Shown here piece after piece: positions 1 to 64,000 of a stretch of 64,000 bases of DNA. Under the pieces are notes generated by a model. That model was given only the letters and a program-made list of their open reading frames with translations, made no database searches and had not been told where the DNA came from. The DNA comes from Acidobacteriota bacterium (GTDB lineage: Bacteria; Acidobacteriota; Terriglobia; Terriglobales; Acidobacteriaceae). A program made the translations under genes and the position numbers. The stretch lies in assembly GCA_003010405.1 (NCBI GenBank), contig PJLO01000012.1, positions 1 to 64,000 on the forward strand, read 5' to 3'. Within the stretch, counting starts at the first letter, position 1. Each line of letters starts with the position of its first letter.

Positions 1-233
1 CAGTAGAGTACCTCCCAACATTTTCCAGGCATATACCTTTTAAGGAACCGGTCTAAGGATCGTGGTCGTCTTTCCTTACGGCGACAAAAAATGCGCGGCA
101 GGCACACGCAATTCCTCCAGCCTGTCTCAGGCGCCCTCGCAGTGTGGCCACTCATGAAAGCGGGAGCCCGCTGCCTTCCGGGCCGAGATGAAAGCCTTGG
201 TTTTTCGGGCCTCGTGTACAATGCAGATCTGAA

Positions 234-923
234 TTAAAGTTTGCGCACTCCCGCTACTGCGTGCATCTCGTGCGACTTGCGATATTTCACCAATTCCGCA
301 ATGCTGATGATGACCATCGTATGTTTCTTGGCGAACTCGTCGATGTCAGCCCCCTTCGCCATCGTCCCGTTCGGATTGGTAAGTTCACACAGCACAGCAG
401 CGGGCTTCAGTCCAGCCATGCGCGCAAGGTCCACTGATCCTTCCGTGTGACCCTGCCGCGCCAGTACGCCGCCGGAAACTGCTCTCAGCGGGAAGACGTG
501 ACCCGGTCGGGCCAAGTCTGAAGGCTGCGCATTGTCGGCAATTGCGGCCCGAATGGTGGTCACCCTGTCTTGTGCAGAAACGCCGGTTGTAACTCCTTCA
601 CGGGCTTCGATTGTCACTGTAAATCCTGTCTGAAAACGGCTCTCATTGTTCAAAACCATCATCGGGAGCTCAAGCCGATCCACTGTTTCCTGCGTGAGGC
701 AAAGGCACACAATCCCACTGCATTCACGGATCAGCATAGCCATTGATTCAACGGAAACTTTCTCTGCTGCAACGATGAGGTCAGCTTCATTTTCGCGATC
801 GAAATCGTCTACGAGAATGACAGGGTGCCCTCGGCGCATGTCGTCCAAGGCCTTTTCAAGTCTCTCTTCGAAAGGAATTGCCGTCAGTTCGAGTGCGACG
901 GTACATGATGGGGAAAAAGTCAT
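234..923 (-). CDS. ribB: 3,4-dihydroxy-2-butanone 4-phosphate synthase
   Basis: Converts ribulose 5-phosphate to 3,4-dihydroxy-2-butanone 4-phosphate plus formate, the four-carbon arm of riboflavin synthesis. The protein is 229 residues and covers only the RibB domain, with no GTP cyclohydrolase II half. Visible motifs are [10 protein letters not shown] (metal and phosphate loop), [38 protein letters not shown] and LCELTN. The loop reads [10 protein letters not shown] where E. coli RibB has DDEDRENEGD. I chose the ATG at 921-923 because GAGGAG lies 7 nt upstream; a longer in-frame start at 1016 falls inside the riboswitch. Expression should be FMN-repressed through the upstream RFN element. 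Seen: the motifs and riboswitch; function follows from the family. Confidence 0.95.
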
Positions 924-1015
924 TTTGAAACGCTCCTCGTTTAATGACGAAAAACGTTTCAGGGCTAGATAAAGCACCAACACCACGGCGCAAGAGTTAC
1001 GCGCAGTCTGGCACA

Positions 1016-1136
1016 TCTTCTTTCATCCGGACTATACCGTCGGCTCTGGAATTTCACCAGTATCTGCTGACCCTGCACAGTGCAGGCGCTCGCGGGCTTT
1101 AACCGCCGGTGGGGAATTACACCCCGCCCTGAAGAC
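1016..1136 (-). promoter_or_regulatory. FMN riboswitch (RFN element) of ribB
   Basis: Read on the minus strand the segment contains the conserved RFN blocks in order: CTTCAGGGCGGGGTGTAAT, CCCACCGGCGGT, AAAGCCCGCGAGC, a variable hairpin (CCTGCACTGTGCAGG), GGTGAAATTCC, then GCCGACGGTATAGTCCGGATG. It sits about 90 nt upstream of the ribB ATG. FMN binding normally reduces expression of the downstream riboflavin gene. Whether control is by termination or translation is not clear from the sequence. Confidence 0.96.
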
Positions 1137-1157
1137 GCACGCCTAATTCACACTCTG

Positions 1158-1186
1158 ATTTTATGCCGAGGTTCGTTGCGGTGCAA
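1158..1186 (-). promoter_or_regulatory. Sigma-70-type promoter for the FMN riboswitch and ribB
   Basis: On the minus strand TTGCAC (1186-1181) and TAAAAT (1163-1158) are separated by exactly 17 bp. That places a start point near 1151, just ahead of the RFN element. Spacing and hexamers are close to the housekeeping consensus. Assignment is by pattern only. Confidence 0.6.
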
Positions 1187-1214
1187 CTGCTCAGTGCACG
1201 TCAGCTGTCGCACT

Positions 1215-2057
1215 TTAGTCGGCGGGTGCGGCCTGTTCGGCGCGAAGCGCGCGAACGGTAGCCCGCAGACGAAAAAGATGTTGAATGTAATCCAAGAAAA
1301 TCTTAGGTGAAGCTTTGCTTTCACCGCGTTGCCGCGAACGAAAAACGTAACCGACTTCGACAATGTTTTTCAGTCGCGTCCGAACCAGCAGCTCCACTAG
1401 AATCTTGTAGCCGCACGGAGCTAGAACCACATCCTGAATTGCCGCGCGCCTAACAACGAAGAATCCTGTCATTGGATCGGAAACCGAGCCCAGCACGCCG
1501 GGCAGCAATGCCTTGCCCAAGGCACGCGATCCCCTAGAAATCATTAATCGAAGCAAGCTCCAATCGCTGGTACCGCCGCCTTCGGCCTCGCGGCTTGCAA
1601 TCGCTATATCTGCGTTCTGTTGCTTTAGTGCTGAAATCAAGTTCGCAATGATTTCTGGAGGATGCTGCAAATCGGCGTCAATCACGCCGAGCAAGTCACC
1701 AGAAGCGACCTGCCAGCCGCGCACGACGGCCGTCGCTAGTCCGCGTTCAGCTGTCCGGCGAATCGCGATGATGTGGGAGTCCTCAGCCGCCAATTCCGCA
1801 GCAACCTGCCAAGTTCCATCCGGGCTGTTGTCATCCACTACGATGATTTCGTAAGAATCGCCTACCTCCGATGCGATTGCGGGCTTCAGCTGCGCGATCA
1901 ATTCCGCCAGATTGTGACTCTCGTTAAAAGTCGGTACAACAATCGAAAACGCACATTTCTCGCGAGCAGGGAGAGTATGTACAACGAGTTCACGTGAAGG
2001 GCTCGGAGCTGGCGATCTGGAAATCTTGCTTAACAATTCGGTTGGCATAACTTGCAT
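1215..2057 (-). CDS. Family 2 glycosyltransferase, dolichol-phosphate mannosyltransferase-like
   Basis: A GT-A fold glycosyltransferase of the DPM1 type, which moves a sugar from a nucleotide donor to a polyprenyl phosphate at the inner membrane face. Family signatures are FSIVVPTFNESHNL, EIIVVDDNSPDGT, the metal-binding DADLQHPPE, and SDPMTGFFVVRR followed by GYKILVELL. There is no C-terminal membrane domain, so it is the short soluble form. The start is uncertain: ATG at 2055-2057 (GAG about 10 nt upstream), ATG at 2048, or TTG at 2129, which adds about 24 residues. It is divergent from the Spy-like gene. The sugar and acceptor cannot be read from sequence. Confidence 0.85.
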   Translation of the reverse strand: MQVMPTELLSKISRSPAPSPSRELVVHTLPAREKCAFSIVVPTFNESHNLAELIAQLKPAIASEVGDSYEIIVVDDNSPDGTWQVAAELAAEDSHIIAIRRTAERGLATAVVRGWQVASGDLLGVIDADLQHPPEIIANLISALKQQNADIAIASREAEGGGTSDWSLLRLMISRGSRALGKALLPGVLGSVSDPMTGFFVVRRAAIQDVVLAPCGYKILVELLVRTRLKNIVEVGYVFRSRQRGESKASPKIFLDYIQHLFRLRATVRALRAEQAAPAD

Positions 2058-2268
2058 AACGAGTAATCTCAATTGCAGCACACGTAGGGCGTTGAGTCCA
2101 GGTGTGGCCACGGAAATCCGACTTTCCAATTATCCAATCTTGATCTTGAAAAGTCAGGAAAGAACTTTTGACGAAACTAGTGTAAGCTGCGAGGGTTTCA
2201 TCCCCAGTAGGAAGATGAGGTTCAAAGTACAATCCTCAACTTGATTAGCCAAATTGGAGACAATCACG

Positions 2269-2865
2269 ATGGGTAAAAATTGGATCAAAAACACGGTGCT
2301 TTTCCTGGGAATGACCATGGCCAGTGCTGCTCTGTTAGCACAGCAAGCAGCAACACCCGCGCCCAACACGGCAACGCCGAACGCTACGAGTTCATCAACT
2401 GCACTTGAGTTGACGGCGGAGCAGAAGAAGCAACTCAGGGATCTGCGCATGGCGGCGCGTGACCAGGCTGCAATCATTCGCAATGACCAAGCTCTAACTG
2501 CGGAACAAAAGCAGGCCAAGCTAAAGGAGTTGCGCACCAGCACGCGCGCCAAGATGAAAGCGGTGCTGACTCCCGAGCAACAGAAGGCATTCGCGGAACG
2601 TCGGGAGGCTGCAAAGGCGGATTTCAAAGCGAAGCTCGGCCTGACTCCCGAGCAGGAGAGCAAGATGAAGGCCCTCTTCAAATCCACTCGCGAACAGCGC
2701 CAAGCCGTGCTCACGAACTCTTCGCTGACTAACGAGCAGAAGCAGGCTGAACTCAGCAAAATTCGCGAACAACACAAGGCTCAGTTAGCGACGATTCTGA
2801 CTCCGGAACAACTGGCGAAGTTCCAGCAGATGCGCAAGGCGCACCGTCACGGTAAGCGGGGATAG
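2269..2865 (+). CDS. Secreted Spy/CpxP-like LTXXQ-motif protein
   Basis: A 198-residue exported helical protein. It has an N-terminal signal peptide ending near ALLAQQ, then a Pro/Thr/Ala linker, then helices carrying repeated LTPEQ or LTAEQ motifs (LTAEQKK, LTAEQKQ, LTPEQQK, LTPEQES, LTNEQKQ, LTPEQLA). These resemble periplasmic Spy/CpxP chaperones, but the motif also occurs in unrelated acidobacterial stress proteins. The ATG at 2269 has GGAGA 8 nt upstream; an in-frame TTG at 2254 overlaps that site. A strong terminator follows. A periplasmic chaperone or stress role is inference. Confidence 0.82.
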   Translation: MGKNWIKNTVLFLGMTMASAALLAQQAATPAPNTATPNATSSSTALELTAEQKKQLRDLRMAARDQAAIIRNDQALTAEQKQAKLKELRTSTRAKMKAVLTPEQQKAFAERREAAKADFKAKLGLTPEQESKMKALFKSTREQRQAVLTNSSLTNEQKQAELSKIREQHKAQLATILTPEQLAKFQQMRKAHRHGKRG

Positions 2866-2905
2866 TAAAGGAACACTAACGATGTTGCGCTTCCAAAAGG
2901 AAGCA

Positions 2906-2940
2906 AGGCCGCCCGAGGTTTGGGCGGCCTGTTCTTGTTC
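2906..2940 (+). terminator. Rho-independent terminator after the Spy-like gene
   Basis: GGCCGCCC (2907-2914) and GGGCGGCC (2922-2929) form an 8-bp GC stem with a 7-nt loop, followed by a T-rich tail TGTTCTTGTT. It lies between convergent genes. Confidence 0.85.
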
Positions 2941-2951
2941 GTTGAACGACA

Positions 2952-4169
2952 TTAAAAGACCGAGCACACAATACATTTCAAATAGTACGTTTCAGGAACG
3001 TTCATAAGTACCGGATGATCTACCGACTGCATTCGTTTTTCGATAACGTGGAGATTACGGCGTGTGTCGAGCGCTGCACTGGATAGCATTGCCAGAAAGT
3101 CCTGTTCACTGACGTGAAATGAGCAGGAGCAGGTCACAAGCACTCCGCCATTGCGTACCATCTTTAGCGCGCGTAGGTTGAGTTCCTTGTAGCCGCGCAG
3201 AGCATCTTCGACACTCCTCTTTGATTTGGCAAATGCTGGCGGGTCGAGCACGATGGTTTCAAAACGCCGGTCGGCGTCCGCATACTGCCGCATTAACTCG
3301 AAGGCGTCAGCCTCTATAAACTCGATGGGCTTTTGCTCATTCAACGCGAGGTTTTGCTCGGCCACTGCGAGTGCCTCGGAGGAGATGTCGACCGCTGTAA
3401 CCTGCTCGCAGACGCGGTTCAGATGCAGTGAGAACCCGCCCTGATAAGTACAGATTTCCAGCGCCCTGCCTCGGGCATACCGCTCCGCAGCCGCATAATT
3501 TTCGCGCTGGTCGAGGAAGGCTCCTGTCTTTTGTCCGGCGTTGCCGTCGTAATGAAATGCCAGCCCGTTCATATGGAAGATGGTTGCAGTTTTCGGCTTC
3601 TTCAGCCGCGAATATGCCGCCTGATCGTCGCGTGCGTCCAACCCTTCGAGTTCCCGAATGCGCGGGTCCACTCTTTCCAGGATCGTTTCGGGTTTGAACG
3701 CGGCTCTCAGCTCTTGGATCAGGATCTCGCGCGCGAACGGGGTATCCATTGCCTGGGTCAGCACTTGAAAGCTGATTACGTCGTTATACTTGTCCACAAT
3801 CAGGCCGGGGACAATGTCGGCCTCGCTAAAAATCACGCGGAACGCATCCGAGTCGCGCACGACTTGCTGGCGATAGGCAATCGCCTGGCGAATACGGTAG
3901 CGGAGCAGTTCGGGATACTTTTCTGGTTCGACCGGATTCGGGGCAATCATTCGCAGCGCAATTTGCGAGCTGGAGCTGTACAGCGCGGAGCCGCAAGGTT
4001 TGCCGCGCTGGTCCTCCACGCGAACCAGCCCGCCGGGGGTGGCCTGATCGACCCGCTCAATGTCGGATTTGAAAATCCAGGGATGGCCACCGCGCAGGCG
4101 TGCCACCGCGTGCGCGTTCACAACTACGCGCGCAACCGCAGCCGATGATGTTTTCTTCTTAGCTTTCAT
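2952..4169 (-). CDS. rlmI: Class I rRNA large-subunit methyltransferase, RlmI-like (PUA plus Rossmann)
   Basis: A 405-residue SAM-dependent methyltransferase of the RlmI/YccW family, which makes 5-methylcytosine in 23S rRNA. The N-terminus (about 12-90) is a PUA-type domain (RLRGGHPWIFKSDIE). The central EEHD-like part contains GLIVDKYND. The Rossmann part shows FLDQREN, TYQGGFSLH (SAM loop), VTAVDIS, VLDPPAFAKSK and the TCSCSF motif carrying the catalytic cysteine. The ATG at 4167-4169 is the natural start. The neighbouring minus-strand gene at 4197 is only 27 nt upstream, so the two are probably co-transcribed. Family assignment is firm; the exact target base is by analogy. Confidence 0.9.
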   Translation of the reverse strand: MKAKKKTSSAAVARVVVNAHAVARLRGGHPWIFKSDIERVDQATPGGLVRVEDQRGKPCGSALYSSSSQIALRMIAPNPVEPEKYPELLRYRIRQAIAYRQQVVRDSDAFRVIFSEADIVPGLIVDKYNDVISFQVLTQAMDTPFAREILIQELRAAFKPETILERVDPRIRELEGLDARDDQAAYSRLKKPKTATIFHMNGLAFHYDGNAGQKTGAFLDQRENYAAAERYARGRALEICTYQGGFSLHLNRVCEQVTAVDISSEALAVAEQNLALNEQKPIEFIEADAFELMRQYADADRRFETIVLDPPAFAKSKRSVEDALRGYKELNLRALKMVRNGGVLVTCSCSFHVSEQDFLAMLSSAALDTRRNLHVIEKRMQSVDHPVLMNVPETYYLKCIVCSVF

Positions 4170-4196
4170 GCGGAGAAGTAGATCAAGTAGCCGTTC

Positions 4197-5228
4197 TTAC
4201 GCTTCGGGAAGCTGATGCCGGAGGTCTTCGAGTACCTCGGGCGGCAACTGGTCTTTGTATTTGTCATCGAGGTTCGCCTCGTCCACGAACAAGTTGCGAG
4301 CTTCACGCATCTCTTCGGCAAAGATGCTTTGACAGATTGCGTTCTTTTCGACGCGGCGCACTAGGGCCTCGCCCGTGATGGCATCATAGGCCTTCATAGT
4401 TGCGTTGCCTTTGTGGTTGATAAAGACCACAAAAGCGCCTTTTGAGCCCATCGAGGGAACAAACATCCATTCTCGTTCGGCTTGCTGCGCAACGCCCGTA
4501 GTATTGGCGGCAACGGTCTTTACGTTGTGCTCTGGCAAGTAGTAAAGCATGCGTCCGCACGAGTCGCAGTTCACTACCTCCCCGGCTCGGACGTTCGATA
4601 CAACCTGCGGACGTAGCATGAACTGGCAGGCCATGCAGCGATGTTCCATCACCTCGGCCATGGCAAAGCCGCGAGATTTCAGAATGCGGTCATACGTCAG
4701 GAGCAGAGTCTCATCAACGTCCTGGCGTAGTGTCGCTCTTCTTGCCTCGGCTTCGGCAACTGCAGCCCGGTCCGCATCTCCGGCCTTCTCAACCGCAGCC
4801 TTTTGGCGTTCCACTTCAGCAGATTCGATCTTGAGCGCCGCTTCGGCAGCAGCAAGTTGCGAGTGCAATGAATCGGCATTCAGCATGACTTCGAGAACTT
4901 TTTCTTCGTAGTTGCCGATCTCGCTTTCAGCATGCGCAATTTCGGAGAGCAGCGCCTTGTACTGTTCGTTGTTCTTTATGCTCGACGACTGGCCGCGGAA
5001 CTTATAGACCTTCTCGTTCAGGGCTTGGATTTCCCGCTCATACTCCCGTTTATCCGCCTCTCCTGCCTTGATAGCGGCGCGGACGTCATCCACGCGCTTG
5101 CGGACGGTAGCTAGCTGGGCATCAATGCGCTCAATGGTTTTCGGTATGGCCGCGAGTTGCGCTTTGAGGCGCACGAGTTCGAGGTCAATCGCCTGCAGTT
5201 CGACGAGCTTTTCAAGATCGGTCGGCAT
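4197..5228 (-). CDS. CdsZ-like coiled-coil protein with C4 zinc ribbon and extra C-terminal domain
   Basis: 343 residues. Residues 1-175 are a long antiparallel coiled coil (heptads rich in E, K, R and A). A C4 zinc ribbon follows with C198, C201, C221 and C224 (CMAC and CDSC). This is the layout of the CdsZ/HP0958 family (DUF164), proposed to contact RNA or stalled ribosomes; those proteins are about 240 residues. The remaining 110 or so residues here (from about 240) are an additional region containing VPSMGSKGAFVVFINHKGN and an acidic C-terminus that I do not recognise. The ATG at 5226-5228 starts the coiled coil directly. Probably transcribed with the downstream rlmI. Confidence 0.85.
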   Translation of the reverse strand: MPTDLEKLVELQAIDLELVRLKAQLAAIPKTIERIDAQLATVRKRVDDVRAAIKAGEADKREYEREIQALNEKVYKFRGQSSSIKNNEQYKALLSEIAHAESEIGNYEEKVLEVMLNADSLHSQLAAAEAALKIESAEVERQKAAVEKAGDADRAAVAEAEARRATLRQDVDETLLLTYDRILKSRGFAMAEVMEHRCMACQFMLRPQVVSNVRAGEVVNCDSCGRMLYYLPEHNVKTVAANTTGVAQQAEREWMFVPSMGSKGAFVVFINHKGNATMKAYDAITGEALVRRVEKNAICQSIFAEEMREARNLFVDEANLDDKYKDQLPPEVLEDLRHQLPEA

Positions 5229-5352
5229 GAATTCCTGGGAAGCCCAATATTTTGTTGAATTTTAGCACGTTGACGAGATCAAGGTTGTTTGCCGGTGTCT
5301 TTAGGAGGTTCGTCGTATGGAATGAAAGCTGCTGTCTGACTAGATTCAGATC

Positions 5353-5583
5353 ATGGTCATGGAGTTTGCGCGCGTTGCGGTTGGTCTGGCGATTGCGCTT
5401 TTTCATGTTCCTTTGGCAGATTTTCTTTGCGAGCAGGATCATGCACTCAGCGCTGCGTTCCGTCGACGCGGTCTTTCCATTCCAGGCGCCCTTCCGAAAC
5501 AAGCGGCTCGAAACCTGTTTTTTCTTTTCGGCATTTCCATTGCCCTCTTCAGCCTAGCTCGCATCTGGTTAGAAACTAAGTAA
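5353..5583 (+). CDS. Small membrane protein, function unknown
   Basis: A 76-residue ORF with two hydrophobic stretches (about residues 5-24 and 52-71) around a charged loop (EQDHALSAAFRRRGLSIPGA), giving a two-helix hairpin protein. Charge placement looks protein-like rather than random, and the ORF lies alone in the gap between two genes. The start is weakly supported: no good ribosome site lies before the ATG at 5353. An AGGAGG at 5303-5308 precedes an ATG that meets a stop after one further codon. I do not recognise a named family. Confidence 0.5.
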   Translation: MVMEFARVAVGLAIALFHVPLADFLCEQDHALSAAFRRRGLSIPGALPKQAARNLFFLFGISIALFSLARIWLETK

Positions 5584-5835
5584 ATATTGTCCTGTTTCGT
5601 TGGGGCCGGCCCATGCTCCCGTATTTGACGTGATCGCAGACACGCCTTGCACACCGTCGCCTTAGGCTGAGGTCTACGGTGCGAACTCGCACAGCAGAGA
5701 TCGTCAATCCTACTCTCACCGCAGAAAGTAAAGCACGACGCTGCCACTCTTCCTCCGGAGCAACTCGGTATCAAAGTCAAAACTCAAAGTCGTAGCAGGT
5801 TCTAGAGTGCCTGAGGTTCGGATGGAGGAGTTCCT

Positions 5836-8082
5836 GTGCCAAGCAGTCGATGGCTCGTGGGGATTTGCGCAGTGTTGACCGTGACTGCGCTGGCGCACCA
5901 AGCGCCGACAAACATGCAGTACACCGTGGAGGCAATTTATGGTCCCTCCGCTTCGAGCGACCGCCAGCCGGCTGACATGCAGTGGAGTCCTGACGGAACC
6001 AAGCTTACTTATATCCAGCGCGGGGCCAAGGAGGAGTCGCTCCATTCCTTCGATCCCATCACTGGTAAAAGCACGCTTTTGATCTCAGGGGAAAAACTCG
6101 CGGTCCTCACGCCCTCCATCAATCACCTGAAAGATGAGCGCCAGCGCGAAAACCGCGTCCGCTTCGGTGTCGCTGATTACCAGTGGGCACCCGATTCCAA
6201 AAGTCTTCTTTTCGATGCGCTGGGAAAGCTATGGATCTTCAATTTGGCAGAGTCCAAAGCACGTCAACTCACCGATTCGAATGAACCTTCCAGCGATCCT
6301 AAGTTTTCCCCCGACGGAAAATTTGTGAGTTATATTCGCGCCCATAACCTTTATGTTCGCCCGGTTAAGGGAGGGGATGAAATTGCGCTCACTAAAGGAA
6401 CTGACGAAAACCTGCTCAACGGCGAGGTGGATTGGCTTTACTCGGAAGAGTTGGGCGTCCGTTCGAATTATTTCTGGTCGCCCGATGCCAACCAGATTCT
6501 TTTTCTTCAGATGAATGAAGCGTCTGTGCCACAGTATCCTATCGTCAACTGGATGCCCACACATCCTGAGGTCGATCTGGAGCGCTATCCGAAAGCGGGC
6601 GACCCGAATCCTACTGTGAAACTGATGCTGCTGACCGGCTTGGACAGTCCAGCGCATCAAATCGACCTCGGAGTGAAAGGCGAGTTTTACATTCCCCGCT
6701 TTGGCTGGGCGCGCCCTGGTCTCGCCTGGGCGGTGGTACTTAACCGTCGCCAGAATCAAGAAGACTTGTACTTCATCGATACACACACTGGAAAATCACA
6801 CCGCATACTGCGGGAAACCGACCCCAACTACATCGAACTGCATGATCCAATGGAATGCTCTGGGCGTCGGAACTTAACTTTTCTCGAACACAGCAGCAAG
6901 TTCCTGTGGCTGAGCTGGCGAGATGGATTTACACATGTCTATCTTTACAGCTTCAACGAAGACAAGCCGCTGATGAGCAGCGCGAGGTTGGAACAGCAAC
7001 TCGAAAGAGGCAACTACGAAGTCAGCAATGTGATCGGAGTAGATGAAGCCCTTGGCGTCTTATACATCGAAGCGAACAAAGGCGATGATCGCCAGGAGCA
7101 AATCTTCTCCGTGCCGCTGACGGGTGGCGAGGCTATGCCCGTTACCCAGCGCCCGGGCGTGCACACTGTTTTAATGAGCGCAGACGCTAAGTATTTTGTG
7201 GATACCTATAGCTCGCTGCGCGAGCCTGCGAAGGTCGAGGTTTGCGCCGTAGGTGGTCCTTGCGACGAGCTTTGGGTGTCGCACAGGTGGGATGGTTATG
7301 AGACGATCACGCCGCGTTTTGTGGATTTTCGCGCCCGGGACGGGCAACTGCTGCATGGTGTGATTCTGCTGCCCCCAGCGGGAGCTAAAACCGAGATTAA
7401 CGGCAAAGTTCCGTTGATACTCAACCCATACGGCGGCCCTTGCGGGCAGACTGTGCGTGACGCGGCAAGAACCATTGATCCCTTCGATCAGGTGCTCGCG
7501 AACAATGGTTTTGCCGTGCTGAAGGTGGACAATCGCGGGACAGGAAATCGCGGACGTAAGTTTGCCATGGCAACTTTCCGTCGCCTGTATGAGCCTGAAC
7601 TGAGCGACAATTTTGCCGCGTTGGATCAGGCACTGGATAAGTTTCCGCAGCTGGACAGCACCCGCGTGGGCTGGTGGGGTTGGAGCTATGGCGCGTCCCT
7701 GACCATCTATGCCATGACTCATTCCGAACGTTTCAAAGCTGGAATCAGCGTTTCGCCCGTTACCGACTGGCACGATTATGACAGTGCCTACACTGAACGC
7801 TACATGGGCCTGCCGACAGAGGAGCGCGACCGATACCACAAAAGCAACCTTGTGAACTCGGCGGCAAAGCTGAAAGGCCGTCTGCTGCTGGTTCACGGCA
7901 CCAGCGACGATAACGTGCACATGCAGAACTCTATCCAGCTTGCCGACGAATTGATTAACTCAGGACTCGCATTTGACTTACTGCTCTATCCCGGCAAAAC
8001 TCACGGCATTGCAGGCGCGCGGGCGCGTATGCATCTCTTTAACCGGATGCTCTGGCATTGGGAGCAGTATCTGGCAAAGTAG
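5836..8082 (+). CDS. Secreted dipeptidyl peptidase IV family serine peptidase (S9B)
   Basis: A 748-residue exported prolyl dipeptidyl peptidase that should remove X-Pro dipeptides from oligopeptides in the periplasm or outside the cell. An N-terminal signal segment (about 1-20) precedes an eight-bladed propeller with DPP-IV-like MQWSPDGTKL and the substrate-binding Glu pair region YSEELGVRSNYFWSPD. The alpha/beta hydrolase domain has S617 in GWSYGA, D691 in TSDDNVH and H723 in KTHGI, a complete catalytic triad. It starts with GTG at 5836, five bases after GGAGGAG. Length and motifs match the family throughout. Confidence 0.93.
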   Translation: MPSSRWLVGICAVLTVTALAHQAPTNMQYTVEAIYGPSASSDRQPADMQWSPDGTKLTYIQRGAKEESLHSFDPITGKSTLLISGEKLAVLTPSINHLKDERQRENRVRFGVADYQWAPDSKSLLFDALGKLWIFNLAESKARQLTDSNEPSSDPKFSPDGKFVSYIRAHNLYVRPVKGGDEIALTKGTDENLLNGEVDWLYSEELGVRSNYFWSPDANQILFLQMNEASVPQYPIVNWMPTHPEVDLERYPKAGDPNPTVKLMLLTGLDSPAHQIDLGVKGEFYIPRFGWARPGLAWAVVLNRRQNQEDLYFIDTHTGKSHRILRETDPNYIELHDPMECSGRRNLTFLEHSSKFLWLSWRDGFTHVYLYSFNEDKPLMSSARLEQQLERGNYEVSNVIGVDEALGVLYIEANKGDDRQEQIFSVPLTGGEAMPVTQRPGVHTVLMSADAKYFVDTYSSLREPAKVEVCAVGGPCDELWVSHRWDGYETITPRFVDFRARDGQLLHGVILLPPAGAKTEINGKVPLILNPYGGPCGQTVRDAARTIDPFDQVLANNGFAVLKVDNRGTGNRGRKFAMATFRRLYEPELSDNFAALDQALDKFPQLDSTRVGWWGWSYGASLTIYAMTHSERFKAGISVSPVTDWHDYDSAYTERYMGLPTEERDRYHKSNLVNSAAKLKGRLLLVHGTSDDNVHMQNSIQLADELINSGLAFDLLLYPGKTHGIAGARARMHLFNRMLWHWEQYLAK

Positions 8083-8102
8083 TCCGGGGAGCTCAGCCCA
8101 GA

Positions 8103-8141
8103 CAACAAATGGGAGCCGCTGCGCGCGGCTCCCATTTGTTT
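8103..8141. terminator. Bidirectional terminator between the DPP-IV gene and tex
   Basis: A 14-bp perfect stem (8105-8118 with 8126-8139, core AAATGGGAGCCG) lies between convergent genes. A-rich and T-rich flanks serve both strands. Confidence 0.85.
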
Positions 8142-8151
8142 CGATCGACTC

Positions 8152-10410
8152 TCAGCGTACTTTCCACTTTGTCGAAAGCATGGAGAGTTTTTGTTCCACC
8201 GAGAGCTGCGGCTTCTCGGCCTTCTTTGTCGCCTGCTGCTTTCCAGACGGTTCGGTCAGAGCTTTTATGGAGAGTGAAATGCGCTTTGTTTTTACGTCTG
8301 CGCTCAGCACCTTCACTTTCACAATCTGACCAACTTTCACGGCTTCATTCGGGTCCTTGATGTAGCGATTGGAAAGTTCGCTGATGTGAACTAATCCATC
8401 CTGATGTACGCCGATATCGACGAAGGCGCCGAACTTGGTCACGTTGGTTACAATGCCCTCCAGAACCATTCCTGGCTGCGCGTCGGCGATTTCGCGAACG
8501 CTTTCAGCGAAGCTGGGAGCGACGAACTTATCGCGCGGATCGCGTCCCGGTTTCTTCAATTCTTCGAGAATGTCATTGAGCGTAAATGTGCCGGCTGTGA
8601 GTTGTGCGCGATCCACTTTTTCCAGCAATTCGGGGCGCTTGATCAGTTCCTGCACGGGGGTTTTGAGCGACGTTGCAATCTGCTCCACGACCGGGTACGA
8701 CTCGGGATGTACGGCGGTCATGTCGAGCGGATTTTCTCCGTCACGAATGCGCAGGAAGCCGGCAGCCTGCTCAAAGGTTTTGGGGCCGATGCCCGGAACT
8801 TTCATCAGTTGCGCGCGGGAGCGGAAACGCCCGTTCTCGTCGCGATATTTCACAATGTTGATAGCCGTTCGCTCGGTGACTCCAGCGACGTAACGCAGCA
8901 ACGTCCACGAGGATGTGTTCAGATCGACACCGACGCGGTTGACGCAACTTTCGATGACAGCTTCAAGCGACTGTTGCAGATTGCGCTGATCGACATCGTG
9001 CTGATACTGGCCGACGCCAATCGACTTGGGATCAACCTTGACCAGTTCGGAGAGCGGGTCCTGCAAACGGCGTGCAATGCTGATGGCGCCGCGCACGGTC
9101 AGATCAAGATCGGGGAACTCCTGACGCGCAACTTCCGAAGCAGAGTAGACGCTGGCGCCGCTCTCGCTGACGGTCACGGCGAAGATGTTGTCGAGCTTGC
9201 GCTCCTGGAGGAACTCGCGCACGAATTGATCTGTCTCGCGACTGGCCGTTCCGTTTCCGATTGCGATGGCGCGCACGTTGTGCTGCGCCATAAGCTTTTC
9301 CAGAACCTTTGCGGATTGTTCCAACCCGTTTTTCGACGTGAATGGGTACATCACGTCATGGGCGAGGAATTTGCCGGTTTCATCCACGATTGCGAGCTTG
9401 CATCCGGTGCGCAGACCGGGGTCGATGCCAAGTACGGAGATGGGTCCAGCAGGAGCCGAGAGCAGCAGGTTGTGAAGATTCTCGCGGAAGACCGCAATGG
9501 CATCGGCATCGGAGCGCTTCTTCAATTCGAGACGAATTTCACCTTGGATGGATGAGTTCAACAGGCGCTGCCAGGCGTCTTCAATCGCGAGCGTCAGTTG
9601 CGGAGTCCAGTCGCCGGAGGTTCGCAGAATGCGCGATTTCAAGGTGTCCAAGGCGCGCTGCTGCTCGACTTCGATCAGGAAGAAGAGTACGTTTTCGGCT
9701 TCGCCACGACGGATGGCCAACATGCGATGCGAGGGAATGCTCTTCACCGGCTCGCGATATTCGTAGTACATCTTGAACTTTTCCTGCTCATCCACGGCGT
9801 CGGTGGCCTTGCGGCTGGCGATGATGCCTTCCTCATAGACCAGCTGGCGCAGCGCTTTGCGCAGGTCGGCGTCTTCGCTGATGGTTTCGGCGACGATGTG
9901 GCGCGCCCCTTCGAGCGCGTCATCGAGGGTTGCTACGCCTTTTTCTTCGCTGATGAAGCTGGCGGCGAATTCGGAGAGAGGAAGTTCCGTTGCCTGTTGA
10001 GCCCAGAGGTATTGGGCCAGCGGTTCCAGGCCCTTTTCGCGTGCGATTGTGGCCTTGGTGCGGCGCTTGGGTTTGTAAGGAAGGTAGAGATCTTCGAGCT
10101 CGCTTTTGTCGTACGACTTCTCGATTCGGGCCTTCAGTTCGTCAGTCAGCTTGCCCTGCTCTTCAATCGAGCGGAGGATGGTTTCGCGACGCGCGACGAG
10201 ATCGCGGAAGTAGGCGAGCTGTTCTTCGATCTCGCGGACTTTCACTTCATCGAGATTGCCGGTGGCCTCCTTGCGATAACGCGAAATGAAGGGCACCGTA
10301 CCTCCGCCATCCAGCAACTCGATGACAGAGACCAGACCGCGCAGGGGCACATCGATCGCTTGCGAAATGTGCTGCAGAATTTCCGGGGAGAGACTCGTTT
10401 GTTCAGACAT
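8152..10410 (-). CDS. tex: Tex family RNA-binding transcription accessory protein
   Basis: A 752-residue Tex/YhgF protein of normal length and domain order. The N-terminal helical region has PFISRYRKEATGNLDE. A YqgF/RNase H-like fold has VLGIDPGLRTGCK. A helix-hairpin-helix tandem has FRSRAQLMKVPGIGPKTFEQAAGFLRI (split here as FRSRAQLMKVPGIGPKTFEQ). The C-terminal S1 domain has GMVLEGIVTNVTKFGAFVDI. Tex is a nucleic-acid-binding protein implicated in transcription and RNA turnover. I prefer the ATG at 10408-10410, with AGGGGA just upstream; the ATG four codons earlier (10422) overlaps that ribosome site. The short tail after the S1 domain is Lys/Gln rich. Confidence 0.95.
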   Translation of the reverse strand: MSEQTSLSPEILQHISQAIDVPLRGLVSVIELLDGGGTVPFISRYRKEATGNLDEVKVREIEEQLAYFRDLVARRETILRSIEEQGKLTDELKARIEKSYDKSELEDLYLPYKPKRRTKATIAREKGLEPLAQYLWAQQATELPLSEFAASFISEEKGVATLDDALEGARHIVAETISEDADLRKALRQLVYEEGIIASRKATDAVDEQEKFKMYYEYREPVKSIPSHRMLAIRRGEAENVLFFLIEVEQQRALDTLKSRILRTSGDWTPQLTLAIEDAWQRLLNSSIQGEIRLELKKRSDADAIAVFRENLHNLLLSAPAGPISVLGIDPGLRTGCKLAIVDETGKFLAHDVMYPFTSKNGLEQSAKVLEKLMAQHNVRAIAIGNGTASRETDQFVREFLQERKLDNIFAVTVSESGASVYSASEVARQEFPDLDLTVRGAISIARRLQDPLSELVKVDPKSIGVGQYQHDVDQRNLQQSLEAVIESCVNRVGVDLNTSSWTLLRYVAGVTERTAINIVKYRDENGRFRSRAQLMKVPGIGPKTFEQAAGFLRIRDGENPLDMTAVHPESYPVVEQIATSLKTPVQELIKRPELLEKVDRAQLTAGTFTLNDILEELKKPGRDPRDKFVAPSFAESVREIADAQPGMVLEGIVTNVTKFGAFVDIGVHQDGLVHISELSNRYIKDPNEAVKVGQIVKVKVLSADVKTKRISLSIKALTEPSGKQQATKKAEKPQLSVEQKLSMLSTKWKVR

Positions 10411-10714
10411 ACTTCCCCTCATTCTAATTCCGGGGCTTGAGGAAAAGCTTTGCGATGGGATGGATTATTAAGAATGGAATGGCACTGCGAAATATATAAG
10501 ATCTCGAGCCGGGGACAGACTATTTTCCGCCGTAGCGCCGAAAAATGCGGCGCTACGGTGAAAAGCTGTCTGCCTGTCATCCCACGTCTGCTAACTATGG
10601 CAGATGTGGGCACCTGCTGTTGTCTCAGATTCCCAGAGTTGGAAAAGAGCCAACTCTGGGCCACCTACCTACCCGTTCCCCGCTGGCGTGGGACTGCAGC
10701 GTTTGTAAAAGGTA
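10411..10714. repeat. Gene-free spacer holding three different palindromic repeats
   Basis: No coding sequence is seen. Three unrelated hairpins follow each other. The first is 10517-10571 (arms AGAC..TTTTC..CCGTAGCGCC). The second is 10581-10610 (CCCACGTCTGC with GCAGATGTGGG). The third is 10632-10660 (CCCAGAGTTGG with CCAACTCTGGG). The first is preceded by CCGGGGACAG, a sequence often seen beside REP elements. Relatives of the second and third occur elsewhere in the window. Confidence 0.8.
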
Positions 10715-11068
10715 TTAGCGGTGTCCATACCCGTGCGTGTAGCGCGACATGGCCCGTTCATAGCCGCGGCGGAAGGCGTCACGATACACCTCGCGCAGTC
10801 TGTGAGAGACATCCGGATGACGATACTCGTCGCGGTTGTTCACGTTTGGCGGGCGGTTGTTTTCATAGTCCCTGCGCGCGCCTTTAATTCCGTCATTAAA
10901 GCCCCGGCGCTGGACATCGTTGAACTCTCCGGGAGGGGTATCCCACCCTCCGTGCTCATGCCCATAACCTGGAGGGAACTGCGGCGCTCCGTAGGCCCTG
11001 GCCGTAAACAAGCCGCCTGCTGCGAGACAAAATGCAAGTGCCGGAACAGCAAATTGTTTGAGATTCAT
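10715..11068 (-). CDS. Small secreted protein of unknown function
   Basis: 117 residues with a signal peptide (about 1-27, ending near ARAYGA). A charged mature part is rich in Arg, Tyr, Asn and His, with a DGIKGARRDYENNRPPNV segment and NRDEYRHP. The spaced RRGFNDGIKGARRDYENN and YRDAFRRGYERAMSR segments look like two copies of one motif. A GGAGAT lies about 10 nt before the ATG at 11068. It is probably a periplasmic or outer-membrane-associated protein. I know of no assigned function. Confidence 0.75.
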   Translation of the reverse strand: MNLKQFAVPALAFCLAAGGLFTARAYGAPQFPPGYGHEHGGWDTPPGEFNDVQRRGFNDGIKGARRDYENNRPPNVNNRDEYRHPDVSHRLREVYRDAFRRGYERAMSRYTHGYGHR

Positions 11069-11508
11069 CGTTCGATATCTCCTCTTTCCTTCTGTAGCGA
11101 GTCAGCCTGGCGCGATGTTGCCCGTATTGCCAGTGCGGCAGCCGACCCGCCCAACAATCGTACTGATCTTAAGCTGGAAAACGACTTTTTCAGAACTGAT
11201 TTACCAGAATTGCAGTGTTTGGGAGAAGAGTTGTACCGCCAGGGCTGCATCCGCAATCGAAAATGCAGACGGATGGGCCAGAGCTCGCTGCTTACGATGG
11301 CTTTTGCGAGCAAGCTTCTGCAGTACTGGAATGGCAGCGAAGTTGGCGCGCAAATCGAATCCGAGTGTGCCGTTTGTGCCAAGAACGCCAGCGCTCGATT
11401 ATGCGTTTTGTGGTCCCAGAGCTGAAAATCGCCAACTCTGGGACACCTGCCGCTTGCCGGGCCTTGTGTCTGTGCTTCGATCGCCCGCCCGTGCATCGGA
11501 CAATTAGC
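11069..11508. repeat. Spacer with a copy of a longer dispersed repeat
   Basis: No gene is supported. From about 11315 to 11447 the sequence matches 12418-12518, the core 11362-11447 closely. It includes a hairpin of the CCCAGAGTTGG/CCAACTCTGGG family (11415-11442, imperfect left arm). ORFs crossing it on both strands are products of the repeat. Confidence 0.7.
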
Positions 11509-12075
11509 TCACTTCACCACGTATCCCTTTGCTTCCATGCAGGCACCAAATCCTCTCTTGAAGCCATCGAGCTTCTGCTGGGTCTGCGCCTTTGCCTGTT
11601 CCTGCTGCTGAGCTTGTTGCTGTTGCTGCTGCTGTGCTTGCTTCTGGGCTTGCTCCTGGGATCGCTTCGCCTTCATACGGCCTCCCACACCACCCGCCGC
11701 CGCACCGACTGCGGCTCCTTTCCCAGCATCACCGGCGACAGCTCCTACGACCGCACCCTTTGCGGCCCCTCTAGCAGCGCCCTTCGCTCCCGCACCTTGT
11801 GCCTGCTGCGGTGGCGCGGCAGGTGGTGTTGGATTGGAGGGTTGTTGTGCTGTTGCGGCGGCTAGAGGATCAAAACCCGAATCCTGCTTCGCCCAACCGT
11901 AGCAAGCCATTTCATCCTGCTGCTGCTGTGCTGCCGCCTGGTTCTTCGCCGGGAAGGCGTGCACTCCCAAGCTGCTCGATATTGATTGTTGTGTAGCAAC
12001 CGGCGTCGGCTGTTGCGCCATTGCTGCAGGCACGAATACAACAAAAAGTAGGCAAACCAAGAACTGTTTCATCAT
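11509..12075 (-). CDS. Secreted glycine-zipper protein with Gln-rich coiled region
   Basis: 188 residues. Signal peptide 1-20 ends AMAQ. A low-complexity Pro/Ala/Gln section follows, then a glycine zipper (GAARGAAKGAVVGAVAGDAG, continuing GKGAAVGAAAGGVGG) typical of YMGG-type outer-membrane-associated proteins. Next comes a Gln/Ala helix, then a C-terminal motif DGFKRGFGACMEAKGYVV with one Cys. A second Cys at about position 58 (ACYGWAKQ) could pair with it. Glycine zippers usually insert into or oligomerise at membranes. AGGAG lies 7 nt before the ATG. Role unknown. Confidence 0.8.
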   Translation of the reverse strand: MMKQFLVCLLFVVFVPAAMAQQPTPVATQQSISSSLGVHAFPAKNQAAAQQQQDEMACYGWAKQDSGFDPLAAATAQQPSNPTPPAAPPQQAQGAGAKGAARGAAKGAVVGAVAGDAGKGAAVGAAAGGVGGRMKAKRSQEQAQKQAQQQQQQQAQQQEQAKAQTQQKLDGFKRGFGACMEAKGYVVK

Positions 12076-12632
12076 GCCGATTCTCCTCTTCGCGGTCTCT
12101 CCTGCGGTTTGTTTTCGGCCATCTTGATATCAGTGGTTCTGCTGTTTCATGCTTTCTGTTCTGCTGGTGGCTTTGCTGGCTCCGTTCTCAATTCTTTAGG
12201 TTGACAGCGCCTAAGGGCAGAGCAGCCTCTGCCAGGCAGGCGGTTGCTGTTCCAAATGCATGCGCGCGGAAAGAAACAGCGCACAATGCAGCGTCGCGCT
12301 TGTCACAGAATTTCCCGGAGGGACGGCGTAGGCTCGCGCACGTACCTAGCGGGCGCGAGCGATTATAGCAAAGCGGGCACGTGCACTTTGGCGCGTTCAC
12401 GATGATTTTGGAGCAACCTTCTGCATTACTGGCGAGTGTGCAGTTTGTGCCAAGAACACCCGCGCTCAATGATGGGTTTTGGCCCCCAGAGTTGGAACAG
12501 CGCCAACTCTGGGCCACCGCCTTCTGTATGTATTTCGATTGACCGCACGATTATCATCGGTCAAGGAGTCTGTTTCAGCCCGCGCCGCGATGATTCGCGT
12601 CCGGAATATTCATTTCAAGGAGAAATTCTGTC
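12076..12632. repeat. Spacer with second copy of the long dispersed repeat
   Basis: No convincing gene. A repeat copy at 12418-12518 ends in the hairpin 12485-12513 (CCCAGAGTTGG/CCAACTCTGGG). The leader of the nitroreductase gene occupies the last 100 bases. The minus-strand ORF across 12188-12517 is rejected as repeat-derived. Confidence 0.65.
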
Positions 12633-13430
12633 GTGAGCCAAATTTTGGTGGATAAGAATATCTGCAAGAAGGACGGAACCTGCGTGGCCGTTTGTCCCGT
12701 ACAAGCGATTGCGATGAACGCCGAGGGGTATCCGGAAGAGACCGGGGCGCCCTGCATTTTCTGCGGTCATTGTGTGGCGATTTGCGGCTGCCAGGCGATT
12801 ACCCACAGCGGGCTACCGGCCGAGAAGATGCTGCCGGTGGCGAAGGAACAACCTTCGGCCGAAGCGATTGACAATCTGCTCATGAGCCAGCGATCGATCC
12901 GCGAGTTTTCCGATAAACCGATCGCGAAGGAAACGCTGGAGGCGATTCTCGACGTGGCGCGACGGGCTCCGACGGCCTGCAACGCCCAGAACCTGCATTG
13001 GATAGTGCTGAACGGCCGCGAACGGGTTCATGAACTCGCTGGCGAGTGTGTTCGCCAGCTGAAAATGATGCCCCCGTCCGCTTTTTCACCCATCATCGAT
13101 AGAATGGTCATCGAGTGGGAAGCGGGGACTGACCGCATTCTGCGCAGTGCTACGGCAGTCGTGGCAGTTTGCGCACCGCAGCAGTCGCCCCTGGGCCGCG
13201 AAGATGCGTCGATCGCTTTGACCTATGCCGAGCTGGCAGCCTCCGGCCGCGGCGTGGGTATGACCTGGGCGGGCCTACTGATGTTTGCAGCCGCTGCAAG
13301 CGAACCGCTGCGGCAATGGCTGAAGGTGCCCGAGGGATACACGCTGGTAACGGCGGCAATGTTTGGCTACGGCAAGTACAAGTACAAGTGGATTCCGCCA
13401 CGCAAGCCGCTCAGCGCGCAGTGGCTGTAG
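12633..13430 (+). CDS. Nitroreductase fused to an N-terminal 2[4Fe-4S] ferredoxin domain
   Basis: 265 residues. Residues 1-60 form a bacterial ferredoxin-like domain with two cluster motifs (CKKDGTCVAVCP and CIFCGHCVAICGC). Residues 80-265 are an FMN-dependent nitroreductase fold with the RSIREF entry motif, ARRAPTACNAQNLHWIV and GRGVGMTWAG. The fused layout suggests electrons pass from a ferredoxin or a low-potential donor to the flavin rather than from NAD(P)H. It starts with GTG at 12633 behind AAGGAGA. The substrate is unknown; the protein stands alone between repeat-rich spacers. Confidence 0.9.
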   Translation: MSQILVDKNICKKDGTCVAVCPVQAIAMNAEGYPEETGAPCIFCGHCVAICGCQAITHSGLPAEKMLPVAKEQPSAEAIDNLLMSQRSIREFSDKPIAKETLEAILDVARRAPTACNAQNLHWIVLNGRERVHELAGECVRQLKMMPPSAFSPIIDRMVIEWEAGTDRILRSATAVVAVCAPQQSPLGREDASIALTYAELAASGRGVGMTWAGLLMFAAAASEPLRQWLKVPEGYTLVTAAMFGYGKYKYKWIPPRKPLSAQWL

Positions 13431-13509
13431 GCGGTCAGTTGCAGTAATCGGGGTTATGAAGGAAGTGGAAAGCCTCTGCGCGGGGTCCTATCTGAGCACG
13501 TTGCGAAAT

Positions 13510-13539
13510 CCCAGAGTTGGAACAAGAGCCAACTCTGGG
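13510..13539. repeat. Palindromic repeat, family A copy 4
   Basis: CCCAGAGTTGG and CCAACTCTGGG form an 11-bp perfect stem over an 8-nt loop, followed by GCCACCCGCC. Related copies are at 10632-10660, 11415-11442 and 12485-12513. Confidence 0.85.
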
Positions 13540-13584
13540 CCACCCGCCAAAGCCGGCATTGAGAGGCCATGAGAGGTTGCGCAG

Positions 13585-13956
13585 GTGCTAACACCGCGAT
13601 TGCCAAAATGTCCATTGTGTGGGTCGGAGTTCGAAAGAAAGTTTGTTGCAATAAATTCTCCCTTTCGGTGCCCTGTCTGCGGCCGCTATCTCTGCGTGTC
13701 GTACTCATACTCCCGTTCCCAGATTTTGGCTTCACTTGTCATTTCTGGATTCATCTCCTTCCTGTTTGGGGCGAGAGGTATGAACTTGGTTCTTGCGGCG
13801 ATGCTCGCCTTTTTTCCCGTGCTATTTGTGGTGATCTTCTGGACTATGCATTTTGTCCCTCCCAGGCTCAAGCCCTGCCAATCTCCACACTCCGGTACAT
13901 TGGGACTGACTGATCGACAAGATGACAACAGGCAAACGGACGATTCAAATGGATAG
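13585..13956 (+). CDS. Zinc-ribbon membrane protein, unknown function
   Basis: 123 residues. The N-terminus has a treble-clef-like pair of CPLC and CPVC motifs (residues about 9-12 and 29-32), followed by two predicted membrane helices (about 47-62 and 66-90). A polar tail is rich in Asp, Gln and Asn. It starts with GTG at 13585, 8 nt after GAGAGG. The domain order suggests a cytoplasmic zinc ribbon anchored in the membrane. No named family recognised. Confidence 0.65.
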   Translation: MLTPRLPKCPLCGSEFERKFVAINSPFRCPVCGRYLCVSYSYSRSQILASLVISGFISFLFGARGMNLVLAAMLAFFPVLFVVIFWTMHFVPPRLKPCQSPHSGTLGLTDRQDDNRQTDDSNG

Positions 13957-13974
13957 TGCCGTAGTGGCGGGTGG

Positions 13975-14097
13975 CCCACTCAACGTTCTGTTCGTTGAGT
14001 GGGGTCGTGCAACCTGCGATTGTAGCAACACTTAATTTTGAACTTGCTGCTCGACCGGAACTACCCCACTCAAGCCCAACAGCAGGGCTTGAATGGG
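13975..14097. repeat. Two palindromic repeats of family D in tandem
   Basis: The first hairpin (13975-14003) pairs CCCACTCAACG with CGTTGAGTGGG. The second (14065-14097) pairs CCCACTCAAGCCC with GGGCTTGAATGGG. Both share the CCCACTCAA arm and lie in a 260-nt spacer without genes. A decayed relative appears near 18723-18765. Confidence 0.8.
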
Positions 14098-14219
14098 CCA
14101 CTCGTCGGCTATCACACCCGTAAGTTGCAGATTCCGAACGCGATATAAATTTCTCCAGAGCTCTTCTAAATTGCGTGCAATCGTGCTACTTTGTGGCGGG
14201 TTTGTGGAAGGGGAGCAAT

Positions 14220-14573
14220 ATGCAAGTTCAATTTACAGCGGATGAACTGCAAGTACTGGCTGATGTTCTTGCGCAACATAATCGTGAACTGACGCACGAG
14301 ATTGCGCGGACAGATGACCGCAAATTCAAGATTATGCTGCTAAAGAAGCTGGACGTTTTGACTCAGTTGGAAAACCAACTTGTCCAGGGAGACGTCGAAC
14401 TCAGTAGCGAAGAAAGCGACGATCTTGTTGAAATGCTGAATCAAAGCGAGCGTGCGCTTTACTTCGAAATTGCACGGACAGACGACCGCGATTTCAAGCA
14501 TATACTGCAAAAGAAACTGGAACGGTTGGAATGCGCGCATCACAAACTTGTGGAACCTCGCGCTGTGGCATGA
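14220..14573 (+). CDS. Small helical protein made of two tandem repeats
   Basis: 117 residues composed of an internal duplication. The first unit (about 9-58) contains EIARTDDRKFKIMLLKKLDVL and the second (about 63-110) contains EIARTDDRDFKHILQKKLERL (each quoted as EIARTDDRKFK and EIARTDDRDFK for alignment). Both are predicted helical with heptad spacing. The ATG at 14220 lies 5 nt after AGGGGAG; the longer frame from 14175 has no ribosome site. A strong terminator follows, so the gene is monocistronic. Function unknown; the form suggests a dimeric or self-paired helical hairpin. Confidence 0.75.
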   Translation: MQVQFTADELQVLADVLAQHNRELTHEIARTDDRKFKIMLLKKLDVLTQLENQLVQGDVELSSEESDDLVEMLNQSERALYFEIARTDDRDFKHILQKKLERLECAHHKLVEPRAVA

Positions 14574-14638
14574 GGCACGGGGCGTAAGAATAATTCAGAT
14601 CACTGCCTGATCTTTTAGAGAACACCACCTGGAAGATG

Positions 14639-14687
14639 CTGGACGGCGGTTTCGATGGGATCGAAATTCCGCCGTCCAGTGTTTTTG
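14639..14687 (+). terminator. Rho-independent terminator
   Basis: CTGGACGGCGG (14639-14649) pairs with CCGCCGTCCAG (14669-14679), extended by TTCGAT/ATCGAA inside, followed by TGTTTTT. It closes the duplicated helical protein gene. Confidence 0.88.
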
Positions 14688-14731
14688 GGCCTATCTCAGA
14701 TTTCCATCTCCACTCAATTGCGTGTGACTGA

Positions 14732-15391
14732 CTAGAGCTCAGCCAAAACGGGCCGCCTGGTTGTCTCTTGGTGCGCGCGGCGCAGGACAGGCTCTGGTTT
14801 GCTCACCAGAGGCTCGCCGACCGGCAAGATGTCTCTGCCAAACACCTGGAGGAAGATGGCGTGCGCCATCATGTAGAGTGCGACCAGAGCGCAGAAGATC
14901 AGGTCGATGGCGGTGATCGTTAATATCGACTTCATTCCGAGCAGGAACACCAGGTCAAGTCCGCTGAACCCCAGCAAGAGAGTGAGAAACGTGAGAGTCA
15001 TCGCTTTGTGGACGGCAAGCGAGGCGACGAACATGATCAGGGTGTAAACGGTGTACACCAGCATGAAATAGCCGATATCGGTCGCAGTTATTTTCAGAGG
15101 CGGGCCAATAATCGAATTTGGCGTTGTCTGCAAATTCGAAACCAGGAAAATAAAAGCGAGCGAGATCCAGAAAGCTCCGTAGGCAGTGAACGCGCTGTAT
15201 CCGAAGTTGTTGCCCGCTTTGAATTCCTGAAATCCGGCAATCAATTGCGCTGCCCCGCCAAACATTAACGCGGCGCAGAAAACAACACCGCTTCCACACC
15301 AGCCCAAGTTATGGAACTGGAGTAAAAGTGTGGTAATACCAAAGCCTGCCAATCCGACAACTGCCGGGTTTCCATGTGCTTCTCCCGCCAT
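14732..15391 (-). CDS. satP: Acetate/succinate transporter, GPR1/FUN34/YaaH family
   Basis: 219 residues with six predicted membrane helices and the family signature near the N-terminus (GNPAVVGLAGFG, consensus NPAPLGL). The FGG motif lies in ALMFGGAAQLIAG, and the conserved aromatic pair lies in GYSAFTAYGAFWISLA. SatP-type proteins move acetate and related monocarboxylates with protons. I chose the ATG at 15389-15391 because GGAGA sits 7 nt upstream; the GTG at 15397 would be only one base from that site. The C-terminal tail is polar and Arg rich. Confidence 0.88.
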   Translation of the reverse strand: MAGEAHGNPAVVGLAGFGITTLLLQFHNLGWCGSGVVFCAALMFGGAAQLIAGFQEFKAGNNFGYSAFTAYGAFWISLAFIFLVSNLQTTPNSIIGPPLKITATDIGYFMLVYTVYTLIMFVASLAVHKAMTLTFLTLLLGFSGLDLVFLLGMKSILTITAIDLIFCALVALYMMAHAIFLQVFGRDILPVGEPLVSKPEPVLRRAHQETTRRPVLAEL

Positions 15392-15999
15392 AGACACGTC
15401 TCCTATTAGTTGAACTGGACTTGTTTAAGAAGCAAGCGGTTCAGTGTGTCGCTCACCCCACGGAGCTAAGTTCTTGCAATTGGCAAAACATTCACATCAG
15501 ATTATGTTGCAGTTGGTAATCGAGCTGTGTGGCGCACGGAAGAGTTCACCCCTGACCTTTTCCGTGTACACGGATCTCTCTAACCATCCTCGGGATTATC
15601 GAGATACTTCCGTGCCCAGCATTGGTGCTCAAGTGCCGAGTAGCATAGAGCGTTTCTGAGTGGCCGGTAAAGGCAAATCAATGATTATTATTTTTTTGCA
15701 TGGAGCTAGAACGGGCTGACGGTTCAGGTCTCCCAAAGTCGTCTACCCGAGGAGGCTTGCCAGTGAGGGGAAGTTCCGCGATAATAAATACCTACTGCAC
15801 GTGTGTTCCGGCGTGTGTCTGAATCCCTTGCGGTAAAGCCCGTGGCGGGCGTCAGCCTGCCGACTGCGCCAAGTGTGCAGCGGGCAACCCAACGCTCGAA
15901 TCAAATGCTGGCCCAGCCGGTTTTGATTTCCGGTCTTCGGGAGCAAAGCTCACCGGGGATGTCGGGCGCTGGAGTTAAACGAAGAGAGGAAATAAGCCT
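15392..15999. other. 600-nt spacer between satP and the ribosomal operon
   Basis: Both flanking genes are transcribed outward from this gap, so it must hold two promoters. I see no gene, RNA or convincing hairpin pair. An A/T-rich block (TGATTATTATTTTTTTGC at about 15679) is the most promoter-like part. Confidence 0.4.
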
Positions 16000-16257
16000 G
16001 TGTTGATGATTCGTCTTTCGCGCCGTGGCGCGCGTAAGCAGCCTGTTTATCGCATTGTTGTCATCGAAAAGGACCGCGCGCGCGACGGTCGTTCGATCGA
16101 AGTTGTGGGTCTCTACAATCCGCGCACCAACCCTGCAACAGTTGAACTTAAAAACGACCGCATCGAGTACTGGCTCGGCAAGGGCGCTCAGTTTTCGCCC
16201 ACGCTCGCGCGCCTGTACAAGAACGCTGGCGCTGCACCGGCTCGGCCGGGAGTGTAG
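16000..16257 (+). CDS. rpsP: Small ribosomal subunit protein bS16
   Basis: 85 residues with the bS16 start MIRLSRRGARKQP, then YRIVVIEKDRARDGRS and VVGLYNPRTNPATVEL. It binds 16S rRNA during 30S assembly. GTG (16000), TTG (16003) and ATG (16006) are adjacent in frame; GAGAGGA at 15984-15990 has the best spacing to GTG. It leads the cluster rpsP-khpA-rimM-trmD-rplS, a conserved ribosome maturation operon. Confidence 0.96.
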   Translation: MLMIRLSRRGARKQPVYRIVVIEKDRARDGRSIEVVGLYNPRTNPATVELKNDRIEYWLGKGAQFSPTLARLYKNAGAAPARPGV

Positions 16258-16273
16258 CGAGGAGTAGACGCCA

Positions 16274-16516
16274 ATGTCCGCCAATCTGCCCGAACTAGCA
16301 AAAGAGCTGGCCAAGGCTCTCGTGGATTATCCCGAGGAAGTTTCCGTGTTGGCCGCCGGTGACAGCGAGTATGTGAAGCTGGAACTGGAGGTGGCAGAAG
16401 ACGACCTGGGACGCGTGATTGGCCGCTCCGGCCGTACCGCCCGCGCACTGCGCACCATCCTTTCCGCTGCGGCGGAAAAGAATGGCCAGCGCTGCTCGCT
16501 CGATATTCTTGAGTAA
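16274..16516 (+). CDS. khpA: KH-domain RNA-binding protein KhpA
   Basis: 80 residues, a single KH domain with the signature DDLGRVIGRSGRTARALRTI (GxxG loop GRSG). KhpA usually pairs with KhpB/Jag and binds many transcripts; in some species it affects cell division and elongation. The position between rpsP and rimM is the standard one. It begins 16 nt after rpsP. Confidence 0.94.
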   Translation: MSANLPELAKELAKALVDYPEEVSVLAAGDSEYVKLELEVAEDDLGRVIGRSGRTARALRTILSAAAEKNGQRCSLDILE

Positions 16517-16524
16517 GAGGCGAC

Positions 16525-17124
16525 ATGGCAGAGAGATCCGGCAACGCCGCATTTATTACGATTGCGCGCGTGGTAAAAGTGCAAGGCCGCGTTGGAGAAG
16601 TTGCGACGGAACTGCACACGGATTTTCCCGAGCGGTTTGAGCAGCGGCGCAGACTCTACGCGTGGAATACGGACAGCGATCAACGTCGCGAACTGCACCT
16701 GGAAGAGTTCTGGCCCCACAAGGGCGGGATGGTGTTGAAGTTCGAGGGCGTGGACTCAATCGAAGAAGCTGAAAAGCTGCTGCGATGCGAGATTCAGATT
16801 CCGCTTGAAGAGCGCGCAGAGTTGGAAGAAGGCGCAGTCTACGTGAGCGATCTGCTGGGATGCCTGGTAGTTGAAGTGAGCCAGGCCGAGCGCAAGGTCG
16901 GAACTGTTGTGGATGTAAATTTTGGGGCAGGGACAGCCCCGCTGCTGATCGTGAATAACGAGAGTGGCAAAGAGTTCATGATTCCCTTCGTGGAAAGCTT
17001 CATAAAAAAGCTGGACCTGAAGGCAAAACAGATAGAGATGCAACTGCCGGAAGGCATGCTGGAACTGGATGCTCCGCTCAGCGCGGGGAAAAAGGTTCGG
17101 CGGCAGCCTCCGGAAGAGCGATAA
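16525..17124 (+). CDS. rimM: Ribosome maturation factor RimM
   Basis: 199 residues. The N-terminal RimM domain has ITIARVVKVQGRVGEV, and the C-terminal PRC-barrel has VYVSDLLGCLVVE and MIPFVESFIKKLD. RimM binds uS19 in the 30S head and aids late 16S processing. The ATG at 16525 is 8 nt after the khpA stop, with AGAGGCGAC before it. The C-terminal Lys/Arg tail is typical. Confidence 0.94.
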   Translation: MAERSGNAAFITIARVVKVQGRVGEVATELHTDFPERFEQRRRLYAWNTDSDQRRELHLEEFWPHKGGMVLKFEGVDSIEEAEKLLRCEIQIPLEERAELEEGAVYVSDLLGCLVVEVSQAERKVGTVVDVNFGAGTAPLLIVNNESGKEFMIPFVESFIKKLDLKAKQIEMQLPEGMLELDAPLSAGKKVRRQPPEER

Positions 17125-17138
17125 ACAGAGGCCAGAAA

Positions 17139-17969
17139 GTGCGGTTCGAGATTGTTACCATCTTTCCGGACTTTTTCGTCGGTCCCCTAGATTACGGCAT
17201 TGTGCGAAGGGCGCGCAACGCCGGGCTCATTGAAATCGGAATCCACGACCTGCGGGCGTTTACGCAGGATCGGCACCGCACGGTGGATGATCGTCCATTC
17301 GGCGGCGGCGAAGGGATGTTGCTGAAACCCGATCCGCTGTTTGAATGTATCGAGTCACTGGGCGTTGCGCCAAGAGCAGAGCGCGTTAGCGGAGCGGCCA
17401 GCGAATCGGTGGTCGTCCTTTCGGCGTCGGGAAAGATGTTTACCCAGTCGATGGCGCAGGAGCTGGCGCGGTTGGAGCGCGTGACGTTTGTGTGCGGACG
17501 CTACGAGGGCGTGGATGAGCGTGTGATCGAACACCTGGCAGACCGCGAGGTTTCGGTCGGCGACTTTGTGATGAGCGGCGGAGAACTTGGAGCCGCCCTC
17601 ATTCTGGACTGCGTAACACGGCTGCTGCCCGGAGCGCTGGGCAATGAGGCTTCGAATAAAACCGAAAGCTTCAGCGGAGTGGAGGCAGAACCAAGGTTCG
17701 ACGAGCGCGGGAGGCTGGAGCCGGATTCTACGGTAGCGACCGGTGGCCTGCTGGATTATCCGCATTACACGCGCCCCGCAGAATTTCGCGGGATACCGGT
17801 TCCGGATGTGCTGTTGAAGGGGAACCATGAAGAGATTCGGCGTTGGCGTCGCCGCAGCGCACTGGAAAAAACGCTGAGGAATCGCCCTGACCTTCTGGAG
17901 AAGGGGGCGCTCAGCCCAGACGACAAGGCATTGCTTCAAGCATTAAAGCGAGAAGCTGAAGAAAATTAG
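17139..17969 (+). CDS. trmD: tRNA (guanine37-N1)-methyltransferase
   Basis: 276 residues. TrmD makes m1G37 in tRNAs and prevents +1 frameshifting. Motifs are [11 protein letters not shown], the trefoil-knot segments [12 protein letters not shown] and [24 protein letters not shown], and the C-terminal DNA-like [10 protein letters not shown]. It begins with GTG at 17139 behind AGAGG. A 17-residue insertion near 88-100 ([11 protein letters not shown]) extends the variable loop a little. Standard operon context. Confidence 0.96.
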
Positions 17970-18033
17970 AAAGTTTACGGGATGCTCCCAGGCCGCGGCG
18001 CCAGAGCCCCGAGAAGAGAAGAGGAAATTTATT

Positions 18034-18390
18034 ATGTCCAGTTCTCCCATCATTACCCGGATGCTTGCGAAAGTGCAGCGCACCGACCTGCCCAGCTTCG
18101 CGATTGGTGACACGATCAAAGTTCACGTGAAGATCAAGGAAGGCGATAAAGAGCGCATCCAGATCTTTGAAGGAGTCGTAATTAAGAAAGCCAATGGTCA
18201 GCAGCCCAGCTTCACGGTTCGCAAGATGAGCTTCGGTCAGGGCGTGGAGCGTATTTTCCCGCTCGGCAGCCGCGTCATCGAAAAGCTGGAAGTAGTCCGT
18301 TCGGCCAAGGTGCGTCGCGCCAAGCTGTACTATCTGCGCGCGCTGCGCGGCAAGGCTGCACGATTGAAGGAAGTCGAGCGCGTAAAGTAA
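18034..18390 (+). CDS. rplS: Large ribosomal subunit protein bL19
   Basis: 118 residues: [44 protein letters not shown] and [19 protein letters not shown]. bL19 sits at the 30S-50S interface. It ends the ribosome maturation operon. GAAGAGGAAA precedes the ATG. A hairpin follows the stop. Confidence 0.96.
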
Positions 18391-18419
18391 TTCGCGCGAG
18401 TCTCTAATTTGGCAAAAAA

Positions 18420-18463
18420 TCGAAGGCAAGGGGCGAGGTGGATCTCCGTCCCTCGCCTTCGTG
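18420..18463 (+). terminator. Probable terminator after rplS
   Basis: CGAAGGC..GGGGCGAGG pairs with CCCTCGCCTTCG around an 11-nt loop, with a small bulge. The T-tail is weak (GTGCGTTTG), so termination may not be purely intrinsic. Confidence 0.55.
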
Positions 18464-18896
18464 CGTTTGTAGGCTGCTACAATTCACGCTAATCGGATTG
18501 CCTCAAAATATTTAAGACATGCGAGGGGAGAAAAAGTTGGGGATAAGGGCTGGTGCAAGATATCTCCCAGGCAGCCATTGTTGCCTGGAGAATACGCGCT
18601 CGTGCGGCTGTCCAAGCAAGCCACCATGTTAGGCGCAAATATTTTCGATTTCGCAATTGATCCCGGAGCACAGCAGAGCGCTAACGCGGTTTTGGGAAGT
18701 TCGGAAAATAATGAAAGCACTGTCCCAACTCAAACCCGTTAATGAGCTTGAATCGGCCATTCGGTAGGCCAAGACGGCACGAGGCGCCCTCATAGAAATT
18801 TTCGAAAGTTAATTTTTTCCGGCTTCGGCAGAGGCTTTCAACCGTTGTCTTGGGTTATATCCATGTAGGAAGTTAAACATTTGTTGAGGAGGGGAA
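18464..18896. other. Spacer before the DUF4405 gene
   Basis: No gene is supported. A decayed family D palindrome lies near 18723-18765 (CCCAACTCAAACCC with GAGCTTGAATCGG). The short minus-strand ORF at 18484-18720 lacks a ribosome site and any family signal. Confidence 0.5.
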
Positions 18897-19235
18897 ATGG
18901 ATTTTCATAGAAAATGGGTGAGCCCTGTCACAGCTGTTACCTTTGTTGCCCTAACGATCTCGGGTTTGCTCATGCTGTTTCACATCAGAATTCCAGGAAT
19001 GAGGAATCTGCATGAATGGACCGGCGTGGTGTTTGCTTTTGCGGGAATTTTTCATCTTGCGCTCAACTGGCGGATGCTTGTAAATCATCTGTCAACGAAA
19101 ACCGGCATCATTGCAGCCGTCTCTGTCTGCGTCTTGTGTGTTGCGCTGCTCGCGATGGGCGACAAAAAAGGAAAGAGGCACGGACAGGATAATCATGGAC
19201 CTCAAGGCTACGGGGAGAGAGCTCCAGCACATTAA
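18897..19235 (+). CDS. DUF4405-like small cytochrome-b-type membrane protein
   Basis: 112 residues with three membrane helices (about 10-28, 40-60 and 70-88). The second helix region HEWTGVVFAFAGIFHLALNW carries two histidines in the spacing seen in DUF4405/cytochrome b561-like proteins, so haem binding is possible. The tail is His/Gly rich and soluble. GAGGAGGGGAA sits right before the ATG. The partner redox enzyme is not in the neighbourhood. Confidence 0.75.
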   Translation: MDFHRKWVSPVTAVTFVALTISGLLMLFHIRIPGMRNLHEWTGVVFAFAGIFHLALNWRMLVNHLSTKTGIIAAVSVCVLCVALLAMGDKKGKRHGQDNHGPQGYGERAPAH

Positions 19236-19337
19236 GCAGGTAGATGGGGGATGCTCTCCCAAGGAAGTGCTAAACTGATGAACTTCATCATCGTTCAAGG
19301 GAAATCCGAAAACGATTTAGCGGTTTGAGAGGACGTC

Positions 19338-20939
19338 ATGGCGAACTTGCAGAACAATGACATTGTTCCGAGCAATGTTGAAAGTTCCGCGCTAGCTCCG
19401 TTCAAGAACGAGCCGTTCATTGACTTTAAGCGGGCGGAGAACGTTCGCGCGATGCGCGAGGCACTGGAAAAGGTTCGCCATCAGCTTGGACGCGAGTACG
19501 AGAACGTTGTAGGAGGGCGCGGGGTCCGGACTGAAAATAAGGCGCAGTCGATCAACCCCTCTCATCCTGAGCAGGTGGTGGGGACGTTTCAGAAAGCTGG
19601 AGCCGAAGACGTTCAGCCGGCTGTTGATGCCGCGCTGGCGGCGTTCGAGAGCTGGAGCCGTACGTCGGTAAGAGAGCGGGCGGAGTTGCTGTTCCGCGTG
19701 GCACAGACGTTGCGTGAGCGCAAGTTCGAGTGGGCTGCGTGGCTGGTGTTTGAAGTGGGCAAGAACTGGGCGGAAGCCGACGCCGATGTGGGCGAGACGA
19801 TTGACTTCGCGGAGTTCTATGGGCGCGAGGCGCTGCGGCTGGCCGAATCCAAACCTCCGATTCAACTTCCGGGTGAACGGGACGAGTTTCGGTACATCCC
19901 GCTGGGAGTTGGCGCGGTGATTTCGCCCTGGAATTTTCCTTCGGCGATTATGGCGGGCATGACTATGGCCGCGATTGTGAGCGGCAATACCGTGGTGCTG
20001 AAGCCCAGCGGTGACGCCATGACGATTGCGGCGAAATTTTGTGAGGTGCTTGGGCAGTGCGGCATGCCGGACGGTGTGGTCAACTTTGTTGCCGGGAGCG
20101 GAAGCAGCTTTGGCAACGAACTGGTGAAGCATCCCAGGATTCGTTTCATTTCCTTTACAGGCTCGAAGGACGTGGGATTGCACATTCACGAGCTTGCCGC
20201 GAAGGCGCAGCCGGGGCAGATCTGGATCAAACGCACAATTCTGGAGATGGGCGGCAAGGACGCAATCGTGGTCGCTGCCGACGCCGATCTGGACGAAGCC
20301 GTGCCGGGAGTAGTGGCTTCGGCTTTCGGATTCAGCGGACAGAAGTGTTCGGCGTGCTCGCGCGCGATTGTGGACGAGCGCGTTTATGAAAAGTTTTTGG
20401 AGCGGCTGAAGGAGCGGACCGAGAAGCTGACGGTTGGACCTGCTGAGGAAAATCCCAACCTGGGACCGGTGATTAGCGCGGCGGCGAGAAAAACGATTCT
20501 TGGCTACATTGAGAAAGCCGTACAGGAAGGTGGACACCTGATTACAGGCGGGCGAGCATTGGAAAATCAGGAAGGATATTTCATCGAGCCTACGATCATC
20601 TCCGAGGTAGAGCCGGGAGATACGTTGGAACAGCAGGAGGTCTTTGGACCGGTGCTGGCGGTGATCCGCTGCAAAGATTTCAGCGCCGGTTTGCGCATTG
20701 CCAACGATACGGAGTTCGGGCTGACGGGCTCGGTTTACACCAGTTCCGAAGAGAAGATGGCGCAGGCGGAACGGGAATTCCACGTGGGCAATCTGTACAT
20801 CAACCGTAAGTGTACGGGAGCGATGGTTGGCGCGCATCCCTTTGGCGGCTTCAATATGTCGGGCACAGATTCCAAAGCGGGTGGACCGGACTACCTGCTG
20901 CTGTTCATGCAGGCAAAATCGATCGCACGCAAGCTGTAG
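19338..20939 (+). CDS. pruA: L-glutamate gamma-semialdehyde dehydrogenase (P5C dehydrogenase)
   Basis: 533 residues, an NAD-dependent aldehyde dehydrogenase of the RocA/PruA type that oxidises glutamate semialdehyde to glutamate at the end of proline and arginine breakdown. Signatures: KNWAEADADVGETIDF, VISPWNFPSAI, FTGSKDVG, E303 in LEMGGKD, C337 in SGQKCSACSR, and the C-terminal HPFGGFNMSGTDSKAGGPDY. It lacks the N-terminal proline dehydrogenase of PutA, so a separate PruB is expected elsewhere. GAGAGG lies 5 nt before the ATG. Confidence 0.94.
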   Translation: MANLQNNDIVPSNVESSALAPFKNEPFIDFKRAENVRAMREALEKVRHQLGREYENVVGGRGVRTENKAQSINPSHPEQVVGTFQKAGAEDVQPAVDAALAAFESWSRTSVRERAELLFRVAQTLRERKFEWAAWLVFEVGKNWAEADADVGETIDFAEFYGREALRLAESKPPIQLPGERDEFRYIPLGVGAVISPWNFPSAIMAGMTMAAIVSGNTVVLKPSGDAMTIAAKFCEVLGQCGMPDGVVNFVAGSGSSFGNELVKHPRIRFISFTGSKDVGLHIHELAAKAQPGQIWIKRTILEMGGKDAIVVAADADLDEAVPGVVASAFGFSGQKCSACSRAIVDERVYEKFLERLKERTEKLTVGPAEENPNLGPVISAAARKTILGYIEKAVQEGGHLITGGRALENQEGYFIEPTIISEVEPGDTLEQQEVFGPVLAVIRCKDFSAGLRIANDTEFGLTGSVYTSSEEKMAQAEREFHVGNLYINRKCTGAMVGAHPFGGFNMSGTDSKAGGPDYLLLFMQAKSIARKL

Positions 20940-21072
20940 ACAAATGTTCGCGAAATATCAAGAAGGCGCGGTACTCACAAAAATGTTTCATTGACAATGA
21001 GGCATTCCCTGCAGACAATTACTGCGACGCTTGGCGAGTGCGCGATTGCTCGGATTAGCGACGTAGGATTAC

Positions 21073-21444
21073 ATGGCGCGAATTCTTTGTATTGACGATG
21101 AGCCGCATGTTGTAAAGCTGAAGTGCGCGATTCTGGCGCAGGCGGGGCACGAAGTTACGTCCGCAACCTCAGCGCAACAGGCAATCGATTTGATGAACTC
21201 CAACGCATATGACGCGGTGGTCACGGACTGGCGTTTGGGCGACAAGGATGGTCGCAGCGTGGTTCAGGCAGCCAAGAGTCACTCGACAATGCCGGTGGTT
21301 GTCGTCTCCGGATACGTGGCAGAGGCTTACCAGGCGGCGGAGCCGCTCGCGGATCTATACCTCGAAAAACCCGTAAATCCGGAAGAGCTGGTGACGATCG
21401 TGAATGAATTATTGAAGGCGAGCGAGCGAGCTTCGCGAATATAG
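21073..21444 (+). CDS. Stand-alone response regulator receiver protein
   Basis: 123 residues, a single receiver domain with all key residues: D8 and D9 acid pocket, phosphoacceptor D52 (VVTDWRLGDKDG), S79 and K99 (LEKPVNP). There is no output domain, so it probably acts through protein contacts, CheY or Spo0F style. TAGGA lies before the ATG. No histidine kinase is near. A terminator follows. Confidence 0.9.
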   Translation: MARILCIDDEPHVVKLKCAILAQAGHEVTSATSAQQAIDLMNSNAYDAVVTDWRLGDKDGRSVVQAAKSHSTMPVVVVSGYVAEAYQAAEPLADLYLEKPVNPEELVTIVNELLKASERASRI

Positions 21445-21467
21445 AAAATATAGAAGAAAGCTGACGA

Positions 21468-21500
21468 AAAAGCGTGGCTCATCTGCCACGCTTTGTATTT
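21468..21500. terminator. Terminator between convergent regulator genes
   Basis: AAAGCGTGGC and GCCACGCTTT form a 10-bp stem with a 6-nt loop, with TGTATTTTGCC after it and AAAA before it. It can serve both strands. Confidence 0.85.
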
Positions 21501-21509
21501 TGCCTGCTG

Positions 21510-22181
21510 TCAGTGTGAGTTGCCTGAGCTGGCCCGCATTGTCGCGGCGGTTGCCGCGGCGGCTTCCGCCAGAATACGGTGATGAATGGTGAACAGCGCC
21601 AATTCAAGGCGGTCAGAAACGCCAATCTTATCGTAGACGTTGCGGAGATAATTCTTCACAACCTGTTCGGTGGTTCCGAGAAGGCTGGCGATCTCCTTGT
21701 TTTTGTAGCCCTGCACGATGAGGGCGACGATCTTTAGCTCCTTTGGAGTAAGGCGGTCTCTCACTCGAGCACCGACAAAATCATCGCAATCGGCATTGTT
21801 GGCCACCTTGCGTAAGTCCTGAGCATACACCTCTCCGGCACTGACCTTCCGCACACAACGCAGCAGTTCGGCGCTGTCCACGGAGCGGAAGATCAAGCCG
21901 AGCACACCGGCGCTCAGGTAGCGTTCGGGGACCTCAGTGCTCTCGGCAATCACCACCAGTTGAATTCCAGACTGGCGCGCCAATTGGACGAGACGCGCCG
22001 TGTCGGGAAGAAAACTCGAGGCGTAGATCATTACGGAACCACGAAACTTTTCGATTGCGATCATTGCCTGCTCGACCGTTTGCGCCTGCGCAACGATGCG
22101 AATATCGTCCTCTACGGCGAGGACCTTGGCAATCCCGGCCCGAAAAATCGCTTGATTGTCAGCCAAAATGATTTTGAGCAT
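21510..22181 (-). CDS. LuxR/NarL-type regulator with degenerate receiver domain
   Basis: 223 residues: an N-terminal receiver fold (1-125) and a C-terminal LuxR helix-turn-helix (RLTPKELKIVALIVQGYKNKEIA, then TTEQVVKNYLRNVYDKIGV, about 143-205; quoted in parts RLTPKELKIVALIVQGYK). The receiver lacks the phosphoacceptor: where NarL has Asp the sequence reads SVMIYASSFLP (A54). The switch Lys is Arg (LIFRSVD) and the second acid is Asn (ADNQ). It is therefore probably not controlled by phosphorylation. It starts 5 nt after the PilZ stop and is likely co-transcribed with that gene. Confidence 0.88.
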   Translation of the reverse strand: MLKIILADNQAIFRAGIAKVLAVEDDIRIVAQAQTVEQAMIAIEKFRGSVMIYASSFLPDTARLVQLARQSGIQLVVIAESTEVPERYLSAGVLGLIFRSVDSAELLRCVRKVSAGEVYAQDLRKVANNADCDDFVGARVRDRLTPKELKIVALIVQGYKNKEIASLLGTTEQVVKNYLRNVYDKIGVSDRLELALFTIHHRILAEAAAATAATMRASSGNSH

Positions 22182-22186
22182 TTTAG

Positions 22187-22516
22187 TTATTCAGTCGCCT
22201 CCGACTCGGCGGTGCGCAAAAAATCGTAATCCTCGATGACGCAGGCAATGCCGGTCTGTCCGTTGTCCGAGCTGGGATCGCAGCGTACTACTCTCCCCTT
22301 GCAACGGATTTTGGCTTCTTTTTCTGTGCCAATCGATTCACGCGGAACAGTGATCTCGAACTCAAGGAATGAGCCAATTTCCGGTTCGCCATCAACCCAG
22401 AGATAAATTCCGGCAGCACTGATGTTTTCCGTGCTTCCTGTGGGGACCTTCTGGTCGCCCAGCACTTTGAGCGGCAGATGTACTTGAAAACGCCTGCTCG
22501 TACGAATGTCGGTCAA
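22187..22516 (-). CDS. PilZ domain protein
   Basis: 109 residues, a single PilZ domain with the c-di-GMP contacts present: an RxxxR-type motif (RTSRRFQVHLPL) and NISAAG ([DN]xSxxG). It should bind cyclic di-GMP and relay it to a partner. It is the first gene of a two-gene unit with the atypical LuxR regulator, which suggests the two proteins work together. The ATG at 22514-22516 follows GGAGGAGACTTGACCG at weak spacing. Confidence 0.88.
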   Translation of the reverse strand: MTDIRTSRRFQVHLPLKVLGDQKVPTGSTENISAAGIYLWVDGEPEIGSFLEFEITVPRESIGTEKEAKIRCKGRVVRCDPSSDNGQTGIACVIEDYDFLRTAESEATE

Positions 22517-22794
22517 GTCTCCTCCAGAATCTGCTGCGAAGGGTAATCATTAGTAACCACTGGTAGCCACTAGAGCTGGATTATGTCATGAATTGGAATC
22601 ATTGCGATAGAGGAGAGTAGCTTCCAGAACCCAGTAATCAAATGATTTATGCGTAAACGCGGAGCAGCCAAGGTATTCTCGTAGCCTCAGCGGGAAGGCG
22701 AGGAAATCGGGGATAGTTCAGAAGCTTCTGGTCATGGAGAGCGCCCCATATCTGCCAAACGCGGCAGATATGGGCACCGACAGAAAAGCGGTTT
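22517..22794. repeat. Spacer with palindromic repeat, family B
   Basis: A hairpin at 22745-22774 pairs CCCATATCTGCC with GGCAGATATGGG (12 bp, 6-nt loop). It lies just past the 3' end of the DUF883-like gene and upstream of the PilZ promoter region. No coding sequence. Confidence 0.8.
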
Positions 22795-23280
22795 CTAGTC
22801 GCGGCGACCTTTACTCGCTCGAAATGCCGCGCCCAACATGAAGCCCACTCCCGTTATCAAGAGCATGGTTTTCCAGGGATGACGTTCGGCAAACCAGCGG
22901 GCTCGGTCTCGCGAACGGAAGATCGCGCTGCGCGTTCTGAAGCGGAGTTGCTGAAAGCGCTCTTCAGCAAGCTGGCTTAATTCGTCAATGGCGTTCTCAG
23001 CCTGCCGACGGACGTCGCCAATCTCTTCGCCGATGTCTCGGATAAAACGTGAACCCTGGTCAATTCCTTGGTTCGCAAGCTGCTCAGCCGAACCTTTGGA
23101 TCCACGAAATAGTTCGAGACCTCGCCGTATGTTGCGCTGCGCATTCCCGACGACAGAGCCCAGGCGCTCGGCGGTTTCAGTCATAGCGGGTCGAATGCCC
23201 TGCTCGAAATGTTGAAAAGACTTGGCTTCGCTGCGAGCTTCCGGACCTTCCTGAGCATCTTCGGGCCAAACCTTATGCAT
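22795..23280 (-). CDS. DUF883/ElaB-like membrane-anchored helical protein
   Basis: 161 residues, mostly amphipathic helix with repeated charged heptads (AERLGSVVGNAQRNIRRGLE, then IGEEIGDVRRQAENAIDEL). A single C-terminal membrane helix (about 137-155) with a GxxxG-like face is followed by a basic end (KGRRD). ElaB/YqjD proteins of this shape bind the inner membrane and, in E. coli, ribosomes in stationary phase. GGAGGTG lies 5 nt before the ATG. The family match is by shape, not strict motif. Confidence 0.72.
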   Translation of the reverse strand: MHKVWPEDAQEGPEARSEAKSFQHFEQGIRPAMTETAERLGSVVGNAQRNIRRGLELFRGSKGSAEQLANQGIDQGSRFIRDIGEEIGDVRRQAENAIDELSQLAEERFQQLRFRTRSAIFRSRDRARWFAERHPWKTMLLITGVGFMLGAAFRASKGRRD

Positions 23281-23359
23281 AAAGACACCTCCGCTCCTGT
23301 CTCCAAATGAGATGCGCGGAAGTCTTCGAGCGTTGGCGGAAAGACGCTTGAAAGCGAAA

Positions 23360-24226
23360 TTACTCGTCTATGATCTGCAGGAGATACTTGCCGTAGCCGC
23401 TCTTGAGCAGTGGTTCAGCCTGAGCACGGAGTTGCGCTGCGTTGATGAAGCCCATACGGAAGGCAATTTCCTCGGGGCAGGCGATTTTAAGGCCCTGGCG
23501 TTTTTCAAGAGTCGCGATGAAGCTGGAGGCCTCGAGCATAGAATCGTGCGTGCCTGTGTCCAGCCAAGCCGTTCCTCGTCCCAAGGTCACGACTCTGAGG
23601 CAGCCTCGCTCGAGGTAGAGCCGGTTGAGATCGGTAATTTCGAGTTCACCTCGGGCAGAGGGTTTGAGCGATTTGGCAAGTTGTACCACGTGCGAATCAT
23701 AGAAGTAGAGTCCGGTAACGGCGAACCGGGAGCGGGGATTGGAGGGCTTTTCTTCAAGGCTTACGGCGCGTCCTGCAGAGTCAACCTCCACAACACCGTA
23801 AGCAGACGGATTCTGCACGGCATAGGCAAAGACGCTGGCTCCGGTTTCCTGGGCTGCGGTGCATTGCAGAATGTTGGACAGATGCTGGCCATAGAAGATG
23901 TTGTCGCCGAGGATCAGGGCGCAGGGCGCGCCTGCGATGAAGCTCTCACCGATCAGGAATGCCTGGGCGAGTCCTTCGGGTTTCGGCTGCTCGGCGTACT
24001 CGATTTTGAGGCCCCACTGTTCTCCGGAGCCCAGCAGGTCACGGAAGCGCGGCAGGTCGAGCGGAGTTGAGATGAGCAGGAATTCGCGGATTCCGGAGAG
24101 CATGAGAGTGCTGAGCGGGTAGTAGACCATCGGCTTGTCATAGATCGGGATGAGCTGCTTGCTGATGGCGAGGGTTGCGGGATAAAGACGCGTGCCGGAG
24201 CCTCCGGCGAGAATGATTCCTTTCAT
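23360..24226 (-). CDS. rmlA: Glucose-1-phosphate thymidylyltransferase
   Basis: 288 residues. Makes dTDP-glucose from dTTP and glucose 1-phosphate. Signatures: [36 protein letters not shown], the [10 protein letters not shown] Asp motif, YGVVE, EEKPSNP, TGLYFYD and [11 protein letters not shown]. The ATG at 24224-24226 overlaps the rmlB stop (ATGA), so the two are translationally coupled. RmlC and RmlD are not in this window, so the end sugar is open (rhamnose or another 6-deoxyhexose). Confidence 0.96.
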
Positions 24227-25308
24227 CTTGCACTGTCCTTTGCTGCACCCCGGGAATTGTAATTCGCCGCGATCCAGTTGCGATAGTCTCCGCTGGTCAC
24301 TTCGTGAATCCAGGCAGAGCTGGAAAGATACCATTCGACAGTCCGGCGAATTCCGCTGTGGAAGGTTTCGCGGGGCTGCCAGCCCAGTTCGCGCTTGATC
24401 CTGGAGGCATCGATGGCGTAGCGGCGATCGTGTCCGGGACGATCTTTGACGTAGGTTATAAGGCGTTTGTGCGGAGCGCCTTCGGGGTGGCACTCGTCCA
24501 TGATGGAGCAGATGGTGGTGACTACGTCGATGTTGGTTTTTTCGCTGTCGCCGCCGATATTGTAGGTTTCTCCTGCTGCGCCTTTTTCCAGCACCAAGCC
24601 AATGGCCTCACAGTGATCTCCGACGTACAGCCAGTCACGCACGTTCAGCCCATCGCCATATATCGGGAGCGGTTCTCCTTTGAGGGCGTTAAGGATGATG
24701 AGCGGAATGAGCTTTTCAGGAAACTGGTGAGGGCCGTAATTGTTGGAGCAGTTGGTGGTCAGGGTCGGCAATCCGTAAGTGTGGTGGTAGGCGCGCACGA
24801 GGTGGTCGCTGCCGGCCTTGGAGGCAGAGTAAGGACTGTTAGGCTCATAAGCCTTGCTCTCGGTGAAGGCCGGGGCAGTCTGGCTTAGCGATCCGTAGAC
24901 TTCATCGGTGGATACGTGCAGAAAACGGAAGCGGCTCTGGGCCTTCGAGTCTATCGTGCGGTAATAGTTCAGTGACTCGTGCAGGAGCCGGAAGGTTCCG
25001 ACGACGTTTGTGAAGATGAACTCTTCAGGACTGATGATGGAGCGGTCAACGTGGCTTTCGGCGGCGAAATTCACGAGAGCTTGCGGCCGGTGGGTCTGCA
25101 GCAGGCATTGGACGAGAGCACTGTCTCCAATGTCGCCCTGGACGAAGATGTGGTCGGGGTGAGACTTGACTGAATCAAGGTTGCCGAGATTTCCGGCATA
25201 AGTGAGCTTGTCGAGATTAACCACCCGGTCGCCTGCCGCAATGCGCTGCAACACGAAATTTGAACCGATAAATCCGGCTCCGCCCGTAACCAGAATCGTT
25301 CGTCCCAA
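24223..25308 (-). CDS. rmlB: dTDP-glucose 4,6-dehydratase
   Basis: 361 residues, an extended short-chain dehydrogenase that converts dTDP-glucose to the 4-keto-6-deoxy sugar. Visible: NAD loop [23 protein letters not shown] with the catalytic Asp-Glu pair, [13 protein letters not shown] (YxxxK), [17 protein letters not shown], and [12 protein letters not shown]. It starts with TTG at 25308, with GAGGTCC about 5-8 nt upstream. First gene of the rmlB-rmlA pair. Confidence 0.95.
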
Positions 25309-25462
25309 TGCCTGGACCTCCGAATTTTGCTCTAAAGAGAGCCGTTCAGAGTTTACGGCAATGCTGCTGATTTTCGTCGAAATCTTGAGGGGTGGCCGTT
25401 AGAAAGTCTGCTAGGCTAGGTCGGAACGCGCGGTCACATCCATCGGTGGGAGATACAAAGAC

Positions 25463-26479
25463 GTGCAGGTAGTGGCTGGAGTCGATCTTGGCGGAACCAA
25501 CATCAACTATACCTTGGTTGATAAGGAAGGGAATTTTCTTATCGAAGAGATGTGCGAGCATCCCGCACTGACGAAGCAGGGCCCAGCGGTGTGCCTGAAG
25601 CAGCTCGAGTCTGGACTGAAGTTTGCAACGCAACAGGCCGGCGTGGATGTCGCAGATATTGTGGTGGTCGGTTTGGATACGCCGGGGCCAGCGAGTTCGG
25701 CGGGCGTGCTGAGTAGTCGAGGTTCTACGAACTTCGTTCATCCAGAGTGGAAGGGCTTTGATATCCGCGAGCAGATTGCACACAAGCTCGGCAAGCCGGT
25801 TACGTATCTGAACGACGCCAATGCGGGCGCGCTGTGGGGACATTATGCGATCTTCGGCGCCAACAGCAGGGAAACGTCGATCTCAATCATTGTCGGGACG
25901 GGAGCAGGCGGCGGCGTGATTGTGGGCGGCAAAGTGCTGAAGGGACGGGTGGGGTTTGGAGGAGAGCTGGGACACGTCCTGCTGCCCTACCAAAGCATTG
26001 CCGAGATCGCAGGTCTGGAGCCGCACTGCAATTGCGGGCGCACGGGCGACGTGGAATCTGTGTGCTCGCTGACGGCGATTGAAAGGACCCTGCTGCCGTA
26101 TTTTCTGACGAAGTATCCGGGACACGAGCTGGGAAAGATGGACCTGCACGAGGCAGCAAAGCTGGTGCGCGGATTAGCCGACGAGGGCGATGCGATGAGC
26201 AGAGACATTTTCCGAGTGCAGGCGCGGGCACTCGGAATGTTCTTCGACGAGATGGTAAATACCTTCGATCCCGATGCGCTGATCGTAGGCGGTGGAGTAC
26301 TTGAGACGAGTCTCAAATTCCAGCACTGGTTTGTTGTCGAGGTTCGGAAGGGAATGGGGAATCAGCGCGAGGAACAGGCGGATATTCCGATCTACGTCAT
26401 GCCGAATGGCGATACGGCCGGCGCGCGCGGAGCCGCTATTGAGGCGCTGAACCTGGCGCGCCAGAGCGGACTGTTTTAG
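25463..26479 (+). CDS. ROK family sugar kinase (probable glucokinase)
   Basis: 338 residues. ATP site GVDLGGTNINYTLVD; ROK signature with zinc ligands PHCNCGRTGDVESVCS (consensus CxCGxxGCxE, here Val-Glu); substrate motif NDANAGALWG; GELGHV; and GTGAGGGVIVGG. It should phosphorylate glucose or a related hexose. It starts with GTG at 25463 behind GGGAGA. Divergent from rmlB with a 154-nt gap. It could feed glucose 6-phosphate toward dTDP-sugar formation, but that link is inference. Confidence 0.88.
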   Translation: MQVVAGVDLGGTNINYTLVDKEGNFLIEEMCEHPALTKQGPAVCLKQLESGLKFATQQAGVDVADIVVVGLDTPGPASSAGVLSSRGSTNFVHPEWKGFDIREQIAHKLGKPVTYLNDANAGALWGHYAIFGANSRETSISIIVGTGAGGGVIVGGKVLKGRVGFGGELGHVLLPYQSIAEIAGLEPHCNCGRTGDVESVCSLTAIERTLLPYFLTKYPGHELGKMDLHEAAKLVRGLADEGDAMSRDIFRVQARALGMFFDEMVNTFDPDALIVGGGVLETSLKFQHWFVVEVRKGMGNQREEQADIPIYVMPNGDTAGARGAAIEALNLARQSGLF

Positions 26480-26759
26480 AAGCATTCTTCACGGGACGCA
26501 AGCCGGTGCACGCATATAGCTGAAGCGAAGCTACTCTCATCGAGTCCTTGAGCATCCGCTCGGCATCGAAGAATCCAGCGTGCCCGAGCGGCGCGAGGAG
26601 AATGGTAGCGGGCTTTCACCCAGATGCGGCAGCGGGCGTATCCGCCTCACGGCATCGGATATGTTAGGCTTCCTAAAGGTCGCGGGTGCTTCTGTGCGCC
26701 CCGCAAGAACGTGATTTCGACAGAACTTTTCCGCTGGCAAGTACCTGAAGGACAAAGCA

Positions 26760-29700
26760 TTGATTAACTTTGTGATGGCAAAAATTTTCGGGACTCAAAA
26801 CGAGCGCGAAGTGAAGAAGTTGCTGCCGCGCGTGCAGCGCATTAACGCGATGGAGCCCGAGATACGCAAGCTGACCGACGCAGAGCTGCACGCCAAGACC
26901 GATGAGTTCCGGCGCCGGGTGCAAGACCGCCTGGCCCAGCTCCAGGAGCCTACAGAAGAAGAGATGGATGCGGACCGCCGCAAACTGTGGGAAAAGGAGC
27001 AGAACAGCGCTATTGAAGAAGTGCTGGATTCGATTCTGGAAGAGGCTTTTGCGGTGGTGCGCGAGGCTGGACGGCGCGCTCTCAACATGCGCCACTTCGA
27101 TGTGCAGCTGATCGGCGGCATGGTATTGCACTCCGGACGTATCGCTGAGATGAAGACCGGCGAAGGCAAGACTTTGGTTGCGACGTTGCCGGTGTACCTG
27201 AATTCGCTCGCGGGACGCGGCGTGCACGTGGTCACGGTGAATGACTACCTGGCAAAGCGCGACTCGGAGTGGATGGGAAAGCTGTATAGCTTCCTTGGGC
27301 TGACGGTGGGCGTAATCGTTCACGACCTGGACGACGAACAGCGCAAGGCCGCCTATCGCGCGGACATTACTTACGGAACCAACAATGAATTCGGTTTCGA
27401 TTATCTGCGCGACAACATGAAGTTCGATATGAACGACTGCGTGCAGCGCGGGCATAACTTCAGCATCGTCGATGAAGTTGACTCGATCCTGATCGACGAA
27501 GCGCGAACGCCTCTGATTATCAGCGGCGCAAGCGAGGAGTCCACCGACAAGTACGCAAAGATCAACGTCATTATTCCGAAGCTGACGAAGGGCGAAGAAC
27601 TGCCTGGAGCTGAGCCGACCGAGAAGATATACACCGGCGACTTCGTGATTGACGAGAAGCACAAAAGCGCAATGGTGACCGAGGCAGGCTGGGAGAAGGT
27701 CGAAAAGCTGCTCGGGATTGACAACATTGCAGACCCGGAAAACTGGGACCTGAAGCATCACGTGGAAGTTGCGGTCAAGGCGCATCAACTGTACAAACGC
27801 GATGTGGAATACGTAGTGAAAGATGGAGAAGTCCTCATCGTGGACGAGTTCACGGGACGACTGATGCCGGGACGCCGCTGGTCCGACGGATTGCACCAGG
27901 CAGTGGAAGCGAAGGAAAAAGTAAAGATCGAGCGCGAGAACCAGACGCTGGCGACGATTACCTTCCAGAACTACTTCCGCATGTACAAGAAACTGGCGGG
28001 CATGACGGGTACGGCGGAGACGGAAGCAGCCGAATTCGAGAAGATTTACAAACTCGAAGTGGTTGTTATCCCGACCAACCAGCCACTGTTGCGCAAAGAG
28101 AATAAGGACGTCGTGTATCGCACGGAGAAGGAAAAATACTTCGCCGTGGCCGATGAGATTGTGCGGATTCACGAAACAAAGCAGCCGGTGCTGGTGGGCA
28201 CGACTTCGATTGAAAAGTCAGAGCGGTTAAGCGAGCTGCTGAATAAAAAAGGCATCAAGCATGTGGTGTTGAATGCAAAGTACCACGAGCGTGAAGCCGA
28301 GATTGTGGCCCAGGCCGGACGTTATGGCATGGTTACGATCGCCACCAACATGGCCGGTCGCGGTACGGACATTCTGCTGGGCGGCAACCCGGAATTCATG
28401 TCCAAGCAGGAAGCGCTGAAGCGCGGGTTGGCGACGGCCGTCAAGGCAGTGAACGGCGGCGTGGAAGCACGGCCCGACGATCCGACGACGGCGTACTGGT
28501 ATTACCAGGGGCAGGAGTTCAGCATTCCTTCGGGTACCTGGGCGGAGTTGATGGCCAAGTACAAGGCCGAGACAGACGTGGAGCACGAAAATGTGATCCA
28601 GGCGGGCGGGTTGTTCATTGTGGGCACCGAACGCCACGAATCACGGCGAATCGACAACCAGTTAAGAGGACGCGCGGGACGTCAGGGAGATCCAGGTGCG
28701 TCGCGCTTCTACTTGTCTCTGGAAGACGATTTGATGCGCATCTTTGCCAAGGAATGGGTTTCAAATCTGCTGCGCCAGCTCGGCATGGAAGAAGGCGTCC
28801 CGATTGAATCGGGGCTGATTACGCGGCGCATTGAAGCGGCACAGAAGGCGGTGGAAGCCCAGAACTTTGAAGCCCGTAAGCATCTGCTTGAGTACGACGA
28901 CGTAATGAACAAGCAGCGCGAAGCGGTGTATGGACTGCGTCGGCAACTGCTCGAAGGTACGGAACAGAAAGAGCTGATTCAGCAGGACTATGTACGCGAC
29001 CTGCTGGGCGGAATTCTGGAAAAGTTCGCTGGCGAGGAAGTGCATCCTGCGGATTGGGACATCGCCGGGCTGAAGACAGAGATATATGGCCGCTTTGGAG
29101 TAGACATTCTCGCCGAGGGTGTAGACCCGAAGGCCCTGAATCATCACGAGCTCGGCGACGCGATATTCGACCGGCTGATTGCGCGTTATGAAGCGAAGGA
29201 AAAGCTGATTGGTGCCGAGGCGATGCGGCAGCACGAGCGGGTCATCATGCTCAGTGTGATGGACCAGCTGTGGAAAGACCACTTGCTACAGATGGACCAT
29301 CTGAAGGAAGGCATCGGGCTGCGCGGCTACGGACAGCACGATCCCCTGGTGGAGTACAAACGGGAATCGTTCACGCTCTTCGAAGAGATGATGGAACGCT
29401 TTGAGGAAGAGACGGTGCGCTACCTGTACATGATGCGGGTAGTAGACGAGAATGGCGACGAGATCAGTTATGCAGCAGTCAGCGGTGAAGCGGCGGCCGT
29501 TAGTTCGAGCGCGGCGGCACCGTTACAGCCTTCGGCTGCGGCGGGGGCGGAAGAGAAGCACGAGCCACCACACAGGCAGACTTCTCTGGACGATGTGGAG
29601 AGGCAGTTTCAAAAACGTAAGGAGCGCGAACTGCAGCAGGCACGCCGGGCGGGAGCAGAACCGGCCGAGGCCGTACAGCAGGTTGTTCGCGGGGAAAAAA

Positions 29701-29771
29701 TCGGGCGCAATGATCCGTGTCCCTGCGGGAGCGGGAAGAAGTACAAGAAGTGTCACGGCGCAAAAGACTAG
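26760..29771 (+). CDS. secA: Preprotein translocase motor SecA
   Basis: 1003 residues. DEAD motor with [43 protein letters not shown], and [15 protein letters not shown]. The helical scaffold and wing are present. The C-terminus is a Zn-binding tail [18 protein letters not shown], which binds SecB or ribosomes. The TTG at 26760 ([11 protein letters not shown]) has AAGGAC 8 nt upstream and mirrors the MINK-type starts of other SecA proteins; the ATG at 26775 is the alternative. The length above 900 comes from an insert of some 60 residues near 560-620 ([17 protein letters not shown]). Confidence 0.97.
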
Positions 29772-29792
29772 AACATAGAATGCTGAAGAGTT

Positions 29793-29825
29793 ACTCCGGA
29801 GCTTTGCTCCGGAGTTTTTGTTTTT
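29793..29825 (+). terminator. Terminator after secA
   Basis: ACTCCGGAGC and GCTCCGGAGT form a 10-bp stem over a 3-nt loop, followed by TTTTTGTTTTT. Confidence 0.92.
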
Positions 29826-29982
29826 ATGCAATGCGTTTTGCTTTCCCAATTTGCAGCTTCGGACGGGATAGATTTTCCAGGCGGCGCAACCGGACATCAT
29901 GATCGGGGTTTAACATCCTCGAAAGACGGCAGAGTAGGCTATCCTCTCGCGCAGCTCGTCTTGGGAATGTGAGGAGAGAACC

Positions 29983-32511
29983 ATGAGACCGATGGGATTT
30001 AAGCTGCTCGTCGCCATTGTGATTTTGGCGATCAGCGGATGGGCGACGGCGCAGGATGTACAGGGCGATCCTCCAAGCCGGGTATTGCGGTTGCAGTACA
30101 TTGATGGCCCGGTTTCTCTTCAGCCGGGGGGAGTTGACGACTGGGTTGCGGCTAACCTGAATCGTCCTTTGACGACAGCAGATCGGATCTGGGCAGATCG
30201 CGGTTCGAAGGTGGAGCTGACGATGGCTTCGGCAGCGCTGCGCTTGGGGAGCGAAACGAGCGTCACGATTACGAATCTGGACGACAATACAGCGCAGATT
30301 GAGCTGGACCAGGGCACTCTGAACCTGTCGGTGCGTTATTTGAATCAGGGAGAAATTATTGAGGTGGATACGCCGAATTTTGCGTACACCATTGAAACTC
30401 CGGGCGAGTACCGCTTTGATGTGATACCACAGGAGGACCAGAGCTGGGTTACCGTGCGCCGCGGCGATGGGGAAGCGACCGGCGAGGGAAATGCTGTGCG
30501 GGTGCGTGAAGGACAGCAATTCAGATTCAGCTCGGGACAGACCCTTTCTTACACAAGCTCCCGGGTTCCGCCGCGAGATGGTTTTGACGATTGGTGCGAG
30601 GTACGCGAGCGGCGCGAGGTCTCGTCGGATTCGGCCAGATATGTGGCTGCCGGAACAATAGGTTACGAAGACCTGGACGACAACGGATACTGGACGTCTA
30701 CGCCGACCTATGGCACGGTTTGGTATCCGCGAGTGCATCCGGGCTGGGCTCCATATCGAGAAGGCCACTGGGCATGGGTGGAGCCGTGGGGATGGACCTG
30801 GGTTGATGACGCGCCTTGGGGATTTGCTCCGTTCCATTATGGCCGCTGGGTTCACACAGGCAACCGCTGGGGATGGATTCCTGGGCCGATGGGGGTTCGC
30901 CCGGTGTATGCTCCAGCGCTGGTGGGCTGGGTTGGCGGCTCAAACTGGGGGGTGTCAGTTGGATTCGGCGGAGGCGGTGGAGTGGGATGGTTCCCGCTCG
31001 GATGGCACGATCCGTATTTCCCGTCTTACCATGCGAGTCGCCGGTATGCCCGCGAAGTGAATGTCACCAACTCGCGGATGGTGAACGTTACGACGATCAA
31101 CAATTACTACGGGACGTACAGTGGCCGGAACGCAAACGTCCGCAATATTCAATATGAAAATGCAAAAGTGAATGGGGCAGTCACGGGTGTTCCGAGCCGT
31201 GCATTCGCGGCAGGGAGGCCGGTGAAAGGGAACGCCGTGGTAGTGCCGGCAAATGCGGTAGCACGGGCGAACGTGATGACCACGGCTACAGTGGTCCCCA
31301 CCAAAGAGGCGGTTCTGGGCGGACATCCTCCGGCTCCTGCACCGCAACACGTCAGAGCTCCCAGGCAGGTGATTTCCAAAACACCACCACCTCCGCGCCC
31401 GGTGAAATTTGATCAGCAGCGTCCGTTGCTGGAGAAGAACAATGGCGTTCCGCTCAGCCCGCAAGTGCGGAGTACCCTGCAGAAATCCAATGCTCCCCAG
31501 GCACCTCGAGGCGGACAGCCTCAGGCAGGAAAGCCGCCGACAGCAACACAGCCCACACCAACCCAGCCTGCGGCGAGCAGGCCTGTGGCACCCCAACCGG
31601 CTGGACAGGGCCACTTCGGAAGGCAACCGGCCGCGAATGTGCCGCGAGCCCCTCAGCCAGGAGTACGTACTCAGGAGCAGATGGGCGGCGCTCCCGAGCA
31701 CAACGTCCCCCGTCCACCGCAAGCCGGTGGGCCGGTGAGCGCTCCGAGGGCTCCGGTGACCACGAGGGAAGGACACGCTCCTGTGACGCAGCCGAACAAA
31801 CCTGCTCCTGAATGGTCGGCCCCTGCTCGTCCATCTGCACAGCCTGTACCGCGCGAGACGGTCCCTTCGCGTCCGTCTGCTCCGTCCGCACCGCGCGAGA
31901 CGGCCCCTTCGCGTCCGTCTGCTCCGTCCGCACCGCGCGAGACGGCCCCTTCGCGTCCGTCTGCTCCGTCCGCACCGCGCGAGACGGCCCCTTCGCGTCC
32001 GTCTGCTCCGTCCGCACCGCGCGAGACGGCCCCTTCGCGTCCGTCTGCTCCGTCCGCACCGCGCGAGACGGCCCCTTCGCGTCCGTCTGCTCCGTCCGCA
32101 CCGCGCGAGACGGCCCCTTCGCGTCCGTCTGCTCCACCCGCACCGCGCGAGACGGCCCCTTCGCGTCCGTCTGCTCCAGCCGCACCGCGTGAAACGGCTC
32201 CTTCGCGACCGTCAGCCCCGCCTGTGCCCCGTGAAGCAGCCCCTTCGCGGTCCTGGCCTCAGCCTGTTCCCCGCGAAACGGCGCCTGCGCGTCCATCTGC
32301 TCCACCCGTACCGCGCGAAGCTGTTCCGGCTCGTCCATCTGCTCAACCTGTGTGGCATGAAACGGCTCCCGCGCGACCGTCTGCTCCGCCTGTGCCACGC
32401 GAAACGGCCCCGGCGCATCCTGTGCCTCAGCCCGCTCCTCATCAAGCAGCACCAGCGCAGCACCAAAACAATGCTCCTCCGGCGAGGGAATCTAAGCCGA
32501 AGAAAGATTAG
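29983..32511 (+). CDS. Secreted FecR/DUF6600 protein with Pro-rich repeat tail
   Basis: 842 residues. A signal peptide (1-23, WATAQ) precedes a FecR-like beta domain (about 36-190: RLQYIDGPVSLQPGG, IELDQGTLNLSVRYL). A DUF6600 region (about 225-370) follows, full of Trp/Gly motifs (GYWTSTPTYGTVWYP, GHWAWVEPWGWTWVDDAPWG). After an Asn/Ala/Pro linker comes a 210-residue tail (614-823) of fifteen 14-residue units, consensus PSRPSAPSAPRETA, encoded by a 42-bp minisatellite. The tail should be extended and basic-acidic balanced, suited to the cell wall or surface. GAGGAGAG lies before the ATG. Function unknown. Confidence 0.85.
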   Translation: MRPMGFKLLVAIVILAISGWATAQDVQGDPPSRVLRLQYIDGPVSLQPGGVDDWVAANLNRPLTTADRIWADRGSKVELTMASAALRLGSETSVTITNLDDNTAQIELDQGTLNLSVRYLNQGEIIEVDTPNFAYTIETPGEYRFDVIPQEDQSWVTVRRGDGEATGEGNAVRVREGQQFRFSSGQTLSYTSSRVPPRDGFDDWCEVRERREVSSDSARYVAAGTIGYEDLDDNGYWTSTPTYGTVWYPRVHPGWAPYREGHWAWVEPWGWTWVDDAPWGFAPFHYGRWVHTGNRWGWIPGPMGVRPVYAPALVGWVGGSNWGVSVGFGGGGGVGWFPLGWHDPYFPSYHASRRYAREVNVTNSRMVNVTTINNYYGTYSGRNANVRNIQYENAKVNGAVTGVPSRAFAAGRPVKGNAVVVPANAVARANVMTTATVVPTKEAVLGGHPPAPAPQHVRAPRQVISKTPPPPRPVKFDQQRPLLEKNNGVPLSPQVRSTLQKSNAPQAPRGGQPQAGKPPTATQPTPTQPAASRPVAPQPAGQGHFGRQPAANVPRAPQPGVRTQEQMGGAPEHNVPRPPQAGGPVSAPRAPVTTREGHAPVTQPNKPAPEWSAPARPSAQPVPRETVPSRPSAPSAPRETAPSRPSAPSAPRETAPSRPSAPSAPRETAPSRPSAPSAPRETAPSRPSAPSAPRETAPSRPSAPSAPRETAPSRPSAPPAPRETAPSRPSAPAAPRETAPSRPSAPPVPREAAPSRSWPQPVPRETAPARPSAPPVPREAVPARPSAQPVWHETAPARPSAPPVPRETAPAHPVPQPAPHQAAPAQHQNNAPPARESKPKKD
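31822..32451 (+). repeat. 42-bp tandem minisatellite within the DUF6600 gene
   Basis: Fifteen in-frame 42-bp units. Units 2 to 7 (31864-32115) encode identical residues with nearly or fully identical DNA. Units 1 and 8-15 diverge progressively toward PARPSAPPVPREAV and PAHPVPQPAPHQAA. The central homogeneity and eroded edges fit slippage or unequal crossover, so copy number should vary between strains. The repeat keeps long false ORFs open on the other frames. Confidence 0.95.
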
Positions 32512-32535
32512 AGATAGCAGCAAAACGCTGAAGCT

Positions 32536-32574
32536 GAAAAAGTTGCGGGCCTGAAAGCTGGGCCCGCTTTTTCA
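32536..32574. terminator. Terminator between DUF6600 gene and CYTH gene
   Basis: GAAAAAG..GCGGGCC pairs with GGGCCCGCTTTTTC. A-rich and T-rich ends lie on both sides, so it can act for the two convergent genes. Confidence 0.85.
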
Positions 32575-32607
32575 TGCGCAGATTGAGAGAGATTGAGAGA
32601 GAGTTTC

Positions 32608-33186
32608 TTATGGATGCGCGGTCCCGGTCTCTCCGAATGTCATGTTGTGGGCGTCGCTTCCGGTGCGCGATTTCCAGCGGAAAAAAAGTTCGGCGTAGGA
32701 GGAGGTGATGTAGTCTTTGGGATCAACATGGAGGACCTTTGCTGTGTGGTCGATCCATTCGGGTGTGCCTTCGATTTCCGCGAAGTCGCCAATGGGAGTG
32801 CGGTCGATTACGACCTCGCCCGTGCCATCGGTCCACTCGGAACGATATTTTTCATAACGGAATGCAGGGAGATAACCCAGCGCAGTCAGGATCGCGTGCA
32901 TCTCCTCGCCGTTGGCGACGGCGGTTTCGTGTTCGACGCGGGTCTTGTGCCTGGCGGCGGTACCGCGCGATTTATGGGTGAGTTTCCAGCTATCTCCATA
33001 GACACGAAGGCGGAGGATTTCTCCCGCGCGGCGAAGATTGCCCGAGGGAAGGTCGTAGAGAGTGTTGGCCTCGAAGGTCGAGGCGGTCTGTTCGCGGAAT
33101 CCTGCGCTCTGCAATGAGCGGACCAGAGCGTCCTTATCGTGGACCACGAACTTGATTTCGACTTCGGAATTGTTATTTGCGGACAT
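32608..33186 (-). CDS. CYTH domain protein (thiamine-triphosphatase/class IV cyclase superfamily)
   Basis: 192 residues, a triphosphate tunnel metalloenzyme. The defining EVEIKF motif is at the start, followed by basic tunnel residues (LRLRVYGD, KLTHKS, RVEHE, RYEKYRSEW) and acidic metal ligands (EVVIDRTPIGDFAEIEG). CYTH enzymes hydrolyse or cyclise triphosphates; the CyaB-like subgroup is closest by length. I chose the ATG at 33184-33186 because it begins SEVEIKF after a short lead; no strong ribosome site is visible. A longer ORF to 33240 is possible. Confidence 0.85.
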   Translation of the reverse strand: MSANNNSEVEIKFVVHDKDALVRSLQSAGFREQTASTFEANTLYDLPSGNLRRAGEILRLRVYGDSWKLTHKSRGTAARHKTRVEHETAVANGEEMHAILTALGYLPAFRYEKYRSEWTDGTGEVVIDRTPIGDFAEIEGTPEWIDHTAKVLHVDPKDYITSSYAELFFRWKSRTGSDAHNMTFGETGTAHP

Positions 33187-33302
33187 AAGCGATAACCAGT
33201 GTACGCCCGTCCCAAATGATCCGGCAGATCGATGTGTCATTCACTGGATCCACATTCGTCCAAATATTTGCGAAACAAGGAGGCGAGGCGTACGCTTCCG
33301 CT

Positions 33303-34061
33303 ATGTGGCACATTTGGCACATTCTTTCCGAAGTCTCCCCGTTTCTGGGGTCGGTATTCTCGCATTGGCAAATATGGCTTTCTGGTGGCGGTATCCTAGG
33401 TTTAATCGCGATCATTGTCCCGCAAGTGGAGAAACTATGCGGCAAGTCGCTTTCAAAGCGGACCCATGTCTATCTCTTTCTGATCGCATTCTTTTTGTGT
33501 GCCTGCTTTCTTTCGTGGGTAGATAAGGATGACGCGCTTAAATCCGAACAACGAGGCCGGAAAGAGGACAGCGCCAAAAGTCAAGGCGACTACGGAAAAC
33601 TGCAGGGGGATTGCAATTCGCTGTCTTCTCAATTCCAGTACAAATCTGGCGTGGTAGACGCTCTTGCCAGTCAGAACCGCGACCAACAGAACACAATCAA
33701 TAATTGTCAGACTCAAGCCGTCAAACTGCTGGTTCCAATACCGCTACAGGTAGTTCCCATTGCAATCACAAAAGATAAGGATGTTGATGGGAAATGGCAG
33801 GACGTGTGGGTCGTTGTTGTCAATAAACGTACTTCGCCGGTCAATTTGGCTATACAGTGTGACCAAAATGTTTCTGATGTTCGCGTCAATGTTCCCGAAG
33901 ACGGTAGGGGTGTGCGTTATGGAACTAGGGGCGGCGAAGGCATGAGCAATGTCGCTTTAGTTGACCTTAAATTTCCTGATGCCACTCCAACTAACCCGAT
34001 GATTGTTTCATTCAGACATCGCTTACCAAAAGCCAATTGCAGAATGGAGCGGACCGAGTGA
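33303..34061 (+). CDS. Two-helix membrane protein of unknown function, atypical base composition
   Basis: 252 residues. Two membrane helices (about 25-45 and 58-75) flank a short loop. A coiled stretch (about 85-145, KSEQRGRKEDSAKSQGDYGK, rich in Q, N and K) then a beta-type C-terminal domain (VVVVNKRTSPVNLAIQCDQN) that could lie outside. Codons are less GC-rich at third positions than in neighbours and the gene breaks a run of core genes, which suggests recent acquisition. The start is uncertain: ATG 33303, or ATG 33216, which would add 29 residues; AAGGAGG lies near 33278 but is badly spaced. No family recognised. Confidence 0.6.
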   Translation: MWHIWHILSEVSPFLGSVFSHWQIWLSGGGILGLIAIIVPQVEKLCGKSLSKRTHVYLFLIAFFLCACFLSWVDKDDALKSEQRGRKEDSAKSQGDYGKLQGDCNSLSSQFQYKSGVVDALASQNRDQQNTINNCQTQAVKLLVPIPLQVVPIAITKDKDVDGKWQDVWVVVVNKRTSPVNLAIQCDQNVSDVRVNVPEDGRGVRYGTRGGEGMSNVALVDLKFPDATPTNPMIVSFRHRLPKANCRMERTE

Positions 34062-34127
34062 AACCCGCGTACAACGAAGAACTAGAAGCTCTGCAGAAGT
34101 TCGATGAGAGTGACAAAGCTCTTTCTG

Positions 34128-34991
34128 CTAGCGGTGAGCCAGCAGAATGCGGTCGGCGGCGACGGCAAAGAGTATCAGCATGGAGATGAAGCCGTTTGTG
34201 GTGAAGAAAGCGGCGTTGACCTTGCTGAGGTCGTTGGCCTTCACCAGCGTGTGCTCATAGAACAGAGCCAGACCGGTGATTGCGACGCCTGTGACGGCAA
34301 ATCTGCCCAGGCCGAAGGCGAAGAGCATCCACGCGAAAAATACAAAGGCGATGATGTGAAAGACGCGTGCAAGGCGGAGCGCTCCGGCGATTCCGAAGGC
34401 ACGCGGGATTGAGTGCAGGCCGCTGGCGACGTCGTAATGATAGTCCTGGCAACTGTAGAGAATGTCAAAGCCTCCTCCCCAGAACATTACAGCGGCGGTT
34501 ACGATCAGCACGCGGGGATCCAGTGTTCCGCGCACGGCGACCCAGGCAGCAGCGGGAGCGATTCCCATGGCGAACCCGAGGAACAGGTGCGCCCAGCGAG
34601 TGAAGCGCTTGGTGTAGGAGTATGCGCAAACGATGATGAGCGCCAGCGGCGAAAGATAGAATGCCAGCGGGTTAAGCATCCGGGCGGCAAAGATGAGCAG
34701 CGCCGAAGCCGCAATGATGAAGCAGACGACAAACTGATGGGAAAGCAGTCCGGCGGGCAGTGCGCGGATCGAGGTGCGCGGATTCAACGCGTCAATATCA
34801 GCATCTACAAGGCGATTGAAAGCCATAGCGGCAGAGCGCGCCGCGATCATGGCAACACAGATCCAACCGAGGGTGCGGAGACCGGGAATTCCGTTGGCGG
34901 CGATAACAGCGCCTGTGAGGCCGAAGGGGAGCGTGAGGAAAGAGTGCTCCCACTTGATCATGTCAAGAGTTACGCGAATGTTATGAAGCAT
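34128..34991 (-). CDS. UbiA-family prenyltransferase, probably of the futalosine menaquinone route
   Basis: 287 residues, eight to nine membrane helices. The two Asp-rich prenyl-diphosphate motifs are visible: NRLVDADIDALNPRTSIRAL and CQDYHYDVASGLHSIPRAFG. Members attach a polyprenyl chain to an aromatic acid. Because mqnE lies two genes away, MqnP-type prenylation of 1,4-dihydroxy-6-naphthoate is likelier than ubiquinone synthesis; that is inference from context. ATG at 34991 (MLHNIRVTLDMIKWEHS) preferred over the GTG at 35009. It is divergent from the aldo/keto reductase gene, 102 nt away. Confidence 0.85.
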   Translation of the reverse strand: MLHNIRVTLDMIKWEHSFLTLPFGLTGAVIAANGIPGLRTLGWICVAMIAARSAAMAFNRLVDADIDALNPRTSIRALPAGLLSHQFVVCFIIAASALLIFAARMLNPLAFYLSPLALIIVCAYSYTKRFTRWAHLFLGFAMGIAPAAAWVAVRGTLDPRVLIVTAAVMFWGGGFDILYSCQDYHYDVASGLHSIPRAFGIAGALRLARVFHIIAFVFFAWMLFAFGLGRFAVTGVAITGLALFYEHTLVKANDLSKVNAAFFTTNGFISMLILFAVAADRILLAHR

Positions 34992-35093
34992 GTTGTGGAA
35001 TCCAGGCACGAAGTTATTGTATTAGGGGCCGGAAACTTGTGCACCTCAGTCTGGCGGATCTCATCCTAAACGCAATGAGGTGGAACAATTCTT

Positions 35094-36056
35094 ATGAAGA
35101 AGAGACAACTCGGTCATTCTGGAATTGAAGTACCTGCGCTTTGCTTCGGGGGCAACGTCATAGGCTGGACGGCCGATGAGAAGCGCTCGTTCGAGCTGCT
35201 GGACGAACTGCTGGCAAACGGTCTGAATTTTATAGACACGGCAGACACTTATCCGCACTGGGCTCCAGGGCACGAGGCGGGCGAGTCGGAGACGATTATC
35301 GGCAAATGGTTCAAGGCTCGCGGGAATCGCAGCAAAGTTATTCTGGCGACCAAGGTGGGATCGTCGATGGGCCAGGGCAAGAAGGGGCTTTCGAAGAAAT
35401 ACATCCGAGCCGAGGTGGAGGAGTCGCTGAAGCGGTTGCAGACCGACTACATCGATCTGTATCAGTCACATCGCGACGATGAGAATACTCCGCAGCTGGA
35501 GACCATGGAGACATTTGCGAACCTGATCAAGGAAGGGAAGGTGCGGGCAATTGGATGTTCCAACTTTACGGCGGAACGTCTGGAGTCGGCGCTGGAAGTG
35601 AGCCGCAAGCACAATCTGCCGCGTTATGAAACATTGCAGCCGGAATACAACCTTTACGACCGCGCGGGATTTGAACACAAACTGGAAGGGGTCTGTGTAA
35701 AGCACGGGCTTGGCGTGATTTCGTACTTTTCTCTGGCGAGCGGGTTCCTGAGTGGGAAGTACCGCTCGGCGGAGCAGGCAGGCACTGCGGCCCGGGCTGG
35801 ATTCCTGAAGAAATATTTCACCGAACGAGGAATGCGAATTCTGCAAACACTGGACGCAGTGGCACACGATTTAAAAGCCAAACCAGCGCAGGTGGCGCTG
35901 GCCTGGCTGATCGCGCGGCCCAGCATTACGGCCCCGATTGCCAGCGCAACCACGGTAGAACAGTTACATGAACTGGTGGAAGCGACGAAATTTAATTTGC
36001 CGCCGGGAGTGATTGAAAAATTGAACCACGCCAGCGTGGAACCGCTCGCGGCGTAG
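35094..36056 (+). CDS. Aldo/keto reductase
   Basis: 320 residues, a TIM-barrel NADPH oxidoreductase. Catalytic tetrad positions are recognisable: Asp and Tyr in FIDTADTYPHW, Lys in ILATKVGS, His in YQSHRDDE. NADP site GCSNFTAERL and ending ARPSITAPIASATTVEQL. The YajO/Tas-like subgroup fits by length. GAGGTGG sits about 10 nt before the ATG. Substrate not predictable; it lies between two menaquinone genes but no role in that route is known to me. Confidence 0.9.
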   Translation: MKKRQLGHSGIEVPALCFGGNVIGWTADEKRSFELLDELLANGLNFIDTADTYPHWAPGHEAGESETIIGKWFKARGNRSKVILATKVGSSMGQGKKGLSKKYIRAEVEESLKRLQTDYIDLYQSHRDDENTPQLETMETFANLIKEGKVRAIGCSNFTAERLESALEVSRKHNLPRYETLQPEYNLYDRAGFEHKLEGVCVKHGLGVISYFSLASGFLSGKYRSAEQAGTAARAGFLKKYFTERGMRILQTLDAVAHDLKAKPAQVALAWLIARPSITAPIASATTVEQLHELVEATKFNLPPGVIEKLNHASVEPLAA

Positions 36057-36061
36057 GTGAA

Positions 36062-36117
36062 GGGTGCAGGCTCCCACCTTAGACGCGCAAAAGCGGCGCG
36101 TCGAAGGTGGGGCACCC
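36062..36117. repeat. Palindromic repeat, family E copy 1, just upstream of mqnE
   Basis: GGGTGC..CCCACCTTAGACGCGC pairs with GCGCGTCGAAGGTGGGGCACCC, about 22 bp a side with small bulges. It starts 6 nt after the aldo/keto reductase stop. Confidence 0.85.
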
Positions 36118-36162
36118 GAAGATCCATCTGCGATGAGGGGGCGGTGCGATATCATACGAGAC

Positions 36163-37317
36163 ATGGCGGAAGTTCAGTTTCCCATCACGGTGCCACGCCA
36201 TTGCTTCCAAAGCGAGGATGCGCGGCTCAAGAGAATTTACGAGAAAGTGATTGCGCAAGAGCGTCTCGACCAAAGCGATGCTCTTGCCCTTTACCGCACC
36301 TCGGACATGCTGGCACTGGGCTGGCTGGCGAATCATGTGCGCGAGCGGATGCACGGCAATGTGGCCTACTTCAATGTGAATCGCCATATTAATTACACGA
36401 ACGTTTGTGTTGCGGGCTGCCGGTTGTGCGCGTTCGGACGCAAGAAGGGGGCCCCAGGCTCGTACACGATGAGCCTGGAGGAGGCCTTCAAGTCGGCTGC
36501 CTCCGGCTATACGGAAGCAGTAACGGAGTTCCACATCGTCGGCGGACTGAATCCGGATCTCCCGCTGCAGTATTACCTGGACCTGTTGAGCGGATTAAAG
36601 GAGCGTTTTCCGCACGTTCATTTGAAGGCTTTCACAATGGTGGAGATTGCGTTCTTCGCCAAGCTGAACAAGATGTCGGTTCGGGACGTGCTGCTGAAGC
36701 TGAAGGCTGCCGGACTGGATTCGATGCCGGGAGGCGGCGCGGAAATTTTTGCGAAGCACGTGCGGGCGAAAATCTGCGATAACAAAATCGATGGTGACGA
36801 GTGGCTGGGTGTGGCGCGCGAGGCGCACTCGCTTGGTATTCACTCGAACGCGACGATGCTCTATGGGCATATCGAGGGCGACGAGGACAGGGTCGATCAT
36901 TTGCTGAAGCTGCGCGCGCTGCAGGACGAGACCAAGGGGTTCCAGACCTTTATAGGGCTCTCGTTCCATCCGGAGCATACGGTTTTGCGGCACTTGCCTT
37001 GGACTACCGGGGTGCTAGATTTGAAACAGATCGCGGTCGCCAGGCTGGTGCTGGATAACTTTCCGCACGTGAAAGCCTACTGGCAGATGCTGACTCCGAA
37101 GATCGCACAAATCGCTTTGCGCTTTGGTGCCGATGACATTGACGGCACGGTGGTGGAAGAAAAGATCTACCACGATGCGGGGGCGACGACTCCGCAGGGA
37201 TTGACCCGTCAGGACCTGATCCGGTTGATCGAGGCCGCGGGCCGAATTCCGGTGGAGCGCGACACGCTATACCGTCCGGTGACGCGCAGCGGGAGTTCAG
37301 TTACAGTGTGTGTGTGA
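36163..37317 (+). CDS. mqnE: Aminofutalosine synthase, radical SAM
   Basis: 384 residues. First-stage enzyme of the futalosine menaquinone pathway: adds the adenosyl group to 3-enolpyruvyl-benzoate. The radical SAM cluster is C82, C86, C89 (CVAGCRLC), with FGRKKGAPGSYTMS after it; the barrel contains EFHIVGGLNPDLP and GLDSMPGGGAEIF, and IGLSFHPEHT follows. The frame is open to 36064, but the upstream part is a palindromic repeat, so I chose ATG 36163 (MAEVQFPITV). Ribosome site weak. Closely related MqnC is smaller and lacks the PGGGAEIF context. Confidence 0.92.
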   Translation: MAEVQFPITVPRHCFQSEDARLKRIYEKVIAQERLDQSDALALYRTSDMLALGWLANHVRERMHGNVAYFNVNRHINYTNVCVAGCRLCAFGRKKGAPGSYTMSLEEAFKSAASGYTEAVTEFHIVGGLNPDLPLQYYLDLLSGLKERFPHVHLKAFTMVEIAFFAKLNKMSVRDVLLKLKAAGLDSMPGGGAEIFAKHVRAKICDNKIDGDEWLGVAREAHSLGIHSNATMLYGHIEGDEDRVDHLLKLRALQDETKGFQTFIGLSFHPEHTVLRHLPWTTGVLDLKQIAVARLVLDNFPHVKAYWQMLTPKIAQIALRFGADDIDGTVVEEKIYHDAGATTPQGLTRQDLIRLIEAAGRIPVERDTLYRPVTRSGSSVTVCV

Positions 37318-37332
37318 ACTGGATTTGCTTGG

Positions 37333-37362
37333 CAGCCGCCTTTCGAGGCGGCTGTTTTCTTT
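37333..37362 (+). terminator. Terminator after mqnE
   Basis: CAGCCGCCT and AGGCGGCTG form a 9-bp stem with a TTCG tetraloop, followed by TTTTCTTT. Confidence 0.92.
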
Positions 37363-37503
37363 GGTGAAGAGGGCTTCTGCCCGAGTGATTTTTGCACTTT
37401 AGGACGTAGAAAAAGATTCTTTTTGCTTGCCTATTTTTAAGATAGTGATACATTCCTGTCTGGACCGTACCTGTCGAAGGCATCGATCTTACGAGGCTCG
37501 CAG

Positions 37504-38559
37504 ATGAACGTCCATTTTACTTACAAGCTAGAGAAGTCTCTCCAAGTCGAGCAGTACCTCCAATCCCAAATTGAAAAACTAGGACCGCGGCTGCAGGTGT
37601 TCAACCCAGATATGGTTTCATTGCGCGGGTTGATCGAAGCGGCGCCTAAGTCTGGTTATACAGTGGCGCTGAATCTGCACTTGCCTGCGGGACAGATGAC
37701 TGCGCGAGCGAGCGCAGATTCTCTCCATGCTGCCGTCAGGATTGTCTTTGACGACCTGACCGAGCAATTAGGGAAACACAAGGAACATTTACGAAACCAG
37801 TATCGGTACCCCAGGATGCGCGGCGTGGAGCGGCAGAGAGTTGAGCCGCAGGTTGCGTTCGAGGATACCGTTGCGGCAGTGAAGCTGGAAAAGATTTCGA
37901 GTACAGACGTAACCAGCTTCGTGAATGCAAACCTGGAGCGGTTGCGCCGATACGTGGAGCGCGAGCTTCGCTTCCGGTGCGACAGCGGACAGCGGCGGTT
38001 GGAAGAAATCAGCGTAGAGGAGGTAATCGACGAAGCAATCGCGAATGCGTTGGATGAGCGTCGCCCTCGTCCTGAAAAGATAGCGCTGGAGCCGTGGCTT
38101 TATCGGCTGTCTCGCTCGGCGATGGACAGGCTGGGTAATCAGCTTGAGTCGGGGAAACGCGCCGTACGGCTGAACGAAGCGGACAGTCGTACGGTGGTTA
38201 GCGATGCGGACGGGGAAGAGATGATGCAGTTCTATCATCCCGACGAGAAACTAACGAATGAGAGCCTGATTGCGGATCGGCGTGGCAGCACGCCGGAGGA
38301 AGATGCATCGCAGGATGAGCTGATCACGATGGTGGAGCGTGCGTTGCGAGGTTCGACACCACAACAACGCGAGGCGTTTCTGCTGTTCGCGCTGGAGGGA
38401 TTCGGGCTGGCGGAAATTGCCGCGATCACGGAACGTCCGGTGGAGCAGGTGAAGAGCGACATCCATCTGGCGCGTGAACGTTTGCGGCATGCTCTGATTG
38501 CCGCTGGAAACAAACGGCAAAAACATCCGATAGCTAACCATCAGGATCGTACTGCGTAG
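37504..38559 (+). CDS. HPF/RaiA-type ribosome hibernation domain fused to a sigma-70 family factor
   Basis: 351 residues. Residues 1-97 have the beta-alpha-beta layout of ribosome hibernation factors (FTYKLEKSLQVEQYLQSQ, YTVALNLHLPAGQMTARAS, LHAAVRIVFDDLTEQLGKH). After a basic linker, residues 135-212 look like sigma region 2 (VNANLERLRRYVERELRF, VEEVIDEAIANALDE, LEPWLYRLSRSAMDRLGNQ). Residues 272-330 are sigma region 4 with a helix-turn-helix (GSTPQQREAFLLFALEGF, LAEIAAITERPVEQVKSDI). The GAGG site 7 nt before the ATG is good, and a sigma-70-like promoter (TTGCTT, 17 bp, TGATAC) lies about 70 nt upstream. There is no frameshift at the joints. The role is unknown: it could couple ribosome state to transcription. 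Confidence 0.82.
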   Translation: MNVHFTYKLEKSLQVEQYLQSQIEKLGPRLQVFNPDMVSLRGLIEAAPKSGYTVALNLHLPAGQMTARASADSLHAAVRIVFDDLTEQLGKHKEHLRNQYRYPRMRGVERQRVEPQVAFEDTVAAVKLEKISSTDVTSFVNANLERLRRYVERELRFRCDSGQRRLEEISVEEVIDEAIANALDERRPRPEKIALEPWLYRLSRSAMDRLGNQLESGKRAVRLNEADSRTVVSDADGEEMMQFYHPDEKLTNESLIADRRGSTPEEDASQDELITMVERALRGSTPQQREAFLLFALEGFGLAEIAAITERPVEQVKSDIHLARERLRHALIAAGNKRQKHPIANHQDRTA

Positions 38560-38754
38560 AGAAGCGCTTGCTGGGAATCGCCGCGGTTGCGCCAGGCAGC
38601 CGCGGCGTTCGTTTGCGCCGGAGTTGATACAGAACTGTTTTTCGCGAGAGCTAAAGCGGTTCCGCAAAAGGTGTATCCCGAGGGTGCCCCACATCTGCCG
38701 TAGTTGGCAGATGTGGGTTGTGGAGGAGCAGGATACACCAACTCGAAGAACGCT
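38560..38754. repeat. Nested palindromes between two convergent sigma-factor genes
   Basis: CGCCGCGG/CCGCGGCG (about 38579-38609) may act as a terminator. A family B hairpin (38688-38717, CCCACATCTGCC with GGCAGATGTGGG) lies inside a larger imperfect palindrome whose arms are about 38649-38678 and 38731-38760 (GGTGTATCC with GGATACACC). The structure resembles a miniature element with a REP at its centre. Confidence 0.75.
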
Positions 38755-39549
38755 CTAAAGCAGACGTGGCATTAGTTCGTTGGCGCGTGAGCCGAGTCTG
38801 CTACGAAGGTGCTCGATGGCTTTGCCGTGAATCTGCGAGACACGGGACTCGGTTTTGCCGATGGATTTGGCTATTCGCGCCATGGTCCAGTCTTTGAAGT
38901 AGTAGAGGATCAGGACGTTTGCTTCGTCATGCTGGAGCTGGGCGATGTGCTTGCGAAGCTCGCGGCGAGACTCATGCTGGTGACAGATGGAGTCGGGCCG
39001 CTTCTCCGGATCGTCGGCTACGCTATCCTGCACCGCGAGGCAATCGCTGTCTTCCTGAGGTTCAAATTCCACTTCCTGGCGGCCCTGCACGGCCTGAGCA
39101 AATTCATAAAACGTGTTCAGATCCATGCCCATGGAATCGGCCACTTCGTCGCTGTCGGGCGCGCGCCCTAGTTTGGATTCGAGGGCGCGGGTTGCGTTAT
39201 CGAGCTTTTGCTGGCGTGTGCGGAAGTATCGCGAAGCCCAGTCCAGTTCGCGGAGACTATCGAAGATCGCTCCGGTGATGCGGATGCGAGCGTACTGACG
39301 AAAGGGCAGATTGCGGTACGGGCCATACCGCCTGGCCGCGTCGATAAGGCCGAGAGAGCCGGCCTGGATGAGATCGTCAAGCTGCACGGAGGCGGGAAGA
39401 CGGCGAAGGATGGAACGCGCGACCTGTTTCACGTCGTTCATGTGTTCGAGAACAAGTTGTTCCTGCTCGTCTTCCGGCAGGGTTTCTGGAGATGGCGGCG
39501 GGAAGAATGGGAATGGGATTGACTCTGCAAAACATTGAGTGCTGGTCAC
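38755..39549 (-). CDS. FliA/WhiG-type (sigma-28 group) RNA polymerase sigma factor
   Basis: 264 residues. Region 2 ARSILRRLPASVQLDDLIQA and GLIDAARRYGPYRNLPFRQYA; region 3 DNATRALESKLGRAPDSDEV; region 4 VLILYYFKDWTMARIAKSIGKTESRVSQIHGKAI (quoted in part as KDWTMARIAKSIGKTESRVS). This is the group that drives flagellar, motility or developmental genes. No flagellar gene is in the window. It starts with GTG at 39549 behind AAAGG. It faces the HPF-sigma fusion tail to tail. A sigma-28-like promoter may lie upstream (39694-39722). Confidence 0.92.
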   Translation of the reverse strand: MTSTQCFAESIPFPFFPPPSPETLPEDEQEQLVLEHMNDVKQVARSILRRLPASVQLDDLIQAGSLGLIDAARRYGPYRNLPFRQYARIRITGAIFDSLRELDWASRYFRTRQQKLDNATRALESKLGRAPDSDEVADSMGMDLNTFYEFAQAVQGRQEVEFEPQEDSDCLAVQDSVADDPEKRPDSICHQHESRRELRKHIAQLQHDEANVLILYYFKDWTMARIAKSIGKTESRVSQIHGKAIEHLRSRLGSRANELMPRLL

Positions 39550-39800
39550 AGGCGGGCCTTTCGGCTGCGGCGATCGGGTGTTCTCGCGTGTTGGCCAGGG
39601 CGTTTGCTCATTGTTGTTCCTGCCGCGGATTCCGGCTCAAAGCTGAACGACTGTCCTGGCGTACTCGCCAGCAGTGGAACCCTCCCTGACAGGTTCATCG
39701 GCAAAGACTGGCTGCGGCTTTAGGAAATTGCTGGCGAGAAAGTCCGTCCAGTGATGCGGAAGAGAGAAAAAGCCGGAGATGATGAGGCGGATGCAGGCAA
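39550..39800. other. Spacer upstream of the FliA-type sigma gene
   Basis: No gene. On the minus strand TAAA-(16 nt)-GCCGATGA (39722-39694) resembles a sigma-28 promoter. The rest has only weak inverted repeats (CTGGCGAGT). Confidence 0.4.
39694..39721 (-). promoter_or_regulatory. Possible sigma-28-type promoter
   Basis: On the minus strand TAAAGCC lies 16 nt before GCCGATGA, against the FliA consensus TAAA-N15-GCCGATAA. It reads toward the sigma gene, about 145 nt upstream of its start. Confidence 0.35.
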
Positions 39801-39830
39801 TAAAAAGGAGGGCGTCGCACGCCCTCCTGA
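39801..39830 (-). terminator. Terminator of the 225-residue membrane protein gene
   Basis: On the minus strand AGGAGGGCGT and ACGCCCTCCT form a 10-bp stem with a GCG loop, followed by TTTTTA. Confidence 0.9.
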
Positions 39831-39861
39831 ATGTTCAGTATTGCCCTGGCGGAATCCATAC

Positions 39862-40539
39862 CTAGTAGGCGCGCACCTCTTCCCAACCCTTATCGCCCTT
39901 GAACAGTACGATTGCAGCTTGCGCCGTAGGGCCGTGGTAATAGTTGGCTCCGTAGTGATCGATCAGTTGAGCACGCTCGTAGGTGGAGAAACCAGGGACA
40001 TACTTTCCGCTTACATCGAAAAGTTCGCCTGCCTGGGTGGGCTGCCACGACCACGTATATTGAACCCGGAATTTTTCCTGGGTCAGCTTGGTCACGGTAC
40101 CCACAGACACAAGTTTGCGGGTTGCCAGCGGAAGGGTGTAGGCGGTTGCCTTTTCCTGGAGCGGCACACCCTTTATGTCAGGAAAAGTGGCTAGCAACGT
40201 CTTGCCTGCTGGAGTCAGATCGACCCTGACGAAGTCTCCCGTGGCTTTGCTGATCTTAATGATTCCAGCTTTCTGCAAAAGCTTGTAATGGGGATCGTTG
40301 GGGCTGTTCATGGCGGAAAGTCTTACGTTCCCGGTGTAGAACGTTACGCTGACGGGACCTGCCATTTTCAGCTTGTTTTCGATTACGGACGTGGCCTCCC
40401 CGGGTTTGACTGTCTGCCTGGACTGGAAATAGACAAAGCCGATGCCGCCGACAAACAGTCCGATCATCAGGAGGATAAGCAGGACCGGACCAAACCCTGA
40501 GCCTTCCTTTCTTTCCAGTTCGATTTCTTCTTCAAACAT
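39862..40539 (-). CDS. Single-pass membrane protein of unknown function
   Basis: 225 residues. A short acidic cytoplasmic lead (MFEEEIELERKEGSG), one membrane helix (about 18-40) and a soluble extracytoplasmic domain containing VDLTPAGKTLLATFPDIKG and a winged-helix-like YTLPLATRKLVSVGTVTKL. WSWQPTQAGELFDVSG and a C-terminal end FKGDKGWEEVRAY follow. The ATG at 40537-40539 has GGAGG 8 nt upstream. Its own terminator follows. I recognise no family; anchored periplasmic protein seems likely. Confidence 0.75.
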   Translation of the reverse strand: MFEEEIELERKEGSGFGPVLLILLMIGLFVGGIGFVYFQSRQTVKPGEATSVIENKLKMAGPVSVTFYTGNVRLSAMNSPNDPHYKLLQKAGIIKISKATGDFVRVDLTPAGKTLLATFPDIKGVPLQEKATAYTLPLATRKLVSVGTVTKLTQEKFRVQYTWSWQPTQAGELFDVSGKYVPGFSTYERAQLIDHYGANYYHGPTAQAAIVLFKGDKGWEEVRAY

Positions 40540-40819
40540 ACAGGTACCCTCCGAAGTGGGACCGCACTGCAAATGCAGCAACAAAGCGTTGCCGGCGACA
40601 TCATAAGCCCGTTTACGACTAAGAATGAAAAAAAATCATCTTAGACGAGGAGCCTTGGTTTAGGTCGCGCCAGCGTCAGCACGGGATTGCCCTGACGGGG
40701 CCGAATTGAAAGCGGGGCAGAGTGGCAGACCTTCAAATGTAAGGCGGTGGCATTTCCTTATTGAAGGACGAACGGTAGTATGTAGGGTCGAGTTTGCATA
40801 AGACTGGAGGAACGGCAGA

Positions 40820-43498
40820 GTGAATCCTTCTGATCATCGCGAGCAAGCAGGGCAGGAAGTTCTGGAAACGCGAGAGTGGCTGGACTCGCTGGATTATGTT
40901 TTGGAAAGTGGCGGACCGGAGCGGGCAGGACGGTTACTGCAACAACTTGAGCTGCACACCGCTCGATCCGGCTATCGTCTTCCTTTTTCGGCAACGACTC
41001 CTTATCAAAATACGATTCCATCCGTAAAGCAGCCGCCATTCCCAGGTAGTCAGGAAATTGAGCGCCGCATTAAAAGCCTTGTCCGCTGGAATGCGCTGGC
41101 GATGGTGATGCGCGCCAACAAGCGGCAGGAGGGTATCGGCGGACATATCTCTACGTATGCTTCCGCCGCGACGCTGTATGAGGTTGCCTTCGATCACTTC
41201 TTTCGCGCACAGACTCCGGACGGAGATCGCGACCTTGTGTTTTTCCAGGGACACGCATCACCCGGGATTTATGCGCGCGCATTTCTGGAAGGGCGACTCA
41301 CGGAGAAGCAGCTTGAGAATTTCCGTCGCGAACTGGCCGAAGGCGGCGGCCTGAGTTCGTATCCACATCCCTGGCTGATGCCGGATTTCTGGGAATTTCC
41401 GACGGTTTCAATGGGGCTTGGCCCGATTCAGGCGATCTATCAGGCGCGTTTCAATCGTTACCTGGAAAACCGCGGATTGAAGCAGTGCAATCAGGGAAAA
41501 GTCTGGGCCTTCCTTGGAGATGGCGAGACGGATGAGCCGGAATCACTGGGCGCAATTACGCTGGCTTCGCGCGAAAATCTCGACAACCTGATCTTCGTCG
41601 TCAACTGCAACCTGCAGAGGTTGGATGGTCCGGTGCGCGGTAACGGCAAGATCATTCAGGAACTGGAGGCGATCTTCCGCGGCGCGGGTTGGAACGTGAT
41701 CAAGGTCATCTGGGGCACGGACTGGGATCAGCTGATACAGAAGGACCGCGACGGACTGCTGGTGAAGCGCATGGGCGAACTGTGCGACGGTCAGTACCAG
41801 AAGCTATTGGTCGAGAGCGGTACGTACTTTCGAAAAAACTTTTTCGGCAGCGATCCACGGCTGCTGAAGATGGTGGAGCACCTGAGCGACGAGCAGATTG
41901 AGAAGTTGCGGCTGGGAGGTCACGACCCAATCAAGGTTTACGCCGCATACAAAGCCGCAGTCGATCATACGGGCTCGCCAACTGTGATATTGGCAAAGAC
42001 GATCAAAGGCTATGGACTGGGCGAGAGCGGCGAAGGCAGGAACATTACCCATCAGCAGAAGAAGATCAACGATGAAGAGCTGATGATCTTCCGTTCGCGC
42101 TTCGGGATTCCGATCCCGGATGAAAAGCTGCACGATGCGCCGTTTTATCGGCCGCCGGATGAGAGCACCGAGATCCAGTACATGCGCGAGCGTCGTAAGC
42201 AACTCGGCGGGTATTTGCCGGAGCGCAAAATGCGCGCGCCAAAGCTGGAGCCGCTGAGTGAAGAACTGTTCAAAGAGTTCTACACGGGCGCGGCGGACCG
42301 GAAGGTTTCGACGACGATGGTGCTGGTGCGCGTGATCGCCAAACTTTTGCGCGATCCGAAGATCGGCAAGCTGATCGTTCCGATTATTCCGGACGAAGCG
42401 CGCACCTTTGGCATGGAAGCACTTTTCCGTCAGGTTGGAATTTATTCAAGCGTGGGACAGAATTACGAGCCGGTCGACATGGATACCTTGCTGTATTACA
42501 AGGAGGCCAAGGACGGGCAGATTCTGGAAGAGGGCATCACGGAGGCAGGCAGCATTTCCGAATTCATCGCGGCGGGAACCTCACCGGCGAATCACGGGAT
42601 CAATGTCATTCCGTTCTTCGTGTTCTATTCAATGTTTGGATTGCAGCGCGTAGGCGATCTGGTGTGGGCCGCGGGTGATCAGCGTACAAAGGGATTTCTT
42701 TGCGGAGGGACCTCCGGGCGCACAACACTGGCAGGGGAAGGATTGCAGCATCAGGATGGAAACAGTCATCTGCTGGCTTATCCGGTACCGAACCTGCTGG
42801 CTTACGATCCGGCGTTCGCCTATGAAATCGCGATCATCATTCAGGAAGGCATTCGACGCATGTACGTAGAGCAGGAAGACGTCTTCTACTACATCACGGT
42901 GATGAACGAAACGTGGGCGCAGCCGAATATGCCGGGCGATGTTCGCGAGGGCGTACTGAAAGGCATGTACCGCTTCCGCAGTTCGGAGAAGAAAGAGTTC
43001 AAGTTGAAAGCGCAGTTGTTCGGCTCAGGCGCGATTTTGCTGGAAGTATTGAAAGCTGCCGAGATTCTGGAAGACAAGTACAAAGTTGCCACCGACGTGT
43101 GGAGCGTTACCAGTTACAAGGCACTCTATAGGGACGGCAACGCCTGCGAACACTGGAACCTGCTGCATCCGGACGCGACGCAGCGCGAACCTTATGTGGC
43201 CGCGCAATTGAAGAACACGGAAGGAGTTCTGGTGGCTGCTACCGACTATGTGAAGGCGCTGCCGGAGTCGATCTCGCAGTGGATGCCGCGCCCGCTAATC
43301 GCGCTGGGCACCGATGGCTTTGGCCGTTCGGAGAACCGTGCTTCGCTGCGCGACTTTTTTGCCGTTGATGCGAAACACATTGTACTGGCGGCGCTGACCG
43401 GACTTCTGCGCGAAGGCAAAGTGGAAGCTGCAGATGTGAAGAAAGCAGTTGCCGAACTGGGAATCAATTCCGAGCAGCCAGATTCGTTTTCCGTGTGA
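40820..43498 (+). CDS. aceE: Pyruvate dehydrogenase E1 component (homodimeric)
   Basis: 892 residues. The AceE-type E1 decarboxylates pyruvate with thiamine diphosphate and hands the acetyl group to E2. Motifs: FFQGHASPGIYARAFLEGRL, the ThDP site AFLGDGETDEPESLG with NLDNLIFVVNCNLQ, RIAKLLRDP-type central domain, PIIPDEARTFGMEALFRQVG, and FFVFYSMFGLQRVGDL. It starts with GTG at 40820, 8 nt after TGGAGGAA. First gene of aceE-aceF-lpd, 90 nt before aceF. Confidence 0.97.
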   Translation: MNPSDHREQAGQEVLETREWLDSLDYVLESGGPERAGRLLQQLELHTARSGYRLPFSATTPYQNTIPSVKQPPFPGSQEIERRIKSLVRWNALAMVMRANKRQEGIGGHISTYASAATLYEVAFDHFFRAQTPDGDRDLVFFQGHASPGIYARAFLEGRLTEKQLENFRRELAEGGGLSSYPHPWLMPDFWEFPTVSMGLGPIQAIYQARFNRYLENRGLKQCNQGKVWAFLGDGETDEPESLGAITLASRENLDNLIFVVNCNLQRLDGPVRGNGKIIQELEAIFRGAGWNVIKVIWGTDWDQLIQKDRDGLLVKRMGELCDGQYQKLLVESGTYFRKNFFGSDPRLLKMVEHLSDEQIEKLRLGGHDPIKVYAAYKAAVDHTGSPTVILAKTIKGYGLGESGEGRNITHQQKKINDEELMIFRSRFGIPIPDEKLHDAPFYRPPDESTEIQYMRERRKQLGGYLPERKMRAPKLEPLSEELFKEFYTGAADRKVSTTMVLVRVIAKLLRDPKIGKLIVPIIPDEARTFGMEALFRQVGIYSSVGQNYEPVDMDTLLYYKEAKDGQILEEGITEAGSISEFIAAGTSPANHGINVIPFFVFYSMFGLQRVGDLVWAAGDQRTKGFLCGGTSGRTTLAGEGLQHQDGNSHLLAYPVPNLLAYDPAFAYEIAIIIQEGIRRMYVEQEDVFYYITVMNETWAQPNMPGDVREGVLKGMYRFRSSEKKEFKLKAQLFGSGAILLEVLKAAEILEDKYKVATDVWSVTSYKALYRDGNACEHWNLLHPDATQREPYVAAQLKNTEGVLVAATDYVKALPESISQWMPRPLIALGTDGFGRSENRASLRDFFAVDAKHIVLAALTGLLREGKVEAADVKKAVAELGINSEQPDSFSV

Positions 43499-43588
43499 CG
43501 GCTTGTGCGCGCAATTCAGGCGCATCAGTTCGGGGCTGGAGATTTCAATTGCGCGGACATTGGGCCGCAACGACTGAAAGGAAACGCC

Positions 43589-45349
43589 GTGGCGACAGAA
43601 TTCAGACTCCCGGAACTTGGCGAAAACATCGAGTTCGGCGACGTGGTTCGAATCGCGGTCACTGCTGGAGAAACGATTAAGGAGGGCCAGACTGTCGTTG
43701 AATTGGAAACCGACAAGGCTGTTGTCGAAGTCCCTTCCACGGTCAACGGCGTGATTGAAGAAGTCAAAGTAACCAATTCACAGCAAGTGAAATCGGGCGA
43801 CGTATTGTTTACCTACACGCCTGCAGAAGCCGAGCCTGCCGAGACGGCTCCGGCAGAAGCAGCGAAGCCTGAAGCGGAGACGCCTGCAGTTGAGCAACCA
43901 GTTGCGGCGGCGCAAGCCGCAGTGCCGGAACTTCGCGCGCCCGCGGTGAACGCCTCGAACGCTGAGTTCAGGCTGCCGGAACTGGGCGAGAATATCGATT
44001 CCGGAGATGTGGTTAGCATTGCGGTTAAACCGGGCGATACGGTGACCGAGGGCCAGACGGTGCTCGAACTTGAGACCGATAAAGCGGTGGTGGAAGTGCC
44101 TTCGACGCTGAGCGGAAGGGTCACCGAAGTGGCTGCAAAAGTGGGCCAGAAGCTGAAGGTTGGCGACGTGATATTTACGGCGGCGACATCGCAGCCCGCA
44201 ACCCCAGCCGTGACCACCGCGCCTGCGCAGCCTGAGAAGGCCGGGGCGGAGCCAGGGGAGGAAGCTGCTGACCAAAGCTACATGGCGATGACCCGGCAGA
44301 CCTTCCGGTCGGCGCGCTCAGCAGAGGGTAAGAGCGAGGAAGAGGCTTTCCCGCCGGACACTCTGCCGGAAATCGCGCTGGAAACTCATCCGGCGGGGCT
44401 GGAAAAGCACGCGGGGCCGGAACATCGCACGGTCCCTGCATCGCCGATCGTTCGTAAACTGGCGCGTGAAATCGGTGTTGATATTTACTTGGTGAAGGGG
44501 ACCGGACCTGGCGGACGCATCAGCCAAGGTGACGTGAAGGCTTTTGCCAAGAGCGTGTTTGCCGCGCTGGCCGAACAAGAGGCTGGGGCACGCGTCGTCC
44601 CAGGCGGGGGTGCCGTGATTGCCAGACTGCCGGACTTCAGTCGATGGGGCAAGATCGAAAAGGTATCGATGCGCGGAGTGCGCCGCAAGACTGCCGAGCA
44701 TCTGGCGCTGGCCTGGAATACGATTCCTCACGTCACACAGTTTGATAAAGCCGACATTACCGAGCTGGAAGAGTTGCGCAAGCGCTTCGCGCCCAAGGCA
44801 GAAAAAGCCGGGGGCAAGATGACCATGACGGCCATTGCGCTGAAGGTTGTGGCTTCGGGGCTGAAAGCGTTTCCGCAATTTAACGCTTCTATAGACATGG
44901 CGGGCGAGGAGATCATCTACAAGCGCTACTTCAATATCGGAGTTGCAGTGGATACGGATCGCGGGCTGCTGGTTCCGGTGATCCGCGATGTGGATAAGAA
45001 GAACATCATCGAACTAGCGGTCGAATTGTCGGCGGTCTCTGCCAAGGCTCGCGAGAAGAAACTCACGGTTGAGGATATGGAGGGCGGATCGTTTACGATT
45101 ACTAATCTGGGTGGCGTGGGCGGGACGGCGTTTACTCCAATCGTGAATTACCCGGAGGTTGCAATTCTGGGAATATCCCGGTCGCGGGTTGAGCCGGTGT
45201 GGATGAACGGCAAGTTTGAACCGCGGATCATGTTGCCGCTCTCGGTGTCCTATGACCACCGCATTATTGACGGAGCGGATGCGGCGCGTTTTACGCGCTG
45301 GATCGTAGACGCGCTGGAGCAGCCGTTTCTGCTGTCGGTGCAGGGGTAG
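43589..45349 (+). CDS. aceF: Pyruvate dehydrogenase E2, dihydrolipoamide acetyltransferase with two lipoyl domains
   Basis: 586 residues. Two lipoyl domains share ELETDKAVVEVPS, with lipoylation at K43 and K165, joined by Pro/Ala/Glu linkers. A peripheral-subunit-binding domain follows (SPIVRKLAREIGVDIYLVKG, then GGRISQGDVKAF). The catalytic acetyltransferase domain ends in SYDHRIIDGADAARF (H557, D561). I chose the GTG at 43589 because AAAGGAAA sits right upstream; the frame also runs to 43505. E. coli AceF usually has three lipoyl domains, so two is a modest variation. Confidence 0.95.
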   Translation: MATEFRLPELGENIEFGDVVRIAVTAGETIKEGQTVVELETDKAVVEVPSTVNGVIEEVKVTNSQQVKSGDVLFTYTPAEAEPAETAPAEAAKPEAETPAVEQPVAAAQAAVPELRAPAVNASNAEFRLPELGENIDSGDVVSIAVKPGDTVTEGQTVLELETDKAVVEVPSTLSGRVTEVAAKVGQKLKVGDVIFTAATSQPATPAVTTAPAQPEKAGAEPGEEAADQSYMAMTRQTFRSARSAEGKSEEEAFPPDTLPEIALETHPAGLEKHAGPEHRTVPASPIVRKLAREIGVDIYLVKGTGPGGRISQGDVKAFAKSVFAALAEQEAGARVVPGGGAVIARLPDFSRWGKIEKVSMRGVRRKTAEHLALAWNTIPHVTQFDKADITELEELRKRFAPKAEKAGGKMTMTAIALKVVASGLKAFPQFNASIDMAGEEIIYKRYFNIGVAVDTDRGLLVPVIRDVDKKNIIELAVELSAVSAKAREKKLTVEDMEGGSFTITNLGGVGGTAFTPIVNYPEVAILGISRSRVEPVWMNGKFEPRIMLPLSVSYDHRIIDGADAARFTRWIVDALEQPFLLSVQG

Positions 45350-45412
45350 TGCAGTGAGTGCTTGCAGCAATTTAGGCTCTACAATCTCAAGGCAGAATCT
45401 GGAAAGCGAGAC

Positions 45413-46834
45413 ATGTCGAACACGAACGTTAAAGTTGCAGTGATTGGCGGCGGCCCCGGTGGTTACGCCGCTGCCTTCCTCGGTGCCGATCTCGGCCTCA
45501 ACGTCACTCTTATTAATCCGGAAAAGAATCCGGGTGGAGTTTGCCTGTATCGCGGCTGCATTCCGTCGAAGGCATTGCTGCACGTATCGGCGCTGATCAA
45601 TGAATCCAGGCATGCGGCGAATTGGGGTGTGGAATTTGGCGAGCCGAAGATTGACCTTGCAAAATTGCGCGCGTTCAAAGAGGGCGTGATTACGAAGCTG
45701 ACCGGCGGCCTGGGCATCCTGGCCAAGCAGCGCAAGATCACCTACATTCAGGGCGAAGCTAGTTTCGTGAATTCGACCACGCTGAAGGTGAAGAAGAGCG
45801 CAGGCGGCGAAGATACACTGCAATTTGACAAGATCATCATCGCCACTGGATCGTCTCCGGCGCGCCCCGGTCCGCTGGCTGCAACCGGCGCGAACATTAT
45901 GGACTCGACCGGCGCGCTGGATCTGAAGGATATTCCGAAAACTCTTCTTGTTCTTGGCGGAGGCTATATCGGACTGGAGCTGGGGACGGTCTACGCGACG
46001 CTTGGATCAAAGGTCGACGTGGTCGAAATGACTCCGGGGCTGCTTCCGGGAGCCGACCGCGATCTGATTCCGCCGCTGCAGAAGAGGCTGGAGAAACTGT
46101 TCAACAAGGTCATGCTGAACACGACAGTGACGGCGTTGCAGGATCAGATCACAAACGTGAAGGTGACGTTCAAGCTTCCAGGCGGCGAGACGGAGGAGAA
46201 GACCTACGACAAGGTTCTGGTCTCGGTGGGAAGGCGTCCGAATTCGAAAGTTCCGGGTCTGGAAAACACCGGCGTGAAATTGACCGAGCGCGGATTCATC
46301 GCTGTCAATAAGCAGCTACAGACGGACGATCCTTCAGTGTATGCAATCGGCGATGTCGCGGGCGATCCGATGCTGGCGCATAAGGCGGCACACGAAGGGC
46401 GCACGGCAATGGAGCACATTGCAGGGCACAAGGTGGAGTTTGCTCCGTATGCGATTCCAGCCGTAGTCTTCACCGATCCGGAGATTGCGTGGGCCGGTTT
46501 GACGCAGACAGAAGCACAGGAAAAAGGGATGGATGTTGAAGTCGTGAAGTTCCCATGGGGGGCTAGCGGGCGCGCGGTCACGCTCGATCGCACCGAGGGA
46601 TTGACCAAACTGCTGATCGATAAGAAAACCGAGCGCGTGTTGGGCGGAGCGATTGTGGGTCCCGGAGCGGGAGATATGATTGCCGAGATCGTTCATGCAA
46701 TTGAAATGGCGGCCACGGCTTACGATCTGGGGCACACGATTCATCCGCATCCGACGCTTTCGGAGACCATCATGGAGGCATCCGAAATTTTTTACGGCAC
46801 GTCGACCGACTTGTACCGTCCGAAGCGCAAATAA
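45413..46834 (+). CDS. lpd: Dihydrolipoyl dehydrogenase (E3)
   Basis: 473 residues, a flavoprotein disulfide reductase. FAD loop VIGGGPGGYAA; redox disulfide C44-C49 in GGVCLYRGCIPSK; NAD loop VLGGGYIGLELG; second FAD motif VYAIGDVAGDPMLAHKA; and active-site His-Glu in HTIHPHPTLSE. It regenerates oxidised lipoamide on E2. The ATG at 45413 follows a short gap with AAGCGAG. Closes the aceE-aceF-lpd operon. Confidence 0.96.
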   Translation: MSNTNVKVAVIGGGPGGYAAAFLGADLGLNVTLINPEKNPGGVCLYRGCIPSKALLHVSALINESRHAANWGVEFGEPKIDLAKLRAFKEGVITKLTGGLGILAKQRKITYIQGEASFVNSTTLKVKKSAGGEDTLQFDKIIIATGSSPARPGPLAATGANIMDSTGALDLKDIPKTLLVLGGGYIGLELGTVYATLGSKVDVVEMTPGLLPGADRDLIPPLQKRLEKLFNKVMLNTTVTALQDQITNVKVTFKLPGGETEEKTYDKVLVSVGRRPNSKVPGLENTGVKLTERGFIAVNKQLQTDDPSVYAIGDVAGDPMLAHKAAHEGRTAMEHIAGHKVEFAPYAIPAVVFTDPEIAWAGLTQTEAQEKGMDVEVVKFPWGASGRAVTLDRTEGLTKLLIDKKTERVLGGAIVGPGAGDMIAEIVHAIEMAATAYDLGHTIHPHPTLSETIMEASEIFYGTSTDLYRPKRK

Positions 46835-46861
46835 ACGGCAACGTGGGTGCTAGTGACTCTC

Positions 46862-46890
46862 AAGCCCGGTGTACCGAAGCCGGGCTTTTT
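46862..46890 (+). terminator. Terminator after lpd
   Basis: AAGCCCGG and CCGGGCTT form an 8-bp stem with a 10-nt loop, followed by TTTTT. Confidence 0.88.
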
Positions 46891-47061
46891 CAGCAGTAAT
46901 ACATCGAAGACGTAGATGCTTCTAGATTGCGAAATTCTGATTGTCAAAGCGTTTGCAGGTTTTAATCGGTGCATCGAAAACTTGAATAAGTGTAAGTTGA
47001 TCGTTGCGTGTGAACGGCACGAAACTCGGAGGCTGTTTCGTGCAGAAGAGAGCATAACGGG

Positions 47062-47550
47062 ATGATGCGGATCTCCAGATTTCTTTTGGTCGAACGATGC
47101 ATTGCGACAGCGATTGTGTTGTTGGGCTTTTCCGGCCTTTGCTACGCTGCCCTTGGAGGCAAAGTCGATTCGGTTGAAGCCGACCAACGTCATATGAAGG
47201 CTCAGCGAGTTGTTCGAGCCAGCGGCAAATATTCAGTACACGAGATCACGACACCTTACGGCACGGTAGTGCGGGAATTTGTCTCTCCGGCGGGGACGGT
47301 GTTCGGCGTGGCCTGGCGTGGACCTTTTCTTCCAGACTTCCAGCAGCTTCTGGGCAATTATTTCGGAGAGTTTGCGCAGGGCGCTCAGGAAGCAAAAAGC
47401 GCACAGCCCAGGCGGTCGCACAATGCGGCTTTGGCAATAGAACATTCGGACTTTGTTATGCATTCGGGAGGTCACACACGAGCCTACGCCGGGCATGCCT
47501 ACGTACCAGGATTGATTCCGCAGGGCGTTGAAGCCCAAGACATTCGGTAA
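47062..47550 (+). CDS. DUF2844 family secreted protein
   Basis: 162 residues. Signal peptide (about 1-29) ends GLCYAALGG, and the family start ALGGKVDSVEADQRHMKAQ follows. The body has YSVHEITTPYGTVVREFVSP, AGTVFGVAWRGPFLPD and LLGNYFGEF. DUF2844 genes commonly sit before DUF3443 genes, as here, 11 nt apart. They look like a co-exported pair. Function unknown. Confidence 0.86.
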   Translation: MMRISRFLLVERCIATAIVLLGFSGLCYAALGGKVDSVEADQRHMKAQRVVRASGKYSVHEITTPYGTVVREFVSPAGTVFGVAWRGPFLPDFQQLLGNYFGEFAQGAQEAKSAQPRRSHNAALAIEHSDFVMHSGGHTRAYAGHAYVPGLIPQGVEAQDIR

Positions 47551-47561
47551 AGGGAGGGGAC

Positions 47562-48950
47562 GTGCGAAGAATCGCATTTGTGCTTTTGATTGCCGCTTTG
47601 TCTGTTGGCATAGGGTGTGGCGGCGGTAGCAGCAGTAGCAGCAAGGATAGCAATACGATTGTCACCTCCGGCCATAATGTTGCGCCGCTTATTGTCGATG
47701 CCGGCCCGGCTCCTGCCACCAACCCCCAGGTGAACATGGTGTTCACCACCGTCGTCGTATGCGTTCCGAATTCCACCACAAACTGCGTGACCATCGATCA
47801 TGTCCTGGTTGATACCGGTTCAACCGGTTTGCGGATTCCAGCATCGGCGTTTGCGGGGTTTTCAAATGGCGCAACCGTCCTTGCGGCATTGCAAAACGTC
47901 AATCCCAGCGCTCCGGTTGCCGAATGTATGCAGTTTTTGGACAACAGCTTCTTCTGGGGAGCCGTGAAATCGGCTGACGTAAAAATGGGCGGGGCCGACA
48001 ACACCGGCGAGGTAGCTAGTTCGGTGCCGATACACATATTAGGCGACACCTCCGTACCGTCGCGGAGTTCAATACCAAGTACATGCTCGACAGTCACTCA
48101 AGTCAATGGAACTAAGACAACCGGAACCGAGGAGGATACGGTCGCTGCGCTGGGCGCCAATGGCCTGCTAGGAGTTGGCAATTATCAGTATGACTGCGAT
48201 GTTCTCGGGTACAGCAATCCTTGCACCTCTGCGAGCAATGCTCCTTCGGGGATGTATTACAGCTGTTCGGGTTCAAGTTGCAGTGTTGCCGCAGTGCAGA
48301 CGGCTCAGCAGGTTCGTAACCCCGTATCGCTGTTTGCCGATAACAATGGCGTGATAATCGAATTACCTGCTGTTCCCGCGGGCGGGCAGGCAGGCATTTC
48401 TGCGGGCCAGGGATCACTGGTTTTCGGCATAGGTACACAGGCAAACAACGTGCTTAGCAGTAGCGCGGTTGTCCTGCCGCTTGATTCCAACCCGTCTGAT
48501 GCAGCGTGGCTTGGCATTACGACGGTGTTCAACGGGGTTTCATATCCTAATTCGACGAGTTCTATTGGCAGTTTCCTCGACAGCGGCTCGAATGGCATGT
48601 TTTTCCTGGATCAGCCAACTTCCAAGATACCGGCCTGTGGCGGTTGGTACTGTCCCACATCCGCCCAGAGCCTGACGGCAACCAACAGAGCAGCCAACGG
48701 CAACAGCCGCAAGCACCAGTTCACTGTGAGCAACGCCGAGACGCTCTTTAACAGTAATAGCGGCAACAACACTGCCTTTAGCGATCTGGCCGGACCGAAC
48801 ACCTCGGGAGTTCCTAATGCCGCTACACAGGCAGCAGATGGATATTTCGACTGGGGCCTGCCATTTTTCTTTGGCCGGAATGTTTATGTGGCGATCTGGC
48901 AGGTGACTCCGCCGAGCGGTGTTGCCGCAGGTCCTTTCTGGGCATACTAG
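47562..48950 (+). CDS. DUF3443 family surface lipoprotein-like protein with pepsin-like motifs
   Basis: 462 residues. Signal segment ends at SVGIGC19, so lipid anchoring is possible, though the lipobox is imperfect. A Ser-rich linker follows. Two aspartic-peptidase-like motifs stand out: D84 in VLVDTGSTGLRIP and D340 in FLDSGSNGMFF. Several Cys residues (CVPNSTTNC, CDVLGYSNPC, YSCSGSSC, CGGWYC) suggest disulfides in an exported protein. It starts with GTG at 47562 behind GGGAGGGGAC and follows DUF2844 closely. Peptidase activity is inference from motifs only. Confidence 0.85.
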   Translation: MRRIAFVLLIAALSVGIGCGGGSSSSSKDSNTIVTSGHNVAPLIVDAGPAPATNPQVNMVFTTVVVCVPNSTTNCVTIDHVLVDTGSTGLRIPASAFAGFSNGATVLAALQNVNPSAPVAECMQFLDNSFFWGAVKSADVKMGGADNTGEVASSVPIHILGDTSVPSRSSIPSTCSTVTQVNGTKTTGTEEDTVAALGANGLLGVGNYQYDCDVLGYSNPCTSASNAPSGMYYSCSGSSCSVAAVQTAQQVRNPVSLFADNNGVIIELPAVPAGGQAGISAGQGSLVFGIGTQANNVLSSSAVVLPLDSNPSDAAWLGITTVFNGVSYPNSTSSIGSFLDSGSNGMFFLDQPTSKIPACGGWYCPTSAQSLTATNRAANGNSRKHQFTVSNAETLFNSNSGNNTAFSDLAGPNTSGVPNAATQAADGYFDWGLPFFFGRNVYVAIWQVTPPSGVAAGPFWAY

Positions 48951-48989
48951 GACGGCGGCAGCGCAGGCTTAAATGGCAGGTAATCGTAA

Positions 48990-49016
48990 AGAGCCCGGTA
49001 TGGCTGTCCGGGCTCT
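48990..49016. terminator. Hairpin between the DUF3443 gene and the next minus-strand gene
   Basis: AGAGCCCGG and CCGGGCTCT form a 9-bp stem with a 9-nt loop between convergent genes. The T-tails are short (TTCCTTCTT on plus). Confidence 0.7.
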
Positions 49017-49028
49017 TCCTTCTTGCAA

Positions 49029-49895
49029 TTAAGGGGATGCCGGAGTGGGGTGGTTGCGCAGAAACTCCAGCGCCTGGGCAACCGTCATTTTAGGAACGGG
49101 GCAATAGCCCCATGCCGTTTCGGTCTGTTCAATGTGCAGCGACTTGAAAATAAGGATGCGTCCATCGAAGTTTATTTGCATCCGCGTCAAGCCCCAATGT
49201 CTGTCGGCCACCCGGGACTGGGTTACTTCGATGTGGCCTCCGCGATTTAGGCGGCCAAGAAAGCCCCAGCCAAAAGAAACATCCCTAAACAGAGTTCCTT
49301 CAATACTGGTAATTCGCTTTTCCGGGCGATCAATCAGAATCACGGTCCTCATTCCCTGATATACCTGCGATTCATGATTCGGAGCAGAGTAATTCGGAGC
49401 AGGTGAGCATTCCAGCCGCACATTGTGCTCATCGTGGGGGGCGGAAGCGTACTCGCACCGGAAAGCGTCTGGAAGAGCACGCAGCAGGCGCTCGATGTGC
49501 TGCTGATCTTCTTGCTGCTTCTTAGCTTTGGCGCGCATATTTTCGGGATCGAGGAGGCTATTCATCCGCGCGTCATCCTGTTGACGTTCCTGCGCGGTCA
49601 GCGGTCTATCGTTCACGGCGACGGTTCGGCTCAGGATGCCCTGGGGAGTGTTGACCATTAGCTTGGTTACGGAGCCGCGTGGCTTCTGAATGCGGTCCAT
49701 CCAGGCGTAATAGCCATTTTTTTCGGCGGGTATTTCCTTGGCCACGGCTTGCCGGAGCAATTCATTGGCATTCAAAACCGGCTCAATGGAATTGTGGTGG
49801 CTGGACATTGCCGGAGTGATCAGGGTCATTGCCGTGGCCATAATCAGGCCCAATGTCCGCAGCGCTCCCCGGTCTTTGCTTACTTGGGAACTCAT
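49029..49895 (-). CDS. Secreted protein of unknown function
   Basis: 288 residues. A signal segment (about 12-31) precedes a charged region with coiled character (LTAQERQQDDARMNSLLDPE, then AKKQQEDQQHIERLL) and a C-terminal beta-rich domain (YQGMRTVILIDRPEKRITSI, GHIEVTQSRVADRHWGLTR). The C-terminal half recalls LolA-like sheets, but I see no decisive motif. It ends before tRNA-Leu in the other direction. ATG at 49893-49895 chosen; the ribosome site is weak. Confidence 0.72.
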   Translation of the reverse strand: MSSQVSKDRGALRTLGLIMATAMTLITPAMSSHHNSIEPVLNANELLRQAVAKEIPAEKNGYYAWMDRIQKPRGSVTKLMVNTPQGILSRTVAVNDRPLTAQERQQDDARMNSLLDPENMRAKAKKQQEDQQHIERLLRALPDAFRCEYASAPHDEHNVRLECSPAPNYSAPNHESQVYQGMRTVILIDRPEKRITSIEGTLFRDVSFGWGFLGRLNRGGHIEVTQSRVADRHWGLTRMQINFDGRILIFKSLHIEQTETAWGYCPVPKMTVAQALEFLRNHPTPASP

Positions 49896-50050
49896 GGTTA
49901 TCGATTATCAGGGATGCCGGTCACGTCCTCAAGTTCAGCAGAAAAATGAAAGAATTCGACTCGCCAGTGGCTGTGGTTAGCTGGAGTTGATTTGTGTACT
50001 GTGGCACAATTGAGGAGGGCAGGCATCAGGACAAATGTGCCCGGATGTGT

Positions 50051-50134
50051 GCGGAAGTGGTGAAATGGCAAACACACTAGCCTTAGGAGCTAGCGCCGCA
50101 AGGCTTGCGGGTTCAAGTCCCGCCTTCCGCACCA
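50051..50134 (+). tRNA. tRNA-Leu (anticodon UAG)
   Basis: The acceptor GCGGAAG pairs with CTTCCGC. The D-stem is GTG/CAC, the anticodon stem CTAGC/GCTAG has loop CTTAGGA (anticodon TAG), there is a long variable arm (CGCCGCAAGGCTTG region), and the T-arm is GCGGGTTCAAGTCCCGC. The CCA end is encoded. It reads CUA and, by wobble, other CUN codons. Confidence 0.95.
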
Positions 50135-50444
50135 AGACATCAGACTAGCAGAGCGCCTTCGCGTCACAATCCCTCATTACAGCTTCAGACCGGGCAAATG
50201 CACGTTCGCGATCGTGTTTTTTCTGTCTGGGAATTCCGTATCTGCGACTGCGAAAGAGACAGCGGCGGCTCCTGCCGTTGTTCATATCAGGCGAACATAA
50301 CTTAAACTGAATCGACCCGGTATGTTACTCCCGTCACTTGCAAGGTGCCGCTAGTATTGCGTCATTCTTGTGAAAGCGCCCGCGGGACTTAACGCGGGGC
50401 CATCGATTTGAGAGCTGGTCACATCACGTTCGCAGGAGAGTTCT
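50135..50444. other. Spacer between tRNA-Leu and the DUF4139 gene
   Basis: No gene, repeat or riboswitch seen. The tRNA terminator is not obvious. AGGAGAG before 50445 is the ribosome site of the next gene. Confidence 0.4.
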
Positions 50445-52550
50445 ATGCGCATGTTCCGACAAATGCTTTTGGCGGTTGGACTCATCATCCCAGTTGCTGC
50501 GGGGGCACAGTCCTCGTCCAATTCCGAGGTAAAACTGCCGGTCCGGCGCGTGGTGCTCTACAAGGCGGGCATTGGATATTTCGAGCACAGCGGCCGCGTG
50601 GTGGATTCGCAGCCGGTGCAAGTAAACTTCACCACGGCGCAGCTCAATGACGTGCTGAAGTCGCTGACCGTGCTGGACCTTGGCAATGGCAAGGTGACGG
50701 GCATCAGCTATAACTCGACTGCCCCGTTGGAATCCCGCCTGCACAACCTGCGGCTGCCGCTCGAAGAGTCTACCAGCCAGGCAAAGTTTTTGAACGCTTT
50801 GCGTGGCGCGCGGATTGAAGTGCGCAACGGTTCGACCACTGTGACCGGACGGCTGCTGGCAGTCGAGTCTCGCCCCGTAACCCAAAAGGATGAAACACAC
50901 ACTGTTGACATACTTTCGGTAGTGGGGGACGGCGGCATGGTCCGCTCGTTTGAATTGACACAGGCGACGAGCGTACGCCTCCTCGAACAGGATCTAAACC
51001 AGGATGTAAGCCGCTATCTGAATGTGCTTGCGTCGGCGCGTGAACAGGATGTGCGCCACATGACGATTTCGACGGCGGGCAAAGGAGCACGCGACTTGCT
51101 GGTTAGCTACATCAGCGAGGTGCCGGTCTGGAAGAGCACCTATCGCATCGTGCTGCCGACGACGCCAAAGTCCCAGGCGCTTCTTCAGGGCTGGGCTATC
51201 GTGGACAACACGGTGGGAGAGGATTGGAAGGACGTGCAGCTTTCGCTGATAGCAGGCGCGCCGCAATCGTTCGTACAGGCGCTCTCAACACCTTACTATG
51301 CGCGTCGACCCGTGATTGCCCTGCCGCAGATGGCGGTCACGGCACCGCAGACCCATGAGCGAGTTCTGAATGCCCCGGAGGCGTTCGCGGCCGAGGCCCC
51401 CGCGCCGGCGGCAAGGGGGATAGTGGCCGAAAAAGCTCTCAGGAGCCGCGCCTCATCGCTTGGGGCGGGCAGATCAGGCAGAATCATGGAAGACCTTGCT
51501 CCGCAGCAGGCTTACAGTTCCGCGGAGATCTCGCCAGAGGTACTGGAAAAGCAGCAGACGGCGGCACAGACACGCGATCTGGGCGATCTTTTTGAGTACC
51601 GTCTGAAGGAGCCAGTATCCATTGGCAAAGACCAGTCGGCGCTGGTGCCCATCGTGCAGGCACGCGTGGACGCCGAAGTCGTTACGCTGTGGACCCCGGC
51701 GGGCAGGAATCCGCTGCGGGCGCTGTGGCTGACAAATTCCAGCGGGCTGATGCTGGATGGCGGCACCTTCAACGTTCTCGAAGGGGGGACCTTCGCCGGC
51801 GAAGGACTGATTGAACCGCTGAAAGCGGGCGAAAAAAGATTTCTTTCTTACGCCGTTGACCTCGGCGTACAGGTCGAAAGCAAGCAACAGCAGGAGCGCC
51901 AGCGTGTTACCAAGGTCAAAATTGTACGTGGCGTGCTGACGCACACCACCGAGTGGCGGGAGCGTCGCACCTATACCGTGCGCAACGAAAACACCGACAC
52001 GCGGCAGGTCATCATCGAACATCCGATACGCAATGGCATGAAGCTGCTAGCAGACTCGCCCAAGCCGGCGGAGTCCACCTCGTCGGCGTATCGCTTCCGG
52101 CTCACTGTCGAACCGAAGAAAACGGCCAGTCTAACGATCAACGAGCAGCAGCCCAGCATAGCCACGTACCATATCACCAATCTCACAAGCGACCAGATCA
52201 CGCTCTTTGTCCAGCAGGGCAGTATAAACCCCGAAACGGAAAAGGCTCTGCGCGCCATCATGTCACAAAAGAGCACGGTGGCAGCACTGGCGGCGAACAT
52301 CGAGTCGCGGCAGAACGAGATAAACTCGATCTTCGAGGACCAGGAACGGGTGCGGGAAAACCTGAAGTCGCTGAAGAGCACTGTAGAAGAAAAAGGACTG
52401 GCGCTACGCTACACCCGTCAGCTGAACCAGCAGGAAGACCAGGTGCAAAAGCTTCGCAACGAAATGGTCGAGCTGCGGCGCAGGCATGAACAGGCGCAAG
52501 CGCAGCTTGACCACGCCGTAGAGAGCCTGGACATAGACGCGACGATGTAG
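50445..52550 (+). CDS. DUF4139 family secreted protein
   Basis: 701 residues. Signal peptide (1-21, AGAQS). The N-terminal domain has VVLYKAGIGYFEHSGRV and VNFTTAQLNDVLKSLTVLDL; a WKSTYRIVLP segment precedes a middle linker rich in Ala, Pro and Arg. The DUF4139 part (RQVIIEHPIRNGMKLLADSP, SAYRFRLTVEPKKTASLTI) is followed by a C-terminal coiled coil (about 610-700) with KSTVAALAANIESRQNEINS. Proteins of this family are mucoidy inhibitor-like and envelope-linked, with unknown biochemistry. AGGAGAG lies 4 nt before the ATG. Confidence 0.85.
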   Translation: MRMFRQMLLAVGLIIPVAAGAQSSSNSEVKLPVRRVVLYKAGIGYFEHSGRVVDSQPVQVNFTTAQLNDVLKSLTVLDLGNGKVTGISYNSTAPLESRLHNLRLPLEESTSQAKFLNALRGARIEVRNGSTTVTGRLLAVESRPVTQKDETHTVDILSVVGDGGMVRSFELTQATSVRLLEQDLNQDVSRYLNVLASAREQDVRHMTISTAGKGARDLLVSYISEVPVWKSTYRIVLPTTPKSQALLQGWAIVDNTVGEDWKDVQLSLIAGAPQSFVQALSTPYYARRPVIALPQMAVTAPQTHERVLNAPEAFAAEAPAPAARGIVAEKALRSRASSLGAGRSGRIMEDLAPQQAYSSAEISPEVLEKQQTAAQTRDLGDLFEYRLKEPVSIGKDQSALVPIVQARVDAEVVTLWTPAGRNPLRALWLTNSSGLMLDGGTFNVLEGGTFAGEGLIEPLKAGEKRFLSYAVDLGVQVESKQQQERQRVTKVKIVRGVLTHTTEWRERRTYTVRNENTDTRQVIIEHPIRNGMKLLADSPKPAESTSSAYRFRLTVEPKKTASLTINEQQPSIATYHITNLTSDQITLFVQQGSINPETEKALRAIMSQKSTVAALAANIESRQNEINSIFEDQERVRENLKSLKSTVEEKGLALRYTRQLNQQEDQVQKLRNEMVELRRRHEQAQAQLDHAVESLDIDATM

Positions 52551-52577
52551 GGGGCTCTACACGATGAGGGGAATGAG

Positions 52578-52874
52578 GTGGAACGAGAAGAAAACGGCTT
52601 TCAGGGCGGGTTCCGCAAGAGCGGCCGAACCTGTTTCCATTGCGGCGGCAATGACATCGCGAGCGCGGTGCAGATAAGCCAAAACGCGGAATCGGGAAGC
52701 ATTGGCTTGGCTTACAAAGTCTGGAAACTGCTGCGCGGCGTCGAACCCTTGCTTGCCGACCTCTGCCAATCCTGCGGGACGGTACTGCGCCTCTATGTCA
52801 AAGAGGCCAAGAAGGAGTGGATTCGAGACAAGGCCCTGGCGCGTTACGAGCCACAGAATCTACCGACGGAATAG
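52578..52874 (+). CDS. Small zinc-ribbon protein, unknown function
   Basis: 98 residues. CFHCGGND and CQSCGT form a likely zinc ribbon separated by about 42 residues, giving a treble-clef-like protein, then a charged helix (VKEAKKEWIRDKALARYEP). It starts with GTG at 52578 behind GAGGGGA, 27 nt after the DUF4139 gene, so the two may be co-transcribed. No family recognised. Confidence 0.65.
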   Translation: MEREENGFQGGFRKSGRTCFHCGGNDIASAVQISQNAESGSIGLAYKVWKLLRGVEPLLADLCQSCGTVLRLYVKEAKKEWIRDKALARYEPQNLPTE

Positions 52875-53869
52875 CTGGGAAAACACCCCTGCTGCTGCAA
52901 GGCGATCGCCTATGCGCATGACGCAGACCAGATACGACCAGCGACGTAAGCTCAGTCGAACTGGCACGAAATACAGCTCATCGAGCATTAGAAAAGGGCT
53001 GCGTAAAATCGCTATTGGGCATCTCAGTGGTCGGAGGTCGGTTCAGCAATGAAGCACAACATCGGGAGTGGCACAAAAGACCAAACCGTCAGACTTATGA
53101 TTGCCAGCAGCGGAATCGCACTGGGGCTTTTTGCAAAACAACGTTGGCTCAAAGCACTCGGATCTTGCGCTGGACGGTCAGTAGAAGTTCCCTTACTTCA
53201 AGGGTTCCCACTCCACGATCTGGCAGTTCGGGCCTACGACGTTTACAACGTGAAAGCGTTGAGGTTGACCACAACCTTTGCAAAGGAGAACGCACGGCAA
53301 AGATGGCTCTGTGCGCGCATCCACTTCGATAAAATGACCACACTCGCCGAGAGCAAGATATTTAATAAGTCCCATGCGGAGAGGATAAATTAGGCCGACC
53401 TTGCACGCCAGAGACTCCACCAAGGCTGTGGTCCGTGCTGCGACGCATACCAGGGCTACTCCCGAGTACCAAAAGTACCAATTTCCTTCGGTTCAGGCGC
53501 TGGCAAGGACTGGAATGCACTGGATAGGACTGGAAACACGCGCGGAGGCAGGCTCTTGACCTGCTTTGCCTTAGCTACGAAAATGCTGAAACTTTGGGGC
53601 TTTTTACAACAGGAAGGAAAGCTACTGGCGGATGACGCAGTCACAAGCGAACCGCTCTCCGTTTAGATTGCCTGCTATCAGGGAAAAATATAGGGAATTC
53701 CCGTGAAATCAGCCAGCCTAATCGGCATATAGTGGTCGTAAACGCTCATTATTCGTAACTTCTGCTGTCAAAAGCCGCTTTAGGCATAAATCGAACAGGG
53801 AATTTTCAAAGGCGAATCAGCGAATTAAGTTCCCTGATCGGTTTAGACCAGAGGGAATGGCGAACAGCG
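52875..53869. other. Gene-poor kilobase with short decayed-looking ORFs
   Basis: Apart from a possible minus-strand zinc-ribbon ORF at 53193-53375, nothing is convincing here. Codon periodicity is patchy and hairpins are absent. It reads like a degraded insertion or a rearrangement scar between the DUF4139 unit and the glyA region. Confidence 0.5.
53193..53375 (-). CDS. Possible small Cys-rich protein
   Basis: 60 residues from ATG 53375 (open to 53423). It contains LGECGHFIEVDART and CVLLCKGCGQPQRF, a plausible zinc site with four to five Cys, and third-codon bases are GC-rich near its end, as expected for coding DNA here. There is no ribosome site. An opposite-strand ORF of 114 codons overlaps it and looks less protein-like. 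Confidence 0.35.
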   Translation of the reverse strand: MGLIKYLALGECGHFIEVDARTEPSLPCVLLCKGCGQPQRFHVVNVVGPNCQIVEWEPLK

Positions 53870-54178
53870 ATGGCGGACATGGAGGGTTACATCGCAATCG
53901 ATGTTCCGAGTCTTGCTACCCTGTTCTTTGAGTCGGAGGAGCGAGCAGTCCGGCTCGTTCGCACGGACGAGGGCGGCTTCGTCGAAATGACCAAAGTCGA
54001 GATCGATGCGATTCTGAACGATCTCGACCACAGCTTCCCCGTGCGACCTGAGCAGTCATCGAACCAAATTGTGAATCCGAACGACCAGGCTCGAATCGGC
54101 TCGGTTAGGGTGGGGAACCCTGTTCCTGCGCCGGCTCCAGACTGCATCGCAGGCAGGGGATCCTCAGAAGTTTGCTAA
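53870..54178 (+). CDS. Hypothetical protein, possibly frameshifted
   Basis: 102 residues starting MADMEGYIAIDVPSLATL, then an acidic helical part (FVEMTKVEIDAILNDLDHSF). Third-codon bias fits coding. Near 54145-54180 the next frame continues protein-like, from KRAMVTATCELGLLAPSAVA to SKQIRSLAGSPEEE, ending at 54307. The two pieces may be one gene broken by a single-base change. No family recognised. Confidence 0.4.
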   Translation: MADMEGYIAIDVPSLATLFFESEERAVRLVRTDEGGFVEMTKVEIDAILNDLDHSFPVRPEQSSNQIVNPNDQARIGSVRVGNPVPAPAPDCIAGRGSSEVC

Positions 54179-54344
54179 GCGTGCCATGGTGACTGCAACA
54201 TGCGAACTGGGATTGCTGGCCCCCTCTGCCGTCGCCGAGTCCTTCGATGTTGCCCACAGCGTGAGTAAACAGATTCGTTCTTTGGCTGGCTCACCGGAAG
54301 AAGAGTGAGGTCGTTGCTGAGCACAAAATCGAGCAAGCGTGTAT

Positions 54345-54475
54345 AGTTCGCACGTCGAGGTGCTCATCGTAGTGGATGAGTGAAAAGGCAAGCGGGTGAA
54401 AATCCCGCACGGTCCCGACACTGTTAGTGGCGAGCCGCGCAGTAGGCGGGAGCCTCGTCCACCACGCAACTTGAA
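54345..54475 (+). ncRNA. Cobalamin (adenosylcobalamin-type) riboswitch without a downstream gene
   Basis: The plus strand shows the B12-box architecture: TTCGCAC..GAGGTGC, a CTCATC/GATGAG hairpin (about 54364-54380), AAAAGGCAAG, GCGGGTGAAAATCCCGC, ACGGTCCCGACACTGT, then GGCGAGCCG and the GAGCC..ACC 3' part. The orientation is plus. The next plus-strand gene is the LysR at 58233, 3.7 kb on, and the intervening glyA and metE are on minus. A ribosome-site-like TTGGAGG follows at 54508-54514 but leads only into the glyA stop region. See findings. Confidence 0.85.
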
Positions 54476-54514
54476 ATCCCGCGGCATTCAAATTGGAAAA
54501 TCTAACATTGGAGG

Positions 54515-55765
54515 CTATTGCACATAGACGGGAAATTTGGCGGTGAGCGCTTGAACTTTTGCACGAACTTCGGCGATCGATACTGGATCACCAGGGTTGT
54601 CGAGAACATCGGCGATCAGTTGACCAACTTTACGGGTTTCCTCTTCGCCAAAGCCGCGCGTCGTCATGGCGGGCGATCCAAGTCGGATGCCGGACGTGAC
54701 AAATGGTTTTTCCGGATCATTGGGAATGGCGTTTTTATTCACCGTGATGCGCGCTTCGCCAAGCACACGCTCAGCAAGCTTACCGGTGATCTTCTTCGCG
54801 CGTAAATCGACCAGCATCACGTGGCTTTCGGTGCGGCCAGAGACAATACGCATTCCACGGGAGATCAGGGTTTCGGCCAGTGCGGCAGCATTCTTGACTA
54901 CCTGTTGCTGATAGATCTTAAACTCCGGCTCCATTGCTTCTTTGAAGGCAACCGCCTTTCCTGCAATCACGTGCATGAGCGGCCCACCCTGAATGCCAGG
55001 GAAGATTGCCGAATTGACGGCCTTTTCGTGTTCGGCCTTCATCAGAATGACACCGCCACGCGGGCCACGCAGGCTCTTATGGGTTGTCGTTGTCACAAAG
55101 TCAGCATGTGGTACCGGGTTCGGGTAGACACCCGCCGCGATCAGGCCAGCATAGTGGGCCATATCCACCATGAAGTATGCGTCAACCTCGCGGGCAATCC
55201 TGGCGATACGCTCGAAATCGATGCGCAAGGCAAAGGCCGAAGCTCCGGCAATGATAAGTTTGGGCTTGTGCTGACGCGCCCTAGCTTCCAGCGCCTCGTA
55301 GTCAATGTCCTCCTGAGCATTAAGACCATAGCTCACCACGTTAAACCACTTGCCGCTCATGTTCAGCGCCATGCCGTGCGTCAAATGGCCACCCTCCGCC
55401 AGGTTCATTCCCATGATGGTGTCGCCCGGTTTGAGCACGGCGAAGAATACGCCTTGATTAGCCTGCGAACCTGAGTTGGGTTGAACGTTGGCAGCTTCCG
55501 CACCAAACAGCAGCCTGGCACGATTGATCGCCAACTGCTCGATAATATCGACGTATTCACAGCCGCCGTAATAACGTTTGCCAGGGTAGCCTTCCGCGTA
55601 TTTGTTTGTAAGCTGTGAACCTTGAACCGCCATGACGGCTGGAGAAGTGTAGTTCTCAGAGGCGATCAGCTCAATGTGATCTTCCTGCCGCTGGTTCTCC
55701 TTTTGAATTGCGGCATAGATCTCGGGATCGATCTGTTTGACTGTAAAACGGGAACGCTCAAACAT
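54515..55765 (-). CDS. glyA: Serine hydroxymethyltransferase
   Basis: 416 residues. Interconverts serine and glycine with tetrahydrofolate. Motifs: [74 protein letters not shown] lysine K230 in [14 protein letters not shown] and the C-terminal [18 protein letters not shown] lies just before the ATG. It is downstream of metE on the same strand, 61 nt apart, so the two one-carbon genes may share a transcript. Confidence 0.97.
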
Positions 55766-55826
55766 AAACTCTTCCTCATAAAAGAGCCTAGGCCAAAAGC
55801 CGAGGCTCAGCTGAATCTGGTTGCAA

Positions 55827-58121
55827 TTAGGCCAAATCGGTGCGGAGCTTCCTGGTTGCAGAAACCAGATTCGTCAGTGCGGGAATCACTTCGCTCCACT
55901 GTCGAGTCTTGAGACCGCAATCCGGGTTCACCCACAGGCGTTCAGAAGGGATGCGTTCGGCAGCTTTCTTGATCAGATCGATGATGTGCTGCTCGGTTGG
56001 AATGTTGGGTGAGTGAATGTCGTAGACGCCCGGTCCGATTTCATTCGGATACTTGAAATTGTCGAAGGCTTCTAGCAACTCCATATCTGAACGCGAGGTC
56101 TCGATGGTGATTACATCCGCATCCATTTCGGCGATCGAGGCGATGATGTCGTTGAATTCCGAGTAGCACATGTGTGTATGGATCTGGGTTTCATCCGTCA
56201 CGCCGTTGGCCGTGATGCGGAAAGCTTCGACCGCCCAATCCAGATACGCCTTCCACTGTGACTTGCGTAGCGGTAGCCCCTCGCGCAGCGCGGCTTCATC
56301 AATTTGAATGATGCGCACACCAGCCTTCTCCAGATCCAAGACCTCCTGTCGCATGGCCAATGCCAACTGAAAGCACGATACGGAACGCGGCTGATCGTCG
56401 CGAACAAACGACCAGTTGAGGATCGTCACCGGACCAGTCAACATGCCCTTCATCGGCTTATTGGTCAGCGATTGCGCATACGTGATCCACTCGACGGTCA
56501 TTGCTCTTGGACGGCTGATGTCACCAAAGAGAATCGGCGGTTTCACGCAACGTGAACCGTAGGACTGTACCCAGCCGAACTGGCTGAATGTGTAGCCGTC
56601 CAGTTGCTCGCCAAAGTATTCGACCATGTCGTTGCGCTCGGCCTCGCCATGCACAAAGACATCCAAGCCGAGCGCTTCCTGCTCGCGTACGCATCGGGCA
56701 ATCTCGCTCTGCATTGCTGATTGATAGACCACCGCGTCTATCTGGCCGGTCTTGAATTGACTACGAGCCAGTCGAATCTCTGAGGTCTGCGGAAACGAGC
56801 CAATTGTTGTCGTGGGGAACTTGGGCAGCTTCAAGTGTGCGGCCTGCTTGGACGCGCGCGTGGCATAAGGGCTCTGGCGCTTGCCCAACTCTGCCGTCAC
56901 CTCGGCCAGCGCGGCCTTCACCGCAGGCTTGTTTACACGCGGCGACTGGCGACGGGTGTTGATGGCTGCCTGATTGGCTGCCAACTCTTCCTTCACCACG
57001 TCGCGGCCCTGATTCAGAGCCTTGGCCAGAACGCTCAGCTCCTCAAGCTTTTGAATGGCAAAAGCCAGCCAAGACTTGATCTCTGCATCCAGCTTCTGCT
57101 CACTTTCCAGATTTACCGGCACATGCAGCAGTGAGCATGAAGGTGCAATCCACAGACGGTTTCCCAACTGTCTGGCAATCGGCTCCAGCCACGAGAGCGT
57201 TTCGTTCAGATCGTTCTTCCAGATGTTGCGGCCGTTGATCACGCCCAGTGAAAGAATCTTGTCGGCGGAGAGCAGGCTGAGAATAGCAGGCACGTCGTCA
57301 CGGCCGTTGATGGCGTCCACGTGCATTCCTGCTACCGGTAGACTGGCGGCAAGATTCAGGTTTTCCAGGAGCTGACCGAAGTAGGTGGCCAACAGAAGCT
57401 TCACGCGGCTACCCTGAAGATATTCGTAAGCAGTGTGGAAGGCCTTCTGCCATTCTGCGCTCAGTTCGGTGACAAGCAGCGGCTCATCGATCTGAACCCA
57501 TTCGACTCCGGCCTTTGCGAATTCCTGCAACAATGCGCCATAGACGGGCAGCAGGCGAGGCAGAAGAGACAAACGGTCCGAACCGTCCTTCGCTTTGCCA
57601 AGTCCCAGATAGGTGACCGGGCCAATGATCACCGGCTTGGCTTTTACGTCTTGAGCCCGGGATTCGTCCAGTTGTTCCAGCAGACGGCTGGCATCCGGCC
57701 TGAACTCGGTCTGAGCCGTAAACTCTGGAACAATGTAGTGATAGTTAGTGTCAAACCACTTGGTCATCTCGCCTGCCACCACAGCTCCCGCGCTATGCGT
57801 ATGAAACTCTGCCGGTTGCGCGGTGCGTCCACGGGCAATACGAAAGTAGTTGTCAAGAGGGTCACCGCCAGAGTTGCGGATTCGCTCCGGGAGATTGTCC
57901 AGCGTAAAGCTCATGTCCAGAACCTGGTCGTAAAAAGAAAAATCACCCACCGGCACCAGATCGAGGCCAGACTGATCCTGCCAATGGTGCAGTCGCAGTT
58001 CGGCACCCTTGGCCTTGAGTTCTGCGAGCGAGATTTGATTTTTCCAGTAGGATTCCTGAGCAAACTTCAGTTCCCGTTTGGCGCCAATGCGCGGAAAACC
58101 GAGATTGTGAGTCGTGACCAT
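55827..58121 (-). CDS. metE: Cobalamin-independent methionine synthase
   Basis: 764 residues. Transfers methyl from 5-methyltetrahydropteroyl-glutamate to homocysteine without B12. The start [20 protein letters not shown] matches MetE. Zinc ligands are in [20 protein letters not shown] and NPDCGLKTR, with FPQTSEIR and [16 protein letters not shown] between. I chose the ATG at 58119-58121 (AGGATG 8 nt upstream); the ATG at 58130 has no spacing to its AGG. Divergent from a LysR-type gene, as in enteric metE-metR. Confidence 0.97.
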
Positions 58122-58170
58122 GATGAACATCCTGAAGAAACAAAATTTTGTCTCATGCTATGGGGCATCA

Positions 58171-58219
58171 TTCATGAACACAAATGGTAATCTTTCATAA
58201 ATCAATTACTTTTATTCAT
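58171..58219. promoter_or_regulatory. Three TTCAT half-sites in the metE-LysR divergent spacer
   Basis: TTCAT at 58171, 58194 and 58215 are spaced 23 and 21 bp apart, about two helical turns, in the 111-nt gap between metE and the LysR gene. MetR sites in enterics use TGAA-N5-TTCA halves. The first copy is part of a TTCATGAA palindrome. The last lies inside the alternative LysR start. Confidence 0.45.
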
Positions 58220-58232
58220 GGAGTGCTTCCTC

Positions 58233-59135
58233 ATGGCCACATTGGATCGCATACACTTGGAGATCGTGCGTTCCGTTTACCGGCAAGGCTCGCTGACGGC
58301 GGCGGCCGGTTCGTTGAATCTCACACAATCGGCACTTAGCCATACCGTTCGCAAGCTGGAAGACCAGCTTGGGCTAGCCATCTGGTATCGGGAGGGGAGG
58401 AACCTGCGTCCTACACAGGCGGGAGAGTATCTGCTCGCGGTTGCCAATCGTGTGCTGTCGCAGTTCGAGTTTGCTGAGGCGCAACTCAAGCAGTTTGCCC
58501 AAGGGGAGCGTGGTTCGCTGCGCTTTGGCATGGAGTGCAACCCCTGCTATCAATGGCTGCTCAAGGTTGTTCCCTCCTATCTGGATACCTGGCCGCGGGT
58601 CGATGTCGATGTTATCCAGAAATTCCAATTTGGCGGCATTGGCGCCCTGTTCGGTCATGAAATCGATATGCTGGTTACGCCGGACCCCTTGTTCAAGGCG
58701 GGGCTCGTCTTTGAGCCGGTCTTCGATTATGAGCAGGTTCTGGTCGTAGGGCTGAATCATTCATTGCGGAACGTGGACTGGGTGTCGCCGCAGCAACTCG
58801 CCAATGAGACATTGATTACTTATCCCGTTTCCACCGACCGGCTCGACATCTACACGCAGTTCCTGACGCCAGCCGGTGCCAGCCCGAAGCGGCATAAACT
58901 CATCGAAACCACCGACATCATGCTTCAAATGATTGCCAGTGGCCGTGGCGTGGGTGCTTTGCCTCGCTGGCTGGTTGAGGAGCAGTCGGCTCGCTTTGAT
59001 GTTGCTCCTGTTCAACTGGGTCCCGAAGGAATCGCCAAGCAGATTTATCTCGGATATCGTGAGGCCGATGCAGAGATCGATTACCTTCAGGCCTTCGTCA
59101 AGTTGGCGCAAACGCATCGAGCAGGTAAGGTATAG
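58233..59135 (+). CDS. LysR-type regulator, probably MetR-like
   Basis: 300 residues. N-terminal winged helix IHLEIVRSVYRQGSLTAAAG, LTQSALSHTVRKLEDQLGLA (each within 20), and a C-terminal periplasmic-binding-like effector domain (LRFGMECNPCYQWLLKVVPS, MLVTPDPL, GLNHSLRN, GVGALPRWLVEE). MetR uses homocysteine as effector and activates metE; position and orientation support that role here. The ATG at 58233 has GGAG 10 nt upstream; ATG 58218 has none. Confidence 0.88.
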   Translation: MATLDRIHLEIVRSVYRQGSLTAAAGSLNLTQSALSHTVRKLEDQLGLAIWYREGRNLRPTQAGEYLLAVANRVLSQFEFAEAQLKQFAQGERGSLRFGMECNPCYQWLLKVVPSYLDTWPRVDVDVIQKFQFGGIGALFGHEIDMLVTPDPLFKAGLVFEPVFDYEQVLVVGLNHSLRNVDWVSPQQLANETLITYPVSTDRLDIYTQFLTPAGASPKRHKLIETTDIMLQMIASGRGVGALPRWLVEEQSARFDVAPVQLGPEGIAKQIYLGYREADAEIDYLQAFVKLAQTHRAGKV

Positions 59136-59519
59136 CCCTGCAGCAAACAATGTACCAGCACACTTCCCTCCCGCTGCCTCACGGGCAACGGAACGTATTG
59201 CTGCATTCCTGTTGTGCCTCGTGTATGGACCGTGGTGCGTTCGCGTTCGCTTCGGCGGCGAGACTTCGTTCAAGAGGGCGGCCAGATTGAGGACGCATTT
59301 GAGGAAGGAAGTAACCCTACAGGCATGGAGCGGTTGATAGTCGCGCTGACCGACAGCATCATGGGAACCTCCGCTACCTTGATGTCGCGCAGGATTCCCA
59401 TAAACAAGGTGCCCGCGGAAGGGTTCGGAATCTCGACGGCAACTTGCGATCTTCACGCGTTGCTGACGGGCGACCGCGGTTTCAGGGTGCGCAGCGCCTA
59501 GTCCGTCGTGATTCGAGCG
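59136..59519. other. Spacer between the LysR gene and meaB
   Basis: Convergent 3' ends. No gene is supported, although an open plus frame (59214-59501) shows weak protein character. No terminator hairpin is obvious. Confidence 0.4.
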
Positions 59520-60599
59520 CTATCTGTACTGCTGATTACGGAAAAGTGCAACAAGACTTCCTGCGGCGCGTCCCGAGTAGAGATCCCCGTTTTCGACCTG
59601 ATCGCGCACCGATTCAAGCCGCTCTTTGATCTGAGGATCGTTCCAGAACTCAGCCATCAAATCGTCCTTGATCGTCTGAGTCAGCCACTGCAAGCGCTGG
59701 CGGCGGCGGTTCGCGTCGAAGCTTCCATTTTCCTTCATTTGTAATTCAAAGCTCTTGATCGTCTCCCAGACGTCCATGATCCCGGCACCGGTGAGAGCCG
59801 AGCAGGTCAGCACGGGAGGCACCCACCCGTCGTTGCGAGGAGGGAACATGTGCAGCGCTGAAGCGTATTCCTGCCGCGCCAACTGTGCGCGTTGCAGATT
59901 CTCGCCTTCGGCCTTGTTGATCGCCATCATGTCGGCCATTTCAATAATGCCTCGTTTAATGCCCTGGAGTTCGTCGCCCGCTCCTGCAATCATGAGCAGA
60001 AGGAAGAAATCGACCATGCCATGCACGAGGGTCTCCGATTGACCTACCCCGACGGTCTCGACAAAGATCAGATGAAACCCTGCGGCCTCGCAGAGGATCA
60101 TGGTCTCGCGAGTGCGCCTTGCCACACCGCCCAGCGTTCCCCCTGACGGCGACGGGCGTATGAAAGCATTCTCACAGCCTGAAAGCTGCTCCATGCGCGT
60201 CTTGTCTCCGAGAATGCTGCCACCGGAGCGCTCACTGCTTGGATCGACGGCCAGTACGGCTACCTTCCTGCCTTCCTTTGCCAATCGCGTTCCAATAGTT
60301 TCCAGGAACATGCTTTTGCCTGCACCAGGAACACCCGTGATGCCGATGCGAAGGGATTTTCCTGCCTTTGGGAGGCAAGCCTGAATGATTTCCTGCGCCA
60401 GTTCATTATCTTGTGGGCGAGCGCTTTCAATGAGAGTAATCGCTTTGGCGAGAACCACGCGGTCACCACGAAAAATTCCTTCCACGTATTCATTGAAAGA
60501 AAGCCGCCGGCGCAGGACGGCCACCTTCGATGGAACCACCGAAGGTGGCGGCGCGACGCCGAGGCTAACTGACAGATAGGATTTGTCCCGCGAGTCCAA
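59520..60599 (-). CDS. meaB: Methylmalonyl-CoA mutase-associated GTPase
   Basis: 359 residues. A G3E P-loop GTPase that protects and reloads the B12-dependent mutase. Walker A GVPGAGKS; DPSSERSGGSILGDKTRM; ETVGVGQSE (switch); NKAEG as the guanine motif (NKAD type); and GVARRTRE. It starts at TTG 60599 with GGAG 6-7 nt upstream, or alternatively GTG 60524, which drops a 25-residue N-terminus built partly from a palindromic repeat (60520-60549, GCCACCTTCG/CGAAGGTGGC). It follows mutB by 16 nt. Confidence 0.93.
   Translation of the reverse strand: MDSRDKSYLSVSLGVAPPPSVVPSKVAVLRRRLSFNEYVEGIFRGDRVVLAKAITLIESARPQDNELAQEIIQACLPKAGKSLRIGITGVPGAGKSMFLETIGTRLAKEGRKVAVLAVDPSSERSGGSILGDKTRMEQLSGCENAFIRPSPSGGTLGGVARRTRETMILCEAAGFHLIFVETVGVGQSETLVHGMVDFFLLLMIAGAGDELQGIKRGIIEMADMMAINKAEGENLQRAQLARQEYASALHMFPPRNDGWVPPVLTCSALTGAGIMDVWETIKSFELQMKENGSFDANRRRQRLQWLTQTIKDDLMAEFWNDPQIKERLESVRDQVENGDLYSGRAAGSLVALFRNQQYR
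60520..60549. repeat. Palindromic repeat, family E copy 2, in the meaB 5' region
   Basis: GCCACCTTCG and CGAAGGTGGC form a 10-bp stem over a 10-nt loop. The arms match those of the 36062-36117 repeat. It encodes roughly residues 17-27 of the long MeaB form. Confidence 0.8.
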
Positions 60600-60615
60600 A
60601 GCTTACTCCGTCTTC

Positions 60616-62772
60616 TTACTTGTCTGCAGATTCGTAAGCGTCCATCAGAATCTGGAGAATCTGCTGGGCACAAACCGGGATTACAGTGCCGGGCCCAAAT
60701 ATGCCAACCGCTCCCGCATCGTAAAGGAATTGATAGTCCTGCGGCGGAATAACGCCACCAACAAAGACCAGAATATCCTCGCGTCCGAGCCTCTTCAACT
60801 CAGCAATAACGCCGGGAACCAGGGTCTTGTGTCCGGCGGCAAGGCTGGAAACCCCGAGGAAGTGCACGTCATTTTCAACCGCTGCGCGAGCGGCTTCTGC
60901 GGGTGTCTGGAACAGTGGACCTATGTCCACATCGAAGCCGATGTCGGCGAATCCGGTAGAAACCACCTTCGCCCCTCGGTCGTGGCCGTCCTGTCCCATC
61001 TTGACGACCATGATGCGTGGTCGGCGGCCTTCCAACTTTGTGAATGCCTCGACCATCTCGTGGGCCTTCTGGAATTCGGCATCGTTCTGGCTCTCCGCCG
61101 AATAGACGCCGGAGATCGAACGAACTACTGCCTGATATCGTCCGTACACTTTTTCCAATGCCTCCGATATTTCGCCCAGCGAAGCACGCTTGCGGGCAGC
61201 GTCAACAGCCAGTGCAAGCAGATTTCCATCGCCTGTTCCGGCGCACTTAGTGATTGCCTCCAGGGCTTGCACCACCTCCGCGCTGTTGCGCTCGGCGCGG
61301 AGGTTTTTCAGACGGGCGATCTGTGATTCGCGTACTGCCGTGTTATCGATGTCAAGTGTGTCGAGCGGTGCTTCGTGATCGAGCTTGTACGCATTGATTC
61401 CAACAATTGTCTCGATGCCGGAATCGATGCGGGCTTGCTTACGGGCCGCAGCCTCCTCAATGCGCATCTTGGGTACGCCGGTTTCGATCGCTTTTGTCAT
61501 GCCACCCAATTGTTCCACTTCCTGAATCAAGCTCCACGCGCGGTCGGCAAGGTTCTTGGTCAGGTACTCAACGTAGTAGGAGCCAGCCCACGGATCCACA
61601 ACCCGGCAGATGTCTGTTTCCTGCTGGATATAGATCTGAGTATTGCGAGCGATTCGGGCGGAGAAGTCAGTGGGTAGAGCGATTGCCTCGTCGAGCGCGT
61701 TTGTGTGCAGCGACTGGGTGTGGCCGAGAGCGGCAGCCATCGCTTCGATGCAGGTGCGCATTACATTGTTAAACGGATCTTGAGCCGTCAGGCTCCAGCC
61801 GGAGGTCTGCGAGTGTGTGCGTAGCGCCAGGGACTTCAGGCTCTTAGGATTGAACTGCTTCACCAGTTTTGCCCAGATCATACGGCCTGCACGCAACTTG
61901 GCAATCTCCATGAAATGGTTCATGCCAATGTCCCAGAAGAAGGAGATTCGCGGTGCAAAATCGTCGATACTCAAGCCTGCTTTGACGCCGGTGCGCAGGT
62001 ACTCAACGCCGTCAGCCAGGGTGTAGGCCAGTTCAATGTCAGCCGTGGCTCCAGCCTCCTGCATGTGATAGCCGCTGACGCTGATGCAGTTGAACTTCGG
62101 CATGTTCTCCGAGCAATAGCGGAAGATATCGCCAATGATGCGCATCGAGGGCGTGGGGGGGTAAATATATGTGTTGCGCACCATGAACTCTTTCAGAACG
62201 TCATTCTGAATGGTGCCATTCAACTTTTGCGTCGGAACTCCCTGCTCTTCAGCCGCTACGATATAGAAGGCCAGGATCGGCAATACTGCGCCGTTCATCG
62301 TCATTGACACTGACATCTGGTCAAGCGGGATCTGGTCGAACAGAATCTTCATGTCAAGGATCGAGTCGATGGCCACGCCAGCCTTGCCAACGTCACCGGT
62401 CACGCGTTCGTGATCAGAATCATAGCCACGATGAGTGGCCAGGTCGAAAGCCACGGAGAGGCCCTTCTGTCCGGCGGCTAGGTTGCGACGGTAGAAGGCG
62501 TTGGACTCTTCTGCCGTGGAAAATCCAGCATATTGGCGAACGGTCCAGGGGCGCTGCGCATACATGGTGGAATAAGGGCCGTGCAGATACGGTGGGATGC
62601 CGGCAGCGTACTGCAGGTGCTCATAACCTTCCAATGCCTTGCGTGTCAGATAGGAAGGAACCTCAATATGCTCGGCCGTAGTCCAGCCGCCAGCGGACTT
62701 ACCTTCTTCCGGGGCGGGCACGCCGGACAACGCGGAGCGATAGTCAACTTTGGAGAAATCTGGGCGCATCAT
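60616..62772 (-). CDS. mutB: Methylmalonyl-CoA mutase large subunit
   Basis: 718 residues. Converts methylmalonyl-CoA to succinyl-CoA with adenosylcobalamin. N-terminal TIM barrel: [51 protein letters not shown] (each quoted within 20), and [13 protein letters not shown]-type loop ([13 protein letters not shown]). C-terminal B12 domain with the lower-axial-His motif GQDGHDRG, then [14 protein letters not shown] and [12 protein letters not shown]. Its ATG overlaps the mutA stop (TAATG). Full length. Confidence 0.96.
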
Positions 62773-64000
62773 TACTCCGTCACCCCCAGGCGTTGCTGCC
62801 AGGTGGAAATAACCTCAAGTGCATTGCTGCGCATGTGAATGAAATCAGCGACACCATCGGCCTTGAGCTGATCCATGTTGGCCGGGCTGCCGGCAACGAT
62901 CACCGAGACCTTGCCGCCCAGTTTCTCGATCAGGGGCTTGGCCATTGGCGCGTATTCATCATCAGAGCTGCAGAGCACAACCACGTCGGCCTTCACCTCG
63001 GCAGCAACCCTGGCAGCATCCTCGGCTGTAGCTTCGCAGGACTTGGTCACGATGTCGAAACCAGCACAGGCGATGAAGTTGAGGCTGAATCCCACGCGGG
63101 CCTTGCGCATCTTCAGGTCGCCGTACTCCAGCAGCAGGAATCGTGGATTGTGTTTACCTGAGACGACATGCTGCTCGGTACGTAAACGCAGTTGCTCATA
63201 GCTTTCAGCACCTCGATAGGGCCTGAGAGGGATCACGGTGAGCGCAGGCTTGCCGGCGGACGTTTTCACCTCCACCGTCTCGGCAGACTTGATCTGCGCG
63301 AGTGCTTTCTCTTTTCCGTTGGGGAACTGGTTAGTTCCAAGAATGGCACGGCTGCGTAGGGCAACTCCCTTGTCTTTCTTTGCGCGAGAGGCGTTCACCT
63401 CGCCCTGCACAAAACCGGCTTCCAGCGCCTTCAAGTACCCACCCTTTTCCTCAATCTTCTGGAAAAAGCCCCAGGCCTCGCGGGCCAGTGCATCGGTGAG
63501 CATCTCGAGGTAATAGGAACCGGCGCCGGGATCAACGACGCGATCGAAATAGGATTCCTTCTTGAGGATGATCTGTGTGTTCCGTGCAAGGTGCCGGCTG
63601 AAGTCGTCCGAGGCACCCGAGGCGGCGTCAAAGGGCAGCGTCTCGATGACATCGGCTCCGCCCAGCACGGCTGACATCGTCTTGGTAGTGCCGCGCAGCA
63701 GGTTGATGTGCCGGTCATAGATCGCGGTGTCCCACTCAGATGTGGTCGCCACGATGTACGCCTTGGCACTCTCCTTTGTCGCAGGCTTAAATTGCTCGAC
63801 AACCTGCGCCCATAACAGGCGTAGCGCTCTCAACTTTGCGATCTCGAAGAAATAGTTGGCACTCACGGCCATATCGAAGTAGATCGCGGAAGCCGCAGCG
63901 TCAACGCTGATGCCGCGGGCAGAGAGCGCCGAAAGGTATTCCACGCCTGCGGCAATCGCCGAGGCCAATTCTTCGACCACAGAGCCTCCGGCTTCTGTGA
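62772..64000 (-). CDS. mutA: Methylmalonyl-CoA mutase small subunit, partial (5' end beyond window)
   Basis: The frame is open to the window edge, so the N-terminus is missing; about 409 residues are present. The barrel part shows [40 protein letters not shown], and [19 protein letters not shown]. The C-terminal B12-like fold ([31 protein letters not shown]) has no DxHxxG, as expected for the non-catalytic small subunit. It is the promoter-proximal member of mutA-mutB-meaB. Confidence 0.93.

Follow-up and report, generated by a model that had tools for sequence, protein, structure and literature searches.

Ribosome hibernation and RNA polymerase control have been studied as separate responses. 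Proteins of the HPF/RaiA kind include the long HPFs, which carry a C-terminal dimerisation domain, and ECF sigma factors include groups, such as ECF41 and ECF56, in which a regulatory domain is fused to sigma2–sigma4. The usual neighbour of a gene for the hibernation factor Balon is raiA, and alternative sigma70 genes are sometimes close by (PMC10901736); baeRF genes are associated with HPF (PMC6514570). Fused HPF modules can constitute new hibernation families, as in archaeal HibA, an HPF–CBS fusion that binds the ribosome with both halves (PMC13324472). PhyR of the Alphaproteobacteria contains a sigma-like domain with an ECF fold and degenerate promoter and core contacts, which titrates an anti-sigma factor (PMC8103513).

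Here we describe a gene for a 351-amino-acid protein in which an HPF/RaiA domain is joined to a probable sigma mimic. It lies in a window of 64,000 nt from an Acidobacteriota bacterium (Acidobacteriaceae; GCA_003010405.1, contig PJLO01000012.1, positions 1–64,000, forward strand). The N-terminal fold, profile and basic residues are those of HPF/RaiA, including long HPF, but a sigma-derived domain stands where long HPF has its dimerisation domain, and the canonical HPF gene of this genome adjoins rpoN, apart from the fusion. Its module is sigma-like and bacterial, whereas that of HibA is CBS and archaeal. The protein shares sigma2–sigma4 plus an extra domain with the ECF41 and ECF56 types, yet differs from them in its N-terminal HPF and its degenerate promoter-contact residues. 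As in PhyR, the sigma half has an ECF fold with degenerate promoter contacts; unlike PhyR, it is joined to an HPF, no NepR was seen and no receiver domain appears among its Pfam matches up to E 1, so the protein is not a PhyR. Like Balon genes beside raiA, the gene has a neighbour in most relatives whose product is Balon-like by fold, but the RaiA-type partner here carries a sigma-like domain, and no such partner is described in the papers that we found. The original prediction, made from the DNA letters, knew of no characterised protein of this design; our literature search likewise found no description of an HPF–sigma fusion, and the bare architecture may be listed somewhere.

Table 1. Positions of the fusion gene, its domains, signals and neighbours, and of the E. 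coli homologue (window coordinates unless a locus is named)
Feature	Position	Strand	Basis or remark
HPF–sigma-like fusion gene	37504..38559	+	open frame, ATG start, 351 aa, no frameshift
-10-like promoter motif GTGATACATT	37445-37454	+	counterpart of GGGTGTA[CG]AAT in most relatives
Shine–Dalgarno-like GAGG	37493-37496	+	sequence; kept at equivalent position in relatives
HPF/RaiA (S30AE) domain, residues 1-100	37504..37803	+	profile and fold
Flexible linker, residues 101-131	37804..37896	+	pLDDT <50 over 103-121
Sigma region 2-like helical domain, residues 132-216	37897..38151	+	TIGR02937, AlphaFold2 helices
F-Y-[QH]-P-D-E signature, residues 243-248, sigma2–sigma4 linker	38230..38247	+	conservation in family
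Sigma region 4-like helix-turn-helix domain, residues 264-336	38293..38511	+	Sigma70_r4_2, fold
Radical SAM gene with CofH/MqnC C-terminal domain	36064..37317	+	upstream neighbour; Pfam Radical_SAM, CofH_C
FliA/WhiG-type sigma factor gene	38755..39549	-	faces fusion; TIGR02479 E 5.6e-60
orf11 homologue	L182:7001-8146 (E. coli plasmid NZ_CP061755.1); L183:7001-8146		between hdeD-GI and trx-GI

The gene had been predicted to have its own promoter and ribosome site and to be free of frameshifts. The frame is open throughout, the GAGG precedes it, and a -10-like motif of this kind recurs in all 78 aligned upstream regions; orthologues of the same family share it about 45–65 nt 5' of the start codon. 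The leader is short (window 37455–37503; upstream regions L044–L123), and in most lineages a hairpin that overlaps the Shine–Dalgarno GAGG can be folded. These hairpins form classes that vary in sequence by lineage, with weak covariation; RNAalifold on the joint alignment returned no RNA structure common to all leaders, and Rfam gave no match above gathering scores near the fusion gene. The product of the upstream radical SAM gene is, in our reading, MqnE-like, and a homologue occurs at 35 of the 78 fusion loci. The facing FliA/WhiG-type gene, to which the original prediction had also drawn attention, is real but incidental and lies outside the system: it stands beside the fusion at only 2 of 78 loci, those of the two nearest relatives (L044 and L045), and we rejected a functional pairing for this reason.

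The domain assignments of the original prediction (residues 1–97 as HPF/RaiA; 135–212 and 272–330 as sigma regions 2 and 4) were borne out by profiles and by predicted structure, with boundaries that were essentially right. Residues 9–96 match Pfam S30AE (E 3.4e-8; 34.5 bits against a cut-off of 23.7), residues 285–327 match Sigma70_r4_2 (E 2.4e-10; 40.3 against 25.7) and residues 138–331 match the NCBIfam sigma70-ECF model TIGR02937 (E 3e-13; 49.7 against 42.9). Pfam Sigma70_r2 finds no match in the window protein; it weakly matches a distant homologue (E 0.0011). Region 4 also scores 28.8 bits with PhyR_sigma-like, for which the cut-off is 27. An AlphaFold2 model built from 26 homologues (mean pLDDT 80, pTM 0.37) is confident for the individual domains and not for their mutual arrangement. 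In the model, residues 1–100 follow the HPF-like E-H-E-E-E-H order, a disordered linker (103–121) leads to a helical domain at 133–216 with pLDDT near 90, and a second, mostly disordered linker leads to a helical domain at 264–340.

Both predicted halves resemble solved structures. The HPF half (residues 1–99) aligns with 4hei (Z 15.5, rmsd 1.4; VIA-align), with the RaiA chain from the Balon complex (8rd8_D, Z 15.0) and with HPF on the 100S ribosome (6h4n, Z 14.8), and Foldseek matches it to 2rql (E 3.1e-6). Residues 270–336 align with the sigma region 4 structure 5fgm (Z 9.3, VIA-align), and the predicted fold of residues 128–335 with whole ECF sigma factors (CnrH, Z 9.2); by profile and fold the C-terminal part is thus sigma2–sigma4 and not the ribosome-dimerisation domain of long HPF. 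Residues K25, H92 and K93 of the HPF half are invariant in 26 sequences and align with K25 and the QLTKHKDKL helix of E. coli HPF; we take these basic residues to be of the rRNA-contacting type.

The fusion is widespread. Full-length collinear homologues occur in 28 of 41 near-relative genomes from two families; a sample of 396 genomes from the whole phylum contained them in about 23, which belong to ten families. In total such homologues span no fewer than 11 acidobacterial families and extend to proteobacterial plasmids. A pattern scan detected it in at least 115 species-level genomes, and the 80 matches listed are all acidobacterial; the scan used a one-family alignment, so that spread in other phyla lies beyond its reach. 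Our survey outside the Acidobacteriota covered plasmids and E. coli genomes.

This conservation in many genomes shows that the fusion is real and neither chance nor an assembly artefact. An assembly error, which the original prediction had named as a possible refutation, is excluded by the collinear orthologues in independent Acidobacteriota assemblies and on complete plasmids, and by a single continuous frame under purifying selection; we found nothing in support of an error or a chance juxtaposition, and give either a negligible probability. All parts of the protein are under purifying selection: dN/dS of the window gene against its two nearest relatives is 0.11–0.14, with synonymous sites nearly saturated, and the two relatives compared with each other give 0.26. 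Sigma2 is the most constrained domain (0.036–0.058 in comparisons with the window gene). In fusion-less genomes we looked for split orthologues among stand-alone sigma proteins; the best matches were ordinary ECF sigma factors, which are not split orthologues because their TVKSR-type recognition helices are intact. The signature between the sigma domains, matched as [QHE]-P-D-[DE], is present in 87 of 100 non-redundant fusion members and, with a slightly narrower pattern, in 0 of 9 ECF proteins; its P-D is invariant from the Acidobacteriota through to E. coli Orf11 (see below). As members share the linker and the F-Y-[QH]-P-D-E motif, their sequences point to a single origin of the fusion.

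To compare the sigma half with ordinary sigma factors, we aligned 122 fusion sequences (100 after removal of redundancy at 90%) with eight ECF proteins from the same genome and with E. coli RpoE, to which contact residues were referred by alignment. The positions scored are presumed, after RpoE, to contact DNA or core. In RpoE numbering, Q51 (8 of 9 ECFs versus 0 of 100 fusions), R149 (6 of 9 versus 0) and R173 (5 of 9 versus 0) are absent from the fusions, and N80 (7 of 9 versus 4 of 100), T169 (5 of 9 versus 3), S172 (8 of 9 versus 11) and R/K176 (9 of 9 versus 25) are depleted. Residues of the fold type are kept, with W73 in 98, R143 in 96 and E158 in 95 of 100 fusions, as are the acidic residues of region 2.2 (E/D48 in 91, E/D52 in 94). 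The DNA-facing helices of the fusions are 2–3 net positive charges poorer: the 2.4 helix has a net charge of +3.3 in ECFs and +0.1 in fusions, and the recognition helix +3.4 in ECFs and +1.1 in fusions. The 2.2 helix is more acidic in fusions than in ECFs. Because the promoter-reading residues are nearly all lost while the fold, the acidic 2.2 surface and the F-Y-[QH]-P-D-E motif are kept, this half has probably become a docking module of sigma origin, comparable to the sigma mimic of PhyR, and is not a sigma factor that chooses promoters. The original prediction had proposed that the protein links translation status directly to promoter choice; a link between ribosome and transcription is plausible, but a promoter-specific sigma role is doubtful, given that contact residues are replaced across 100 members.

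At 64 of 78 loci, the next gene downstream on the same strand, usually after a gap of 8–75 nt, encodes a protein of about 390 amino acids that belongs to Pfam baeRF_family10 (E 4e-21 to 7e-16). Its predicted fold (pLDDT 81) has as its best PDB matches mycobacterial Balon on the 70S ribosome (8v9l_z; Foldseek E 4.6e-23, TM 0.75/0.78), followed by release factors of archaea and eukaryotes and by Balon of Psychrobacter; a PDB search with the sequence of this partner gave no match where the fold search did. The Balon-like proteins, when aligned, show no GGQ motif. In the family of the window genome, 11 genomes have both fusion and baeRF10, 4 the fusion only, none baeRF10 only and 10 neither (Fisher p 5e-4). 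Of all the evidence for a use of the HPF half in hibernation, this conserved Balon operon is the strongest. Neither the window genome nor either of its two nearest relatives has the Balon gene next to the fusion. The unlinked baeRF10 copy of the window genome (G000:C13:1150–2307; region L137:878–2307) is preceded by an apparent decayed sigma4 remnant of a second HPF–sigma gene (tblastn E 0.001), as if an ancestral pair had been split. The same genome also encodes a long HPF, in the order rpoN-hpf-rapZ, and a short HPF, so the fusion is not the housekeeping HPF. The gene for a short HPF homologue (112 amino acids; L139:3452–3790, on contig G000:C77) adjoins a gene read by eye as Rnk/GreA-GreB-like (4016–4501), which may be a second case of a ribosome factor paired with one for RNA polymerase.

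Deep acidobacterial lineages have other neighbours. One genome has the order ftsH, HPF–sigma, a gene for a 95-amino-acid HxxxCxxC anti-sigma-like protein and a Balon-like baeRF10 gene (L146:3212–7628), an order that looks like a chromosomal forerunner of the stress islands described below for plasmids; the 95-amino-acid protein is below the cut-off of Pfam zf-HC2 and was seen beside this one homologue only. A STAS gene lies directly downstream of the fusion at L147:4393–4734 (Pfam STAS E 1.2e-20), and the downstream gene at L154:4596–4997 is alike in sequence. Regulated sigma factors are accompanied by genes of such kinds as STAS and HxxxCxxC, but the cases seen here are few; there is no anti-sigma gene next to the fusion in the window. 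Other lineages have aminotransferase or LysM/SLT neighbours, and gene context is not universal. In the sister family (L140 and L141) a gene whose product has 288–297 amino acids comes before the fusion; the L140 copy (L140:3894–4757) has no Pfam match, and at this locus a LysM/SLT transglycosylase gene comes after the fusion.

The architecture also occurs on plasmids of Methylorubrum extorquens AM1, Roseomonas, Paracoccus and Agrobacterium (tblastn), where, whenever annotation is shown, it lies within stress islands of the type hsp20-marR-ftsH-clp-[fusion]-hdeD. A closer query added plasmids of Shinella, Sphingomonas, Burkholderia and Cupriavidus (tblastn), and in Paraburkholderia two copies adjoin hsp20, one of them with groEL and dnaK as well. 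The S30AE scores of these plasmid relatives are near the cut-off; an N-terminal profile of the plasmid set matches acidobacterial and canonical HPFs together with E 2.4e-18 and canonical HPFs alone with E 8e-6 (probability 83.6). The searches also reached a 'hypothetical protein' between hdeD-GI and trx-GI in E. coli, Klebsiella, Enterobacter and Aeromonas, which by its position is orf11 of the tLST heat-resistance island. Orf11 aligns collinearly with the acidobacterial alignment over 297 columns (hhalign probability 99.6, E 5e-24) and has the FEFYQPDD motif in common with the acidobacterial fusions; by sequence comparison, E. coli Orf11 is a divergent member of the HPF–sigma family, with an HPF half too divergent for a Pfam match. 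Among 5,426 complete E. coli genomes, 144 carry a nearly identical copy that spans most of the gene. Unlike most acidobacterial fusions, Orf11 has no Balon gene beside it.

Adjacency to Balon and kinship with orf11, neither noted in the original prediction, suggest that the fusion may tie ribosome shutdown to transcription during stress. We propose as its most likely role, at roughly even odds (a probability of about 0.5), that it acts in hibernation and that its sigma-like tail is a dock for RNA polymerase or for an anti-sigma factor, a scheme in which we infer ribosome binding, the partner and the direction of the signal. Under stress, the HPF half would bind the 30S decoding region of idle ribosomes, as its fold and conserved basic residues suggest, and a Balon-type factor would often act on the same ribosomes, as the conserved operon suggests. 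The tethered sigma-like half could then dock either of two partners: the core of RNA polymerase, by way of the acidic region-2.2 face that it has kept, or an anti-sigma factor, as with PhyR. Hibernation and transcription would be adjusted together through the fusion. Besides the two folds, the conserved fusion, the Balon operon and the lost promoter contacts, this docking model is supported by the sigma-regulator neighbours, by the plasmid relatives in heat and proteostasis islands and by the fact that selection is strongest on sigma2. Several observations count against it: the fusion lacks an adjacent Balon gene in the window genome and in the two relatives nearest to it, the anti-sigma-like neighbour is confined to one genome and falls below the Pfam cut-off, and E. 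coli MG1655 lacZ::LHR was no less resistant to heat or chlorine after single deletion of orf11, the divergent homologue (PMC8407380).

The sigma fold could instead have been recruited only as a ribosome-side appendage, in the place of long HPF's C-terminal dimerisation domain, and be unconnected with transcription. The company of Balon, the loss of DNA-contact residues and the separate rpoN-linked long HPF, available for ordinary dimerisation, would all fit, as would the precedent of HibA, both halves of which bind the ribosome (PMC13324472). An appendage of this kind leaves unexplained, however, why the acidic region-2.2 face is kept, which in true ECF factors meets the polymerase clamp or anti-sigma factors, and why STAS and anti-sigma-like genes are neighbours in deep lineages; we regard it as rather unlikely. 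Slightly less probable again is the model of the original prediction, a true ECF sigma factor that senses through its HPF half: idle ribosomes would hold it by this half, and on release it would direct RNA polymerase to stress promoters. Such a factor would account for the sigma2–sigma4 architecture above the TIGR02937 cut-off, for K171 and S172 in the recognition helix of the window copy and for the fact that a few distant homologues have an anti-sigma-like or a STAS gene as neighbour, but the promoter contacts are missing family-wide, the positive charge of the 2.4 and recognition helices is reduced, and the upstream motif conserved in relatives is -10-like, with no ECF-like -35.

Returning to the docking model, we suggest more tentatively, and at somewhat less than even odds, that these proteins constitute a new bacterial class of hibernation factor, in which a sigma mimic would physically connect idle ribosomes and Balon with the transcription machinery, so that translation and transcription fall dormant or revive together, with Orf11 of the mobile heat-resistance island as a transferable version. 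Orf11, a tLST gene product of unexplained function, gains a testable identity as an HPF–sigma relative, and a tractable homologue of the fusion is present in M. extorquens AM1. If the docking model is true, a single conserved protein made of an HPF and a sigma-derived domain, and encoded with Balon, would provide a direct physical route between ribosome hibernation and the control of RNA polymerase.

Follow-up and report, generated by a model that had tools for sequence, protein, structure and literature searches.

A predicted pepsin fold in the exported bacterial protein family DUF3443 and its linkage to DUF2844

Introduction

Can an exported bacterial protein that is named only as a domain of unknown function be a pepsin-type aspartic peptidase? 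The question is raised by an open reading frame (ORF) in the window, the 64,000-nucleotide stretch of acidobacterial DNA analyzed here, in which an earlier note had recognized two motifs resembling the active-site Asp motifs of pepsins in a DUF3443 protein, a family that it took to be exported and widespread, and had remarked that bacterial pepsin-like enzymes are rare. In 2009, bacterial pepsin homologues were presented as few, intracellular, and perhaps acquired, and bacterial PF00026 pepsins are described, in the available portion of that account, as being without signal peptides; two bacterial homologues that are without the psi-loop motifs were judged probably inactive (Rawlings and Bateman, PMC2761423). 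According to the accessible parts of two further papers, shewasin D resides in the cytoplasm, is active at acid pH, and is sensitive to pepstatin (PMC4814920), mycobacterial PecA, an aspartic protease, is exported and does not complement as a D293G mutant, and PE_PGRS16 has a pepsin fold and intact motifs, with no activity seen (PMC6819658). Because bacterial pepsin-type proteins such as shewasin D and PecA are thus known, the remark on rarity holds only in a relative sense. What would be new is an exported DUF3443 family with a predicted pepsin fold and a link to DUF2844, which would add a large, cysteine-rich, bilobed family to the bacterial pepsin-type enzymes.

Results and Discussion

The DUF3443 locus

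The window protein is a clear member of DUF3443 (Pfam PF11925; residues 38 to 462, E = 2.8e-102, 342.8 bits against a cutoff of 25), covering positions 4 to 367 of the 367 in the profile, and both motifs, with D84 and D340, lie at the residues assigned to them earlier (Table 1). Its GTG start codon is preceded immediately on the 5′ side by the purine-rich GGGAGGGG. Missing from the earlier note is the gene directly upstream, which encodes a DUF2844 protein whose stop codon is separated from the DUF3443 start by 11 bases; the genome holds one copy of each gene. On the other side, a gene convergent with that of DUF3443 (positions 49029 to 49895, minus strand) encodes 288 aa; its product is probably exported and matches nothing in Pfam or NCBIfam at E ≤ 10.

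Table 1. Coordinates of the DUF3443 gene, its parts, and the adjoining DUF2844 gene in the window
Feature	Position	Strand	Size or residues	Basis
DUF3443 ORF, GTG start	47562..48950	+	462 aa	Pfam, AlphaFold2 model, fold searches
Signal peptide to lipobox Cys19 (SVGIGC)	47562..47618	+		Sequence; Cys in the column in 82 of 86 aligned rows
N-lobe active-site motif VLVDTGSTGLRIP, D84	47802..47840	+	81-93	Alignment
N-lobe psi-loop partner NGLLGVG (hydrophobic-hydrophobic-Gly)	48159..48179	+	200-206	Alignment; strand in model
C-lobe active-site motif FLDSGSNGMFF, D340	48573..48605	+	338-348	Alignment
C-lobe second psi-loop element FDWGLPFFFGR	48846..48878	+	429-439	Alignment; helix then strand in model
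DUF2844 (PF11005), small exported protein	47062..47550	+	162 aa	Pfam, E = 5.8e-42, full-length member

Conservation of the active-site motifs

Conservation was assessed from an alignment seed of 16 DUF3443 proteins (the window protein plus 15 relatives from genome searches), with which a scan of public genomes returned at least 467 relatives; the best 80 loci were retained, and in the main set of 86 rows, 85 ORFs from these loci stand alongside the window protein. The patterns by which loci were fetched (FD[WF]G.. and L[GL]ANG..) contain neither Asp motif, so that conservation of the two Asp residues is not a selection artifact. A second, more divergent set of 59 rows was drawn from Burkholderiales genomes and plasmids; it is limited to matches above 100 bits, and in some cases its rows cover overlapping pieces of a single gene.

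Both of the hydrophobic-hydrophobic-Asp-[ST]-Gly-[ST] motifs that characterize peptidase family A1 are present, and their Asp residues are conserved across the family, which the earlier note had made a test of its reading. Among the best 80 of at least 467 loci, D84 is Asp in all 85 rows that cover it (one ORF, cut by the end of its contig, is without the region) and is followed by Thr or Ser at position 85 (85/85), G86 (83/85), and S87 (85/85); D340 is Asp in 86/86 rows and is followed by Ser or Thr at 341 (86/86), G342 (85/86), and Ser or Thr at 343 (86/86). Each Asp motif is also followed by a predicted second psi-loop element. In the N-lobe element (NGLLGVG), position 203 is Leu, Ile, or Val and position 204 is Gly in every one of the 86 rows from these best 80 loci; in the C-lobe element (FDWGLPFFFGR), F429, G432, and F435 are each present in 86/86 and D430 in 85/86, such that the C-lobe psi-loop reads D-[WF]-G in place of the hydrophobic-hydrophobic-Gly of pepsins.

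In the Burkholderiales set, both Asp residues are again present in all of the covering rows (58/58 for each), with a first motif of DTGS in 51, DTAS in 3, DTES in 2, and DSGS in 2, and a second motif of DSGS in 43, DTGS in 11, DSGT in 3, and DTGT in 1. The Asp residues are therefore never lost in either set, and the Gly of the first motif is gone from a few Burkholderiales rows (5/58, to Ala in 3 and Glu in 2), with 2/85 exceptions at the same position and 1/86 in the second motif for the best 80 of at least 467 loci. Since the first-motif Gly has changed to Ala or Glu, some Burkholderiales paralogues may have decayed: the DTAS copies (loci L134, L135, and L159) and DTES copies (L127 and L130), all of which keep both Asp residues, are possibly decayed or altered. 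L127 and L130 overlap on one DTES gene, which lies beside normal-motif copies in its genome (G336).

A counterpart of the flap Tyr75 of pepsin is not clearly assignable in the candidate flap hairpin of the model (residues 119 to 142). Aromatic residues of this hairpin are conserved among the best 80 of at least 467 loci: position 125 is Phe in 83 and Tyr in 2 of 85 rows, position 130 is Tyr in 62 and Phe in 13, and W132 is present in 85/85.

Searches by sequence

By sequence, DUF3443 is not a recognizable member of the Pfam family Asp (PF00026). This family gives no match to the window protein at E ≤ 10 and is absent from the 25 families listed for 81 DUF3443 members; a scan of the genome to which the window belongs gave no PF00026 signal, nor any for the controls; and among PDB chains, no pepsin was found by phmmer with the window protein or by hmmsearch with profiles of 16 and 81 rows. 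Alignment by hhalign to four bacterial PF00026 proteins produced only local matches to the first Asp motif (E = 0.0089 and E = 0.036), the better of which spans 15 columns at a probability of 4.6%; with one of the proteins the motifs were matched crosswise, and forced-global runs yielded no alignment. Asp_protease_2 matches 4 of the 81 members weakly (best, 0.0057). PF20729 (PE-PGRS_C) does so in 2 of 81 (best, 5.4e-5), namely the DUF3443 ORFs of L034 and L070, and in 2 of 50 genomes at scores below the cutoff (best, 22.1 bits against 33); the match was not repeated at E ≤ 1 when the two full-length proteins were rescanned, and we do not rely on it for this reason. A kinship with pepsins was missed because such searches do not link the two, and annotated records still carry the name "DUF3443 family protein." Open-access literature returned no paper naming DUF3443, DUF2844, or PF11925, and wider searches of it returned no description of the DUF3443 family, although an earlier pepsin-like note may exist elsewhere.

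Predicted fold

An AlphaFold2 model of residues 29 to 462, built from 81 aligned sequences without templates, has a pLDDT of 89.6 and a pTM of 0.92. In a Foldseek search of the PDB, 18 chains matched at E ≤ 0.001, every one of them pepsin-type (including endothiapepsin, penicillopepsin, Candida Sap5, plasmepsins, and BACE2; E = 3.7e-9 for 1ent), and the first match of any other kind had an E value of 0.53. VIA-align placed the Irpex lacteus proteinase 1wkr first (Z = 23.1 over 290 residues, rmsd 3.2, 17% identity) and aligned porcine pepsin 1psa at a Z of 21.1 (275 residues, rmsd 3.3); among the matches listed, 50/50 are pepsin-type, with Z values of 20 to 23 over 270 to 292 residues, and 554 of 1,000 chains reach a Z of at least 8.

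The structural match extends over both lobes (residues 8 to 434 of the model), giving a bilobed pepsin fold in a single chain, and the order of helix and strand after G432 agrees with the C-lobe of pepsins. Because the full-length match, order, and spacing all agree, D84 and D340 are predicted to occupy the positions of the pepsin catalytic dyad. Structure prediction thus bears out the pepsin likeness first seen in the motifs, and we regard a pepsin fold for DUF3443 as near certain on the strength of the model. Retropepsin-like bacterial proteases have one lobe per chain; the retropepsin family A2, whose single-lobe protomers are active as dimers, was considered and ruled out, DUF3443 having two motifs and two lobes per chain.

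Export, lipid anchor, and cysteines

The proposal that the protein is exported is upheld by a lipobox-type signal peptide ending in C19. Within the main set (best 80 of at least 467 loci), the lipobox column holds Cys in 82/86 rows, and 74/86 pass a strict lipobox rule; the SVGIGC of the window protein fails this rule, with its C19 aligned to the conserved Cys column. Ten further cysteines (positions 67, 75, 122, 175, 212, 221, 235, 240, 359, and 364) show almost no variation across the main set. Between the lipobox Cys and N39, the first conserved Asn, the median distance is 23 residues (range, 12 to 278, in 74 rows from the best 80 of at least 467 loci). The prosegment of pepsin is about 44 residues long, and most DUF3443 members would, judging by these distances, have no space for an N-terminal prosegment of the pepsin type. 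Some proteins have longer N termini: those of L061, L064, and L096 carry, ahead of the pepsin unit, an extra stretch with the common pattern LTIPxVxVG...YxNVxV, and that of L015 has a long N-terminal extension.

The DUF2844 partner

DUF2844 is an almost obligate partner of DUF3443. It is encoded at 75/80 of the best loci (of at least 467), on the same strand every time, and lies immediately upstream at 72 of these, further upstream at 2, and downstream at 1. Four of the five loci that are without it (L049, L074, L078, and L090) start at the edge of a contig; only L097 truly is, and its genome (G339) contains DUF3443 with no DUF2844 anywhere. Both families occur in the identical 17 of 41 related genomes, and DUF2844 is present at 57 of the 58 loci of the Burkholderiales and plasmid set, the exception being from Caballeronia (L136). 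Gene order can flip, with DUF2844 downstream at L071, L121, and L123. No other neighboring family occurs at more than 7 of the 80 best loci (of at least 467), apart from an antisense cluster at 14 loci, the frame of which overlies the DUF2844 gene in the one example examined (L024).

Tandem or neighboring DUF3443 copies are found at L044, L046, L048, L072, and L074 and in genome G336; at L046, L048, and L072, the tandem copies have one DUF2844 gene in common. On the Burkholderia glumae plasmid pBGF2 (L135), the DUF2844-DUF3443 pair is flanked by the chemotaxis genes cheD, cheY, and cheZ on one side and the flagellar genes flhB/flhA on the other, with a VOC-family gene separating the pair from flhB.

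DUF2844 proteins have a signal peptidase-type A-x-A site and, two residues into the predicted mature protein, an invariant Leu-Gly (74/74 rows). The DUF2844 model has a pLDDT of 88.7 and is weakest in its first 20 residues (block means, 75 and 69). Foldseek returned no match to it at E ≤ 0.001, and the best VIA-align Z is 7.3, with none over 8; distant neighbors at Z values of 4 to 6 are PepSY-like (DUF2874 and YpeB chains) or resemble beta-lactamase inhibitors. As a lead, the conserved, poorly ordered N terminus of DUF2844, taken with a protease that is without a prosegment, suggests that this segment becomes ordered on binding. A precedent for inhibition by an N terminus is the nematode pepsin inhibitor PI-3, whose N-terminal residues block pepsin. 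From the linkage and the model we infer a role for DUF2844 as a trans-acting inhibitor or chaperone of DUF3443, a tentative assignment that we hold at somewhat under even chances. The linked gene offers an immediate test of how such an enzyme might be controlled without a prosegment.

Function and alternative explanations

The explanation that we favor, and consider fairly probable, is that DUF3443 is a lipid-anchored, exported aspartic peptidase that is controlled by, or acts on, DUF2844; it would probably work at the cell surface as a protease that comes with its own regulator or substrate. DUF3443 would be a single-chain, bilobed aspartic endopeptidase whose site of action is the cell surface or the envelope, its lipid serving as a membrane tether and its cysteines forming disulfides that stabilize the protein outside the cytoplasm. 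As in pepsin, D84 and D340 would face each other between the lobes and activate a water molecule for attack on the peptide bond. We hold with less certainty that the enzyme is restrained in trans by the DUF2844 protein encoded with it, a proposal made because a typical member, with about 23 residues between the lipid-bearing Cys and its first strand, has no room for a prosegment on the same chain; the invariant Leu-Gly lies near the mature N terminus of DUF2844, in a low-confidence and probably mobile segment that could fill the cleft. Catalysis itself is predicted to be quite likely, the main points against it being the C-lobe D-[WF]-G, the lack of a clear flap Tyr75, and the small number of rows in which a Gly has gone.

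Some of these departures would suit a protein with the pepsin fold that does not cut, whose cleft binds a peptide or polymer and for which DUF2844 is a bound ligand or co-receptor, much as plant xylanase inhibitors of pepsin fold bind their target. The replacement of hydrophobic-hydrophobic-Gly in the C-lobe and the change of the first-motif Gly to Ala or Glu in some Burkholderiales rows both point this way, and PE_PGRS16, as far as the available text of PMC6819658 goes, illustrates that a protein may have both the fold and the motifs and still show no activity in tests. Mere binding, however, needs no two carboxylates, whereas the Asp residues and the Ser or Thr that follows each are kept in every covering row of the main set (best 80 of at least 467 loci), which takes in two phyla and the one Thermodesulfobacteriota row, and of the Burkholderiales set, and the rows with a changed Gly are few and have both Asp residues intact; we consider this explanation unlikely. 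A coincidental likeness of motifs within an unrelated fold is more improbable by far. No sequence search ties the family to pepsins beyond one motif, yet the template-free model is confident and its full-length pepsin match stands far above all other folds, so an unrelated fold is rejected by the AlphaFold2 model and the Foldseek and VIA-align matches unless the model itself is wrong.

The role of DUF2844 could also be reversed, with the DUF3443 lipoprotein acting as a processing protease that trims or releases DUF2844, the latter being its substrate and the real effector. One-to-one linkage and co-occurrence would be expected of such a pair, tandem enzymes sharing a single DUF2844 suit several enzymes per substrate, and the mature N terminus of DUF2844 is conserved and poorly ordered in the model. 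On the other hand, the loci without DUF2844 (L097 in G339 and L136 in Caballeronia) suggest other targets, and no cleavage-site pattern was identified in DUF2844, leaving this a rather doubtful reading, if a little less so than a non-cutting protein. Returning to restraint in trans, we propose, with considerable reserve, that DUF3443 and DUF2844 form a self-contained envelope protease module, in which a lipid-anchored pepsin has had its zymogen restraint transferred from a cleavable prosegment to a second exported protein, the product of the neighboring gene. The pair is present in at least two bacterial phyla, and if the proposal is true, bilobed exported pepsins with trans-acting inhibitors would constitute an old bacterial branch distinct from PF00026. 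Two families "of unknown function" become testable proteins.

Comparison with known aspartic peptidases

Members of MEROPS family A1 (PF00026), such as pepsin, the Irpex lacteus proteinase 1wkr, and endothiapepsin, share with DUF3443 the arrangement of two lobes in one chain, a pair of D[TS]G[ST] motifs, the N-lobe hydrophobic-hydrophobic-Gly, and a full-length structural match. DUF3443 differs from them in sequence, matching neither PF00026 nor solved pepsins at a detectable level, and also in its lipobox, its own ten conserved cysteines, its C-lobe D-[WF]-G, and its coupling to DUF2844, and in mostly having no room for a prosegment. Unlike the retropepsin-like bacterial proteases, it has both lobes in one chain; the two share an Asp motif in the style of clan AA, and some of these proteases are secreted, according to the portions available of PMC12239564 and PMC4140852.

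Shewasins A and D resemble DUF3443 in being bacterial and bilobed and in having two catalytic Asp residues (predicted for DUF3443), but they belong to A1 by sequence and, in the available part of PMC2761423, have no signal peptides, whereas DUF3443 is exported. If the motif alignment is right, L433 (82/86 rows, best 80 of at least 467 loci) falls at pepsin Asp303, a position at which Leu also occurs in Shewanella and Colwellia (PMC2761423, available part). The C-terminal domain of PecA and PE_PGRS16 (PF20729) is likewise an aspartic protease fold from exported bacterial proteins, and it carries DTG and DSG motifs; DUF3443 has neither the PE domain nor the type VII export signal of these proteins and carries a lipobox signal peptide instead. 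PF00026 itself was found in 4 of 369 Gammaproteobacteria genomes, and three of the proteins (L099:1366-2613, plus strand; L100:1321-2640, plus strand; and L101:1093-2382, minus strand) have signal peptides by eye, in which they differ from the intracellular bacterial pepsins known in 2009.

Distribution

Among related genomes, DUF3443 occurs in 17 of 41. In Burkholderiaceae the count is 142 of 299, a single genome having as many as 6 matches, and in an order sample it is 20 of 200, one of these 20 (G883) matching only below the family cutoff; in a broad sample of the phylum to which the window belongs, however, it is present in only 3 of 297. The description of the family as widespread is therefore apt for some groups. 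A pepsin-type family present in about half of the sampled Burkholderiaceae and in many Acidobacteriota would bear directly on the origin of two-lobed pepsins. In a quick tree, the window protein stands beside five Acidobacteriota MAGs, its nearest relatives (SH-aLRT, 83), and the rows from Acidobacteriota (38) and Pseudomonadota (41) are largely separate, with one from Thermodesulfobacteriota (best 80 of at least 467 loci). The 14 pattern matches on viral contigs include no relative, and the five plasmid records with DUF3443 are all from Burkholderiaceae.

Two Burkholderiales genomes encode lipoproteins of about 670 to 680 aa with four D[TS]G motifs (L125:349-2391 and L129:319-2328, both on the plus strand), with no DUF2844 adjoining them within the stretches examined. 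Weakly similar to both DUF3443 and Asp_protease_2, these proteins have the look of a head-to-tail fusion of two bilobed pepsin units.
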